Program-made: the position numbers and the translations under genes | Shown: piece by piece, positions 1 to 64,000 of the stretch | Layout: each line of letters begins with the position of its first letter | Numbering within the stretch: the stretch's first letter is position 1 | Notes under the pieces: generated by a model | Databases searched by the model: none | The model's input: only the letters and a program-made list of their open reading frames with translations | Told to the model about the DNA's origin: nothing | From: an uncultured Sutterella sp. | GTDB taxonomy: Bacteria > Pseudomonadota > Gammaproteobacteria > Burkholderiales > Burkholderiaceae_F | DNA: 64,000 nucleotides | NCBI GenBank assembly: GCA_945834535.1 | Contig: CAMAHM010000001.1 | Span: 19,260-83,259, forward strand | Direction: 5' to 3'

Positions 1-1054
1 CGGACTTTTTGATTTCCACAAAGTTGCCGACATGCACCTCGTCGGCAAGTTCGGCCCCCGGACGCAGACGGGCGTAGGGCCCGATTCTGGCCTGCGCGCC
101 GACCTTGGCCTCGACAATGTGCGAGAAGGCTTCGATTACGCTGCCCGCACCGATCACGGCATTGCGAATCACGCAGTAGGGACCGACGCGCACGCCGTCG
201 CCGAGTTCCACACGGCCTTCAAAGACAACGCCCACATCGATGACGACATCCTTGCCGCAGACAAGCTTGCCGCGGATATCCAGACGCGAGGGATCGATGA
301 CCGTGACGCCGGCGTCGGTGAGTTCTTCGGCAAGATGGTCCTGCCAGATGCCTTCAAGGCGCGCAAGCTGCGTCTTGGAATTGACGCCTTCGACTTCAAA
401 GCTGCGGCGCGGACGGGCCGAATTGATGCGCACGCCGTCGCGCACGGCCAGACCGATAACGTCGGTGAGGTAGTACTCGCCCTGCGCGTTGCTCGCCTTG
501 AGTTCGGAGAGCCAGCCTGCAAGGCGCGCCGTAGGCAGCAGCATGATGCCGGTATTGACTTCGCGAATCTGCTTCTGGCCTTCGGTGGCGTCCTTTTGCT
601 CGACGATCGCCACGATGCGGCCCTTTTGACGCAGGATGCGGCCGTAACCGGTGGGATTGCGCAGCACCGTCGTGAGGATGGCCATGGAGTCGCCCGCCAC
701 TTCCGCCAGACGCGCGATCGTCTCGGGCTGCACGAGCGGCACGTCCCCCAAAAGCACCAACGTGTGTTCGGCAGAGGCATCAAGCGCGGGGAGCGCACAC
801 TGCAGAGCGTGCCCCGTGCCCATCTGCGGCTCCTGCAGCACGCATTCGACACCGGCGCGCCCCTCGACATGCGCCTTCACAACCTCGGCGCGATGACCGA
901 CAACAACGACGGTTTTGGCAACGTTGGGCAGCCCGGCCACCGTGTCGAGCACGTGTTCGAGCATGGGTTTGCCCGCCAAAGGCTGCAGCACCTTGGGCAG
1001 ATCCGAGTGCATGCGCTTACCCTGACCGGCAGCGAGAATGACGACGTTAAGCAT
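1..1054 (-). CDS. glmU: Bifunctional UDP-N-acetylglucosamine diphosphorylase/glucosamine-1-P acetyltransferase, 3' end truncated by window edge
   Basis: Reverse-strand reading from ATG at 1054 gives [32 protein letters not shown]..., open to position 1. Absent from the ORF track because it has no stop in the window; the listed ORFs here are other frames. Confidence 0.93.
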
Positions 1055-1276
1055 AACAATCCTTCTTTGTGGTACGCCCTTTTTTCAAAACAATGTCTTT
1101 CGGGCGGGGTGGGTGGTTAACCTGTTTATTTTGCCATTCCCGAGCTTGTTTTTCAGTGTCTCTTTGAGGCTTCCCGCCGCTCTTATTCACATCCCCCACA
1201 CAGCATTTACACAGGAAAAACACAGATTTCCACGAGTTTCTCCACAAAGTTTTCCACAGGCTGCAAACGCCCTTGG

Positions 1277-1308
1277 AAAAACCGCAGGAAGTTGCTTCCT
1301 GCGGTTTC
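1277..1308 (-). terminator. Rho-independent terminator downstream of the SSS symporter
   Basis: AAACCGCAGGAAG-TTG-CTTCCTGCGGTTT hairpin; on the minus strand it is followed by TTTTT. Confidence 0.7.
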
Positions 1309-1370
1309 AAGCTTCGTGAGGTCTTCACGGGACCTCAGAACGGTTCAGCACCGTCCTGAGGCCGGTCGGT

Positions 1371-2828
1371 TCATAAGCAGGCCGGAGCACTTGCACGCAG
1401 CTGCTGCCAGCGGTGGTAGCGCTGGTTGCTGCGGGTGGGCAGCAGGCTGCCGACCACCATGCTGATGCCGGCCACGATGAAGCCGCCCAGCACGGAGGGG
1501 AACACATCCCCGAGGCTCGTTGCAGTCAGAATGCCCCAGGTCAGACCGCCAACGATGATCGACGTCCAGGCGCCTTGCGTTGTGGCGCGCTTCCAGTACA
1601 ACCCCATCACGAGCGGCCAGAAGGCCCCTACCACCGGGAACTGATAGGCCATGGCGACCATGTCGTAGATTGCCGTGCCTTCAAACCACAGGCTGTAGGA
1701 GAGAACCATCACGGCAAAGACGACGAGCGTGGCGCGCATGTAGACGAGTTCCTTGCCCTCGATGTTCATGTAGTTGCGCAGCACGTTTTCCACAAAGGTC
1801 GTGGTCGGCGCGAGCATTGTGGCCGAGGCCGTGCTCATCACGGCCGACAGCACGGCACCGAAAAAGAGCACGCGCAGCCACCAGGGCATGTAGTCGCGAA
1901 TCAGCGTGGGCAGCAGACGCTGCGGGTCGCTCGTCAGAAGCGCATCACCTACTCCGGGCATGGCGAGCACGGCCGCGCAGACGATGAACATCGGCACGAA
2001 GGCAAACAGAATGTAGAGGCCGCCGCCGATGATGGGACCGCGCACCGCAGTCTTGGCATCCTTGGCGCTCATCACACGCTGAAACACGTCCTGCTGCGGG
2101 ATCGAGCCGATCATCATCGTGATGGCCGCCGAGATCCAGAAGAGCCAGCCGTTCCAGCTCATTTCGGGCCACGGATTAAAGAGGTTGCGCTGATCGGCAA
2201 ACTGCACGACGGCGGTAAAGCCGCCCGCCATCTCACCGGCCGTAAAGGCAATCGCCACCAAACCGGCCACGATGATGATCATCTGGAAGAAGTCCGTGAC
2301 CGCCACCGACCACATACCGCCGTAGACCGTGTAGAACAGCACCACGAACGTGCCGATCGTCATGCCCAACGACACGCTGATCGCACCTTCCGTGATGAGG
2401 TTGAGCACCAGACCGAGGGCCGCAACCTGAGCGCCCACCCAGCCGAGGTAGGAAAGAATGATGAAAAAGGCGCAGGCAAGCTCAATCTTCTTGCCGTAGC
2501 GACGGCGATAAAAGTCGCCGATCGTAAGCAGATCCATCTTATAGAGCTTGCGGGCAAAGAACATGCCCACCAAAATCAGCGCCATGCCCGAGCCGAAGGG
2601 CTCTTCAATCACGCCGGCAATTCCGCCCTCGATGAAGCGCCCGGGCAGACCGAGCACGGTCTCACTGCCGAACCACGTGGCAAACGTGGCGGTGATGACC
2701 ATCATCAGAGGAAGGGAACGCCCTGCCAATGCATAATCGGCGGTATTGCGTACGCGGCGAGCCGCCCACAACCCGATTCCGATCGAAACCAGCATGTACA
2801 TGCAGACCAGTACGATCAGCAGCGTCAT
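1371..2828 (-). CDS. Sodium:solute symporter (SSS) family transporter
   Basis: 485 aa polytopic protein, MTLLIVLVCMYMLVSIGIGLWAARRVRNTADYALAGRSLP..., SSS family signature. Confidence 0.85.
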   Translation of the reverse strand: MTLLIVLVCMYMLVSIGIGLWAARRVRNTADYALAGRSLPLMMVITATFATWFGSETVLGLPGRFIEGGIAGVIEEPFGSGMALILVGMFFARKLYKMDLLTIGDFYRRRYGKKIELACAFFIILSYLGWVGAQVAALGLVLNLITEGAISVSLGMTIGTFVVLFYTVYGGMWSVAVTDFFQMIIIVAGLVAIAFTAGEMAGGFTAVVQFADQRNLFNPWPEMSWNGWLFWISAAITMMIGSIPQQDVFQRVMSAKDAKTAVRGPIIGGGLYILFAFVPMFIVCAAVLAMPGVGDALLTSDPQRLLPTLIRDYMPWWLRVLFFGAVLSAVMSTASATMLAPTTTFVENVLRNYMNIEGKELVYMRATLVVFAVMVLSYSLWFEGTAIYDMVAMAYQFPVVGAFWPLVMGLYWKRATTQGAWTSIIVGGLTWGILTATSLGDVFPSVLGGFIVAGISMVVGSLLPTRSNQRYHRWQQLRASAPACL

Positions 2829-3222
2829 CGCGACTTCTCCTTATAAAAAGCGTAACGACGAAGGGTAATAGGAAAACAGTTTGCAACCGTTCTCGGCGCG
2901 GGGCTCATCGCTTTGTCTGAATCATCAGGGCGCCGTACTTTTTTTGCAGACCCGCAGTATATGAATGATGCGTAAAAGTGAAAGTTTTTTGTTCGATTTT
3001 TTGTACTGAATCGGCCGAAGTTTCATCGAGGTCAAAAACTGTCTTTTTTTGGGAGTCTTCTGAAACGGGTTTTCACCTAATCATATTGGTCTAACCTGCG
3101 CATTCCACTGCGATTTTCCGAGCTCCCGGCCCATGAAAAACGGTGCCGTCGCACCAAGGCGAAAGCACCGCCGCAAGTCGTCGGACGCGACAGCCCTAAA
3201 AGGCGCCGCGTCACGGGCCGCA

Positions 3223-4191
3223 TCAGTTGGCCTGCTCGATCCCGGCAAGAAGCCAGCCGCTCGAGCCGTCCTTCTTCTGCACGAGCACCCAGTACTCATG
3301 CACTTCCTCGAACTCGCCGTCAATCTTCATGGCGCCGTTGAAGGACACCACGGCAACATTCTCGTCACCCTGCTCTTCAAAACCAAGGAGCTTGGCGGTG
3401 AGATCAATCACTTCGCTCTTTTGCTGCTTGGTGTCGCGTTCGCGCAGCTTGTGCGTGACGAGAATAAAGAAGTCGTCGGTCGTAAAGTCGCTGATGTCGA
3501 TGACGTTGCCCGTATCCCAGGCCTGCTGGAGCTTGATGAAGTTTTCTCTGGCCACCGACTCAAAACCGGCAGTATCAAACCCGTCGGGAATGCTCAGAGA
3601 CGGCACGCGCTCGGCAGCGCCGCTCTTTTCAAACATATCCATTACGCTGCCCGGGGTCGCAGCTGCTGCGGCGGCAGGCGCCGCACTCGGGCGAACTTCG
3701 GGTTCGGGCTGCGGGCGCGGGGCCGCTTCATAGGCGCTCGCGTGGGGCGAAGTGCGGTGCGAGGTGCCCGCGCTCTGCTGCACGCGGCGCGAAGCAACCA
3801 GTCCCACAACAAAGCGGAAAGCAAAAAAGAGCACCATCGCCAAAAGCAGCATCATGACGATCTGACCGAGCCCTTCGGACAGGCCCAGAGCACTCAGAAG
3901 CGCCGTAATGCCAAGGGCTGCCGCCGCCCCCATCAGGATGTTGCGCCAGGGACTGGCGCTTTTGGCGGCCGCAGCGGCCGTGGCCCCCTTGGCAGCAGAC
4001 GGCTGGGCCTGCTGCTGACGCGGAGCAGTCTGATTAAAGCCCGGCGTCGGGGCCTTGGGAGCAGCCTGCTTGAGCGCAGGCGCGGGGCGTCCGAACGAAG
4101 AGCCGCCGCCAAAACGCTTGGCGGCATCGGCATCCATCGAGGTCGTCACAAGAACCATGGCAACGGCCAGAACGGCCAAAAGATTTTTCAT
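3223..4191 (-). CDS. Tim44-domain (Tim44-like) membrane protein
   Basis: ORF 3223..4374 with likely start at MKNLLAVLAVAMVL (4191); signal/TM plus Tim44-like C-terminus (DMFEKSG...DTAGFESVARENFIKLQQAWDTGNVIDISDFTTDDFF). Confidence 0.75.
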   Translation of the reverse strand: MKNLLAVLAVAMVLVTTSMDADAAKRFGGGSSFGRPAPALKQAAPKAPTPGFNQTAPRQQQAQPSAAKGATAAAAAKSASPWRNILMGAAAALGITALLSALGLSEGLGQIVMMLLLAMVLFFAFRFVVGLVASRRVQQSAGTSHRTSPHASAYEAAPRPQPEPEVRPSAAPAAAAAATPGSVMDMFEKSGAAERVPSLSIPDGFDTAGFESVARENFIKLQQAWDTGNVIDISDFTTDDFFILVTHKLRERDTKQQKSEVIDLTAKLLGFEEQGDENVAVVSFNGAMKIDGEFEEVHEYWVLVQKKDGSSGWLLAGIEQAN

Positions 4192-4322
4192 TGTCAGCCT
4201 TTCGAAATGCGATCGCTTTTTTTGTTTAAATTGATCGCGGGAGTTGATTTGATTGAAGGATTTTATCGGATACGGCAGCGCCCGCAAAAAGGCGGGCGCA
4301 GGCATGTTTGTATACGAATTTT

Positions 4323-5078
4323 TCAGCGCGTCTGCGGTTTGATGCCGACGTGCAGCGCACACACGCCAAAGCACAGGTTGCGCCAGCGCACGCTCTCAAG
4401 TCCCGCCGTTTCCATCATCGAGGCCAGCGTCTTCTGATCGGGGTGCCGACGAATCGATTCGGCCAGATAACGGTAGCTGTCCGCGTCCCCCGCCAAAAGC
4501 CCGCCCAGTCGGGGCATGATTTTGAAGGAATAAAAGTCGTACAAACCCCGCAGCCACGGACTGCAGCGCGAAAACTCAAGCACCATCACGCGGCCGCCGG
4601 GACGCACCACGCGCGTCATCTCCGAAAGGGCCCGATCCTTGTGGGTCATGTTGCGCAGACCGAAGGAGACGATCGCCACGTCGAACGTGTTGTCGGCAAA
4701 GGGCAGCGCCTCGCAGTCGCACTGCGCCACACAGGCCCTGGTACCGGTTTTGGCAAGACGCTTTCGGCCTTCGCCGAGCATCGAACCGTTGATGTCGGTC
4801 GCCCAGACTTCGCCGCTGATGCCGACGATGCGTCCAAAGCGAATCGCCAGATCGCACGTTCCCGAAGCAATGTCGAGAACCTTGTCACCGGCGACGCACT
4901 GCGCCGATTGCACCGCCACGCGCTTCCAGAGTCGGTGCAGACCGAAGCTGAGCACGTCGTTCATCAGGTCGTACCTGCGGGCGACGGAGTCAAAGACGCT
5001 GCGCACCTTGGCGGCCTTTTCGTCCTCGGCAACCTCTGTAAAACCGAAGTCCGTCTGCTGGTTGTGATCGTTGTTCAT
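4323..5078 (-). CDS. ubiE: Demethylmenaquinone/ubiquinone methyltransferase
   Basis: VFDSVARRYDLMNDVLSFGLHRLWKR and VLDIASGTCDLAIRF SAM motif; UbiE/MenG family. Confidence 0.93.
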   Translation of the reverse strand: MNNDHNQQTDFGFTEVAEDEKAAKVRSVFDSVARRYDLMNDVLSFGLHRLWKRVAVQSAQCVAGDKVLDIASGTCDLAIRFGRIVGISGEVWATDINGSMLGEGRKRLAKTGTRACVAQCDCEALPFADNTFDVAIVSFGLRNMTHKDRALSEMTRVVRPGGRVMVLEFSRCSPWLRGLYDFYSFKIMPRLGGLLAGDADSYRYLAESIRRHPDQKTLASMMETAGLESVRWRNLCFGVCALHVGIKPQTR

Positions 5079-5129
5079 GACGTCCCGATGGGATATTGGA
5101 ATGCAATAGAAAACCGTGTCGCCGTACGA

Positions 5130-5558
5130 TCAGTGCTGCTTGGAGGGACACTGCGCCTTGGGCTTTTCCTTGAAGGGCTCGTTGGCCGGATCGTTGGGAT
5201 CGCGGCTGGCACCCTTTTCCGCAAGCTCTTTAAGATAGGCTTCCCAGAGCGCTTCCTGGTTTTCGCCGATCTCGGCCAGATAGTCCCAGCTGTAAAGCCC
5301 CGAGTCATGCCCGTCGGAGAAGACAAAACGCAGTGCGTAGTTGCCGATCGGCTCAATCTGTTCGACTTCCACGTCGCGCTTTCCAACCTGAAGCTTGGCC
5401 TGATCGGGCGTATGTCCGGTCACTTCCGCCGACGGCGAGAAGACGCGCAGAAATTCGATCGGAAAGGAATATGAGGCACCGTTGTCGAAGGTAATGTCGA
5501 ATCGACGGGTCACCTTGTGCAACTGCATGTCGACGGGAAAAAGCATGAAGATCTCCAA
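5130..5558 (-). CDS. DUF971 (gamma-butyrobetaine hydroxylase-like N-terminal domain) protein
   Basis: RRFDITFDNGASYSFPIEFLRVFSPSAEVTGH...DGHDSGLYSWDYLAE, DUF971 pattern. Confidence 0.8.
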   Translation of the reverse strand: MEIFMLFPVDMQLHKVTRRFDITFDNGASYSFPIEFLRVFSPSAEVTGHTPDQAKLQVGKRDVEVEQIEPIGNYALRFVFSDGHDSGLYSWDYLAEIGENQEALWEAYLKELAEKGASRDPNDPANEPFKEKPKAQCPSKQH

Positions 5559-5659
5559 AACGCCTGTTTAAGGCGCTCACTGATGCCTGAGAACGGCCTA
5601 AAGACGACAAAGCGTCCTCACGGACGCCCCTGTTCGTGCCGTTTCTTCGGCTTATTGAC

Positions 5660-5735
5660 TGGTGCCGCCGGCGGGACTCGAACCCACATCACAGCCTTCG
5701 GAGGGCCATATTCTATCCAGTTGAACTACGGCGAC
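5660..5735 (-). tRNA. tRNA-Arg (anticodon CCG)
   Basis: Reverse complement GTCGCCGTAGTTCAACTGGATAGAATATGGCCCTCCGAAGGCTGTGATGTGGGTTCGAGTCCCGCCGGCGGCACCA folds as a cloverleaf; loop CTCCGAA gives CCG; CCA encoded. Confidence 0.93.
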
Positions 5736-5771
5736 AACAGGGGGGCATTATACAGCCCGAAAAGCTTTCGC

Positions 5772-7796
5772 CTAGAGCTGTGCCGGATCGACTTCGATGG
5801 TCCAGGCAACCCCGCTGACCGGATCGGGCATTGTCAGAAGGGCCTCATTCCAGGCCTTTAAAAAAGCGTGCCGTCGCGCGCGCGAGCTGCTTTCAATAAG
5901 AAGCTGCCCGCGTTCGGCATCCTTAAGCCGCATGAGCTGCATCGGTACCGGATCGTAGACAAACACGTCGGGCGCATCGAGCGCCATGGCAATCGCCTGG
6001 GCTCTTTTGAGAAATCCCAGCGTGCGTTCAAGCGAAGAAGACTGCGCAAGTAAAAGCGCCTGATGCGTAAAGGGCGGAGCCATTGCTTCGCGACGCCCCT
6101 GCAGCAGACGTTCGGCAAAACGCTCGTAGTCGTTGGCCTTCATATCTTCATAGATCGGGTGCCCTGGAAAGCGGGTCTGCACCATCACGCGGCCTTCGAG
6201 CTTGTCGCGCCCCGCGCGGCCTGCCACCTGCATGAGAGTGGCAAAGAGGCGCTCTTCGGCGCGCACATCGTGACTGACGAGCTGCGCGTCGGCATTGAGC
6301 ACCACCACAAGACCGACGCGTTTGAAGTCATGCCCCTTGGCAATCATCTGCGTGCCGACCACGATGTCAACTTCACCGGCGTGCACGCTTTCAAACGCAG
6401 CTTCAGCCGCGTTTTTGGTGCGCACATTGTCCCGGTCGATGCGCAGCACCCTCGCCTCGGGCCAATAGTGGGCAATCGCTTCCTCAATGCGCTGCGTTCC
6501 CACGCCGACCGCTACCAGTTCGGCATTGCCGCAGCTCGGGCAGTGCTCGGGCACGCGGTAGGTGCTGCCGCAGTGATGACACACGAGTGAGGCGCTCGTT
6601 TTATGAAAGACCGTAAATCCCGAGCAGTGCAGGCACCGACTCACCCAACCGCAGGCGGTGCAGGATATAACGGGCGCGTAGCCGCGCCTGTTGATAAAAA
6701 CGAGCACCTGCTCGCCTCGGGAAAGTGCTTCGTCCACAGCCTGTTTGACCTGCGGCGCAAATACGCTTGGTCGGGCTCGGCTGACGTCTACAAGCTCAAG
6801 CCGCGGCAGTCGGGCGCTCTGGACAGCGCGGTGCCGCAGAGCGAGCAGCGCATAGGCGCCCCGTTTGACCTGCGCCCAAGTTTCAAGCGAAGGCGTCGCC
6901 GAACCGAGCACGCAGGGCACACTGTTGTCCTGCGAGCGCTTGACGGCCAGGTCTCGGGCCGAAAAGCGCAGGCCTTCGCCGGCTTTGTAGCTCGGATCAT
7001 GCTCTTCGTCGACCAGAACCAAGGCGAGTTTGTGAAAGCTCGCAAACACCGACAGCCGCGTGCCGACCAAAATACGTGCCCGCCCCTCATGCACCGCGAG
7101 CCAACTGCGGGCCCTCTGCACGGGCGTTAAGTCCGAATGCATGGTGACGACCGTTTCGTCTTGAAAGCGTCCTCGCACGCGGGCTTCGAGCTGCGGTGTG
7201 AGATTGATTTCAGGAACGAGCATCAACACCTGATTGGCCGGGTCTTTGGCAAGAACACGCTCAATGGCGTGCAGATAGACCTCGGTTTTGCCCGAACCCG
7301 TAACGCCAAAGAGCATGGAAACGCTAAAGCCCGGGTGTTCAAAAATCCGCTCGAGCGCCGCTTTCTGCTCTTGGTTGAGTTCCGGAGCCGGCACCGCTCT
7401 GACGGCCCTGCTCTTTATCGTTCGCAGACTGCGCATGCTCGCGTCGTACCGCGCCCGCGCAGGCGTGCGGAAAAACTGCGGCAGTGCGCCGAGTGCGGTT
7501 TCTCCGACTCCGCGCACGTAGTAGTCAGCGGCAAAACCGATAAAACGCAGCCACTCCAAAGAGAGCGGCCGCACATCATCAAAGACATGCTGCACGCCGC
7601 GCACCTTGTTGGCAGGCACCTCGGTCGTGTCGGAAATGCCGGCCACGATGCCGACCACCTTCCGCGGGCCGAGCGGAACGACCACCCGATGACCGACCTG
7701 CGCGACACAGTCTTCGGGCAGACGGTAGTCAAAGACGCCGCCTCCCGCGACCATGCCGGGAAGATCGAGAAGAATCTGCGCGTATCGCTCGCTCAT
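5772..7796 (-). CDS. priA: Primosomal protein N' (replication restart helicase)
   Basis: GVTGSGKTEVYLHAIERVL, LVDEEHDPSYK, Zn-binding Cys cluster CTACGWVSRCLHCSG...CHHCGSTYRVPEHCPSCG. Confidence 0.96.
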   Translation of the reverse strand: MSERYAQILLDLPGMVAGGGVFDYRLPEDCVAQVGHRVVVPLGPRKVVGIVAGISDTTEVPANKVRGVQHVFDDVRPLSLEWLRFIGFAADYYVRGVGETALGALPQFFRTPARARYDASMRSLRTIKSRAVRAVPAPELNQEQKAALERIFEHPGFSVSMLFGVTGSGKTEVYLHAIERVLAKDPANQVLMLVPEINLTPQLEARVRGRFQDETVVTMHSDLTPVQRARSWLAVHEGRARILVGTRLSVFASFHKLALVLVDEEHDPSYKAGEGLRFSARDLAVKRSQDNSVPCVLGSATPSLETWAQVKRGAYALLALRHRAVQSARLPRLELVDVSRARPSVFAPQVKQAVDEALSRGEQVLVFINRRGYAPVISCTACGWVSRCLHCSGFTVFHKTSASLVCHHCGSTYRVPEHCPSCGNAELVAVGVGTQRIEEAIAHYWPEARVLRIDRDNVRTKNAAEAAFESVHAGEVDIVVGTQMIAKGHDFKRVGLVVVLNADAQLVSHDVRAEERLFATLMQVAGRAGRDKLEGRVMVQTRFPGHPIYEDMKANDYERFAERLLQGRREAMAPPFTHQALLLAQSSSLERTLGFLKRAQAIAMALDAPDVFVYDPVPMQLMRLKDAERGQLLIESSSRARRHAFLKAWNEALLTMPDPVSGVAWTIEVDPAQL

Positions 7797-7855
7797 GCGA
7801 TCTCATCCTTTGCGTTCGACATGCAACAACGGCAAAAGCCGCGTGTGAAGAGACC

Positions 7856-7864
7856 TGTGGATAA
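7856..7864 (-). promoter_or_regulatory. DnaA box (perfect TTATCCACA)
   Basis: TGTGGATAA on + strand in the priA-hemE spacer. Confidence 0.55.
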
Positions 7865-8044
7865 CTCTGTGAAAAACAGCAACTCGCCTTTGTTCACAAG
7901 CCTGCTCCGCATTTTTCCACACATTGGCATCCTATGTAAGCCAAAAAATGCGTATCCTTTAATATCAATGCGTTAGAACATATCCGCTTGAGAAATTCTC
8001 CGGACATTCCCCTTTTTAGGCAGACTGCCCGGCAAGTGCAATAC

Positions 8045-8053
8045 TGTGGATAA
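8045..8053 (-). promoter_or_regulatory. DnaA box (perfect TTATCCACA)
   Basis: TGTGGATAA on + strand in the priA-hemE spacer. Confidence 0.55.
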
Positions 8054-8076
8054 GTCTGGGGAAAAAACAAGAAAGC

Positions 8077-8112
8077 CGTGTGAACAACGCTTGTACGGTT
8101 GGTGTTCACACG
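8077..8112. repeat. Inverted repeat CGTGTGAACA-N16-TGTTCACACG
   Basis: Perfect 10-bp arms, extendable to AAGcCGTGTGAACA / TGTTCACACGaCTT with one mismatch. Confidence 0.6.
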
Positions 8113-8154
8113 ACTTCCCGAAGGGACGGCCGCCGCACGGGCGGCAGCCCTGCA

Positions 8155-9228
8155 TCAGCGAGCTGCGTGCTTGCTGCGCGAGTAGGTATGCACCTCATCG
8201 ACGAGAATGCGCACGGCATCCGGGTCGGTGTGCTGGCTGATGCCGTGTCCGAGATTGAACACGTGGCCGCCGTTGCCGACGTCGCCGTAGGCATCGATCA
8301 CCTTGCGGGCCTCGCGGCGAATGGCTTCTTCGCCGGCAAAGAGCACCATGGGATCCATGTTGCCCTGCAGGGCCACGGCATCCTTGGTGCGCAAGCGGGC
8401 CTTGGTGAGGTTCACGGTCCAGTCCACGCCGACGCAGTCGCAGCCGCAGGCGGCCATATCTTCGAGCCAGTTGGCGCCGCCCTTGGTAAAGACGATCACG
8501 GGCACCTTTTCACCGTCGGCCTCACGGGTGAGACCTTCGATGATCTGACGCATGTACTTGAGGCTGAATTGCTCAAAGCAGCCGTCGGCCAGCGCACCGC
8601 CCCAGGTGTCGAAGATCTGCACAGCCTGAGCGCCGGCTTCGATCTGGGCGTTCAGGTAAGCGGTCACGGCGCGGGCGTTGACGTCCAGAATGCGGTGCAG
8701 CAGGTCGGGACGGGCATACATCATCTTCTTGATGGTCGAAAAGTCCTTGGAGCTGCCGCCTTCGACCATGTAGCAGGCCAGCGTAAAGGGCGACCCCGAG
8801 AAGCCGATCAGAGGCACGCGGTTGTTGAGTTCGCGGCGAATGATGCGCACGGCGTCGGTGACGTACTTAAGCTTTTCGCTCGGATCGGGCACGTACAGCG
8901 CGTTGACCGCCTCTTCATCCTGCACGGGCTTGGCAAAGACCGGGCCTTCACCGGCCACGAAGGAAAGGCCGAGGCCCATGGCGTCGGGCACCGTCAGAAT
9001 GTCGGAAAACAGAATGGCGGCATCAAGCCCGAAGCGATCCACCGGCTGCAAAGTCACCTCGCAGGCGGCTTCCGGACACTGCGCAAGCGCCATGAAACTG
9101 CCCAAACGCGCACGGGTGGCGTTGTATTCGGGCAGGTAGCGGCCGGCCTGACGCATCAGCCACAAGGGGGTATAGTCGGTGTGTTCGCGCTTGAGGGCGC
9201 GCAGGAACGTATCGTTGACGGGCTTCAT
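8155..9228 (-). CDS. hemE: Uroporphyrinogen decarboxylase
   Basis: [39 protein letters not shown]...; HemE signature. Confidence 0.96.
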
Positions 9229-9604
9229 GAGCAAAAAGAAACTTTCTCAAAAAATTAATAAAGAAGGCAAGTCGTCCGCACCGCTCTGCGGGGACGGCGC
9301 TTTACCGTCCGTACCGTGGCTGATTTCAACCAACGACGGCCTCAGTCTGCTCGTGCACGCTCAGCCCGGAGCCAAACGCGACAGCATCGTCGGAGAATAC
9401 AACGGAAGACTTAAGCTGAGCTTGAACGCACCGCCCGTGGACGGAAAGGCCAACGCCAAGCTCTGCAGTTTTCTGGCCGAGCGTCTGGGGATCCCCAAGA
9501 ATGCCGTACGGCTCGTTTCGGGGGAAACCAACCGCGCCAAGCGCTTCAGCATTTCAGGCATCGACGCTGCAGCAGCTCTGACGGCCCTGCGGCCCGATGC
9601 CTGA
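9227..9604 (+). CDS. DUF167 (YggU) family protein
   Basis: [39 protein letters not shown]..., DUF167 pattern; start MSKKK at 9227. Confidence 0.85.
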
Positions 9605-9610
9605 GACGGT

Positions 9611-10033
9611 TTAACGAATGACGAGCACGGGGCGGTCAATCTGCGCCAACACCTTCTGCGTTTCGGAACCGAGAAGCAGACTTCCCAAAGAACTGAGGCC
9701 GCGGCTGGCCATCACCACGAAACGCGCATCGTACCGGTGCGCCACCGCCAGAATGCCTTCGGCGGGCGAGGCACAGTGTTCGGCAACGAGCTGAACGGGC
9801 ACGCCTTCCCTTTTAGCGGCCTCTTGCACAAAGGCCAGACGCTCGCGCGTAGCAGCATCTTCATGTTCAAGCCCGTGAATGAGATTGGGCTTACCCATGA
9901 CCGAAGTCATGCCGACCAAAGGCAATCCCAATGCCTTGGCCAGACGCACGGCCGTCTCAACCCCTTTTTCCGAAAGGGCGCTGCCGTCAGTGCACACTTG
10001 AATGACATCCGTCAGCTGGTGAACTCCGTCCAT
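9611..10033 (-). CDS. Universal stress protein family
   Basis: VIQVCTDGSALSEKGVETAVRLAK...VVMASRGLSSLGSLLLGSETQKVLAQIDRPVLVIR; G-2x-G-9x-G(S/T) motif. Confidence 0.85.
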   Translation of the reverse strand: MDGVHQLTDVIQVCTDGSALSEKGVETAVRLAKALGLPLVGMTSVMGKPNLIHGLEHEDAATRERLAFVQEAAKREGVPVQLVAEHCASPAEGILAVAHRYDARFVVMASRGLSSLGSLLLGSETQKVLAQIDRPVLVIR

Positions 10034-10194
10034 AATCCAAATCTCCCGTATGGTGTCAACCGATTCGCACACGCCGTTCGTTCAAAGCTCTACAGAGGCG
10101 CGGGCTTTGATGGAATGCTAGCGCAACCTGCGTCGGGCGTGGGCTGGCTATGCGCTAAGAAAAACAAAAAGCGGCGCCGTCGACCACCGCGCAC

Positions 10195-10210
10195 CGTTCC
10201 ACGTGGAACA
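10195..10210. promoter_or_regulatory. parS-like palindrome CGTTCCACGTGGAACA
   Basis: Perfect 14-bp palindrome GTTCCACGTGGAAC, matching the parS core GTTNCACGTGNAAC. Confidence 0.65.
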
Positions 10211-10255
10211 ATCGCAATGGTGTCGGACACCGCTTCTTGCGGATGATCACAAAGA

Positions 10256-10666
10256 TCAGTGGCGCAGACGACGAATAAACGCGAGCTGCGCGGACAAAGC
10301 CGCCATAGTGGCCTCGAGCTTGGCAATATCCATATTGCTCTGCGCCTTGGCACGGCTAAGCTTGGCTTCTTCAAGAGCCTGCTTGGCCTTGGCTTCGTCC
10401 AGATCCTTGCTGCGGATTGCCGTGTCGGCAAGCACCGTCACGCGATCGGGCTGAACTTCAAGGATCCCGCCGGCAACGAAGATGCTCTCTTCGGTCCCGT
10501 CTTCAGCCTGAATGCGCACGGCACCCGGGCGAATGCGGGTCAAAAGAGGCACGTGGCCGGGCAGAATGCCGAGCTCACCTTCCTGACCGGGGAGCGCGAT
10601 GAACTTCGCGCTGCCCGAGAAGATGCCCTCTTCTGCGCTGACAACGTCAACAAAAATCGTAGACAT
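10256..10666 (-). CDS. atpC: F1F0 ATP synthase epsilon subunit
   Basis: [43 protein letters not shown]. Confidence 0.95.
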
Positions 10667-10762
10667 AAGTCGCTCCGTTTGGTCTAGTTTCGGTCAGATG
10701 GGCCCGCAGTGCGGAATTTCTTGCGGAACTCCGCATCGCAGGCACCAGTTGTCGGACCGAAA

Positions 10763-12190
<1,428 letters not shown>

Positions 12191-13075
12191 TTATGACACG
12201 GCGGCGGCACCACCGACGATTTCGGTGATTTCCTTCGTAATGCCGGCCTGACGGGTCTTGTTGTACGCAAGCTGCAGATCGCCAATGATCTTCTTGGCGT
12301 TGTCCGAAGCAGCCTTCATCGCCACCATACGGGCGGACTGTTCGGAAGCCATGTTTTCTGCAACCGCCGAATAAATCAAAGCTTCGACATAGCGCTTGAG
12401 CAGTTCGTCGAGCACGGTCTGCGCATCCGGTTCGTAGATGTAATCCCACGAGTAGGTGCGCGGCTTTTCTCCGAGACTGGCGAGCTTTTCGTCGGTGAGC
12501 GGAAGAATCTGCTCAAAGACCTGTTCCTGCTTCATCGCGTTAATGAAACGCGAGTAAGCGAGGTACACACGGTCGACCTTCCCCTGAGCATACGCGTCGA
12601 GCTGGACGCGGATGGCGCCCAACAGGCGCTCCAACTGGGGACGGTCGCCGAGCTGCACAACCTGGCTCACGAGTTCAAGTCCGGCGTGGCCGCAGAACGC
12701 AACGGCCTTGTTGCCGATTGCGGTGACCTGCATCTCCACACCTTCCTTGCGAAGTTCCTGAACCTTATGGAGAACAAGACGCTGAATGTTCGTATTCAGC
12801 GCACCCGCCAAACCCTTGTCGGTCGTTACCAGGATCAAAGCCTGCTTGCCGGTGGTTTTGGCGTGCTTGACGAGGAACGGATGAGCGTAGTCGGTGCGCG
12901 AAGCGGACAAGTGCGCAATGATGTTGCGAATCTTGTCGGCGTACGGACGAGCCGCGCGCATCCGGTCCTGTGCCTTGCGCATCTTCGAGGCCGCAACCAT
13001 TTCCATCGCCTTGGTGATCTTGCGCGTGTTTTGAACGCTCTTGATCTTTCCGCGAATTTCCTTTGTACTAGGCAT
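12191..13075 (-). CDS. atpG: F1F0 ATP synthase gamma subunit
   Basis: [39 protein letters not shown]. Confidence 0.97.
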
Positions 13076-13099
13076 GAGGTCCTCTCAGAGATAGCGCAA

Positions 13100-14641
13100 T
13101 TACCAAGCGCCGTTCTTCTTGAACTCTTCGATCGCAGCCTTCAAAGCGGCATTGTCTTCCTTGGACAATTCCTTCTTTTCTTCGATGCGATTGATCAGTT
13201 CGGCGTGATGCTGCTGCAGGTAATCGCGCATGGCGCGTTCACACTTGAGCGCTTCCTTGACGGCGACGTCGTCGAAGGCACCCATTTCAACAGCGAACAG
13301 CGTGATGGCTTCTTCCCAAACCTGAAGCGGCTGGTACTGGGGCTGCTTCATGAGTTCGGTCACGACGCGGCCGCGTTCGAGCTGCTTGCGGGTCGCTTCG
13401 TCCAGATCGCTGGCGAACTGGGCAAAAGCCGCGAGTTCACGGTACTGGGCCAGAGCCAGACGCACACCGCCGCCGAGCTTCTTGATGACCTTGGTCTGAG
13501 CGGCACCGCCCACACGGGACACCGAGATACCGGGGTTGATAGCGGGACGAACACCGGCGTTGAACAGGTCGGTTTCCAGGAAGATCTGGCCGTCGGTAAT
13601 CGAAATCACGTTGGTCGGAACGAAGGCGGTCACGTCACCGGCCTGCGTTTCAATAATCGGCAGAGCGGTCATCGAGCCGGTCTTACCCTTGACGGCACCC
13701 TTGGTGAAGCGTTCCACGTAGGCCGGGTTCACACGAGCAGCGCGCTCGAGCAGACGGCTGTGCAGGTAGAACACGTCGCCGGGGTAGGCTTCACGTCCGG
13801 GCGGACGACGCAGCAGCAGCGAAATCTGACGGTAGGCCCAGGCCTGCTTGGTCAGGTCATCGTACACGATCAGGCTGTCCTGACCGCGGTCACGGAAGTA
13901 TTCGCCCATGGTCGCACCGGCGTACGGAGCGATGTACTGCAGAGCGGCCGATTCAGAAGCCGTAGCAGCCACGATGATCGTGTAGTCCATGGCGCCGTGC
14001 TCTTCGAGCTGACGAACCACGTTGGCGATGGTCGAGGCCTTCTGACCGATGGCCACGTACACGCAGATGAGATCCTTGCCCTTCTGGTTGATAATCGTGT
14101 CGATCGCGATGGCGGTCTTACCGCACTGGCGGTCGCCAATGATCAGTTCGCGCTGACCGCGGCCGATCGGGATCATGGCGTCAACGGACTTCAGACCCGT
14201 CTGCACGGGCTGGCTCACGGACTGACGATCGATCACGCCCGGGGCCACCTTTTCGACCACGTCGTATTCTTCAGTCTGGATCGGGCCCTTGCCGTCAATG
14301 GGCTGGCCCAGAGCGTTGACCACACGACCGATCAGAGCGGGGCCGACCGGCACGGACAGAATGCGACCCGTCGTCTTGACGGTGTCGCCTTCGGTGATGT
14401 GTTCGTAGTTACCGAGAATAACCGCGCCCACGGAATCACGTTCCAGGTTGAGGGCGAGGCCGTAGGTATTGCCGGGGAATTCCAGCATTTCGCCCTGCAT
14501 CACGTCGTGGAGACCGTGCACACGGCAAATACCGTCGGTAACCGACACGACGGTACCTTGAGTACGGAGATCAGCGGAGACACCGAGGCCTTCGATTCGC
14601 TGCTTCAGCAGTTCGCTGATTTCACTGGGATTAAGTTGCAT
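13100..14641 (-). CDS. atpA: F1F0 ATP synthase alpha subunit
   Basis: [21 protein letters not shown]...[19 protein letters not shown]. Confidence 0.98.
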
Positions 14642-14657
14642 TCTTGAGCTCCGAAAT

Positions 14658-15206
14658 TTATGCGGTGAGCGTTGCCTGCAGCTGCGCAAGGCGTGCACGA
14701 ACAGAACCGTCCAAAACCTGATCGCCGACGCGGATGCTCACGCCGCCGATCAGTTCCTTGTTGATCGAAACGATCGGGTTGAGCGTCACACCGGGGAACT
14801 TGTTCTTCAGGCTTTCGAGCAGTTGTTCGACATCCTTCTTGGTGAGCGCGTAGGCAGTCTCAATATAGGCGTCAGCAACGCCTTCGGATTCGTTTTTAAG
14901 TGCACGGAACTGAGCGGCGATCTCGGGCAAGACACAAAGACGACCGTTTTCGATGACTGTACGCAGCAGACCGTTCATTTCGGCAGGGACATCCTGACCG
15001 AGAGAACCGGCAAGCAGGTCAAACATCTGTTCATCGGTGACCTTGGGATCATTGACCAACTCGGCAACGCGTTCGTCGCGCGTCACCTCGCTGAGAGCAT
15101 CGAGGATGCTCTGCACTTCGCCAGCTTGCGCAGTGTGCTGACACTCCACTAAAGCCTTCCAAAGGCCGAGAGCGTAGGGACGTGCAATCGTCGAAAGTTC
15201 AGCCAT
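14658..15206 (-). CDS. atpH: F1F0 ATP synthase delta subunit
   Basis: ATP synthase delta pattern; position between atpF and atpA. Confidence 0.93.
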
Positions 15207-15208
15207 GA

Positions 15209-15679
15209 TTAGAGCTTCGCCTTAAGTTGTTCAAGCAGCTTGATGTGGGCAGCCTTGTCCACTTCACGCGCCAGAATCTGCTGAGCGCCGGCAACCGCAA
15301 GAGCGGCCACTTCGTCGCGCAGCTGTTCGCGGGCACGCTGCATTTCCTGAGCCGCTTCAGCCTTGGCGTTGGCAATGATGCGGTCGGCTTCGATCTGAGC
15401 CTGCTCCTTGGCATTCTCAACGATCGTGGCACCGCGCTTTTCGCCATCAGCAACGATCGTCGTGGCGCGGGCGCGAGCCTCGGCCTCGATTTCCTTGCCC
15501 TTGGCCTGAGCTTCGGCCAGAGCTTCGTTGCTCTTGTCGGCAGCGGCAAGACCTTCAGCGATCTTGTTTTGGCGTTCTTCGATCGCTTTGATCAAAGGCG
15601 GCCAGATGTACTTCATCGTGATGAAGCATCCGATGAAGAACACCACCATCTGTACAAACAGTGAGGCATTAATGTTCAT
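15209..15679 (-). CDS. atpF: F1F0 ATP synthase b subunit
   Basis: [44 protein letters not shown]. Confidence 0.95.
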
Positions 15680-15794
15680 TATCAACCCCGTCCATATCGA
15701 CCCCAGGAGCGTCGCAACGCGACCCTCCGGGACTCGATAGCGTCAATAAAAATAAGACGTGTTACCAATTGCTGGCAATTAAATGCGCAAGCAA

Positions 15795-16082
<288 letters not shown>

Positions 16083-16113
16083 TTAAAGCGAAAGGAAGGA
16101 AAAATTCGAACCG

Positions 16114-16944
16114 TTAGTGTCCTTCATGAGCCTGACCAAGGTAGACCAGGGTCAGCATCATCATAATGAACGCCTGCAACAGCACGATAAGAATGTGGAA
16201 CAGCCACCAGCACAGGCCGGCCACGACATGCCCGATCGCGCTTGCCGAGCCGCCGAACACGCCGAAGGACAGTGCATAGCCGCCAAGAAGAGCAATCAGG
16301 AAGAAGACGAGTTCACCTGCGTACATGTTACCGAACAGTCGCATACCCAAGCTCACGGTCTTGGCAACGTATTCGACGATGTTCAGGGCAAAGTTGCAGG
16401 GCCACAGCAGCGGATGGCTGCCGAAGGGAGCAGAAAAGAGTTCATGCACAAAGCCGCCGGCACCCTTGACCTTGAGGCCGTAGTAGATGCACAGCACGAG
16501 CACGCTCACGGAAATGCCGAGCGTACCGTTAAGGTCGGCCGTGGGCAGCGGACGCAGATAGTGAACGCCGAAGAAGCTGGCAATCCAGGGCAGGAGATCG
16601 ACGGGGATAAGGTCGATCGCGTTCATGAGCACAACCCAGACGAAAACCGTCAGAGCGGCAGGGGCGATGAAGGTACGGTCGCCGTGAACAATCGACTTGG
16701 ACTGTTCTTCGACCATATCGACGAGCATTTCCACGGCGCACTGCCACTTGCCGGGCACGCCGCTCGTCGCCTTGTGGGCACCGCGCCAGAGCAGGAACAA
16801 GCCCAGCACCAGCATCAGAATCGAAAAAATGAGCGTATCGTAGTTGATCACCGAGAAATCGATGATCGACTGCATCTTCCCCGAAGCATTGTGCTGCAGG
16901 TGATGAAGCATGTAGCCGGTGGGGCCGAGATCGCCAGTAGCCAT
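16114..16944 (-). CDS. atpB: F1F0 ATP synthase a subunit
   Basis: SLGMRLFGNMYAGELVFFLIALL conserved Arg region. Confidence 0.96.
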   Translation of the reverse strand: MATGDLGPTGYMLHHLQHNASGKMQSIIDFSVINYDTLIFSILMLVLGLFLLWRGAHKATSGVPGKWQCAVEMLVDMVEEQSKSIVHGDRTFIAPAALTVFVWVVLMNAIDLIPVDLLPWIASFFGVHYLRPLPTADLNGTLGISVSVLVLCIYYGLKVKGAGGFVHELFSAPFGSHPLLWPCNFALNIVEYVAKTVSLGMRLFGNMYAGELVFFLIALLGGYALSFGVFGGSASAIGHVVAGLCWWLFHILIVLLQAFIMMMLTLVYLGQAHEGH

Positions 16945-16972
16945 ACCCTATCCTTTGGATATCGTTTCAAGT

Positions 16973-17329
16973 TTAGTGTTTCGTGATGATCAGCGCGAAC
17001 TGTCCGGCCACTGCGGCAATGATGCCGGCAAGCATGGCAGGCCAGTTGAGCCCATCAAAGAACTTAGCCACCAGCACAAACAGTGTGCAGATGGCGAGCA
17101 TCTTTAGAAGCTCTCCGACAATGACAGCCGTCGGCCGCAACGTCCGGCGCGCTTTGAGCGCCAAAAGCAGCTTAAGTGCCAGCAGAGAGTTGGGGACACA
17201 CACGCAAAATCCGCCGGCCAGGGCCGACAACCCGGCCAACCAGCCCGCGAAAACGCCGATCAGTAAACTGATCAAACAGACAAGCGTGTACTGCCAGACG
17301 ACGACACGTTTCAACTCTTCCTGATTCAT
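16973..17329 (-). CDS. atpI: ATP synthase accessory protein I
   Basis: 118 aa, four TM, AtpI-like, first position of the atp operon. Confidence 0.8.
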   Translation of the reverse strand: MNQEELKRVVVWQYTLVCLISLLIGVFAGWLAGLSALAGGFCVCVPNSLLALKLLLALKARRTLRPTAVIVGELLKMLAICTLFVLVAKFFDGLNWPAMLAGIIAAVAGQFALIITKH

Positions 17330-17419
17330 ATCGCAGTCTGCTACCCCTTAAACAGCGCTATTTTACGGGGGATCACACCTTTTAACAACTAGACACGTAC
17401 TGCAATGGTACTACTTATT

Positions 17420-17452
17420 AGGGGGTATTATCCGTTTTTTTGAGTACCCCCT
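17420..17452 (-). terminator. Hairpin/putative terminator after parB
   Basis: AGGGGGTA...TACCCCCT arms. Confidence 0.45.
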
Positions 17453-17495
17453 TCGTGTTTTTATTGTTTAAGCGCCGACAGCCTACCGCTGACGA

Positions 17496-18434
17496 TCAGT
17501 TTGCAGAGTCCGGAGCCAGTTTGGCAATGAGCGCATCCAAATCGTCGAGATCCGAAAAATCAATCAGAATCTGGCCCTTGCCTTTTTTACCGTAAACCAC
17601 GCGCACGGGAGCACCGATCGACTCAGAGAGTCTGTCGTTCAGAATCTGATCGTCTCGGCTCACTGCCTGCTCCTTTTTCTTACCCTTTTTGGCCTTGGGA
17701 GCTTCGAGCATCGTCTTCACAAGCATTTCGGCCTCACGTACCGACAGCTTTTTGGCGACGATCTCGTTGGCAGCAATCACCTGATCTGCGCCGGCAAGGG
17801 GCAGCAGAGCGCGCGCATGCCCCATGTCGATATCTCCCTTAATGAGCATCTGCTGAACGGCGCTCGACAGATTAAGTAATCGCAGCAAGTTGCTCGTTGC
17901 CGAGCGGCTGCGTCCGATGGCATCGGCAGCTTCTTCGTGCGTATAGCCGAACTCATCGATCAGCCGTTTCACCCCGAGCGCCTCTTCCATGGCATTCAAA
18001 TCCTCACGCTGCATGTTCTCGATAAGAGCCATGGCGAGGGCATTTTTGTCATCGATGCGACGAACAATGGCCGGAATCGTCTTTTTTCCGGCGAGCTTGG
18101 AAGCGCGGAAGCGGCGTTCGCCGGCGATGATTTCATACTTACCGTTATCGAGCGCGCGCACGATGATCGGACTGATCACCCCCTGCACTTTGATTGATTC
18201 ACTGAGCTCCAGAAGTTTTTCCTGCTCGATGAGCGTGCGGGGCTGATACCTGCCGGCCTTAAGCATGCCGATATCAAGTTCGACAACACGCTCGCCGATC
18301 TCCTTGTCCTCCACAGCCGGAGCTTCAGCTTTGCTTTCTACCGTCGCGACAGCAGGAATGTCTTCACCGATCAGACTGCTCAAACCACGGCCCAGACCGC
18401 GCTGCCTTTTACCCGAACTTTTCGTGACTGCCAT
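17496..18434 (-). CDS. parB: Chromosome partitioning protein ParB
   Basis: GLGRGLSSLIG, QPRTLIEQEKLLELSESIKVQGVISPIIVR, GERRFRASKLAG, HTH region. Confidence 0.97.
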   Translation of the reverse strand: MAVTKSSGKRQRGLGRGLSSLIGEDIPAVATVESKAEAPAVEDKEIGERVVELDIGMLKAGRYQPRTLIEQEKLLELSESIKVQGVISPIIVRALDNGKYEIIAGERRFRASKLAGKKTIPAIVRRIDDKNALAMALIENMQREDLNAMEEALGVKRLIDEFGYTHEEAADAIGRSRSATSNLLRLLNLSSAVQQMLIKGDIDMGHARALLPLAGADQVIAANEIVAKKLSVREAEMLVKTMLEAPKAKKGKKKEQAVSRDDQILNDRLSESIGAPVRVVYGKKGKGQILIDFSDLDDLDALIAKLAPDSAN

Positions 18435-18439
18435 TACTC

Positions 18440-19225
18440 TTACTCCTTATCACTGAAATCCTGCTTGACGCGGGCAAGAAGCTCGCGCCCGAAAGCGACA
18501 TAGGCCTTGGCCCCGCGACTCGACTTGTCGTACACAATTCCGGGTTCTCCGTAGCTCGGAGCCTCTGCTAGTCGCACATTGCGCGGAATCACGGTGTCGA
18601 ACACTCTGTCCCCGAAGGTCTGTTTCAACTGCTCACTCACCTGCTGCTGCAAGGTAATGCGGCCGTCGTACATCACTCGCAGCAGTCCGATTGCCGTAAG
18701 CTGGGGATTTTTGTTATGACGCACTCGCTTCACGGTATTAACAAGGTCACTCAAGCCTTCCAGAGCAAAGTATTCGCACTGCATCGGAATAATGACGCCC
18801 TGAGCGCAGCACAAGGCATTCACCGTAATCATTGTGAGTGACGGGGGACAGTCAATCAGAATAAAGTCGTACTTGTCCGCCACAGCCTCCAGCACCTCCT
18901 TGAGACGCTGATCGGGGTTTTTGAAATTCATCAAATCAATTTCAGCCGCAGCCAGCTCCCGATTGGCGGGCAGCACGTCGTAGCCGCCGACGTCGCTTTT
19001 GACAACCACATCGTCCAAATCGGCTTTCCCGATCAAGACTTCATAGACCGTATTGCTGCACTCGGTCTTTTCAATCCCCGACCCCATGGTTGCGTTGCCC
19101 TGGGGATCGAGATCCACAAGCAAAACCTTCTGACGCCTGCGGGCAAGACTCGCCGCCGTATTTACAGCAGTCGTGGTCTTGCCGACGCCACCCTTTTGAT
19201 TGGCCACACAATAGATATAAGCCAT
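18440..19225 (-). CDS. parA: Chromosome partitioning ATPase ParA/Soj
   Basis: IYCVANQKGGVGKTTTAVNTAASLA deviant Walker A; DYDFILIDCPPSL-like motif. Confidence 0.97.
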   Translation of the reverse strand: MAYIYCVANQKGGVGKTTTAVNTAASLARRRQKVLLVDLDPQGNATMGSGIEKTECSNTVYEVLIGKADLDDVVVKSDVGGYDVLPANRELAAAEIDLMNFKNPDQRLKEVLEAVADKYDFILIDCPPSLTMITVNALCCAQGVIIPMQCEYFALEGLSDLVNTVKRVRHNKNPQLTAIGLLRVMYDGRITLQQQVSEQLKQTFGDRVFDTVIPRNVRLAEAPSYGEPGIVYDKSSRGAKAYVAFGRELLARVKQDFSDKE

Positions 19226-19294
19226 CACACATTCTCCCGATTACAAAATTTTGAAAACCTTGCTCCAGCACTCACTGCTGCTCGATTTAACCTG

Positions 19295-19957
19295 CTACGA
19301 AACGGATGCCGGCAACTGTGCCCACAAATGAGAAAAGCCCATCCAGAACGTTGCGACACCAATACAAATAAGAATGAAGGCAAAGATTCGCGCGATGGCA
19401 TCAGAACCGGCCACACCGACTGCACGCGTCACGCGATCACTGAACCGATAGCAGAACCACACCAAGGCAGCGCTGAGGATGATGCCCAAAATAGCTCCGG
19501 CCATATCTCCCCAACTGCGCATCGGATTGGCACCAAACGCAACTGCCACCGAAATCGACCCCGGACCGGTCGTCAACGGAAGCGTACAGGGATAAAAGGC
19601 CATGGACGCCAACGCACGGGCGCTTTTAGGTTTCGGGTCCTCACCTTCATCCGTTGACGGCGCATTCAGAGTCTGCCAACCGGCAGAAAACAGGACGATC
19701 CCGCCCGCCACTCTAAGAATATCGATGGAAATGCCGAAGAAGCTCAAAATCAGACTCCCGGCATAGAAACTGACAAACAACACAATCGCCGAGTACAACC
19801 CGATTCGATTGGCCATACGTGCTCGCATCTTGGTATCGACGCCATTGGTCAGCGTCACAAAAAACATTGCACCGCCGAAGGGATTCAACACCGGAACCAA
19901 CGAAGCAAAGATCAGCAGCGTCATCGAATACAGGTGCTCAAGTTGTATCTCAAACAT
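19295..19957 (-). CDS. MarC family integral membrane protein
   Basis: ASLVPVLNPFGGAMFFVTLTNG...LPLTTGPGSISVAVAFG, MarC/UPF0056 pattern. Confidence 0.85.
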   Translation of the reverse strand: MFEIQLEHLYSMTLLIFASLVPVLNPFGGAMFFVTLTNGVDTKMRARMANRIGLYSAIVLFVSFYAGSLILSFFGISIDILRVAGGIVLFSAGWQTLNAPSTDEGEDPKPKSARALASMAFYPCTLPLTTGPGSISVAVAFGANPMRSWGDMAGAILGIILSAALVWFCYRFSDRVTRAVGVAGSDAIARIFAFILICIGVATFWMGFSHLWAQLPASVS

Positions 19958-20024
19958 AGAACCTCTTTAACTTTCGAAAACGTGGTTTTGTTAAATTAAA
20001 TTTAAATATGAATTTGTATTATTT

Positions 20025-20672
20025 TTAAACTTGTTTTAAAACAACAAGATGTCTTTCGTACTTGCCGTCCAAAAGATCGAGCGAAAGGACCTTTTCAACC
20101 ACAACATCCTTAGGCAGTGCCGCCAATTCTTCCTCCGGGTACTTGCCCTTCATCGCCAACCACCGCCCCTGAGGTTTAAGCATGTGCCTTGTCCAGGAAA
20201 CCATATCGACCAGCGAGGCAAATGCACGGCTCGTGATGACGTCCACCGGGGCCTCATTGAGTTTTTCAATCCTAGAATGTTCAGCCCGCGCATTTTTCAA
20301 ACGACAAACGACTGCGCACTGACGCAAAAATACGATCTTCTTTTGGACAGCATCCACCATGGTGATTTGAAGATCCGGCCGCATGATTGCAAGCGGTATT
20401 GCCGGGAGACCTCCGCCACTGCCCACATCAAGCACAGTTTGTGCACCGGGAACAAGCTCATCAAAGTGCTGAACCAATGTTAATGAGTCAATCAGATGCA
20501 GATTGATCACATCTTCCGGGCTATTCAGGCTCGTCAGGTTGTAGCTTTTGTTCCATTTCAGAAGAAGTTCCGCGAATTTCGCCAGAGAAATTGAATTTTC
20601 TTCTGTAATATCAATACTTAAGCGATTTTTGACAGCTTGACGTATTTGAATGGGATCAAATTGATTAATCAC
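20025..20672 (-). CDS. rsmG: 16S rRNA (guanine-N7) methyltransferase G
   Basis: [26 protein letters not shown]...[17 protein letters not shown]. Confidence 0.95.
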
Positions 20673-22575
20673 GATTACTTCCCCACCTCATTCGTTTTAA
20701 ATGCACAAGCAACAGTGAAATTGCAGCCGGAGTCACCCCGGAAATCCGAGCTGCCTGTCCCAGAGTTTCGGGGCGAGCTGCCTTTAGCTTTTGCTTAACC
20801 TCAAAAGACAATCCAATAACGGCTTCATAATCTAAATCAGTGGGAAGTTCGAAGTTCTCATGTTCCAACGTTTTCTGAACTTCTTCCTGCTGACGGTTGA
20901 TATAGCCCTGGTATTTCAGAGCAATCTCAACCTGTTCAATCTCCGCTTTATTGTCTAAGCATGTCGCTGATACACGTTCGCCGCTTCCTTTCCGGAGTGT
21001 CATGAGATCACTGTAACTCACCTGAGGACGAGATAAGAGCGCAGCAAGACTGTACTCTCTCTCAATGCTTGTACCAAGAACCCGTTTAGCTTCCTCCATA
21101 GCAACTATTCGAGGGTTGATCCATGTTGTTTTCAGTCGCTGAAGTTCAGCCTCAATCCGATCTCTTTTACGAGCATAAAGATCCCATTTTTCGTCGGAAA
21201 GAGCTCCCAAACGATGAGCAATTTCTGCCAATCTCGCATCTGCATTATCTTCACGCAGACTCAGGCGATACTCTGCACGGCTCGTAAACATCCGATACGG
21301 CTCCGTCACTCCTCTGAGTGTAAGGTCATCAATCATGACCCCAAGATAAGCCTGGTCACGACGCGGCGTCCATTGCTCGCGCCCCATAGCGTGATTGGCA
21401 GCGTTAATACCAGCCAATAATCCTTGCGCAGCAGCCTCTTCATAACCGGTCGTCCCGTTAATCTGGCCGGCGAAGTAAAGACCTGATATTTGCTTCGTCT
21501 CAAACGTACGCTTCAACTCACGGGGGTCATAGAAATCATATTCAATTGCATATCCGGGACGAAGAAGATGTGCATTTTCCAATCCGGGGATGCAATGAAT
21601 CATCTCCAATTGCACATCAAATGGAAGCGACGTAGAGATGCCGTTGGGATAAAACTCATTCGTTGATAAGCCTTCCGGTTCCAAAAAGATTTGATGGCTG
21701 TCTTTATCCTTGAACCTCTGAACCTTATCTTCAATAGAGGGACAATAACGGGGCCCAACACCTTCAATAATCCCTGCGTACATCGGGGAGCGATCCAAGT
21801 TTGCTCGGATGATGTCATGCATCTTCTGATTGGTATGCGTAATCCAACACGGAAGCTGCTTGGGATGCTCAATATTGGGCTCCATCACAGAAAAACACGG
21901 GATGGGATTCAAATCCCCGGGCTGTTCAGTGCACTTCGAAAAGTCGATGGTGCGTCCGTCAATGCGTGCAGGTGTTCCCGTCTTCAATCGACCCTTAGGG
22001 AGCCCCAGATCTATCAATCGCTTAGCCAGACGCACGGAAGCCGGATCACCCACCCGTCCAGCCGGATAGTGCTCCAACCCCACATGCACCAAGCCATTTA
22101 AGAATGTGCCGGAACAAATTACTACACTCTTTGCTTGAAAACGGATGCCAGTCTGCGTAGCAACACCGCAAACCCTATCCCCCTCCACCAGCAGATCATC
22201 AACAGCTTGCTGAAATACCCAGAGATTTTCTTGCGTCTCGATGCGTCTACGCATCTCGACTCTATACAAATGTCGATCAATCTGTGCACGAGTTGCTCGA
22301 ACAGCAGGCCCCTTGGATCCATTCAGAATACGAAACTGAATACCTGAAGCATCCGTGACAGCCGCCATTGCGCCGCCCATAGAGTCAACCTCTTTAACCA
22401 GATGGCCTTTACCAATGCCGCCAATAGAGGGATTGCAAGAAAGCTGCCCAATTGTTTCGATATTGTGAGTTACAAGAAGAGTCTTCGCACCCATTCTTGC
22501 CGAGACCAGCGAAGCTTCTGCGCCAGCATGGCCACACCCAACAACAATGACATCAAATTTTTCTGGATACAACAT
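20665..22575 (-). CDS. mnmG: tRNA uridine-5-carboxymethylaminomethyl modification enzyme MnmG (GidA)
   Basis: [23 protein letters not shown]...[23 protein letters not shown]. Confidence 0.98.
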
Positions 22576-22677
22576 TTATAAATTCTTCTCTCTCATCCAG
22601 TTCTAACAGTCTGATTTGATAAAAAAACAACTGTTTTTTTTTCTGGTTGTTGCATCTTACCAATAGCTCTCCAAAAA

Positions 22678-22693
22678 TGTTTCACGTGAAACA
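22678..22693. promoter_or_regulatory. parS site TGTTTCACGTGAAACA
   Basis: Exact 16-bp parS palindrome. Confidence 0.92.
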
Positions 22694-23372
22694 TTATTCT
22701 TTTGATCCCAGTGAGACTTTTGTGAAATTTTCTTTCTTTCGATAGAAATTCTTCTTTTTTTCTCAATATCCCACCAAAGGAACCCATATATCTGGGCAGA
22801 TCCAGACTCACACTCCCCCGCAAAACCAGCTTTAAGCCCTATCAGATCAAGACGGGCACAAAATCAACATCCGGCTTTATCGCAAAAATTGCCTGGTTGC
22901 GATCATCTTTCTACAACTTCGCTCTAACTCCTACGCGCCTCCTCCCTTTGATTTAAAAAATACTCTATTCACCAATGTCAATCCATTCATCTGAGGAACT
23001 CTCTGAATCTGGCTGGGCATATTAGAAATCAGATCTTTCGCACACCAAAATAACACCCTGCTGCAGACACAATAAAATTCAGTCCACAAAAATTCCCATC
23101 CCCCACACAAATAAGCGCCGCTCTAGTCAGGCACATCGATGATGTATCTAAATAGTCGCATCTTCAGCCACAAACTGAGAAAGTGACGCTAAAGTTTCCT
23201 TTTCTAAAAAGAAGAACGTCCTCTAGTCCAGAAAGTTGGAGAATTAATGTAGCGGAGGTGGTTGTGCAGTACCTTTTTTTGTAATCCCTTGAGGCTTAAG
23301 ACTCATATGTCCCCGTTGGGTATTTACGTACTTATTTGCAATAACGAATGCTCGGAGTACATTTCGGATTAA

Positions 23373-23388
23373 TGTTTCACGTGAAACA
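23373..23388. promoter_or_regulatory. parS site TGTTTCACGTGAAACA
   Basis: Exact 16-bp parS palindrome. Confidence 0.92.
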
Positions 23389-23689
23389 TCCAAACGTCTA
23401 AAAGTTGTGAGCGCTTAAATACTCACTCTGCACATCAACGGCATATCTCCTACTATGAAGCTACATCGGTTACGTATCAAGCGCGAATATGAGTCACTTA
23501 GTGACGTATGTAGTGTCAGACCATCCTCTTAATAATTGCCTACCTAGCAGAGCGTTAGACGAGATTGCTTTTTTACCTATAAAAACGATGCTTTAGTTCA
23601 CATTGACTAATAGGCACAAGAATCGTCTTGTAACTGCATTCCCGCATCTAATACAGCAAGTGCTGATATCGCACACTTTTTTAGCGCAA

Positions 23690-23705
23690 TGTTCCACGTG
23701 AAACA
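23690..23705. promoter_or_regulatory. parS site TGTTCCACGTGAAACA
   Basis: parS consensus TGTTNCACGTGAAACA with C at the variable position. Confidence 0.9.
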
Positions 23706-23915
23706 TTGCAGTGTTGTTTAATTTTTGGAAACAACCATTACAAGGTGGTGGTTATTGAATCTGTTCAGTAAGAATTGCAAATTCTCGTTTGTGTTGAAAC
23801 TCATTCAACGGCCACTACAGAATGTCTTTTAACAGAATCTGGCAGATCCGTTAATGGTATTTTTTTCACTACGAAATCTGATCCTATGCCAGCATAAAAG
23901 AACGATGTTCCCGAA

Positions 23916-23931
23916 TGTTTCACGTGAAACA
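23916..23931. promoter_or_regulatory. parS site TGTTTCACGTGAAACA
   Basis: Exact 16-bp parS palindrome. Confidence 0.92.
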
Positions 23932-24123
23932 GAACCCGCACAGACAAAGCTCGGCAGCTTTACAAAATGCAATCAAAAATCCTTCCTATTGCGAAGAATG
24001 CTTTCTTTTGCACCGTGAGAATCTTCGTATGCGAGGAGTATGTGATCCAGTGATGAATATGAGATCTGATAGGAAGAGACAAGGACGTCCGAGCAAGATT
24101 GATTTTTGGAGGTTTGCTTGTGA

Positions 24124-24139
24124 TGTTTCACGTGAAACA
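24124..24139. promoter_or_regulatory. parS site TGTTTCACGTGAAACA
   Basis: Exact 16-bp parS palindrome. Confidence 0.92.
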
Positions 24140-24314
24140 CATTATCAGCACACGAAGTTTTGATTATTCTTGTGATATTTTTTAACTAAATCAATATGTT
24201 ACACAAAGTTTTATGTATCTTAAATCTGAATTTGAAATCATCCCAAGCAAACATCTGCGGCAACAACTCAAGAGACTGGATGCTTGCTCTTTTATTTTAA
24301 ATTCCCGTTTAAAT

Positions 24315-25694
24315 TTATTTACCGATGCAGAACTTGGAGAAGATTAGGCCAAGAATATCCTCATCAACGGTTTCTCCACCAATATCACTGAGCGCTCGGG
24401 CCGCCAATCTCAACTCTTCGGCAGCAATCTCCAATCCCATTCCGAGACCGACGCCGACGCTCTCGACTACAGCAATGTGTTCTCGAGCCCTGGCAAGACA
24501 GTCTAAATGCCGTGTTCGCGCAAGAAATTCCCCCTGTGCCCCTTCACCAAAGCCGGCTGTCTGTTTGAGTTTGTGCACAATCTGTTCAATTCCCTCACCG
24601 GTTTTTGCCGATACATAGAGTGCTTCAGGCTGTTTTTGGAGATCCCCTTTGCTGAGATCAATTTTGTTGATCACCCGCAGATAAGTCACGCCTTCACGAA
24701 TGTTTTGGCGCACCATTTCAAGGGCCTGTTCGTCAGCCGTTGCGTCATCCTGATTCAGGCTCGTCAAATGCAGGATGACATCGGCGTCACGCACCGACTC
24801 AAGCGTCCTCTCGATACCGATGCGCTCCACTGTGTCCGTCGTTTCACGCAAACCGGCGGTATCGACAAGGTTCACGGTAAGGCCGTCAAGATTGAGGGTA
24901 TAGCTGATGCGGTCTCGTGTTGTCCCCGCAATGTCGGTCACAATGGCCACATCCTCACCGGCCAGGGCGTTCATAATCGAACTCTTGCCGACATTTGGCG
25001 AACCAACGAGGATGACTTTCAAGCCGTCTCTGAGGACCTTCCCTCGCATAGCCGAGCAGGTAAGTTCATCGATTTGGACACCGATCGACTTAATTTTTTC
25101 ATTCACATGGCCGTCACGGACAAAGTCAATTTCCTCTTCGGGAAAATCCAACGTCGCTTCAATGTAGGCGCGAAGCTCCAGAATCTGATGACAAATCCCC
25201 TGCGCACGTTGAGAAAAGACCCCCTGAAGAGATCTGGCTGCGGCTCGAGCCGCACTTCCCGTCGAGGCACTGATTAAATCCGAAACCGCCTCAGCCTGCG
25301 CCAGATCAATGCGGCCGTGCATAAAGCTGCGGAAGGTAAACTCCCCGGGATTGGCATGGCGCAACTCCAAAGGCTTACCTACTTCTAGAACACGATCCAT
25401 GATCAGCTGCAATACAGCCGATCCCCCGTGAGCCTGAATCTCCAGAACGCCTTCACCGGTGTAGGAATGTGGCCCCACAAAGCGCAGAACAATCGCCCGA
25501 TCAATCACATTGCCTTCACCGTCACGCACACTCAAGAGGTGCGCGTAGCGGGGTTGAAAGACCTGCCCGGGAAACAACAGTCCGCACAATGCGTCTATCT
25601 GCACATTACTGCCAGAGATACGGATGACACCAATACCGCCGACTCCGGCCGCGCTGGCCAGAGCAATGATGGGTTGTCGATCGTTGTTCAACAT
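24315..25694 (-). CDS. mnmE: tRNA modification GTPase MnmE (TrmE)
   Basis: GSPNVGKSSIMNALAGEDVAIVTDIAGTTRD; C-terminal FCIGK. Confidence 0.98.
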   Translation of the reverse strand: MLNNDRQPIIALASAAGVGGIGVIRISGSNVQIDALCGLLFPGQVFQPRYAHLLSVRDGEGNVIDRAIVLRFVGPHSYTGEGVLEIQAHGGSAVLQLIMDRVLEVGKPLELRHANPGEFTFRSFMHGRIDLAQAEAVSDLISASTGSAARAAARSLQGVFSQRAQGICHQILELRAYIEATLDFPEEEIDFVRDGHVNEKIKSIGVQIDELTCSAMRGKVLRDGLKVILVGSPNVGKSSIMNALAGEDVAIVTDIAGTTRDRISYTLNLDGLTVNLVDTAGLRETTDTVERIGIERTLESVRDADVILHLTSLNQDDATADEQALEMVRQNIREGVTYLRVINKIDLSKGDLQKQPEALYVSAKTGEGIEQIVHKLKQTAGFGEGAQGEFLARTRHLDCLARAREHIAVVESVGVGLGMGLEIAAEELRLAARALSDIGGETVDEDILGLIFSKFCIGK

Positions 25695-25803
25695 GTCCTT
25701 GGCTCAAAAAGATCGCTCTACACGCAATCATTGTACGAAGAACCGCTTTCCGATTCTTGAGCGGTTAAGATTGACTTCCAGTTATCAAAAATCGAAAGCC
25801 CCC

Positions 25804-26109
25804 ATGAGTCTTCCCGCCCCCAAAAATAAACCCGGCATCAACGCATCGGCCATTATCGGTGCCTGTCTGGCTGTCGTTGCGAGCGTTCCTGCAGCAGCGT
25901 ACCTGGCTTCCCTGTTCGGAGATACGTACACGGTTCGCGCCACCGTCTACTGCTCGCTCTTGCTTTGGGCCTGCGCCGGAGCAGGGGTTATTTTCTATCT
26001 GACGCGGTACTCCGAAGGGGAACACATCTCGGCAACGCGCCTGATTCTTTGGTTTGTCAGTGCCTGGCTCTGGCCGTTTTTGCTGCTCGCTCGAGTCCTG
26101 AGAAAATAA
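25804..26109 (+). CDS. Small integral membrane protein, unknown function
   Basis: 101 aa, three hydrophobic segments (AIIGACLAVVASVPAAAYLA, VYCSLLLWACAGAGVIFYL, LILWFVSAWLWPFLLLA); divergent from mnmE and followed by a strong hairpin. Confidence 0.6.
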   Translation: MSLPAPKNKPGINASAIIGACLAVVASVPAAAYLASLFGDTYTVRATVYCSLLLWACAGAGVIFYLTRYSEGEHISATRLILWFVSAWLWPFLLLARVLRK

Positions 26110-26132
26110 TGATGCCCATGGCTTTCTGACGG

Positions 26133-26163
26133 AAAAAGGCAGAACGGACCGTTCTGCCTTTTT
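26133..26163. terminator. Bidirectional rho-independent terminator
   Basis: AAAAAGGCAGAACGG-A-CCGTTCTGCCTTTTT between convergent genes. Confidence 0.85.
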
Positions 26164-26192
26164 CTCATAAGACGACGCTCAAAACGCTCGAT

Positions 26193-27953
26193 TTACTTCT
26201 TCTTGATGCTTGCGTCGTTTTTCGCGGCACTCATGCGGTGCGCACGCTCGGCCGCGATCTGACGGTTGACATACCACTGCTGCGCAATCGACAGCACGTT
26301 GTTCGTCAGCCAGTAGAGCACAAGGCCGGAAGCGAAGAAGAAGAACATCACACCGAACACAAGCGGCATGATGACCATCATGCGCTGCTGCATCGGATCG
26401 GCCGGCGAGGGATTGAGCTTGATCTGAGCAAGCATGGTCACCATCATGATGGCCGGGAGAATGCACCAGGGATCAGGCATGGCGAGGTCGGTCACCCAGC
26501 CAATCCAAGCCGAGCCACGCAGTTCCACGGAGGCCAGAAGCACCCAGTACAGCGCCAGGAACACGGGAATCTGCAGAGCGATCGGCAGGCAGCCGCCCAC
26601 GGGGTTGATCTTTTCCTTGCGGTAGAGCTCCATCAGAGCCTGCTGATAGCGCTGCTTGTCGTCGCCGTACTGTTCCTGCAGAGCCTTCATGCGGGGAGAC
26701 ACTTCCTTCATGCGGGCCATGGACTTGTAGCCGGCGGCCGAAATCGGGTAGAGCAGGGCCTTCACAAGGCAGGTCAGCAGAACAATCGACCAACCCCAGT
26801 TGCCCACCAGACCGTACAGGAAGTACAGCACCGAGTAGATGGGCTTGGACAGGAAGGTCAGCCAACCGTAGTCCACCACGAGATCCAGACCGTCAGCGAG
26901 GTAATCAAGGCGCTGCTGATCCTGCGGACCGATATAGAGCAGGGCAGAGGTCTTCGCAGTCTGTCCCGGTTCAATGGAGCCGATCTGGTGAATAGAACCT
27001 ACAGCGTACAGATTCTTGTCGAGCTTGGTGGTGTAGTACTCACGGGGCAGGGGAGCGGCTTCGCTGAGCTTGTCGGTCCAGGCGCTGACGAAATAGTGCT
27101 GGATCATGGCAACCCAACCGTCGCTGCTCTTGGAAAGATGCTCGGCCTTGTCACCGATGTCGTCGAACGGAATCTTCTTGAATTTATCGTTCTGCGTGTA
27201 CACGGCCGGGCCGGTGTACGTGTAGTAGAACGAGCTCTCGCCTTCGGGCTTGGAGTCGTCGCGCGTGAGCTGGTAGTACATGGCAGGCTTGACTGCCTTG
27301 CTGCCGTTGTTGATGACTTCCTGACGCACCGTCACACCGTAGTGACCGTCAATCAGTTCGAAGCTCTTGCGCAGGGTCACATCACCCTGCGTGCACTCGA
27401 AAACGGCTTCCGTGTAGGTAGCGTCCTTCTTTTGCTCTTCATCGAACTTAACAGTCTTCTTCGTAGCGACATGTTTGAAGGCGGATTTGTGGTTGGGGAA
27501 ATTGCCCCCAATCAGACCACTCTGCGCCATGTAAACATGCGTCGGCGTCACGTCCATCAGAACAATATTTTTGAGCTCGGGAGCCTTCTTGCCAAGCACA
27601 AGCCCCGCGAGACCAACCTGCGTCCAGTCGGCCTGCTGACGTTCCTTGAGAAGCTCGGCACGGGTCACAACGGCACCAACCGTGTCAATGTTGAGCTTGA
27701 GCAGGTCGCTGGAAACTTCCACCGGATGGGAAACCTGCGCCATGCCCTTTTCAAGAGCAACCGTGCCGCTGCCCTGCGTTGCCTGAACAGCGCTCGGTTC
27801 CGTGCCTTCGGCCTGAACGGTCGTCTCGGCAACGGTTTCCGTGCTGCCAAAGAAGGAAGGCTTACCGTTGTAAACCTGCCAGTTATCCCACAGCATGAAG
27901 GAGGCTGCGGCCAGGATCACCCACATGAGGGTACGTTGAAAATCGCTTCCCAT
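26193..27953 (-). CDS. yidC: Membrane protein insertase YidC
   Basis: MGSDFQRTLMWVILAAASFMLWDNWQ... and MKALQEQYGDDKQRYQQALMELYRKEKINPVGGCLPIALQIPVFLALYW. Confidence 0.97.
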   Translation of the reverse strand: MGSDFQRTLMWVILAAASFMLWDNWQVYNGKPSFFGSTETVAETTVQAEGTEPSAVQATQGSGTVALEKGMAQVSHPVEVSSDLLKLNIDTVGAVVTRAELLKERQQADWTQVGLAGLVLGKKAPELKNIVLMDVTPTHVYMAQSGLIGGNFPNHKSAFKHVATKKTVKFDEEQKKDATYTEAVFECTQGDVTLRKSFELIDGHYGVTVRQEVINNGSKAVKPAMYYQLTRDDSKPEGESSFYYTYTGPAVYTQNDKFKKIPFDDIGDKAEHLSKSSDGWVAMIQHYFVSAWTDKLSEAAPLPREYYTTKLDKNLYAVGSIHQIGSIEPGQTAKTSALLYIGPQDQQRLDYLADGLDLVVDYGWLTFLSKPIYSVLYFLYGLVGNWGWSIVLLTCLVKALLYPISAAGYKSMARMKEVSPRMKALQEQYGDDKQRYQQALMELYRKEKINPVGGCLPIALQIPVFLALYWVLLASVELRGSAWIGWVTDLAMPDPWCILPAIMMVTMLAQIKLNPSPADPMQQRMMVIMPLVFGVMFFFFASGLVLYWLTNNVLSIAQQWYVNRQIAAERAHRMSAAKNDASIKKK

Positions 27954-27989
27954 ATCTGGTCCAAAAATTCTTGTTGCTAGAGACGTCTC

Positions 27990-28268
27990 TTAGGAGTCGC
28001 CCTTGCCGTCTAAATCAAAAAGACGCTGGTCGTGACACCAGCATTTCCACCGAAACTTGGCGGGCACGGGATCATATCCACTGCCGCCCAACGGGTGACA
28101 GCGCGCCAGACGCGCTGCCGTCATCCAAAGTCCCTTCCAAGCCCCGTGGCGCTCGAATGCCTCTATGGCGTAATTCGAACAAGTGGGCACAAACCGACAC
28201 TGCCAACCGACCCAACCGGATAGGGTCAGCTGATAGACGCGAACCAATGCGATAAAAAGCCGCTTCAT
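27990..28268 (-). CDS. yidD: Membrane protein insertion efficiency factor YidD
   Basis: MKRLFIALVRVYQLTLSGWVGWQCRFVPTCSNYAIEAFERHG; ATGA overlap with rnpA stop. Confidence 0.94.
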   Translation of the reverse strand: MKRLFIALVRVYQLTLSGWVGWQCRFVPTCSNYAIEAFERHGAWKGLWMTAARLARCHPLGGSGYDPVPAKFRWKCWCHDQRLFDLDGKGDS

Positions 28269-28750
28269 TCCGCTTCCTGAGGGAGGCCAGGAAGACCGAT
28301 GCCGCATACCTCCCGAGCAGTATCGGGAAGGCGCTTTTTAACCGCTTTCAGGCATAACTCGGCAGAGCGTCTGACGCGTTCCTTGGCCTGCTGCACCGTT
28401 GCCTTGGGGGCAACGACTTTGAGCGGCTCACGAAACCGCAGGCCGATGTCGACCCCGATGCCGAGCTGTTGACAGATCGACCGAATCTCCGGCAGCTGAC
28501 TGCGGGAAACCTCCCGCAGGATGCGCTTAACTAAAGCTCGATCGACGGATCGGGGCACATTGTGCTTGCCGACCGTAAAACCAAAACGGACGCATCCCAC
28601 CTGCCCGTGCGACTGTACGCACACAGACACGGAGTCGCGTCCGAGTCGGATGCCTCCCGGTTCCCTGAACCGCAACAATCTCCCGAAGTCCTCCGAACTG
28701 ACAATCCGAGCGGACTTGGGAAAGCGGTAGCGGGTTCGGTTCTGCACCAC
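28265..28750 (-). CDS. rnpA: Ribonuclease P protein component (start codon uncertain: GTG 28750/28747 or TTG 28792)
   Basis: RYRFPKSARIVSSEDFGRLL...GFTVGKHNVPRSVDRALVKRILRE; no in-frame ATG outside rpmH. Confidence 0.88.
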   Translation of the reverse strand: MVQNRTRYRFPKSARIVSSEDFGRLLRFREPGGIRLGRDSVSVCVQSHGQVGCVRFGFTVGKHNVPRSVDRALVKRILREVSRSQLPEIRSICQQLGIGVDIGLRFREPLKVVAPKATVQQAKERVRRSAELCLKAVKKRLPDTAREVCGIGLPGLPQEAE

Positions 28751-28799
28751 TGTCGTGTGAGCAGTCTGCCGCTGAGCGGCCGACTGCCTCAACAGCGAA

Positions 28800-28940
28800 T
28801 TAGAGGGCGAGGGTATGACGGCCCTTGCGGCGACGGCGGGCCAGAACGGCACGACCGCCCTTGGTGCGGGAACGAACCAGGAAGCCGTGCGTACGGGCAC
28901 GCTTGATCTTGGAGGGTTGGTAGGTACGCTTGGTAGCCAT
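28800..28940 (-). CDS. rpmH: 50S ribosomal protein L34
   Basis: [46 protein letters not shown], below the ORF track length cutoff. Confidence 0.98.
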
Positions 28941-29271
28941 GATATTTCCTTACCTTCTAGACAAAAGGTATCTAAAAATCACCTGTCCGTGCCTTGTTCG
29001 CCAACTGCGCCCACGACCGTTACAGGTAGGTTGCTAAACAATAATCCGCCCACCCTTTTTACGGGGCAAACGAAGAAAAATCTCTCTTTTTTAGGGATGC
29101 AAAAAGCGGGCCAGACCGAAGCCTTTCCCACAAAAATTGCCGGAACGACGCGCGCAAAAAATCAGGGCGCTCAACCCGTCCCCCTTAAAAAGCCTGATAT
29201 TAAACCCCATTTTGCCCTCTCCTGTCAACCTCATCGGCCCGGAATGACAAGAAAAAAAGATGTTTTTACGT

Positions 29272-29280
29272 TTATCCACA
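29272..29280 (+). promoter_or_regulatory. DnaA box TTATCCACA
   Basis: Exact consensus in the rpmH-dnaA spacer. Confidence 0.65.
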
Positions 29281-29360
29281 GGATTTAGTACCTCGACAGA
29301 TGCAAGCCCCAAGAGGTCGGGGCGAAAGAGGAGCGACCGCCAGCGCGGGCTTCGACAGGC

Positions 29361-29369
29361 TGTGGATAA
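29361..29369 (-). promoter_or_regulatory. DnaA box (TGTGGATAA on +)
   Basis: Exact consensus in the rpmH-dnaA spacer. Confidence 0.65.
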
Positions 29370-29503
29370 GTCCAGATTCGACAGTTACAATGCCTGCGCA
29401 CACGTCTTATTTCACCATCACTCAAAGAGTCTCCTCGGCCGGGCAGATTCCTTTCTGCGCGTCGGGGCTTTGTGCTCTTTAAAAGCGGTTTTTTGGATTG
29501 AAC

Positions 29504-30874
29504 ATGTCGGATTTTTGGACTCAATGCCTGGAAGCCCTGCGCCGTGATACGCCCGCAGAAGTGTTTCAGAACTGGTTCTCGGACCTGTCGGCCGATTGCG
29601 ATCTTGACGCCGATCAGGTGACGATCTTTGCCCCGTCCGGAGCCAAGTTGAGAACGGTTCAGGCCTCCTACGCCAATACGCTTCAGGCGGTCATCAACCG
29701 CCATGCCGGTCGGGAAATTGATCTGGTTTGGAGTGTACGCGCCCGCGAGTCTTCTGCCGCCGAAGAAAACATCCCTGCAGCCCCCGCATCGCGTGACAAC
29801 GAGCAAGAGGCCAAGGCCGAGTACGCCAAGACCGGGCTTTTGGCCAATCTCACGTTCGAGAACATGGTGGAAGGTCAGGCCAACCAGATGGCCTACGCCG
29901 CCGCCCTGCAGGTTGCAAGCAGCCCGCAGAGCATCTACAACCCGCTCTTTATCTACGGCGGCGTGGGGTTGGGTAAAACCCATCTGATGCACGCCATCGG
30001 CAATCGCTTTCTCAAGGACAAGCCCAACGCCAAGGTTCTGTGCGTGTCCGCACAGGAGTACATCCGTCAGTTTGTTGACGCCATGCGCATGAAAAACGTC
30101 AACAACGACCGCTACACAGAAGCCATGCAGAAGTTCGAAGCCCGCTACCGCGGTCTTGACCTGCTTCTGATCGACGATATTCAGAGCTTTGCCAGCCGCG
30201 ACGGTACGCAGGCCAACTTCTTCCTGACCTTCGAAAGCATGGTGCCGCACGGCAAGCAGATCGTGCTGACGAGCGACACCTATCCGCGCCAGCTCAAAGA
30301 ATTTCAGGAACGCCTCCTGTCGCGCCTTTCTCAGGGGCTGATCGTGATGGTCGAACCGCCCGAGTTTGACATGCGCGTTCAGATTCTGCTGCAAAAGGCT
30401 GAGCGCTCGGGCATCAACATGCCGCAGGAAGTCGCCGAACTGATTGCAAAAAAACTCAAAAGCAACGTTCGCGAGCTTGAGGGGGCCGTGCAGCAGGTCT
30501 ACGCCTACACGAAGTTTCACCAACTGCCCGTCACGATTGAGACGGTCAAGTCGGCCCTGCGCGACATCTTCTCGCAAAGTATGGTGCCGGTCACGGTCGA
30601 ATCCATCCAGCAGCATGTGGCCGACTACTACGGTCTAAAGGTGGCCGATCTGACCTCCAAGAGCCGCAAAGCCAATCTTGCCCGTGCCCGTCAGATCGCC
30701 ATGTACCTGTCCAAGGAACTCACCAACAAGAGTCTTCCCGAGCTCGGTGCCCTTTTTGGCGGCAGAGACCACACCACGGTCATCTATGCCTGTCGAAAAG
30801 TGGCTGAAGATCGCAACAAAAACGACAACCTCAAGCACGAGCTTCACCTGATCGAGCAGAGGATCAAAAACTAA
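29504..30874 (+). CDS. dnaA: Chromosomal replication initiator DnaA
   Basis: NPLFIYGGVGLGKTHLMHAIGN, LLIDDIQSF, GGRDHTTVIYACRKV; ATG at 29504 (track uses upstream TTG). Confidence 0.98.
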   Translation: MSDFWTQCLEALRRDTPAEVFQNWFSDLSADCDLDADQVTIFAPSGAKLRTVQASYANTLQAVINRHAGREIDLVWSVRARESSAAEENIPAAPASRDNEQEAKAEYAKTGLLANLTFENMVEGQANQMAYAAALQVASSPQSIYNPLFIYGGVGLGKTHLMHAIGNRFLKDKPNAKVLCVSAQEYIRQFVDAMRMKNVNNDRYTEAMQKFEARYRGLDLLLIDDIQSFASRDGTQANFFLTFESMVPHGKQIVLTSDTYPRQLKEFQERLLSRLSQGLIVMVEPPEFDMRVQILLQKAERSGINMPQEVAELIAKKLKSNVRELEGAVQQVYAYTKFHQLPVTIETVKSALRDIFSQSMVPVTVESIQQHVADYYGLKVADLTSKSRKANLARARQIAMYLSKELTNKSLPELGALFGGRDHTTVIYACRKVAEDRNKNDNLKHELHLIEQRIKN

Positions 30875-30893
30875 CCTCGAGAAGGTACGAATG

Positions 30894-30930
30894 AGAGAAG
30901 AGCGTCACCAACGCTCTTCTCTTTTCTTTT
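30894..30930 (+). terminator. Rho-independent terminator after dnaA
   Basis: AGAGAAGAGCGT-CACCA-ACGCTCTTCTCT followed by TTTCTTTTT. Confidence 0.8.
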
Positions 30931-31099
30931 TGCTCAGAAGCTCTGCAAAACACCTGAAAAGCTTTGAAAAATCAATCGCCATTCCCGCACGCCTCTCAGG
31001 CAAACAAAGTCGTTTTCTTGTAAAATGTGAAGGTTAAATTTCGGGAGCGTTTCATCGTCCCCGATTACGTGATTACGTTCGAGAAAAGGTTGGTTTTCA

Positions 31100-32209
31100 A
31101 TGCAATTCATCAAGTGCACGCGCGAGGCGCTTCTTAAGCCGCTTCAGACCGTCGGTGGCATCGTGGAAGGTCGTCAGACTCTTCCCATTCTCGCCAATAT
31201 TCTTCTGAAGAAGACGGGCGAAAGCGTCTGCTTCTCGACCACGGATCTGGAAATTCAGATTCGCACCACGGCTCCCGTGGGCGTGGGTGAGGAAGAAGTC
31301 TCTACGACGCTGCCTGCAGCCAAGTTGATTGCCCTTTTGACCGCGTTGCCCTCTCAGGGGACTGAAGTCAGTCTGGAAACCGTGGAAAACAAAGTGGTAC
31401 TACGTGCCGGCAAGAGCCGCTACACGCTCGCGCCGCTTGATGCCGCCAACTACCCTGAACTTCCGCCTGCTCAGGCATCCGTCGAGGTCAGCATTCCGTC
31501 CCAGACGCTCAAGCATCTGATGCAGATGGTGCACTTTGCAATGGCGCAGCAAGATGTACGCTACTACCTGAACGGCATGTTACTTGTGGTCGAAAACGGC
31601 TGCGTTCGTGCCGTGGCGACCGACGGACATCGTCTGGCGCTCTGTGACGCCGAGTGCGATCTGCAGCTTGAAGAACCTTTCCAAGTTATTCTGCCCCGCA
31701 AGAGCATTCACCAACTGCTCAAGCTTCTTCCCGACACCGATGCCCCCGTGCTGGTTAAGCTCGGCACGCAGCAGGCGCGCTTTCACTTCGGCGACATCGA
31801 ATTTCAGACCAAGGTCGTCGAGGGGCGCTTCCCGGATTACAACCGCGTCATCCCGAAGAACAACGACAAGATCTTCCTGGTCAACCGCGAAGAGCTGATC
31901 GGCAGTCTCAAGCGTGCCGCCATTCTTGCCAACGAAAAGTTCAAGGGACTGCGCTGGATCGTCTCCGAAGACAAGCTTCAGATTCAGAGCACCAACTCGG
32001 ACATGGAAGAGGCGGTCGAAGAGATTCTCATCGACTACAAGGGCGACAACCTCGACCTGGGCTTCAATGTTCTGTACCTGCTCGACGTGCTCGGCAACCT
32101 GAAGAACAGCGAAGTGCGCTTCTCGTTCTCCAGCTCGCAGGGAGCTACGCTTTTGACCATGCCCGAAAGCAATCAGTTCTGTTACGTCCTGATGCCCATG
32201 CGCATCTGA
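31100..32209 (+). CDS. dnaN: DNA polymerase III beta clamp
   Basis: MQFIKCTREALLKPLQTVGGIVEGRQTLPILANILL...YVLMPMRI. Confidence 0.98.
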   Translation: MQFIKCTREALLKPLQTVGGIVEGRQTLPILANILLKKTGESVCFSTTDLEIQIRTTAPVGVGEEEVSTTLPAAKLIALLTALPSQGTEVSLETVENKVVLRAGKSRYTLAPLDAANYPELPPAQASVEVSIPSQTLKHLMQMVHFAMAQQDVRYYLNGMLLVVENGCVRAVATDGHRLALCDAECDLQLEEPFQVILPRKSIHQLLKLLPDTDAPVLVKLGTQQARFHFGDIEFQTKVVEGRFPDYNRVIPKNNDKIFLVNREELIGSLKRAAILANEKFKGLRWIVSEDKLQIQSTNSDMEEAVEEILIDYKGDNLDLGFNVLYLLDVLGNLKNSEVRFSFSSSQGATLLTMPESNQFCYVLMPMRI

Positions 32210-32308
32210 CGAGCCACTGATTTTCAGACCGGCTTTACAGTACTCCGCCAATGCAAAGCATCACTTTGCATTGGCGTGCGATTTTCAGGAATCCCCTCCT
32301 GGGGGTGA

Positions 32309-34939
<2,631 letters not shown>

Positions 34940-34946
34940 CCCGCGC

Positions 34947-34977
34947 AACAAGCCCGACACGTGTGTTGGGCTTGTTT
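34947..34977 (+). terminator. Hairpin/terminator after gyrB
   Basis: AACAAGCCC...GGGCTTGTT arms. Confidence 0.6.
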
Positions 34978-34994
34978 CGCATTGGGAGGACGCA

Positions 34995-35960
34995 TTGAAA
35001 ACCACGGACCATCAGCTCGTCATTGCCGTCAGTTCGCGCGCTCTGTTTGATCTTGAAGAAGAGCACAAACTCTTTGAAGACAAAGGCATCAGCGCCTACC
35101 GCAACTATCAGCTCGAACACATTGATACGCCGTTGAATCCCGGTGTGGCATTCGCCTTTATTCAAAGACTTCTGAGACTGAACGAGCTTTTTGAAGAGGA
35201 ACCCTTTCGCGTGGTTGTGCTTTCGCGCAACTCGCCCGAAACGGGACAGAGGTTCTTCTCATCCTGCCGCCATTACGGCCTCAAAATCAGTGCCGGAGCC
35301 TTCACGTCGGGCCAGTCGACGATTCCCTATCTTCAGGCTTTTGACGCCAGTCTGTTTCTGTCCGCCAACAGAGACAGCGTTATTAAGGCCATCGCTCACG
35401 GACAACCTGCGGGACTGGTCATCAAAGGATCCGAACAAAACTCCGACGCGTCCCATACGGATGACGGCGAACTGCGTATTGCCTTTGACTTTGACGGCGT
35501 CATCATTGACGACGAAGCCGAAAAACGCTACCAGCAGGAGGGGCTCGAAGGTTTTCAGCGTCACGAAATCGACTGTCGAACGACGCCGCACAACCCCGGG
35601 CCGTTAAGCCGACTCTTTGAAAAGCTTGCCCATTTTCAAAAACTTGATGCCGAACGGGGGAAAAACGATCCCTACTACAAACCCGCCATCCGCGTTTCCA
35701 TCGTGACGGCCCGCGGAGCTCCGAGCGAACAGCGTCTGATCACGACGCTCAACGGCTACGGAATGAGCGCGGCAGAACTCTTTCTTTTGGACGGGCTGCC
35801 CAAGAGTCGAATTCTTCAGGCTCTCAAACCCCATATCTTTTTTGATGATCAGCTCTCTCACCTTCAGGAGGCCAGTCAGAGCACTCCAAGCGTTCTGATT
35901 CCCTTCGGCGTGCGCAACAGTGAGAGCGAGCCTGAAGCGGGCGTGCCTTCAAAGGCGTGA
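34995..35960 (+). CDS. 5'-nucleotidase (PF06189-like, cytosolic 5'-nucleotidase I type), probable TTG start
   Basis: LVIAVSSRALFDLEEEHKLFEDKGISAYRNYQ...RIAFDFDGVIIDDEAEKRYQQEGL; GGGAGG ribosome-binding site upstream of TTG 34995. Confidence 0.8.
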   Translation: MKTTDHQLVIAVSSRALFDLEEEHKLFEDKGISAYRNYQLEHIDTPLNPGVAFAFIQRLLRLNELFEEEPFRVVVLSRNSPETGQRFFSSCRHYGLKISAGAFTSGQSTIPYLQAFDASLFLSANRDSVIKAIAHGQPAGLVIKGSEQNSDASHTDDGELRIAFDFDGVIIDDEAEKRYQQEGLEGFQRHEIDCRTTPHNPGPLSRLFEKLAHFQKLDAERGKNDPYYKPAIRVSIVTARGAPSEQRLITTLNGYGMSAAELFLLDGLPKSRILQALKPHIFFDDQLSHLQEASQSTPSVLIPFGVRNSESEPEAGVPSKA

Positions 35961-36042
35961 TGTTAGAATCGTTCGAGCCTGTCGTACCCATGAAACGAGA
36001 CGGACGGCTTGAAGACGCCCCGCATCTTTCCACAGAACGCTC

Positions 36043-38082
36043 ATGTTGCAACCCAACCACCTGCTGCAAAGCTTCACCATTGGAACAAAGCAGCTCAAAA
36101 ATCGCCTCGTCGCGGCTCCGATCGTCACGGGCTTTGAATGGGAGGAGCGCTCCAAGAATCTGCTTGAATTTTGGAGGCAGATCGCCCACGACGGCGTCGG
36201 TATGCTGATCGTGCCCGCCGGTCTCGTTACCCGTAACGGACGACCGATCAAAAAAGCGGTGCCTTTTCGCGCCGAGCAGGCTCAGTGGCATCAGCACCTC
36301 ACGGAGGACGTCAAGAAGGTCGGCTGCTGCCCCATCCTGCAGTTGATCCATGCCGGCGCCGATGCGGCGTCCCTATTGCCGGTACGCGCACAAAACCACC
36401 TTTTCCCGGTATCGGTGGGGCGCGAGCATCGATTCAAATCCTGGCGTCTGGCCCGTATCGTCAAAGGTTATGAGCAGACCGCCCAGATGGCCCTGCAGGC
36501 CGGCTACGAAGGTGTGGAAATTCACGCTTCCGGACGCAGCCTGATCGCTTCCTTCCTTGCTCAAACGCAAGAGGAGGGCGAACAAAAGGAACAAATTAAT
36601 CAGTTGAGCCGCTTCCGACTCGCTTTGGAAGTCGTTCGCGCCGTGCGCCGTCAGATCGGGGAAGACAAAATCATTGGTTTTCGTCTGACGCTGATGCAGT
36701 TATCCCCCCGAGGCAGCTCCTGGGAGGAGACACTGCGTTTTGTGCAGATGCTGCGCATCGCCGGAGTGGATTATCTGGCGGCTGATTTCGGCGGCTACCA
36801 ACTGCGCATTCCTACGGCATCCGATGACATTCCCGCCGGCGTATGGAATCCGTCCTACACGGCGTTGGCAAAAAATACGACGCTGCCCGTGATATTCGGG
36901 CATAACTTCGGCTCCCTAACGGATGCCGACAACATAGCCGGAGAGCTTGGCAACGCACTCTTTGAAATTCAGGACGAATACCTCGCAGATCGTCAGTTTT
37001 TGTACAAAAGTTTGGGGTTGACCAAGGGGAACATTCTTCCATGGATCGAGCAATATCAATGTGGTAAGGCTTATGATCAACAACGCTCCGAGCCGATTTT
37101 CAGTCTGACCCAACCAGAAGCCTTTGCCCGTTTCTCTCGCCATTCAAGTCAGATTGTTCACTATCGGAAAATTGCCGTGATCGGCGCCGGCATGGCCGGC
37201 GTGCATTTTGCACTGGCTGCTGCACACCGAGGTCACAGCGTCACTCTGTTTGAAGAGCAAGACGGCATCGGCGGCATTCTGCAGTATCTGCCGCGCATCA
37301 AGCAAACTGAAAAAATCCAGAGATGGCTACAGATATTGAATGATCGACTTGAGTTGTCTACTGTTAATGTAAAATTAGCAACAAAAGTCACATCATCCAC
37401 ATCCTTCGAAGAGAACGAGTTCAACACTGTCGTCATAGCGACCGGTACGGAAGCAGTCATGCCCGACATTGTCGGTATTGACTCCTCAAACGTCGCAACT
37501 TTCGATGAGATGTTCATCAACCATCTTCCCGTAGGCAATCGCGTGGCCGTTTTGGGAGTCAATCGCGTCTCCCTGGCCGTCTGTCGCTACCTCTTAAAAC
37601 GCAGCAAAGAAGAAAATCTCACGGCAGAACAATGGCGTAATGCCTGGGGGGTGGGGGACATCCGACAACACAAGGGGGGCGTTCTTGGTTTTGTCCCTGA
37701 AATTACCCCCCCGCCGCGACGCATCTATCTTCTGGAGACAGAACGCGGACAAATTGATGCCGTCACATCGGACCCGACCCTGCGTTGGGATTGGAAATGG
37801 CTCTTGATGAACGGAGTGCAGACATTTAAAAACTGCAATATTGAATCCATTGACAATTTCTCCGTGCACGTTTCGACCGGATCCAAACACACCGACAGCT
37901 TTACGGCACGCATTGACCATGTGTTGGTCTGTGGAAAAGTGATCCCCAATGACGACCTCTTTCTTCATTTCCGAAACCGAGGATATGAAACCTATCGCGT
38001 GGGTTCCGTGAACCAGATGCAATCTCTCGGATCGTTAAAAACGGTCATAGAGGAAGCATTGGAACTGGCTTATACGCTCTAA
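36043..38082 (+). CDS. Divergent NADH:flavin oxidoreductase / 2,4-dienoyl-CoA reductase-like protein
   Basis: OYE-like TIM barrel followed by IAVIGAGMAGVHFALAAAHRGHSVTLFEEQDGIGG nucleotide-binding domain. Confidence 0.75.
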   Translation: MLQPNHLLQSFTIGTKQLKNRLVAAPIVTGFEWEERSKNLLEFWRQIAHDGVGMLIVPAGLVTRNGRPIKKAVPFRAEQAQWHQHLTEDVKKVGCCPILQLIHAGADAASLLPVRAQNHLFPVSVGREHRFKSWRLARIVKGYEQTAQMALQAGYEGVEIHASGRSLIASFLAQTQEEGEQKEQINQLSRFRLALEVVRAVRRQIGEDKIIGFRLTLMQLSPRGSSWEETLRFVQMLRIAGVDYLAADFGGYQLRIPTASDDIPAGVWNPSYTALAKNTTLPVIFGHNFGSLTDADNIAGELGNALFEIQDEYLADRQFLYKSLGLTKGNILPWIEQYQCGKAYDQQRSEPIFSLTQPEAFARFSRHSSQIVHYRKIAVIGAGMAGVHFALAAAHRGHSVTLFEEQDGIGGILQYLPRIKQTEKIQRWLQILNDRLELSTVNVKLATKVTSSTSFEENEFNTVVIATGTEAVMPDIVGIDSSNVATFDEMFINHLPVGNRVAVLGVNRVSLAVCRYLLKRSKEENLTAEQWRNAWGVGDIRQHKGGVLGFVPEITPPPRRIYLLETERGQIDAVTSDPTLRWDWKWLLMNGVQTFKNCNIESIDNFSVHVSTGSKHTDSFTARIDHVLVCGKVIPNDDLFLHFRNRGYETYRVGSVNQMQSLGSLKTVIEEALELAYTL

Positions 38083-38091
38083 AAGCTGAAC

Positions 38092-38119
38092 AAAAGGAGA
38101 GGAATGACTCTCCTTTTTT
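38092..38119 (+). terminator. Rho-independent terminator
   Basis: AAAAGGAGAG-GAATGA-CTCTCCTTTTTT. Confidence 0.8.
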
Positions 38120-38124
38120 CATGT

Positions 38125-38170
38125 TTGCCCCCCTTATTTTCTAAATAAAGCTCCTTTTGAGAGGGGGCAA
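38125..38170. repeat. Inverted repeat TTGCCCCC...GGGGGCAA
   Basis: 8-bp perfect GC-rich arms bracketing an AT-rich segment. Confidence 0.5.
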
Positions 38171-38218
38171 TCTTTGTTTGTAAGCCTCGAAGAGGCTGCG
38201 CAAAGCTTCTTTCAGTTG

Positions 38219-38461
38219 TTAAAAAAATAAATAAATTATTTAGAAATAGTAGGTAGTAAGAGGTGCAAAACTCTGTGGATAATCCGAAAAAGTCATTTAG
38301 AAACAGATTTTTTACGTGTTGAAAAGTCTGTGAGCTTTTTGCGTGTCAGCCTGTGGATGACTTGTGGATGGATGTGAGTAAAAATAGCCCCTCCCGGACC
38401 CCCAAAAAGTTGCTCCACTTTTCTCAACCTTGTTCCTGTCGTCTCCACAGAGTTATCCACA
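38219..38461. other. Candidate oriC/DnaA-binding region: AT-rich tract plus DnaA boxes
   Basis: TTAAAAAAATAAATAAATTATTTAGAAATAG tract, then TGTGGATAA (38274-38282), TGTGGATGA (38352-38360), TGTGGATGG (38363-38371), TTATCCACA (38453-38461). Confidence 0.45.
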
Positions 38462-38681
38462 GTCGTTGTTAATGCTCACAAAAGCGTCATCGATTACAAT
38501 CGCGCGAGACTTGCAGACGAAGCACTTCGATGTGGGTGCGGTCGACATGACGGTAGTTCTCGGGTGGAACCTGATGCCTTGTGTCGATACTTGAGGGTCT
38601 GCAGCACTGACCAGCCAACCCATTCAATCAATAGGAGAGAGCTCTACGACCTGTATGACGGGGCGCAGGAGCCAGTTTTGT

Positions 38682-39341
38682 ATGATCAAGCATTTGTTCC
38701 TGACCTTTGCCTGCATTTGTGCGGCGGCATCCACTCTGACCGGCTGTGCCCCTTTGGTGGTGGGCGGTGCGACGGTTGCCGGCGGCAAGGCCGTGGCGAC
38801 GATGATCGACCGTCGATCGACCGGTGCCGTTGTCAATGACGGCGTTCTGGAAAAGCGCGTGGGGTGGGAAATCAGTCAGGCTCTGGGCGATATCGACAGC
38901 CACATTACCGTGACGGCCTACAACGGACGAGTTCTTTTGACCGGTGAGGTTGCGACCGCTGAGGGCAAGAAGATTGCCACCGAGACGGCCAAGTCGAGTC
39001 TCGACGTGACGTCTGTCGTCAATGAGCTGGCCGTTCGTCCGAATCAGGGACTGTTCGACCGCATGGCCGACTCGCGTCTTGCGACGACGGTACGCGCCCG
39101 AATCGTGGCCACCGACGAGGTCTACCTGAGCCAGATGAAGGTGGTGGTCGACCGCGGCATCGTGTATCTGATGGGCATTGTGACGCCTCAGGAAAATACG
39201 ATTGCTATGACTGAGGCTGCGCGCACGAGCAAGGTGCAGCGCGTGATTTCCGTTTGTGAAGTGATGAGCGCCGAGCGCATTAAGCAGCGTCTGCGTGATC
39301 TGCAGAGCGAACGTCAGAAGCAAATGGAAGCCAATCAGTAA
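38682..39341 (+). CDS. BON-domain lipoprotein (DolP/OsmY-like)
   Basis: MIKHLFLTFACICAAASTLTGCAPL lipobox and two BON-like repeats (ITVTAYNGRVLLTGEV..., MKVVVDRGIVYLMGIVTPQE). Confidence 0.88.
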   Translation: MIKHLFLTFACICAAASTLTGCAPLVVGGATVAGGKAVATMIDRRSTGAVVNDGVLEKRVGWEISQALGDIDSHITVTAYNGRVLLTGEVATAEGKKIATETAKSSLDVTSVVNELAVRPNQGLFDRMADSRLATTVRARIVATDEVYLSQMKVVVDRGIVYLMGIVTPQENTIAMTEAARTSKVQRVISVCEVMSAERIKQRLRDLQSERQKQMEANQ

Positions 39342-39366
39342 CGGCTCCAGTTTCTTTTTTATAGAG

Positions 39367-39402
39367 ATGCCCCCGAAGACTTTCTATGGGATTTGGGGGC
39401 AT
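39367..39402. terminator. Bidirectional terminator between BON lipoprotein and lipA
   Basis: ATGCCCCC...GGGGGCAT with flanking T/A runs between convergent genes. Confidence 0.65.
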
Positions 39403-39404
39403 TT

Positions 39405-40346
39405 TCAGTCATATCGCGGCATTTGTTCGCCGGCGTGGTAGCTGGAACGCACGAAAACGCCGCAGAATGCCGACGAAAAGCCCATGGAAAGGGCTTTGTC
39501 CTGCCAGGCCTGAAACGCAGCCGGTGAGACATATTCTCTGACGGGAAGATGTGCGCTTGAGGGGGCAAGGTACTGCCCGATGGTTACGATGTCGACGTCG
39601 TTCTCGCGCAGGTCGGCAAGCACCTCTTCGACCTCTCTTTCGCTTTCACCGAGACCGAGCATGAATCCGCTTTTGGTGAGCACCTGGGGATTGCGCTTTT
39701 TGTATGCTTTTAAAAGCTTCAGAGAGTGCCTGTAATCTCCTCCGGGACGGCAAACCTTATACAGGCTCGGAACGGTTTCAATATTGTGGTTAAAGACGTC
39801 CGGAGGCGTGTTCGTCAGTGCGTCCAGGGCGGGCTCCATACGCCCTCTGAAGTCGGGCACCAGAATTTCCACCTGAATGCCCTCAAGTGCGTTGCGCAGT
39901 GCACGGATGACCTGCGCGAAGTGCTCTGCACCGCCGTCCGGCAGATCGTCTCTATCGACGCTGGTGACGACGATATGCCGTATCTGCAGTTCGCGACATG
40001 CGGCGGCGAGCCGTGCGGGCTCCGTCGGATCCAAAGGGGCCGGACGGCCGTGGGCAACGTCGCAGAAAGGGCATCGCCTCGTGCAGACACTGCCCATGAT
40101 CAGAAAGGTTGCCGTGCCGTGCTCAAAACATTCGCCGATATTGGGGCAGTAGGCTTCATTGCAGACACTCGACAGTCTCCAGGTTTTCAAAACCTGTTGG
40201 ACATGTTCGCTCTGCGGCGTTTTTTGAAGCGCTCGGACGCGCAGCCAAACGGGCTTTTTGAGCGCCTGAGAAGTGGCTGCGGCAAGGTGCAGCGGCCGTA
40301 CCTTATCGGCACCTCGCTCACCGGCAACCGTAGCGTGCTCGGTCAT
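39405..40346 (-). CDS. lipA: Lipoyl synthase
   Basis: CNEAYCPNIGECF and GSVCTRRCPFCDVAHG Fe-S motifs. Confidence 0.97.
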   Translation of the reverse strand: MTEHATVAGERGADKVRPLHLAAATSQALKKPVWLRVRALQKTPQSEHVQQVLKTWRLSSVCNEAYCPNIGECFEHGTATFLIMGSVCTRRCPFCDVAHGRPAPLDPTEPARLAAACRELQIRHIVVTSVDRDDLPDGGAEHFAQVIRALRNALEGIQVEILVPDFRGRMEPALDALTNTPPDVFNHNIETVPSLYKVCRPGGDYRHSLKLLKAYKKRNPQVLTKSGFMLGLGESEREVEEVLADLRENDVDIVTIGQYLAPSSAHLPVREYVSPAAFQAWQDKALSMGFSSAFCGVFVRSSYHAGEQMPRYD

Positions 40347-41290
40347 AAAGTCAGACTCGACAGCAACGGCGCGACAAGACTCACGAGCGCCCCGACCGTC
40401 ACAAGAAAGGAAAACACAACTTCAAGCTTGATGGTTCCGAACATTACGGCATTGAGTTCAAGCCCCTGTTTTTTCCCGAGCGTACGCATCAATCTGAGGG
40501 CCGAAGGAAAGACCGCCCAGCAAAGCAGCGTCCCCCACAGAGAAGGATTGAAGGCTACCAAAAGAAGAATGCAGGCAAAACCGCCGAGAAGCATTGCGGC
40601 ATACACCTTCTGCATTTTGCGTGCTCCCAACACGACGGCCAGCGTTCTGCGTCCGACTTCCGCATCGTGCACGATGTCGCGATAGTTGTTGACGGCAAGA
40701 ACCGCAGCAGCGATCAACCCCAGGCCGCTTCCTGCCAAAAAGGCTGTCAGTGTCATAGTGTGTGCCTGCAGCCAGTACGTACCACCGACCGCAACAGGAC
40801 CGAAAAATACATACACCATCAATTCACTGAAGGGCGTATAGGCGATGGGCTTTTTGCCGCCCATGTACGAATAGGCGGCAGCAACGGAAGCCAGACTGAT
40901 GGCCGCCATGACCCATCCGCCGACATAAATGAGGTAGGCGGTGTCCAGAACTACCACGGCAATCAAAACCTTGATCATGCTCTCCACAGCATTGACCGTC
41001 AGCCAACCGTTGGCGGTGGCTCGAGGAAGTCCCTTGCGTGTGGCCCTCTCGGCTTTGCGTTTTGTGTAGCCGGCATCGTTTTCCATGTTGCTGATGATCT
41101 GCATCAGAAGGGAAAGCGCCAGAGTGGCCAGTGCTACACAAAAATCAAAAGTGCCCGTGTCGGCGGCAGCAACAGACAGCCCCACGGCCACGGGAGCGGC
41201 GGCGATGCACAGTGTTTTGGGGCGTGCACAGGCCATCCACGCCGAAAAACTTCCGGGAGTGACGCCGGAATTGGGAGAAACAGAGGTCAT
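40343..41290 (-). CDS. menA: UbiA/MenA-family polyprenyltransferase (1,4-dihydroxy-2-naphthoate polyprenyltransferase-like)
   Basis: RPKTLCIAAAPVAVGLS, NMENDAGYTKRKAERATRKGLPRA, NNYRDIVHDAEVGRRTLAVVLG (MenA-type Asp motifs). Start at 41290 gives ATGA overlap with lipB. Confidence 0.82.
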   Translation of the reverse strand: MTSVSPNSGVTPGSFSAWMACARPKTLCIAAAPVAVGLSVAAADTGTFDFCVALATLALSLLMQIISNMENDAGYTKRKAERATRKGLPRATANGWLTVNAVESMIKVLIAVVVLDTAYLIYVGGWVMAAISLASVAAAYSYMGGKKPIAYTPFSELMVYVFFGPVAVGGTYWLQAHTMTLTAFLAGSGLGLIAAAVLAVNNYRDIVHDAEVGRRTLAVVLGARKMQKVYAAMLLGGFACILLLVAFNPSLWGTLLCWAVFPSALRLMRTLGKKQGLELNAVMFGTIKLEVVFSFLVTVGALVSLVAPLLSSLTL

Positions 41291-41922
41291 GACTGAAGTT
41301 GATCTGTTAGGTGCCGACAAAGCAGCGGAGCTACCTTCTCAGGCGTCGTACGGCATCCCTGCTGCGCCATGTCGGTCATGCGAAGACGGGAGTATCCGCA
41401 CGGAGAAATGCGTTCAAAAAGGCTCAGATCCATGGCAACGTTCAACGACAGACCGTGATACGTGCAGCCATGGGAAATTTTGACGCCGACCGAAGCGATT
41501 TTAGCTTTGCCGACGAAAAGGCCGTCGCCGCCCTGACTGGCAACATAAACCCCCGGAGCCTGAGGCACAGTGTCGGCCCGGATGCCGAAATCTGCCAGCG
41601 TCAGAATGACAGCCTGTTCAAGGCGGTGCACATAGTCTCGGGGGAGAATATGCGCTCTGTGTAGATCGATGAGCGGATAGGCAACAAGTTGCCCCGGCGC
41701 ATGTAGTGTGATGGAACCGCCTCGGTCCACGCGAACAACCGGAATGCCGTTCAGGTCGGAAACTGAGTTTGAGCCGTCTGCTGAGCGACCGACGGTATAG
41801 ACCGCCGGATGCTGCACGAGCCAGATCTCGTCCTCACTGTTTGAAGTTCTTTGCGCGGTAAACGCTTTCATGGCGGCAAAGACGTCGCCGTACAGTGCCG
41901 AACCAAGATCGCGGATGATCAC
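41287..41922 (-). CDS. lipB: Octanoyltransferase
   Basis: DEIWLVQHPAVYTVGRSADGS, GGSITLHAPGQLVAYPLIDL, KIASVGVKISHGCTYHGLSLNV. Confidence 0.95.
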   Translation of the reverse strand: MIIRDLGSALYGDVFAAMKAFTAQRTSNSEDEIWLVQHPAVYTVGRSADGSNSVSDLNGIPVVRVDRGGSITLHAPGQLVAYPLIDLHRAHILPRDYVHRLEQAVILTLADFGIRADTVPQAPGVYVASQGGDGLFVGKAKIASVGVKISHGCTYHGLSLNVAMDLSLFERISPCGYSRLRMTDMAQQGCRTTPEKVAPLLCRHLTDQLQS

Positions 41923-41931
41923 GGACGCCCC

Positions 41932-42225
41932 TTAAAGAACGACTTTGACCATAGGGTGGGAGGTCAGCATGCGGTAGACGCTGTCCAACTGATCTTTGCT
42001 GGTGGCGTGCACCGTCACGGTTAGAGCAGTGTACTTTCCTGTTTTAGAAGGGTGGCCGGTGATGGTCGAGGGATCAAAATCGGGCACGATTTCGCGCACG
42101 GCACCGCCGATGACGCGGGAAAAATCCGCCGTCGTGACTCCCATGACCTTGATGGGAAAATCGCAGGGAAACTCCAAAAGAGATTCCTGCACGCGGGCAT
42201 CATCGAGGATTGTGTTTTGCGACAT
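41932..42225 (-). CDS. DUF493 (YbeD) family protein
   Basis: LLEFPCDFPIKVMGVTTADF...VTVHATSKDQLDSVYRMLTSHPMVKVVL. Confidence 0.88.
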   Translation of the reverse strand: MSQNTILDDARVQESLLEFPCDFPIKVMGVTTADFSRVIGGAVREIVPDFDPSTITGHPSKTGKYTALTVTVHATSKDQLDSVYRMLTSHPMVKVVL

Positions 42226-42237
42226 TTTTGAGTGATC

Positions 42238-43449
42238 TCAGTTAATGGGTTTTTGTGTGGTTTCAACGGGCTTCATGCGCAAACGCACGGAGTCTACAAA
42301 GCGGGAAAGAAAGCTTCCCTGACCGACATCGTGCACGGCATGCAACGGAAAGTCTGCAACATGCTTGTTTTCAAAGTATATTTCAAGCGTTCCGATCGGA
42401 TCTCCCGCCTTGACGGGGGCAACGGCCGGCGCAAGATAACGCAGCTGCGCTGAAAAGCCGCCCGTGCCGCGCGCTTCAATATCCTGACGGCGAACGGTAA
42501 CCCACACTTCCTTGGGGCTGGCAAGTTCAAGCGTTTCCCGGTTGCCGCTAAGAATGTCGATTTTTTTGATCGGGACATTGGCGGGAAAAAGCCGTACTGT
42601 TTCATAGTTTGTCCGCCCGTTGATCAGAAGCGTCTGCATGTCGTTGATGGCCGTCTCTGAAGATAGGCCCCCCAACAAAACGGCAAAAATATGTCTGGGT
42701 TGGACGGATTCGCCGGCCTTTCTGTGCCAACTGCTGATCAGATCCCGATTGGAGGACGAAGCCATAATGCCGTCGGTGACGTGGCCCTTCCAGAGAAGCA
42801 GGTTGCGGTTGCGCTGTCGGTGCTGGGCATAACTGAAGGTTTTATCGTTGAGCCAGGCAAACTGGGCGGGATGGCGTTGATAGAGAGCTGCTGCTAAAAG
42901 CGCTAGATCTCGAGCACTTGTCTTTTGATTTTGTTGAACAATCGGTCCGACAAATGAAGAGTCTGTCATCCCCAGCAGGGAGGCAAAACGATTCATATGC
43001 CCAGCAAAGGCTTCCGCTGAACCCGCGGTATGACGGGCCAGCGCAAGAGCGGCATCATTGGCGTTGACCACGGCAACGGCACGCAAAAGCACCTGAACAT
43101 CCACTTTCTCGTGGGGAGCCAGATAGATGCGGCGAAGCGACTGCGCCTGTGCAACATCGTCGGCGTGGACGGTGGTTGTCTCGATCTCTTTGCCCTGGGC
43201 TTTGAGTTCTTCGAGCCGCTCCAGCGCCGTGTAAAGCGTCATCAGGTGCACAAGCTCGCCCGGATTGACGACGCGGCGTGCTTGTTTTTGCTCCATGATG
43301 CTGCCGCTCAGAGCGTCCATCAGCACCCAGCTTTTTGCTTGCGAGGACAGATGAACTGTGGCGGCATGCGCCGTCGTCAGAATCGAGGCGGTCAGCACAA
43401 GCAGCGCACACAACAGGGATGCCGCAAAAGTTTGAATCTTCCTAAACAT
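42238..43449 (-). CDS. D-Ala-D-Ala carboxypeptidase (PBP5/DacA) family protein, apparently lacking the catalytic motifs
   Basis: Signal peptide, VLMDALSGSIMEQKQARRVVNPGELVHLMTLY, NANDAALALARHTAGSAEAF, HRQRNRNLLLWKGHVTDGIMASSS, NYETVRLFP; PBP5-like architecture and synteny. Confidence 0.8.
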   Translation of the reverse strand: MFRKIQTFAASLLCALLVLTASILTTAHAATVHLSSQAKSWVLMDALSGSIMEQKQARRVVNPGELVHLMTLYTALERLEELKAQGKEIETTTVHADDVAQAQSLRRIYLAPHEKVDVQVLLRAVAVVNANDAALALARHTAGSAEAFAGHMNRFASLLGMTDSSFVGPIVQQNQKTSARDLALLAAALYQRHPAQFAWLNDKTFSYAQHRQRNRNLLLWKGHVTDGIMASSSNRDLISSWHRKAGESVQPRHIFAVLLGGLSSETAINDMQTLLINGRTNYETVRLFPANVPIKKIDILSGNRETLELASPKEVWVTVRRQDIEARGTGGFSAQLRYLAPAVAPVKAGDPIGTLEIYFENKHVADFPLHAVHDVGQGSFLSRFVDSVRLRMKPVETTQKPIN

Positions 43450-43469
43450 GGTGCGATTGTAGTGGTGCC

Positions 43470-44099
43470 TCAGATGAGTGCGGCAAACCGCGACAGCTCA
43501 CGCCCCAACAGGGGAAGTTTTCCGGCAAAGACATGGTCGGCTCCGGGGACAACCGTCAGCGACAATCCGGCATTGGCACACCAGGTGAGCGCCATTTGCA
43601 GGGGGATAATCTCGTCACACTCACCGTGCACGACAAACGTGGGCGTGGCGGGAATCGGGACATTGAATCGGGCAATGCCGGGGCCGGCCAGGATCATGCC
43701 TGCGGGTTTACGGACCTGCGCGGCCAAACTGGCGACGTAGGCACCGAAGGAAAAACCTCCGAAAATCACTCGCCCGGTGGCGGGCAACATTTCCACAACG
43801 CCCCGCATCTCGAATGCTCGGTCAATGATGGTCAGAAAGTCCTCGGTTTCACCGACTCCGGCTTCGTACTGACCTTCACTGGCGCCCGCACCGCGAAAGT
43901 TTCCGCGAATGACCATCCATCCGACCGAAGTCAGGGCGCGGCTCATCGTTGTGATGACCTTGTGGTCCTTGCTGCCGCCGACGACAGTCAGGGGATGGGC
44001 AAGAAACGCAATGCCCTTGCTGCAGTGCTCGGGCATGTCGATATCGACCTCAAGAAGGCCCGCAGAACCTTGAATTTGTGTACTATGGGTGATCGCCAT
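43470..44099 (-). CDS. Alpha/beta hydrolase family protein
   Basis: FLAHPLTVVGGSKDHKV, RGNFRGAGASEG, FGGFSFGAYVA nucleophile elbow, GADHVFAG. Confidence 0.8.
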   Translation of the reverse strand: MAITHSTQIQGSAGLLEVDIDMPEHCSKGIAFLAHPLTVVGGSKDHKVITTMSRALTSVGWMVIRGNFRGAGASEGQYEAGVGETEDFLTIIDRAFEMRGVVEMLPATGRVIFGGFSFGAYVASLAAQVRKPAGMILAGPGIARFNVPIPATPTFVVHGECDEIIPLQMALTWCANAGLSLTVVPGADHVFAGKLPLLGRELSRFAALI

Positions 44100-44407
44100 T
44101 TTGAATGTGTGACTTTCCGAAAAATCCCCTTTATTTTAAACGGGATGTCGCAATCAATGCGCCTCTCTTCCGACATCCGGGATGGAACGGAAAGAAACTA
44201 CACGAGGATTTGGCGCCGATGTTCTCCGCCCCTTCTTCGACGGGGCTTTGCGCCGCTTTTAGGTAAGATTGCGCAACTGCTCCGACTCGGCAGAATGTTT
44301 GGGAAACGGAGAACAAGAGCGGGCACGGAGGGGGCAGGCCGGTTGAATGCCGCAACAGCGGTTTTTTGCGGGCTTTTCGGTGTTGGATTGAAACGGGATG
44401 AGTTGAA

Positions 44408-45178
44408 GTGACCGTCATCTTGGTGGACTTGGGAAATACGGCTTTGAAATGGGCAACGTCGGACGACCCGGAGCAACCGCATACGTTCGTTCACTGCGGC
44501 AGCAACACGTTACCCGAAGGCCTGATCGAGGAGTGGTTCAGCCTGCGTCCGAGCCGCATGGTCGGATGCATGGTCTCGAGCGAGCCGCTCGCTTTGTCGA
44601 TGGCCCGTATTTTCAACCGTGCCAACATTAAATGGGATTGGCTGCACAGCGAACCCATGTTTGATGGTGAGGACTTCCGTCTTTACAACCGTTACGAGAA
44701 TACGGCGCAACTTGGGAGCGATCGGTGGTATGCAGCCATTGGAGCTGCAAGTCTCTATAAAAACCAAGCGGTTATCGTGGTACACATGGGGACCGCCACG
44801 ACAGTTGATACGGTACTTCCGTGTGCTGACGGACAGGAGTTTGTCGGAGGTATGATCCTGCCCGGACCGGCCATGATGTACAAATCACTGGTCAAGAACA
44901 CACATTGTCGCCCGGACGGTGTCGGCAAACGGTGCGATTTTCCCAACAACACGCGCGATGCCATTTCCAACGGCATCCTTGAGGCTCATCTCGGCGTTAT
45001 CGAGCGTGCCTGTCGTATGGTGCACGCCCGCGGGTTTACGCCCAATATCGTTTTTGCAGGCGGTGCGGCACCGATTTTGGCGCCTTACATCACCGAGCAG
45101 TACCCGCAGGCTGTTCGCAAGCACAACCTCGTTCTTCGAGGACTTTCGCTGTGTGCCAAATATATGTCGGTCGATTGA
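44408..45178 (+). CDS. coaX: Type III pantothenate kinase (GTG start)
   Basis: VILVDLGNTALKWA; VHMGTATTVDTVLP; GGMILPGPAMMYKSL. Confidence 0.9.
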   Translation: MTVILVDLGNTALKWATSDDPEQPHTFVHCGSNTLPEGLIEEWFSLRPSRMVGCMVSSEPLALSMARIFNRANIKWDWLHSEPMFDGEDFRLYNRYENTAQLGSDRWYAAIGAASLYKNQAVIVVHMGTATTVDTVLPCADGQEFVGGMILPGPAMMYKSLVKNTHCRPDGVGKRCDFPNNTRDAISNGILEAHLGVIERACRMVHARGFTPNIVFAGGAAPILAPYITEQYPQAVRKHNLVLRGLSLCAKYMSVD

Positions 45179-45227
45179 GACTGCGGTTTATTAAGGATGG
45201 CAAAACCGAAAATCGGAAAGATTCGGC

Positions 45228-45911
45228 ATGCGAGCATTGATCAATGTTGTTCTGCTTTTAGCGATCGCAGCTGTCGGTTGCTACATTGCTGTTTTTGACG
45301 AGTATTTTTCCAGGGAAGTTGAAGTCAGACAGCAGATTTCCGTCAAACTCATCGGTAGTGATGCCGAGATGCGTGCGCGTGCGGAAAAAGAGAGCACAAA
45401 GACGGATGCCGCATCCGGGCCCGATCTTTCCTGCTTTGTTTGGGGACCATTCAGTGACAAGGGGCTCATGCAGGTCCGAGGCATGCTTGAACAGAACAGA
45501 CTGCTTGAGCAGGCTGAAATTGTCGATCGTTTTTTGCCCGATCGCTGGATCGTCTATCTCGGACGCTTTCACACCGATACCGCCGTGCGTGCTTTCATGA
45601 AGCAGTTTCGACAACAGGGTATCAAACATGTCCGAGCCATTGTGCGCGGGGATCTTGCCTACGGTGTGGAGATTGCTTCGTTTGACACAAAAAAAGAGGC
45701 TGAAGACTTTTTGGCATCCAATAAAGTACCTGATGTCAAAGGGTTGCGTGTGACAAATCGACTCGGAGAGCCGTCCGATTCGGTCGATCTCGTCTTCAAT
45801 CACCTCAGTGAGGAACAAAGAGACGTCTTGTTCGGTCTCTGGAAAAAGCGTCCGGGCACACAGTTGCAAAGTTGCACGTTCTACCCCGGGAGAGCCTCGT
45901 CGGATCGATAA
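45228..45911 (+). CDS. SPOR-domain-like membrane-anchored protein
   Basis: N-terminal TM, CFVWGPFSDKGLMQVRGMLEQNRL...WIVYLGRFHTDTAVRAFMKQFRQQGIK SPOR-like pattern. Confidence 0.65.
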   Translation: MRALINVVLLLAIAAVGCYIAVFDEYFSREVEVRQQISVKLIGSDAEMRARAEKESTKTDAASGPDLSCFVWGPFSDKGLMQVRGMLEQNRLLEQAEIVDRFLPDRWIVYLGRFHTDTAVRAFMKQFRQQGIKHVRAIVRGDLAYGVEIASFDTKKEAEDFLASNKVPDVKGLRVTNRLGEPSDSVDLVFNHLSEEQRDVLFGLWKKRPGTQLQSCTFYPGRASSDR

Positions 45912-45915
45912 AGAC

Positions 45916-45940
45916 GCGCAGGAAACCCGGTTTCCTGCGC
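45916..45940. terminator. Hairpin between convergent SPOR and HIT genes
   Basis: GCGCAGGAAACC-C-GGTTTCCTGCGC; no long T run. Confidence 0.45.
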
Positions 45941-45950
45941 AATCCTTCAC

Positions 45951-46394
45951 TCAGTCGAGCTTCTCGAGTTCCCGCACCAGCCGCGCGAGCATGTCTTGGG
46001 CTTTACGGCGGCGCTCAGCGTATTTGTCCGACGGCATTACACGCAGACGCTCCGACCAGACCGATCCCGGGAAGAAGGCATCGTCGCTCCAGCGGGCAAT
46101 GATGTGCCAATGCACATGCGGCACCATGTTGCCGAGACTTGCCCAATTGACCTTGTCGGGGGCGAGTTCCTCGAGCATGATCTTTTCGATACACTCAAGA
46201 ATTCGGAAAAGCCGCGACTTTTCAGCAGCAGTGAGGTCGGCCATCTCCTTGACGTGGCGCGTCGCGATGACGCGCACGAAACCGGGGAGATCTGCGTCGG
46301 CGGCATCGATGACGTAGAACATCGCATCGCGCCAAATCTCTCTCGGGTGTCGGGAAGAGCAAAGTTCACAACTCATAATTTTCTTTCCCATCAA
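45951..46394 (-). CDS. HIT family protein
   Basis: [14 protein letters not shown] (HxHxHxx motif). Confidence 0.9.
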
Positions 46395-49300
46395 ACAAGT
46401 ACACGTTCAATTCCGCCTTCGCGGATGTGCGCAAGGAAGTTGTCGTACCAATCCTCACCCAAACGCAGTCGGGCCATTTCCACGGTAAGGAACTCGGCCT
46501 GTGTGCCGGTGGAGTCGTTGTAGCGGCTCATCCCCTGCAGGCAACCCGGACAGGTGGTCAGCACCTTGATTCGACCGGCAAAGCCGTCGCTGCTTACCTG
46601 GCGCTTGGCAAGCTGAATGCTCTCTTCCTTGCGGAAGCGAACCTGCGTGGCGATATCGGGGCGACCGACTGCGAAGGTGCCCGACTCACCGCAACAGCGA
46701 TCGGTGAGTTCCACCCTTCGGCCGTCCTGCGCATGAATCAGTTTGTTGACCGATTCGATCGGCTTGGGGGTATTGAAGGGAGTGTGGCAGGGATCGTGGT
46801 AGAGGTAGCGCACGTTGTCGGGACCTTCCACGTTGATGCCTTTTTCGAGCAGATAGTCGTGGACGTCGATGACGCGACAGTTCGGGAAGATCTCTTCAAA
46901 GTGATATTCCTTGAGCTGTTTGAGGCAGGTGCCGCAGCTCACCACCACGGTACGGATGTCCAGGTAGTTGAGCGTGTTGGCGACACGGTGAAACAGCACG
47001 CGGTTCTCGGTCACGATCTTTTCGGCCAGATTCAGGTCGCCGGCCCCCTTTTGCGGATAGCCGCAGCACAGATACTTCGGAGGCAGAACGGTCTGCACGC
47101 CGATGTCGTAGAGCATGGCGAGCACCGCCATCGACACTTCGGGGTACAGGCGTTCGTTTCCGCAGCCGGGGAAATAGAACACGGCTTCTGACTCGGTGGC
47201 CGTCGGTTTGCGGATGATCGGCGCAAAGGAGGAGTCGTTGAGCTCAAGAATGCTGCGCATCGTGCGGGGCAGACGCGGTATCGGGAGCTTGCGGTTGACG
47301 AGCGTCACCACCTGTTCGGTGATGCCGGGCTTTCCGATCGTATGCGTTGGGCGTTGCATCTGGGGCTTGGCCACCATGGACAGGATATCGCTTGCCATGC
47401 GTTCGGCACGAAAGCCCACGTTGACGAGCGCCTTGCGGGCAAGCTCGACAGAGCTCGGGTTGGAAAGCTCCAAAAAGCGCATGCCGGCATATTTTGCCGG
47501 GGTCGTGGTTCCTGCGCCCGCGTGCTTGAGCAGGTTGCGCAGCAGGATCGTCACCTCGCCGAAGTTGATCTTGACCGGACAGGGATTGCGGCACTTCATG
47601 CAGAGCGTGCAGTGGTCGGCCAAATCCTCCAGAGCCTTCAGATGCAGGTCCGACAAACCGCGGCGGGTCTGATGCTCGTACAAAATGGCTTCCAACATCA
47701 GGCTGGTCGCGATGATTTTGTTGCGCGGCGAAAAGAGCAGACTGGCGCGCGGAACATGCGTCGAGCACTGCGATTTGCACTTACCGCAGCGCAGACAGTT
47801 CTTAATGGCATCCGAAACCGCCTTGGACTGCGTTTGCTGCATGATGATCGACTCGGATCCAATCAGGCTGAAGCTCGGGGTGTAGATGCCGTCAAAGTCG
47901 ATGTCGTCGGACAATTTGCCGCGATTGAAGACCCGTTGGGGATCGACCGTGCGCAGATATTCGTGGTAGGGCTCAAGGGAAGCCTTGTCGAGGAATTCGA
48001 TTTTGGTCAGGCCGATACCGTGTTCGCCTGAAATGGCACCGCCCAGATCCTTGGCCTTTTGCATCACCATGCGGACGGCCTGCTGGCCCTTTTGCATCAT
48101 GACGTAGTTGTCGGAGTTGATCGGGATGTTGGTGTGCACATTGCCGTCACCGGCGTGCATGTGCAGAGCAATGAACACGCGCCCCTTAAGAACTCGGTCG
48201 TGAATGGCATCAATCTGATTGCGCACCTTCTCAAAAGCGTCGCCCTGGAAGATGCGAAACAGCTCAGCGCGCACTTCCTTTTTCCAGGAAATGCGCATCA
48301 GACGCAGACAGAACAAGTCGAAAATCGTCTGCTTGTTGCTCCGTGAGAAGGCCGGACATCCGAGGTTCATCATTTCCTGCCGCACGCTTCGAACGGGGCT
48401 GTCGAGGTGATCGTGGATGAAGCTCCAGCGATTTGTCACAGCGGCAAGCAGCTCTCGGGCGGCCGCAAGCGGGGCGGCAAGAAGGTCTTCCTTGGAGATG
48501 TCCTGCGTGATGGTGGGCATGCCCAGAGAAATGTAGCCTCCCAGATAGTCCTCCACTGCGCGAATCATGTCGAGTTTGTTTTCGATCGAGCAGCGCACGT
48601 TGAAGTGCTCGCAGGCTTCCGTGTACTCACCGATGGCGCTGAGCGGAATGACGACGTCTTCGTTGAGTTTGAAGGCGTTGGTGTGTGCACTGATGGCCGC
48701 CGTGCGGCTGCGTTCGTGCCAAAAGCGCAGGCGCTCCTGATCGGTGCGGGCAATGAAGGCTTCGCCCCCCTGCTCGGCGCACATTTTGGCAACGCTGAGC
48801 GTGACGTTGTCCAACTTGGTTTCGTCATCTCCGACAATGTCGCCCACAAGAACCATCTTGGGGAATTCGCCGCGCCGACTCTTGACCGGGTAGTTCACAG
48901 CGTGCAGGTAACGGTCGTCCAGGTGTTCAAGGCCGGCCAGCATGCAACCTAAAGGTTTGTCTTCGAGATAGGAGGTGATGGAGCAGATGGCGGGGCCGGC
49001 TGCTTTGGCGGCACCGAAAAATTCCAGACAGATCGTGCGGGTGTATTTGGGCATGCGGTGCACGATCCACTTTGCGGAGGTGATCAGACCGTCCGTGCCT
49101 TCCTTCTGAACCCCGGGCAGCCCCCCGAGGAATTTGTTGGTCACATCCTTGCCGAGTCCCTTTTTGCGGAAGATTTCGCCGGGCATCGAGAGGGTACGCG
49201 TGCTCAGAGTGCGGGCCTGCGCGGGATCGGGCGTGCGGCCGTCTTTGACGGTGATGCGCCAGCTCACTTGGGGCTGCTTGTGAATTTTGTCCAGATTGTG

Positions 49301-50302
49301 GTTGAGGCGCTCGATCTCGAGCCAGTTGCCGTCGGCGGTCACCATGCGGTAGCTGGCAATGTTGTCGACTGCAGTCCCCCAAAGTACGGCCTTCTTGCCG
49401 CCCGAGTTTTCAGCAATGTTGCCGCCCACGGTGGAGCTGTCGGCGCTGGCCGGATCCACCGAGAACACCAGCCCGTACTTGGCGGCCGCTTCCGTCACGC
49501 GTCGCGTCACGGCGCCTGCCCCCGTGCTGATGACAGGTGTCAGACAGTTGGGTTCATGCCCGGGAAGGCGAATCTTTTCGACGGCACCGATATGGTCAAA
49601 CTTTTCCGTGTTGATCACGGCCGTCATTGGGCTCATCGGAACGGCGCCGCCCGTGTAGCCGGTGCCGCCTCCTCGCGGAATAATGATCAGCCCCAGACGC
49701 ACGCAGGCTCGCACAAGAGCGGGGACTTCGTGCTCGCTGTCGGGGGTGATGACTACAAAAGGAAATTCAATACGCAGGTCGGTGGCGTCCGTCACGTGAG
49801 CCGCGCGCGTGAAGGGATCAAAACGCACGTTGTCCGAGCGCGTGGCGCGCGACAGAGCCCGCATGACGCGGCTGCGCAGTCTGTGGGTGGAGGCCAGATC
49901 GGCTTCAAAGCGACGGACGGCCTGATGCGCGGCCGTCATCAGATACACCACCAGAGCATCTCGGTCCGGATTGCTCGGATCGCGGCGCTTGTCCATCTCA
50001 TTGAGACGGTGGTAGAGCGCGTCGATCAGAAGCTTGCGGCGCGCAGGATTCTGCAGCATGTCTTCCTGCAGATAGGGGTTGCGGTTGACAGCCCAGATGT
50101 CGCCCAGAACCTCAAAAAGCATGCGTGCGCTTCTGCCCGTGCGCCGTTTGTCCCTTAACTGCGACAGGATGTTCCAGGCTTTTTCTCCGAGCAGACGGAT
50201 GACGATTTCTCTGTCGGAAAAAGACGTGTAGTTGTAGGGAATCTCGCGAATGCGTTCGCCGGATTCTTGGACTTGGCGGGGTGCCTGCTCGTGTTCAGTC
50301 AT
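46391..50302 (-). CDS. FAD-linked oxidase + 4Fe-4S fusion (DUF3683/D-lactate dehydrogenase-like), about 1300 aa
   Basis: [20 protein letters not shown] motif; [17 protein letters not shown] and [14 protein letters not shown] Fe-S motifs; CCF-type cysteines ([34 protein letters not shown]). Confidence 0.88.
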
Positions 50303-50816
50303 AGGGGGTTCCAAAAGGCCGGGGCTCAAAAGCTTCCTCTTGTCGGAGGTCAGCGCATTGATTTCAAAAAGAGTTTTCTAGTTGTTTGTGAGTGGGGGCC
50401 GTTGCCTTTCGCAGGTCCCTGATCAAACATGCACAAGGGGCGAAAGAGAAAGTGACGGCGGCCCTTCCGAATCTTGCAGACACGTATGAAGCGCAGATGT
50501 TCGGAAACGCGCGGTCACTGCCGGGGCGAACGGCTTTGTGTCGGACATTGTAGCCTTTCGCAGAACTGTGTAAAACCACCGGCGAAATTTTGTAAGCCGA
50601 TGATATTCAAACGAAGAAATTGTCAATTTTGACGACGTTGCCCGGTGCTTGAGTGAAGAAGCGGAGGTTCGTGATCGGCCTTGCTCCGACCGCACGGGGT
50701 TGGCGCTTGGGCATACAATCACTATTTCAGCTTCGGGAAGTAGGCGGCCGACAGCGGTGCTGCGCTGTTTTTCCCGAGCCCCCTCAATCAAACGAACCAC
50801 AACGACATCAAGAAAA

Positions 50817-52376
50817 ATGCCCGCAACCGAAACTCTGGATCGCGATACTTATCTGCGACGCATCCTCACGGCTCGCGTCTACGACGTGGCCGAAGAAACT
50901 CCTCTCGACGAGGCGCCCCGTCTGTCCCGACGCATCGGCAACAAGGTCCTTCTCAAGCGCGAGGATCAGCAGCCCGTCTTTTCCTTCAAGCTGCGCGGCG
51001 CCTTCAATAAGATGGTGCATCTGACTGCCGAGGAGCGTGCCCGCGGTGTGATCTGTGCGTCCGCGGGCAATCACGCTCAGGGCGTGGCGCTTGCCGCGAG
51101 ACGCCTGGGGTGCCGCGCCGTCATCGTCATGCCCATGACGGCGCCTCAGCTCAAAGTCGAGGCCGTCCGCAACCTTGGCGGTGAAGTGGTGCTCGTCGGT
51201 GAAAGTTTCTCCGATGCGGCCGCCCACGCCGTCAAGATGCAGCAGCAGGAGGGACTCACCTTCGTGCATCCCTTCGACGATCCGCTGGTGATTGCCGGTC
51301 AGGGAACGATCGGTATGGAAATTCTGCGTCAGTACCAGCCCGCAGACGGCTCGAGGCCAGATGCGATCTTCGTGCAGATCGGCGGCGGCGGTCTGGCTGC
51401 CGGGGTGGCCACCTACATCAAGGCTATCTATCCGGAGATCAAGGTGATCGGCGTGGAGACGGTGGACTCTGATGCGATGAAGCGCTCCATCGACGCGGGG
51501 TGCAACGTGGCGCTCGACGACGTCGGTCTTTTTTCCGACGGCACCGCCGTCAAGCGTGTCGGCGACGAAACACTGCGTTTGTGCCGCGACAATCTCGATG
51601 AAATCATTCTGGTTGACTCCGACGAGATCTGTGCCGCCATCAAGGATGTCTTTGAAGACACACGCACGATCGTTGAGCCTAGCGGTGCACTGTCGTTGGC
51701 CGGCCTCAAGGCCTGGGTGCGTCGCGAAAAGGCCGAGGGCAAGGCGTTGGTGGCCATTACGTCGGGCGCCAACATGAATTTTGATCGACTGCGCTTCGTG
51801 TCCGAACGTGCCGAGTACGGTGAGGGCCGTGAGGCGGTGTTTGCCGTGACGATTCCTGAGGAAAGAGGCGCCTTCAAGCGTCTGTGCGAGGTGGTGGGCA
51901 ACCGCAACGTGACGGAGTTCAACTACCGTATCAGCGATACCAAAGATGCCTACATTTTCGTGGGGATTCAGACGAGCAGCAAAAACGACGCCGAAGAACT
52001 GGTGCAGCAGTTCGAGCGCAACAATTTCGCCACGCTCAATCTCACCAACGACGAGCTCAGCAAACTGCATCTGCGTCATATGGTGGGCGGTCACAGTAAG
52101 CTCGCCACCAATGAGCATCTGCTGCGTTTTGAATTTCCCGAACGCCCCGGGGCGCTGATGCTCTTTTTGACGTCGATGGCACCGCAGTGGAACATTTCGC
52201 TCTTTCACTACCGCAACAACGGCGCGGATTTTGCGCGCGTGTTCGTGGGCATTCAGGTGCCGCCGCAGGACAACGCGCTCTTTGAAGAGTTCCTCCACAA
52301 GCTCAGCAGCCGCAATCTCGGCTACCGTTATTGGGATGAGACCGACAACCCGGCCTGCAAGTTCTTCCTGAGCTGA
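50817..52376 (+). CDS. ilvA: Threonine ammonia-lyase, biosynthetic
   Basis: LLKREDQQPVFSFKLRGAFNKM, SAGNHAQGVALAA, GGGGLAAGVATYIK; C-terminal ACT-like domains. Confidence 0.96.
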   Translation: MPATETLDRDTYLRRILTARVYDVAEETPLDEAPRLSRRIGNKVLLKREDQQPVFSFKLRGAFNKMVHLTAEERARGVICASAGNHAQGVALAARRLGCRAVIVMPMTAPQLKVEAVRNLGGEVVLVGESFSDAAAHAVKMQQQEGLTFVHPFDDPLVIAGQGTIGMEILRQYQPADGSRPDAIFVQIGGGGLAAGVATYIKAIYPEIKVIGVETVDSDAMKRSIDAGCNVALDDVGLFSDGTAVKRVGDETLRLCRDNLDEIILVDSDEICAAIKDVFEDTRTIVEPSGALSLAGLKAWVRREKAEGKALVAITSGANMNFDRLRFVSERAEYGEGREAVFAVTIPEERGAFKRLCEVVGNRNVTEFNYRISDTKDAYIFVGIQTSSKNDAEELVQQFERNNFATLNLTNDELSKLHLRHMVGGHSKLATNEHLLRFEFPERPGALMLFLTSMAPQWNISLFHYRNNGADFARVFVGIQVPPQDNALFEEFLHKLSSRNLGYRYWDETDNPACKFFLS

Positions 52377-52429
52377 GGCACCAATCCAAGCAATCAACAG
52401 CCGACCGCAGACGTTGCAGCCGGCTGTTT

Positions 52430-52687
52430 TCAGTTGGAGGGCGTGCGGATCAGACGTCCGGGATTTTGGACCGCACGGTCGATAAGTCGGTAAATGCCCG
52501 AGCCGTCCTCGAGCACGTCGAAATGCCACTTGACGTTGCCGCGCATGTCTTCGAGCCAGACGTCGCGCGGCAGGTCGAGCTCGTCCAGATTGGAGTTGAT
52601 GAAGCTCTCCGCTTCAAAGGGTGTGGCAAAGTTTTCTTCAAAGTCGCCGTAGTCGACAATGACTTGTACCACCAGGTCTCGGCGCAT
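52430..52687 (-). CDS. Hypothetical protein, 85 aa
   Basis: MRRDLVVQVIVDYGDFEENFATPFEAESFINSNLDELDLPRDVWLEDMRGNVKWHFDVLED..., adjacent to and co-oriented with the M20 gene. Confidence 0.55.
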   Translation of the reverse strand: MRRDLVVQVIVDYGDFEENFATPFEAESFINSNLDELDLPRDVWLEDMRGNVKWHFDVLEDGSGIYRLIDRAVQNPGRLIRTPSN

Positions 52688-52699
52688 GGCGCAACCTCC

Positions 52700-54103
52700 T
52701 TAAACCGCCGCCACGATGCGGGCGGTCGCTTGAATTAGTTTTTCACAGTAGTCCAGACGCAGCATTTCATCGGGACCGTGGGCGTTGGAATGCGGTCCGA
52801 GGACGCCCGTCACGAGGAACTGAGCCTGCGGCATAAAGCTGTTCATCAGATCCAGGATCGGAATGGACGCGCCGTCAAAGACGTAGCCGGCATCGGCACC
52901 GAAAACGTCCTGAGAGACCGCATCGAGCGTTCTGTAGAACTCTTCATTATCCGTTTTGGCGCACCACCCCGGTCCAATGCCCGTGAGCTCCAGGCTGACG
53001 CGGGCGTTGTAGGGAGGCTGCGAAGTCAGAATCTCCCTGAGGGCCTCGCCGGCTTTTTGCACATCAAGGCCGGGCGGCGTGCGCAAGGACAGCGCCAGCG
53101 CGGTTTCCGGGCGCATGACGCGGCCGGCGCGGGCAATATCGGGCAGTCCGTCGGCGCCGAGAACAGCAAGTTGAGGTGTGAAGCTTCTGTCGACAACGGC
53201 CTGCGCAACATCCGCAGTGCGGGGTTGAACGCCCGGAGCCCAGGGAAATTCCTGCAGCACGGAGGCTCCGAGGAGCTGGGCCGAGCGGCGAAGCTTTTCA
53301 AGTTGCCGGGGATCGATCGTCACGTTCAGCCGTGTATCGGCAATGCGCCCCGTTGCGGGATCCTCCAAACGGGAAAGGAGCTGTCGGGCAATCATGAACG
53401 AGTCGGGAACAATGCCCGAAGCCGTGCCCGAATGCACGGCGTGTTCGAGCACCTTCACGCGCAGCGTCATGTTGATGCAGCCGCGAAAACTCATGGTGGC
53501 CCAGAGCCGCTCGTAATCGCCGGCGGTGCTGTCGAGCACGACGGCAAGGCGGCAGTTGCGCACCCGATCGGCAACGCGGGTGAGCCAATGGGCAATGTCG
53601 GCTGAACCGGACTCCTCGTCGGTTTCAATCAGTCCCATGGCGCGTCCGCGCCCGATGCCGGCCTCGTCGAGCGCTTTGAGTGCCGTCACGGCCGAATAAA
53701 AGGCGTAGCCGTCATCGGCGCAGCCGCGGCCGTACAGGGCGTTGCCTTCAAGCGTCGGGCAAAAGGGGGCGCGTCCTTCGCTCCAGCCCTGCGCTTCGGG
53801 CTGCTTGTCAAAATGTCCGTAAAAAAAGACGTCGGGTTTGGTTGCGTCGGTGGCTGCAATGTCAAAAAAGAGCGCGGGCGTACGGCCCGCTTGCTCGAGC
53901 ACTTCAAAATGTGCCTGCGGAAAGTGCCGTGCGGCCCAGGCTGCCGCCAGGCGACAGCTTTCAAGCAGCAGTCCGTGTGCTTCCCATTCGGGATCAAAGT
54001 CCGAGGACTTGCACGGGATTTCCACAAAGCGAATCAGTGCAGGAAGGGCAGACTCGCGAAAAAGGTGAGAGGCGGCGGTGTCGAGTTTTTTAAAAGAAGA
54101 CAT
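52700..54103 (-). CDS. M20 family dipeptidase
   Basis: VFFYGHFDKQPEAQGW, YGRGCADDGYAFYSAVTALKAL, METDEESGSADI-like metal ligands. Confidence 0.9.
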   Translation of the reverse strand: MSSFKKLDTAASHLFRESALPALIRFVEIPCKSSDFDPEWEAHGLLLESCRLAAAWAARHFPQAHFEVLEQAGRTPALFFDIAATDATKPDVFFYGHFDKQPEAQGWSEGRAPFCPTLEGNALYGRGCADDGYAFYSAVTALKALDEAGIGRGRAMGLIETDEESGSADIAHWLTRVADRVRNCRLAVVLDSTAGDYERLWATMSFRGCINMTLRVKVLEHAVHSGTASGIVPDSFMIARQLLSRLEDPATGRIADTRLNVTIDPRQLEKLRRSAQLLGASVLQEFPWAPGVQPRTADVAQAVVDRSFTPQLAVLGADGLPDIARAGRVMRPETALALSLRTPPGLDVQKAGEALREILTSQPPYNARVSLELTGIGPGWCAKTDNEEFYRTLDAVSQDVFGADAGYVFDGASIPILDLMNSFMPQAQFLVTGVLGPHSNAHGPDEMLRLDYCEKLIQATARIVAAV

Positions 54104-54134
54104 GGCGTTCGTCCAATGGTTCGAGAAACGTTCC

Positions 54135-55370
54135 TCACTGGTAGACGGGAAGAACGTTTTGACCGAGTTTGTCGGAGATGCGGCGGGCCATTTCCACCGC
54201 CTGCTCGCGCGATGTCAGGCGTCCGACAATGACCTTGAAGACGTTGCCGGTTTGCACCACACGCACTTGGGCGCCGCTTTCTCCGGCGAGCATCATTTCG
54301 GCGTGCGCGGCGGCGGCCTCGGCATTTTCGGACATCGAATAGGCGCCGATCTGTGCCCCCCACTGGGCCTGCGTGACGGCGGCCGCCGTTGAGGCGGCTT
54401 CCACACGCTCTTCAAGTGCTGCGGGCGCGTCGGAGACAGGAGCCGATTGCTGCGCGATGCGCGCTTCTTCCTGCAGGATGGATGCAATGGCATCTTCGGA
54501 AGCGGACGCCGGGGTATGGGTGTCGGCACTTTGCGAGGCGGCGGTGCCCGATGCCGTCTGCGTGTTGTCGAGAGCATCCTCGACAGTGATATCAAGGGAG
54601 GCGGCAGGTTCGTCAGAGGACGCAAGAGTGGCTGCGGGCGTTTGCGATGCGCCGACTGAAGGCTGAGAAGCAACGACGACGGGGGCCGAAGTGCTTTGGC
54701 TCGGTGCCGCAGGCGCTGTTGCGGAGGCCTTGTTCGAAGACGAGGAGGTCTCCGATCTGGAGGCGGCTGCCCCGAGGCCGGTCACGGCTGCCAACAGTCC
54801 CGTCAGCCCACGGCCGGGGACGCGACCTGCGGCAATGTCGGCGCGGGTGATGCGTTCGATGCGCACGCGGGTGGTTCCGGCCTTTTGGTAGCCGAGCTGC
54901 ACCGCTGCGGCATAGCTCAGATCCATCACTCGGTTGTTCAAAAAGGGACCGCGGTCGTTGACGCGCACAATGATCGAGCGTCCGTTCGAGAGGTTCGTCA
55001 CGCGCGCGTAGCTCGGCAACTCCATGGTCGGATGCGCTGCCGAGAGCTGGTACATGTTGTATTTCTCGCCGATGGCGGTCTTCTTGCCGTGAAACTGCTT
55101 GCCGTACCAGCTGGCCACCCCGACCTGCGTGAGCGGCTTGTCTCCGCTCATGGGGTAATAGCGCTTGCCCATGACGGTATAGGGACGGTTGGCCCACTTG
55201 TTGGGGGCTTCAACCTTGGGCGTGACGGTTTGGGCGCCGGCGGCCCGCAGCGTACCGCCGACCCTGGGCGGGCCGTCGCGGTCGTAGTACTTGCCCGTGT
55301 TGCTGGCGCTGCAGCCAACCAACAGGAAGGCCGAGACGACCGAGACAAAGACAAGGCGATAGAAGAACAT
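54135..55370 (-). CDS. rlpA: Septal ring lytic transglycosylase RlpA-like lipoprotein with C-terminal SPOR domain
   Basis: LLVGCSAS lipobox, GVASWYGKQFHGKKTAIGEKYNMYQLSAAHPTMELPSYARVTNLSNGRSIIVRVNDRGPF; C-terminal SPOR. Confidence 0.93.
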   Translation of the reverse strand: MFFYRLVFVSVVSAFLLVGCSASNTGKYYDRDGPPRVGGTLRAAGAQTVTPKVEAPNKWANRPYTVMGKRYYPMSGDKPLTQVGVASWYGKQFHGKKTAIGEKYNMYQLSAAHPTMELPSYARVTNLSNGRSIIVRVNDRGPFLNNRVMDLSYAAAVQLGYQKAGTTRVRIERITRADIAAGRVPGRGLTGLLAAVTGLGAAASRSETSSSSNKASATAPAAPSQSTSAPVVVASQPSVGASQTPAATLASSDEPAASLDITVEDALDNTQTASGTAASQSADTHTPASASEDAIASILQEEARIAQQSAPVSDAPAALEERVEAASTAAAVTQAQWGAQIGAYSMSENAEAAAAHAEMMLAGESGAQVRVVQTGNVFKVIVGRLTSREQAVEMARRISDKLGQNVLPVYQ

Positions 55371-55570
55371 GGGCGGCAGAAATCAAAACGCTTCAAAAAA
55401 GTCGCCCAACTATAGCGCACGACGAATGAGCGGCCGACAAAAAGAAGGGCTGGCTTGCGGCGCGCAGCGTTTTTTTGCAGAACCGGGCGCGAAAAAAGTC
55501 CCAAAATTCAGGCGAAAAGCGGTAAATTCTCATGTTTCGTTTGTTTTTTGTATTTTTCTAGGTGCTGGAT

Positions 55571-55858
55571 ATGTCCCTCGGACTGGACGACGTTCGTCGC
55601 ATCGCCAATCTTGCTCACCTCGATCTGTCGACCGAGCAGAGCGAACGCATGCAGAGCGAACTGAACGATATTTTCAAGATGATCGAGCGCATTCAGGCTG
55701 TTGACACAACCGGTGTCGAGCCCATGATGCATCCTCATGACGGCGTGCAGCGCTTGCGCAAGGACGAAGTGGTTTTTGGAAACGACCGCGAAGAAAACAT
55801 CAAGAATGCTCCCGAAGAGCATGACGGGATGTTCCTTGTTCCTCAGGTGATTGAATAA
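55571..55858 (+). CDS. gatC: Asp/Glu-tRNA(Asn/Gln) amidotransferase subunit C
   Basis: MSLGLDDVRRIANLAHLDLSTEQSERMQSELNDIFKMIE. Confidence 0.95.
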   Translation: MSLGLDDVRRIANLAHLDLSTEQSERMQSELNDIFKMIERIQAVDTTGVEPMMHPHDGVQRLRKDEVVFGNDREENIKNAPEEHDGMFLVPQVIE

Positions 55859-55873
55859 GAGCGGGAGCGACGC

Positions 55874-57322
55874 ATGAAATTTTCTACCGTGACCGAATTG
55901 TCGCGCCTTCTGGCCGCCCGTGAGGTGAGTGCCGTTGAGCTCGCAAAGGATTACCTGTCCCGTATTGAAGCGCATCGGGACATCAACTGCTTCCTCGATG
56001 TTCGCCCCGAGGAAACGCTCAAACAGGCTGCAGAGGCCGACAAGCGCATCGCCGAAGGTACGGCGACGCGTCTGACCGGCATTCCGATCGCGCACAAGGA
56101 TATTTTTGTGACCCGCGAATGGGCTTCGACGGCCGCAAGCCGCATGCTCGAAGGCTACATGAGCCCGTTTGATGCGACGGTCGTCAAAAAGCTCCGTGCT
56201 GCCGGCCTCGTGACGCTCGGCAAGCTCAACTGCGACGAATTTGCCATGGGCTCGGCCAACGAAAACTCCGCTTACGGCAAGGTGCTCAATCCCTGGGACA
56301 GCAACGCGGTGCCCGGCGGTTCGTCGGGCGGTTCCTCGGCCTGCGTGGCCGCCGGTCTGGCGCCGATTGCCACCGCCACCGATACGGGCGGTTCGATTCG
56401 TGAACCGGCCTCGTTTACGGGCGTGACGGGGCTCAAGCCCACGTACGGTCGCCCGAGCCGACTCGGCATGATCGCCTTTGCCTCGAGCCTGGATACGGCC
56501 GGACTGATGGCGCACACGGCCGAAGACATCGCCTGGGTGCTGGGCGATATGGTGGGCTTTGAACCCTGGGATTCGACCTCGGTCGACATGCCCACGGAAG
56601 ACTTTGCCCGCGACCTCAATAAGGGTGTGCGCGGCATGCGCATCGGTGTGCCGCGTGCGTGGTTCTCCGAGAGTCTCGATCCGGAAGTGGCCGCCGCCAT
56701 TGAAAAGGTGATCGCGGAGTATCGCAGCCAGGGTGCCGAAATTGTTGACATCGCGCTGCCCAATGCCGAACTCGGCGTGCCCGTGTACTACGTTGTTGCC
56801 TGTGCCGAAGCCAGCTCCAACCTGTCGCGTTTTGACGGCGTGCGCTACGGCTACCGTGCCAAGGAATACACCGACATTCAGGACATGATCAAAAAGAGCC
56901 GCAACGAAGGCTTCGGCGCCGAACCCAAGCGCCGCATCATGATCGGCACCTACGTGCTGTCGCACGGTTACTACGACGCCTACTATCTCAAGGCGCAGAA
57001 GGTGCGTCGTCTGATTTCGCAGGAATTCGACGCTGCCTTTGAAAAGGTCGACGCCATCATCAGTCCCGTGACGACGGGCACGGCCTTTGATTTCGGCGCC
57101 AAGGCCGACCCCGTGTCCGCCTACCTGGGCGATCTGTACACGGTTCCGGCCTCCCTGGCGGGGCTGCCGTGCATGAGCATGCCCTGCGGCATCCACAGCA
57201 ACGGTCGTCCGATCGGCGTGCAGCTCACCTGTGCCCGCTTTGCCGAAGCCAAGATGCTCGGCATCGCCCATGCCTGGCAGCAGGCCAGCGACTGGCACAC
57301 GCGTCATCCCAACGGTTTCTAA
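55874..57322 (+). CDS. gatA: Asp/Glu-tRNA(Asn/Gln) amidotransferase subunit A
   Basis: [45 protein letters not shown] amidase signature. Confidence 0.97.
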
Positions 57323-57337
57323 ACGGAGTTGAATATC

Positions 57338-58789
57338 ATGCAATGGGAAGTTGTGATCGGCCTTGAGACGCATGTTCAGCTCTCGACCGATTCGAAGATT
57401 TTCTCCGGCGCCTCTACGGCTTTCGGCGCCGAAGCCAATACGCAGGCCTGCTATATCGATCTGGCTCTGCCCGGTGCGCTGCCCGTGCTCAACCGCGGTG
57501 CCGTTGAGCGTGCCATCAAGTTCGGTCTTGCCATCGGTGCCGAAGTGGCCGAAAAGTCGGTCTTTGACCGCAAGAACTATTTTTATCCCGATCTGCCCAA
57601 GGGCTATCAGATCAGCCAGTTTGAGCTGCCCGTCGTCAAGGGCGGCCGAGTGAGCTTCAAGGTCGAGCCCAAGGAGGGCGAGCCCTACACCAAGACCATC
57701 AATCTGACGCGCGCCCACCTTGAGGAAGACGCCGGCAAGAGTAATCACGGCGTGGTGTACGGCAAGTCCGGCATGGACCTCAATCGCGCCGGGACTCCGC
57801 TTTTGGAAATCGTGACCGAGCCCGAACTGCGCTCGTCGGCCGAAGCCGTCGGCTACGCCAAGGCACTGCACGCCCTTGTTGTGTGGCTCGGCATTTCCCG
57901 CGGCAACATGCAGGAAGGGAACTTCCGCTGCGACGCCAACGTGTCCGTGCGTCCCGTGGGGCAGAAGGAATTCGGCACCCGCTGCGAGATCAAGAACCTC
58001 AATTCGTTCAAGTTTCTGCAGGAAGCCATCGATTACGAAGTGCGCCGTCAGATCGCGCTCATCGAATCGGGCGGCCGCGTTGTCCAGGCTACGCGTCTGT
58101 ACGACCCCGATCACGGAGAAACCCGTGAAATGCGCAGCAAGGAAGATTCGATGGACTATCGCTACTTCCCCGATCCCGATCTGATGCCCTGCATCATTTC
58201 GGACGAGTGGAAGCAGAGCGTAGCCCGTACGATGCCCGAGCTGCCTGATGCGATGCGTTGCCGCTTTATCGAAGAATTCGGTCTGTCCGAGTACGACGCC
58301 GATGTTTTGACGTCCTCCAAGGACATCGCCGACTACTTCTGCACGGTGAGCCTGACTGCGCCCGACAAGAAGATTGCCGCCAACTGGGTGATGGGTGAAG
58401 TGGCAGCTGCCATCAACGCCTGCGAAGGCATGACGTACGCCAAGGCCCCCGTAGCCGCACAGACGTTGGCCGATATCCTCAAGCGACTGGCCGACGGCAC
58501 CATCAATGCGCGCGGCGCCAAGCAGATTTTCCTTGCGGTGTGGGAGGGCGCGACGGAGTCGGTTGACGCTCTGATTGAAGCCAAGGGACTCAAGCAAATT
58601 TCTGACGTTTCGGCTATTGAAGCGATCATCGATCAGGTGCTCGCGGCCAACGATAAGATGGTGCAGGAGTTCAAGGGCGGCAAGGAAAAGGCCTTCAATG
58701 CGCTGGTCGGCCAGTGCATGCGCGCGACCAAGGGCAAAGCCAATCCCAAGCAGGTCAATGAGATTCTGACCAAGAAGCTCAAAGGATAA
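57338..58789 (+). CDS. gatB: Asp/Glu-tRNA(Asn/Gln) amidotransferase subunit B
   Basis: [27 protein letters not shown]...[10 protein letters not shown]. Confidence 0.97.
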
Positions 58790-58814
58790 GGCAAGCCGCC
58801 TTTGGCGTCTTATC

Positions 58815-58868
58815 AAAGGCCGAAACGGAAGATGCTCCGCTTGCTGCGGCTCTTTCCTTTCGGCCTTT
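58815..58868 (+). terminator. Hairpin after gatB
   Basis: AAAGGCCGAAA...TTTCGGCCTTT followed by GTTTATTTT. Confidence 0.55.
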
Positions 58869-58892
58869 GTTTATTTTGCGACGGATGGATTC

Positions 58893-59279
58893 ATGAGGGT
58901 GCTGCTGTACGACCGAACCTGCTACGGGCGCGTAAATCGGTGCGATTACTGGCTTACGCTGCTGGCCTATGCGGCGCTTTTTGCCGCGCTCTTTGAAGGC
59001 ATCTATCGGGTGACGGTTGCGCTCGAGCTTGCCGTTGACTCTGTCGCCGTGCAGGTGATGTTCTGGGGATGGTTGCTCGTGATGGGCGCTGCGGTGTTCC
59101 CCGTCTGGCGCCTGACGCGCCGGCGTCTTCACGATGCGGGACTGCGGGGCGTCTGGTTGGCTCTTGTTCTGGTGCCTTTTGTCGGTTGGGGAGTGCTGAT
59201 CGTGCTGCTCCTATTGCCGACGCATGCTTCGGGAGAACGTTTTGAGCACTACGCCGAAGCGCAAAGGAAGAGTCAATAA
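58893..59279 (+). CDS. DUF805 family membrane protein
   Basis: GRVNRCDYWLTLLAY...RLTRRRLHDAGLRGVWLALVLVPFVGW, DUF805 pattern. Confidence 0.8.
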   Translation: MRVLLYDRTCYGRVNRCDYWLTLLAYAALFAALFEGIYRVTVALELAVDSVAVQVMFWGWLLVMGAAVFPVWRLTRRRLHDAGLRGVWLALVLVPFVGWGVLIVLLLLPTHASGERFEHYAEAQRKSQ

Positions 59280-59332
59280 TTCCTTCAAAATCAAAGCGGT
59301 TTCGTGCTAAGAATCTGCGAACCCATGTAACT

Positions 59333-59364
59333 AAATGTTTCAAAAACATGTTTTAGAAACATTT
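59333..59364. repeat. 32-bp near-perfect palindrome, candidate operator
   Basis: AAATGTTTCAAAAACATGTTTTAGAAACATTT; self-complementary except one symmetric A/A pair. Confidence 0.75.
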
Positions 59365-59520
59365 TGAAATAGGCGTTTGCGCTTGTCGACAGGCTTGTCC
59401 GGGCAATTGCGTACAGTGTGCACAAAGGCTGCGGCACTGCATCGGCCGCAAGGAAAACTCTTCCGTTTGCGCTCTGAGAAGTTTCACTTGAGCCGGCGGA
59501 AAACTAGAGAGGATACGATC

Positions 59521-60165
59521 ATGATGAAAACCACGAAACTCGCCCTTCTTACCGTTGCCCTGTTCGGTGTGAGCGCCTGTGCTCTGGCGCAGTCCGTGCC
59601 TCCCTGCGCGCAGCAGAACAATCCGGCTTTTGCGCAGGAGCACGTGCAGGCCGTCTATCAGAATCTGGGCGAAGCGCTTAATCTGAACACCAACCAGAAA
59701 CTTGCGCTCGAAAAATATGTCGACGTAAAGGCCAAGGCTGCTCAGGCGCACGGCAAGTGGCATGCCAAGGCTGCCCAGAAGCCCCGTGAGACCCGTCAGG
59801 CGCGCCTCGAAGCCCGTGCCGAGCATGCCAAGCTGCAGGCCGATTCGCTTGAGCGCATTGCTCGCGCCCGCGCCAAGTTTGTCGGGGTGCTCACCGCCGA
59901 GCAGAAGCAGACGTTTGACGCCATGGAGCCGCGCGGTCTGTGCGGTGTCGGGCCTCGTGCGCATCGCAGCATGCCCTGTGCAACCGCGCAGCAGCGTCCG
60001 TGTCCGCAGGCCCAGCAGCGCCCCTGCCCGAATGCGCAGCAGCGTCCCTGCGCAGGCAACGGTAACGGTCCCCGTCACGGCGGCTTCGGTCCCGGAGTCA
60101 TGCACCCCGGGTACGGCCCGCATCACGGCGGCATGCATCGCGCGCCCGACTGCATGATGCGCTGA
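59521..60165 (+). CDS. Periplasmic Spy/CpxP-like protein with Cys/His/Met-rich C-terminal tail
   Basis: Signal peptide MMKTTKLALLTVALFGVSACALAQ; helical Spy-like core ending LTAEQKQTFD; QQRPC repeats and HGG/GPHHGGMH tail. Confidence 0.65.
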   Translation: MMKTTKLALLTVALFGVSACALAQSVPPCAQQNNPAFAQEHVQAVYQNLGEALNLNTNQKLALEKYVDVKAKAAQAHGKWHAKAAQKPRETRQARLEARAEHAKLQADSLERIARARAKFVGVLTAEQKQTFDAMEPRGLCGVGPRAHRSMPCATAQQRPCPQAQQRPCPNAQQRPCAGNGNGPRHGGFGPGVMHPGYGPHHGGMHRAPDCMMR

Positions 60166-60220
60166 TGAGTGACTCCCGTCCGATGCGTCTGACGCCCGAG
60201 ACGGGCGAAAGTTAAGAAAG

Positions 60221-60258
60221 AAAAACCGCGAAGCGTGAAGAGTGCTTCGCGGTTTTTT
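60221..60258. terminator. Bidirectional rho-independent terminator
   Basis: AAAAACCGCGAAGC...GCTTCGCGGTTTTTT between convergent genes. Confidence 0.85.
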
Positions 60259-60281
60259 CAGTTGAGAGTGTGCTTGGGTGA

Positions 60282-60959
60282 TCAAGCGCCGTAACGGCTG
60301 CGGTAGGCGGCAACCTGCTGGCGGTACTGAGCCGCACGACGGGCGGCTTCACTGTCACCGTCCATGAAGGTGAGAAGATCGTTGAGATTGGCGATGCTCA
60401 CCACGGGCAGATGGAAGGTTTCTTCCACGTCCTGAACGGCGCTTGTGGATGTGAGTTCGACGGCGTTGCCGCCCTTTTCCATGCGATCCAGAGCGATCAG
60501 AACGCCCGCGGGAACGGCTTCGGCGGCACGAATCAGGCTCACGGATTCACGCACGGAGGTCCCGGCGCTGATCACGTCGTCGATAATGACCACGCGGCCC
60601 TTGAGCGCCGAGCCGATCACCAGACCGCCTTCACCGTGGTCCTTGACTTCCTTGCGGTTGAAGGCCCAGGGCACATTGCAGCCCATGCGGGCAAGGTTCA
60701 TGGCCACGGTAGCGACAAGGGGAATGCCCTTGTAGGCCGGACCGAAAAGCATGTCAAACTGCAGACGGCCCGAATCGCGCGCGTCCAGAAGAGCCTGAGC
60801 GTAGAAGGCACCGAGCTTGTCGAGAAGCAGGCCCGTGTTAAACAGACCGGCATTAAAGAAGTAGGGCGACAGGCGGCCCGCCTTGGTTTTGAATTCGCCA
60901 AAGCGAAGAACGTTGGCGTTAAGGGCAAATTCGATGAATTCGGCGTGGTTGGCGGACAT
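60282..60959 (-). CDS. pyrE: Orotate phosphoribosyltransferase
   Basis: VVIIDDVISAGTSVRESVSLI PRPP motif; LSPYFFNAGLFNTG. Confidence 0.95.
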   Translation of the reverse strand: MSANHAEFIEFALNANVLRFGEFKTKAGRLSPYFFNAGLFNTGLLLDKLGAFYAQALLDARDSGRLQFDMLFGPAYKGIPLVATVAMNLARMGCNVPWAFNRKEVKDHGEGGLVIGSALKGRVVIIDDVISAGTSVRESVSLIRAAEAVPAGVLIALDRMEKGGNAVELTSTSAVQDVEETFHLPVVSIANLNDLLTFMDGDSEAARRAAQYRQQVAAYRSRYGA

Positions 60960-61111
60960 GAAAACGGGCTCCGAACACTAAAAATTGAGACGCTGTCGGA
61001 TCGGCGCAAAGGGGCCTTGCCGACAAAAAGCAAACAGCTTAAGTTTAGACTTGAGGCATCCGTCAATCAATGCACATGCGCGCGCGACGCGTCATCGAGG
61101 AGTTTTCAATC

Positions 61112-61888
61112 GTGCTTCGGGTGGTCACATTCAACGCCAACGGCATTCGCTCGGCGACCAATAAAGGCTTTTGGGAGTGGTTTGAGCAGCAAAACGCCGA
61201 CATGCTCTGCGTGCAGGAGCTCAAGGCCCAGGAAGCGGATTTGTCCGAGTTGATTCGCTGCCGCCCGGGGTACGAAAGCTGGGTGCACTGCGCCGTTAAA
61301 AAGGGCTATTCGGGGTGCGGATTTTGGTCTAAAAAACGCCCGAATGCCGTTCGGATGGGATTCGGCGTGCCCGAATTCGACGACGAGGGCCGATGCGTGC
61401 GCGCTGACTTCGGCAATCTGACGGTGATGTCGGTGTACTTTCCGTCCGGCACGTCCGGAGATGACCGTCAGGCTGCGAAATACCGTTTTTTGGATGCATT
61501 TGAGCGCTATATGAATGCACTTAAGGACGAGGGGCGGGATGTTCTCGTTTGCGGCGACGTCAATATCGCTCATAAGGAAATCGATCTGAAGAATTGGAAG
61601 GGCAACCTGGACCATACGGGCTTTTTGCCCGAAGAACGTGCCTGGGTGAGCAAGATGCTCGACGTGCACGGCTGGCACGACGTCTTTCGTGAGCTCGATC
61701 CCCGGCCCGAGCAGTACACCTGGTGGAGTCAGCGCGGACAGGCCCGAGCCAAGAACGTCGGTTGGCGCATCGACTACATGTTCGCTACGCCGTCTCTGGC
61801 GGCCCGGGCGCGGAATACGTGGATCTATAAAGAGGAAAAGTTTTCCGATCACGCGCCTTTGATTATTGATTTTGAACAGGAACTGTGA
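61112..61888 (+). CDS. xthA: Exodeoxyribonuclease III, probable GTG start
   Basis: LRVVTFNANGIRSATNKGFWEWFEQQNADMLCVQELKAQ...GWRIDYMFATPSL...SDHAPLIIDF. Confidence 0.9.
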   Translation: MLRVVTFNANGIRSATNKGFWEWFEQQNADMLCVQELKAQEADLSELIRCRPGYESWVHCAVKKGYSGCGFWSKKRPNAVRMGFGVPEFDDEGRCVRADFGNLTVMSVYFPSGTSGDDRQAAKYRFLDAFERYMNALKDEGRDVLVCGDVNIAHKEIDLKNWKGNLDHTGFLPEERAWVSKMLDVHGWHDVFRELDPRPEQYTWWSQRGQARAKNVGWRIDYMFATPSLAARARNTWIYKEEKFSDHAPLIIDFEQEL

Positions 61889-62589
61889 TGCGTCTTGAGC
61901 AAGTTTTATTCAGTCAGGGGTTTGGGACGCGCCATGAGTGCCGCGGTTTGATCTCTCTGGGGCGAGTGACCTTTGAAGGCAACACCGTGACCGATCCGGA
62001 CGAGGATGTCGATCCCGTCGGTCGCAGTTTTACCGTGGACGGCAGGTCATGGCCCTACTATGAAAAGGCGCTCGTTTTGCTCAATAAGCCCGAAAACTAC
62101 GAGTGCTCGCAAAAACCGATCCACCATCCGAGCGTCATGACGCTTCTGCCGCCTCCGCTTCGGGTGCGCGGACTGCAGCCCGTGGGCAGACTCGACGCCG
62201 ACACGACGGGACTGTTGCTGCTTACCGACGACGGCGCTCTTCAGCACCGCCTGACGCATCCCAAACGGCATGTGCCCAAGCGCTATCGCGTCACCTGCAA
62301 GCACGCCGCAGCCGACAGCCTGATCGAGGCGCTGCTCGAAGGCGTCAAACTGGTCGATGAGCGCGACGTGCTGCGGGCGCAGGATGTCGAGCGAATCGAC
62401 GACAAAGTGTTGGAAATGACGATTACGAGCGGCAAGTATCATCAGGTCAAACGCATGATCGCTGCGGGAGGCAACCGCGTTGAGGCCCTCGAGAGGGTGC
62501 GGTTTGGACACCTTGCCCTGCCCGAGGCACTGGCGCGCGGTGAGTGGCTGTGGCTGGAGGGGCCGCAGGCTGTGCTCGGCACCAAGTAG
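61888..62589 (+). CDS. RsuA-family 16S rRNA pseudouridine synthase
   Basis: S4-like N-terminus; VGRLDADTTGLLLLTDDGALQHRLTHPK; start overlaps xthA stop. Confidence 0.88.
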   Translation: MRLEQVLFSQGFGTRHECRGLISLGRVTFEGNTVTDPDEDVDPVGRSFTVDGRSWPYYEKALVLLNKPENYECSQKPIHHPSVMTLLPPPLRVRGLQPVGRLDADTTGLLLLTDDGALQHRLTHPKRHVPKRYRVTCKHAAADSLIEALLEGVKLVDERDVLRAQDVERIDDKVLEMTITSGKYHQVKRMIAAGGNRVEALERVRFGHLALPEALARGEWLWLEGPQAVLGTK

Positions 62590-62601
62590 GACTCCCGCGC
62601 C

Positions 62602-63915
62602 ATGTTTCGCAAACTTTTGACGGCCTTCAGCGTCTATCGCGAACCCGCCACGGCCCGCATGCTGTTTCTCGGATTTTCCTCCGGGCTGCCTCTGCTGCTT
62701 GTTTTCGGGACGCTCTCGTTCTGGTTGCGCGAAAGCGGGGTGGATCTCAAGACCATCGGCTTTATGAGTTGGGCCGGCCTGTGTTGGGGAATGAAATGGG
62801 TGTGGGCGCCCTTTGTCGACGCGCTGCGCATTCCGTGGCTGACGGCGCGGCTCGGAAGGCGTCGCTCCTGGCTCATTGCCGCGCAGATCGGGCTGGCGGC
62901 ATCACTTGCGGCCATGTCGCAGTGCGACCCGAGCCGCAACCTCGCGCTGATGGCCTGCCTTGCAGTCGCAGTGGCCTTTTGCGGAGCCACGCAGGATGTG
63001 GCGCTCGACGCTTTTCGTATTGAAAGCGGTGACGAGAGCCGACAGGCGGCTTTTGCCGCCGCCTACCAGATGGGCTACCGCATCGCCATGATCTGGTCGG
63101 GAGCGGGCGCTCTGGCGATTGCGGGCGCTGTGCAGACGGCAGGCTCCGACGGATGGATGGTTGCCTATCTTGTGATGGCCGCCAGTATGCTTGTAGGACT
63201 GATCACCACGTTGATGAGTCCTGAGCCCCGCGCTCCTGTCGGCAGGCCGCGGCTCGGACGGCGACATTTTGGACAGTGGCTCTCGGACGTCGTCATGCAG
63301 CCTTTTGCGGATTTTTTCCATCGGCTCGGCCCTTGGGCGCTCGTGGTGCTTGCCCTGATCGCCACTTATCGGATCAGTGATGTGGTCATGGGCGTGATGG
63401 CCAACCCCTTTTACTCGGATCTTGGCTTTACCAAGCAGGAAGTGGCGGCCGTCAGCAAGGTTTTCGGAGTCATCATGACGCTTGTCGGTGCCTTTGCGGG
63501 GGGTGTGGTGGCCGTGCGCATCGGGGTGCTGAAAACACTTTTTCTCGGAGCCGTCCTGTCGGCGGCTACAAACCTGCTGTTTGCGGCGCTTGCCGCCCGC
63601 GGCCATGACATGGGCTTTTTGATCTTTACCGTCAGTGCCGACAATCTGGCGGGCGGATTGGCTTCGGCAGCCTTTGTGGCTTATCTGTCGGGGCTGACGA
63701 ACGTGGCGTATTCGGCTACGCAGTACGCCCTGTTTTCATCGGTCATGCTCATCATTCCGAAGTTTTTAGCCGGTTTTTCCGGCGTGGTCGTCGACAGCAT
63801 CGGCTACGGAGCCTTTTTTACCGCCACAGCCTGTCTTGGCGTGCCGGTGGTGCTCCTTGTTCTGGCCTGCGCCCGCGTGGGAGACAGGGTGCGCAGCCGT
63901 TGTGATCAACGCTAA
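62602..63915 (+). CDS. AmpG-like MFS transporter
   Basis: FLGFSSGLPLLLVFGTLSFWLRESGVDLKTIGFMSWAGL...ATQDVALDAFRIE. Confidence 0.85.
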   Translation: MFRKLLTAFSVYREPATARMLFLGFSSGLPLLLVFGTLSFWLRESGVDLKTIGFMSWAGLCWGMKWVWAPFVDALRIPWLTARLGRRRSWLIAAQIGLAASLAAMSQCDPSRNLALMACLAVAVAFCGATQDVALDAFRIESGDESRQAAFAAAYQMGYRIAMIWSGAGALAIAGAVQTAGSDGWMVAYLVMAASMLVGLITTLMSPEPRAPVGRPRLGRRHFGQWLSDVVMQPFADFFHRLGPWALVVLALIATYRISDVVMGVMANPFYSDLGFTKQEVAAVSKVFGVIMTLVGAFAGGVVAVRIGVLKTLFLGAVLSAATNLLFAALAARGHDMGFLIFTVSADNLAGGLASAAFVAYLSGLTNVAYSATQYALFSSVMLIIPKFLAGFSGVVVDSIGYGAFFTATACLGVPVVLLVLACARVGDRVRSRCDQR

Positions 63916-63946
63916 CAAGAAGCGCCCGACCGAGGGGCGCTTCTTG
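63916..63946. terminator. Rho-independent terminator
   Basis: CAAGAAGCGCCC-N7-GGGCGCTTCTTG. Confidence 0.7.
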
Positions 63947-63961
63947 ATTGAGAGGTGCGAT

Positions 63962-64000
63962 TTAACGGCGGCGCGCGGGCTTGGCCTTTTTGGCCGCCTC
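63962..64000 (-). CDS. C-terminus of a basic protein running off the window (...EAAKKAKPARRR*)
   Basis: Reverse frame ending TAA at 63962-63964; only 12 codons visible. Confidence 0.35.
   Translation of the reverse strand, partial: EAAKKAKPARRR

Follow-up and report, generated by a model that had tools for sequence, protein, structure and literature searches.

At the dacA locus of Duodenibacillus, the gene for PBP5, a standard cell-wall-trimming enzyme and the main DD-carboxypeptidase, is intact and encodes a protein in which all three catalytic motifs are replaced, so that loss of serine-peptidase activity, as read from the sequence, is near certain. The loss spans a lineage and recurs, and extends beyond the single gene of an earlier sequence-only reading of the window (the whole stretch of DNA analysed, 64,000 nucleotides), the source of which is Duodenibacillus (Sutterellaceae, Burkholderiales), in the family that the earlier reading had correctly guessed. 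Genera of the family are coded g1 (Duodenibacillus), g2, g5, g7 and g13-g17, and motif-less PBP5 was found at the dacA locus in 32/32 genomes checked from six related genera (g1, g2, g7, g15, g16 and g17), including 10/10 of Duodenibacillus. We put at about even the chance that a non-enzymatic scaffold has become fixed lineage-wide, in parallel with other Burkholderiales families, and that the conserved function of PBP5 is separable from catalysis and lies in the C-terminal domain.

The Duodenibacillus PBP5

The PBP5 (DacA) ORF (window 42238-43449, minus strand) was claimed in the sequence-only reading to be an intact frame of 403 codons with a signal peptide and a full C-terminal domain, and it is so: it has an ATG start and a full frame, and Pfam matches above cut-off place Peptidase_S11 at residues 35-227 (127 bits) and PBP5_C at residues 282-375 (44 bits). 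The export signal and C-terminal amphipathic anchor expected of a PBP5 homologue are both present by sequence and prediction only, the hydrophobic moment of the C-terminal helix (380-392) reaching up to 0.68. The parts of the protein are as follows.

42238..43449, minus strand: dead PBP5 (DacA orthologue), 403 aa; intact ORF, S11 and PBP5_C, three catalytic motifs replaced
43363..43449, minus strand: signal peptide, approximately residues 1-29, MFRKIQTFAASLLCALLVLTASILTTAHA; from the sequence and a model helix at 2-18, with the cleavage site placed by eye
42625..43347, minus strand: dead S11 DD-carboxypeptidase domain, residues ~35-275; Pfam 35-227, pLDDT mostly >90
43246..43263, minus strand: PGELVH replacing PASLTK (SxxK), residues 63-68; from alignment
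43057..43065, minus strand: NAN replacing SGN (SxN), residues 129-131; from alignment
42757..42765, minus strand: MAS replacing KTG, residues 229-231; from alignment
42325..42606, minus strand: C-terminal beta domain (PBP5_C), residues 282-375; Pfam and model
42274..42312, minus strand: C-terminal amphipathic helix, residues 380-392 (SFLSRFVDSVRLR region), probable membrane anchor; model helix and hydrophobic moment

An AlphaFold2 model built from 29 sequences (pLDDT 89.9, pTM 0.85) confidently predicts that the protein folds as PBP5, and its best match among solved structures (Foldseek) is P. aeruginosa PBP5 4k91_B (E 3e-33, TM 0.90 by target, rmsd 2.2, 353 columns). The S11 fold with PBP5_C expected of a PBP5 homologue is thus met by Pfam, AlphaFold2 and Foldseek. 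Because active homologues are in the model's alignment, the fold is supported while the detail of the pocket is not independently proven.

Loss of the catalytic motifs

In a comparison set of 26 active PBP5s, the Ser and Lys of SxxK, the Ser and Asn of SxN, and the Lys, Thr and Gly of KTG are each found in 26/26. The window protein meets none of the three motifs, reading PGELVH, NAN and MAS in their places, and the alignment bears out the earlier claim that all three had been replaced. That claim had also located PGELVH correctly as a motif, although the coordinates given (43246-43257) fall 6 bases short of 43263-43246. A search of the whole protein for displaced motifs, which could have refuted the loss, found nothing usable: the sole SxxK is S36-Q-A-K39, upstream of the domain, SxN occurs only at 232 and 301, and there is no [KHR][TS]G. 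An alternative placement of the motifs was therefore ruled out, since no other site in the protein offers them. The product would be unable to act as a serine DD-peptidase or to be penicillin-acylated at that serine, a conclusion reached at the sequence level with no biochemistry.

What has replaced the nucleophile depends on the genus: it is acidic in g1 (D/E65 in 10/10 Duodenibacillus), Asn in g2 and mixed in g16. The NRN motif (R215) does not vary across an alignment of 29 sequences, seven of them g1 proteins, and its arginine is gone in g2 and g16.

Distribution across the family

Relatives were recovered with an alignment of close relatives as the query, a single-protein query having given no confirmed relative; named records matched in this way were Duodenibacillus massiliensis Marseille-P2968T (L106), four uncultured Duodenibacillus MAGs and one Sutterellaceae MAG. 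PBP5_C was found in 36/67 family genomes (g1 10/10, g2 6/9, g7 1/1, g15 2/3, g16 11/12, g17 2/2, g5 3/3, g13 1/1). Two further genera of the family, g5 and g13, keep the active enzyme (four proteins), with PASLTK, KTG and an SxN of SAN or SGN (SAS in two).

The head aligns fully in 23 of the 32 dead proteins (g1, g2 and seven of g16), and all 23 have lost the Lys of SxxK, the Ser of SxN and KTG; the Ser of SxxK is lost in 21, with L047 and L050 keeping a serine in the column. Nine dead proteins (g7, g15, g17 and four of g16) have a clear PBP5_C and a head that is barely or not recognisable, some being only ~300 residues long, and the C-terminal domain and export signal are retained even in proteins without a recognisable head. 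No PBP5-like ORF was found in g14 (L074-L077), where a ~1 kb slot lies between a large upstream ORF and DUF493, and one g15 genome is also without the gene; PBP5 is therefore dispensable in some relatives.

Recurrence in other Burkholderiales families

Genomes of other Burkholderiales families with weak S11 matches show similar partial or full loss of the motifs, mostly visibly at the same locus. The motifs read PGGLTA/GAH and PMGLSG/GAH in genus g34 of family f17, and mostly PGPLTK/GAN, without KTG, in family f18, whilst one to three motifs are altered in f17 g73, f2, f21, f23 and f43. These partly altered proteins look as if they were intermediate steps of loss. Amongst them (L143, L145, L146, L149, L202-L205 and L156, of f2, f17 g73, f21, f23 and f43), KTG is often the motif altered first (MTG, MAG, QTA). 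In E. coli, even changing the KTG Lys to Arg has been reported to abolish carboxypeptidase activity (PMC9430164). A tree made without the motif columns requires at least four changes to account for the loss of SxxK; the long branches leave the exact placement of the losses uncertain. As the genomes were selected for low S11 scores, loss frequencies cannot be read from the sample; 20 loci picked among high S11 scores were all intact.

Locus and ancestry

From upstream, the order of genes is alpha/beta hydrolase, dead PBP5, DUF493 (ybeD), lipB, UbiA-type prenyltransferase and lipA.

43470..44099, minus strand: alpha/beta hydrolase, 20 bases upstream of PBP5
41932..42225, minus strand: DUF493 (YbeD), 12 bases downstream of PBP5, its invariable neighbour
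41287-41922, minus strand: lipB
40343-41320, minus strand: UbiA-type prenyltransferase, between lipB and lipA
39405-40346, minus strand: lipA

The position upstream of ybeD-lipB-lipA expected of a dacA orthologue is met, and the dead genes all lie directly upstream of DUF493 (32 genomes; L034 of g1 is at a contig end). The sequence-only reading had likened the locus to dacA-ybeD-lipB-lipA, which is right as to order and overlooks the inserted UbiA gene, absent from the E. coli order; its view that the gene is an orthologue and not a stray paralogue is upheld by locus order and phylogeny. Since both indicate vertical inheritance, recent horizontal gain was likewise ruled out. Placement of the dead clade as sister to the active g5/g13 proteins was not rejected (AU p 0.32), so its exact branching is unresolved.

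Wherever enough sequence was available, the examined loci of g1, g2, g7 and g14-g17 all contain the UbiA-type prenyltransferase, which none of the other examined genera of the family has there; it is thus a marker of the lineage that does not depend on PBP5. Active Burkholderiales have the order dacA, class IV aminotransferase, DUF493, lipB, lipA; in the dead lineage the aminotransferase is gone and the prenyltransferase adjoins DUF493/lipB. In a comparison of L094-L096 and L206-L225 with L032-L052 and L078-L087, the aminotransferase lay between dacA and DUF493 in nearly all active or partly altered Burkholderiales loci (exception L215) and was absent from all fully dead loci except L191. Functional coupling of the two proteins, through D-Ala release and D-amino-acid transamination, is possible.

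A scan for an operon promoter gave no signal above chance. Elsewhere in the window, a 1312-aa ORF (46391-50329, minus strand) appears by eye to be a fusion of an FAD-linked oxidase with an Fe-S oxidoreductase, and a 679-aa protein (36043-38079, plus strand) carries FMN oxidoreductase and pyridine-nucleotide-disulphide oxidoreductase domains.

Selection and constraint

No internal stops were found in the PBP5 frames of the 32 genomes. Between L032 and L036, which form the closest pair within Duodenibacillus, PBP5 has a Nei-Gojobori dN/dS of 0.061, against 0.098 for lipA, 0.104 for lipB, 0.095 for the alpha/beta hydrolase, 0.085 for ubiA, 0.070 for coaX and 0.053 for DUF493; dS is ~1.6 for this pair, making the ratios approximate, but one method served for PBP5 and its neighbours alike. 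Values are higher in g16 (0.15 and 0.23), still far below 1, and in g17 the pN of PBP5 exceeds that of its neighbours. Purifying selection still acts on the head domain in g1 and g2. Active PBP5s show slower evolution in the catalytic domain than in the C-terminal domain, and dead PBP5s show the opposite: the median head/C-domain divergence ratio, taken over disjoint sister pairs, is 0.61 for 13 active pairs and 1.26 for 12 dead pairs (Mann-Whitney p 6e-5). The extra constraint that came with catalysis has thus disappeared, and the C-terminal domain remains constrained. Decay in sister genomes would have pointed to a pseudogene; the genes there are intact and without stops, and this, together with the low dN/dS (0.06) and the confident PBP5 fold, sustains the earlier proposal of a conserved pseudoenzyme.

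Other DD-peptidases in these genomes

A search for candidate active DD-carboxypeptidases, which the sequence-only reading had recommended, found two kinds with intact motifs: DacB (S13), with SxxK, SNN or SSN, and KTG, in 19/19 g1 and g2 genomes, and a second S11 protein in the window's genome, which is PBP7-like, carries IASVTK, SDN and KTG, and is without PBP5_C. Both look active from these motifs. In g2 (G001-G009) no S11 protein was found besides the dead PBP5, and 3/9 genomes have no S11 protein at all, so that DacB may be the sole DD-peptidase of the searched kinds in that genus. VanY-type carboxypeptidases were ruled out as substitutes, none being found in the 19 genomes (0/19; further classes were outside the search).

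What the dead PBP5 may do

We somewhat favour, by analogy with E. coli, a non-catalytic, membrane-anchored periplasmic scaffold that contacts peptidoglycan synthases through its C-terminal domain; the role is inferred and no partner has been identified. Also in its favour are the lineage-wide loss of the motifs, the maintenance and predicted fold of the protein, the shift of constraint to the C-terminal domain, the nine proteins in which PBP5_C alone is well recognised, and the substitute enzymes. The vertically inherited dacA of Duodenibacillus would yield a product without serine DD-peptidase activity, predicted to be exported and to stay attached, through its C-terminal helix, to the periplasmic side of the inner membrane. 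As inferred from E. coli DacA, the C-terminal domain would dock on peptidoglycan synthases and help to place or regulate them, the dead head serving some genera as a folded partner, a spacer or a binder of stem peptides and having eroded elsewhere, and DD-carboxypeptidase work would have shifted to DacB (PBP4) and, where present, the PBP7-like enzyme. Catalysis by E. coli DacA does not require its C-terminal domain, whereas binding to PBP1a, PBP1b, PBP2 and PBP3 does, as do most of the protein's cellular roles; E. coli DacA and DacC are the only proteins for which such binding has been demonstrated (PMC10269652, PMC9430164). It counts against a scaffold that g14 has lost the gene altogether and that the beta-lactam phenotypes tied to these C-terminal roles still required enzyme activity (PMC9430164). 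Moreover, S44G PBP5 did not rescue cell shape in E. coli and made it worse (PMC4916385), and it lost septal localisation (PMC2909392). A dead PBP5 is hence not simply functional in E. coli, and the lineage must therefore have undergone adaptation, unless the head serves in binding.

Such a binding role is the core of an alternative that we regard as possible and rather unlikely, in which the dead head acts as a stem-peptide sensor or shield, binding pentapeptide D-Ala-D-Ala uncut and so protecting pentapeptides or reporting their density. Purifying selection on the head in g1 and g2 and the invariance of R215 in the 29-sequence alignment would fit it, as would the description of E. coli PBP6a as seemingly inactive and possibly pentapeptide-protecting (PMC4916385), whereas the variation of pocket residues between genera, the loss of the NRN arginine in g2 and g16 and the fading of the head in g7, g15, g17 and part of g16 do not. 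Erosion of this kind, with the faster evolution in g16 and g17 and the absence of the gene from g14 and one g15 genome, is what would be expected if activity had become dispensable given DacB and PBP7 and the ORF persisted by inertia and operon position. We consider such slow decay less probable still, as 32 genomes contain no stops, dN/dS in Duodenibacillus is lower than for lipA and lipB, and the C-terminal domain and export signal persist even in proteins that have lost the head.

That the acidic residue at the old serine, fixed in g1, belongs to a different active site within the retained pocket fold (model, Foldseek) is very improbable: the residue is not common to g2 or g16 and the remaining catalytic residues are also lost. 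We know of no S11 enzyme with acidic-residue chemistry of this kind. The assembly behind the window is indeed a draft in 146 contigs; nevertheless, misaligned motifs or sequencing or assembly error are refuted by these data, since independent genomes, the D. massiliensis type strain among them, show the same losses and the protein offers no alternative motifs.

Relation to known systems and significance

With E. coli and P. aeruginosa PBP5 (DacA, Peptidase S11, a type-5 low-molecular-mass PBP) the window protein shares the locus, signal peptide, fold, PBP5_C and amphipathic helix; it differs in lacking the three catalytic motifs and in a constraint shifted from the head to the C-terminal domain. 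The E. coli protein PBP6a (DacC) has the same fold, and its binding to PBPs depends on the C-terminal domain (PMC10269652, PMC9430164), but it is a paralogue that keeps its catalytic motifs, whilst the window protein is a dacA orthologue without them; DacC appeared inactive by muropeptide analysis (PMC4916385), yet the purified protein shows DD-CPase activity (PMC10269652). Degenerate LytM factors (DipM, ActS) are likewise dead cell-wall peptidase homologues, kept as regulators of cell-wall enzymes (PMC10336132, PMC8360153). Theirs, however, is a LytM metallopeptidase fold and their partners are known, whereas the window protein has the S11 fold, not LytM/M23, and its partners are not known. 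A literature search, from which most subscription journals were out of reach, found no earlier report of a PBP5 pseudoenzyme.

Annotation pipelines will probably label such dead proteins as active carboxypeptidases. Why PBP5 is needed beyond pentapeptide trimming, and what its stalk domain does, are long-standing questions, to which this lineage offers a natural experiment: catalysis has been removed, the stalk and anchor have been kept, and the head is almost gone in several genera, so that an enzyme-independent function of PBP5 becomes directly testable. The retention under selection of an intact dead PBP5 in most relatives suggests that it has an important non-enzymatic job, and an altered, perhaps pentapeptide-rich, wall is predicted in these common gut bacteria, which would depend on DacB and PBP7.
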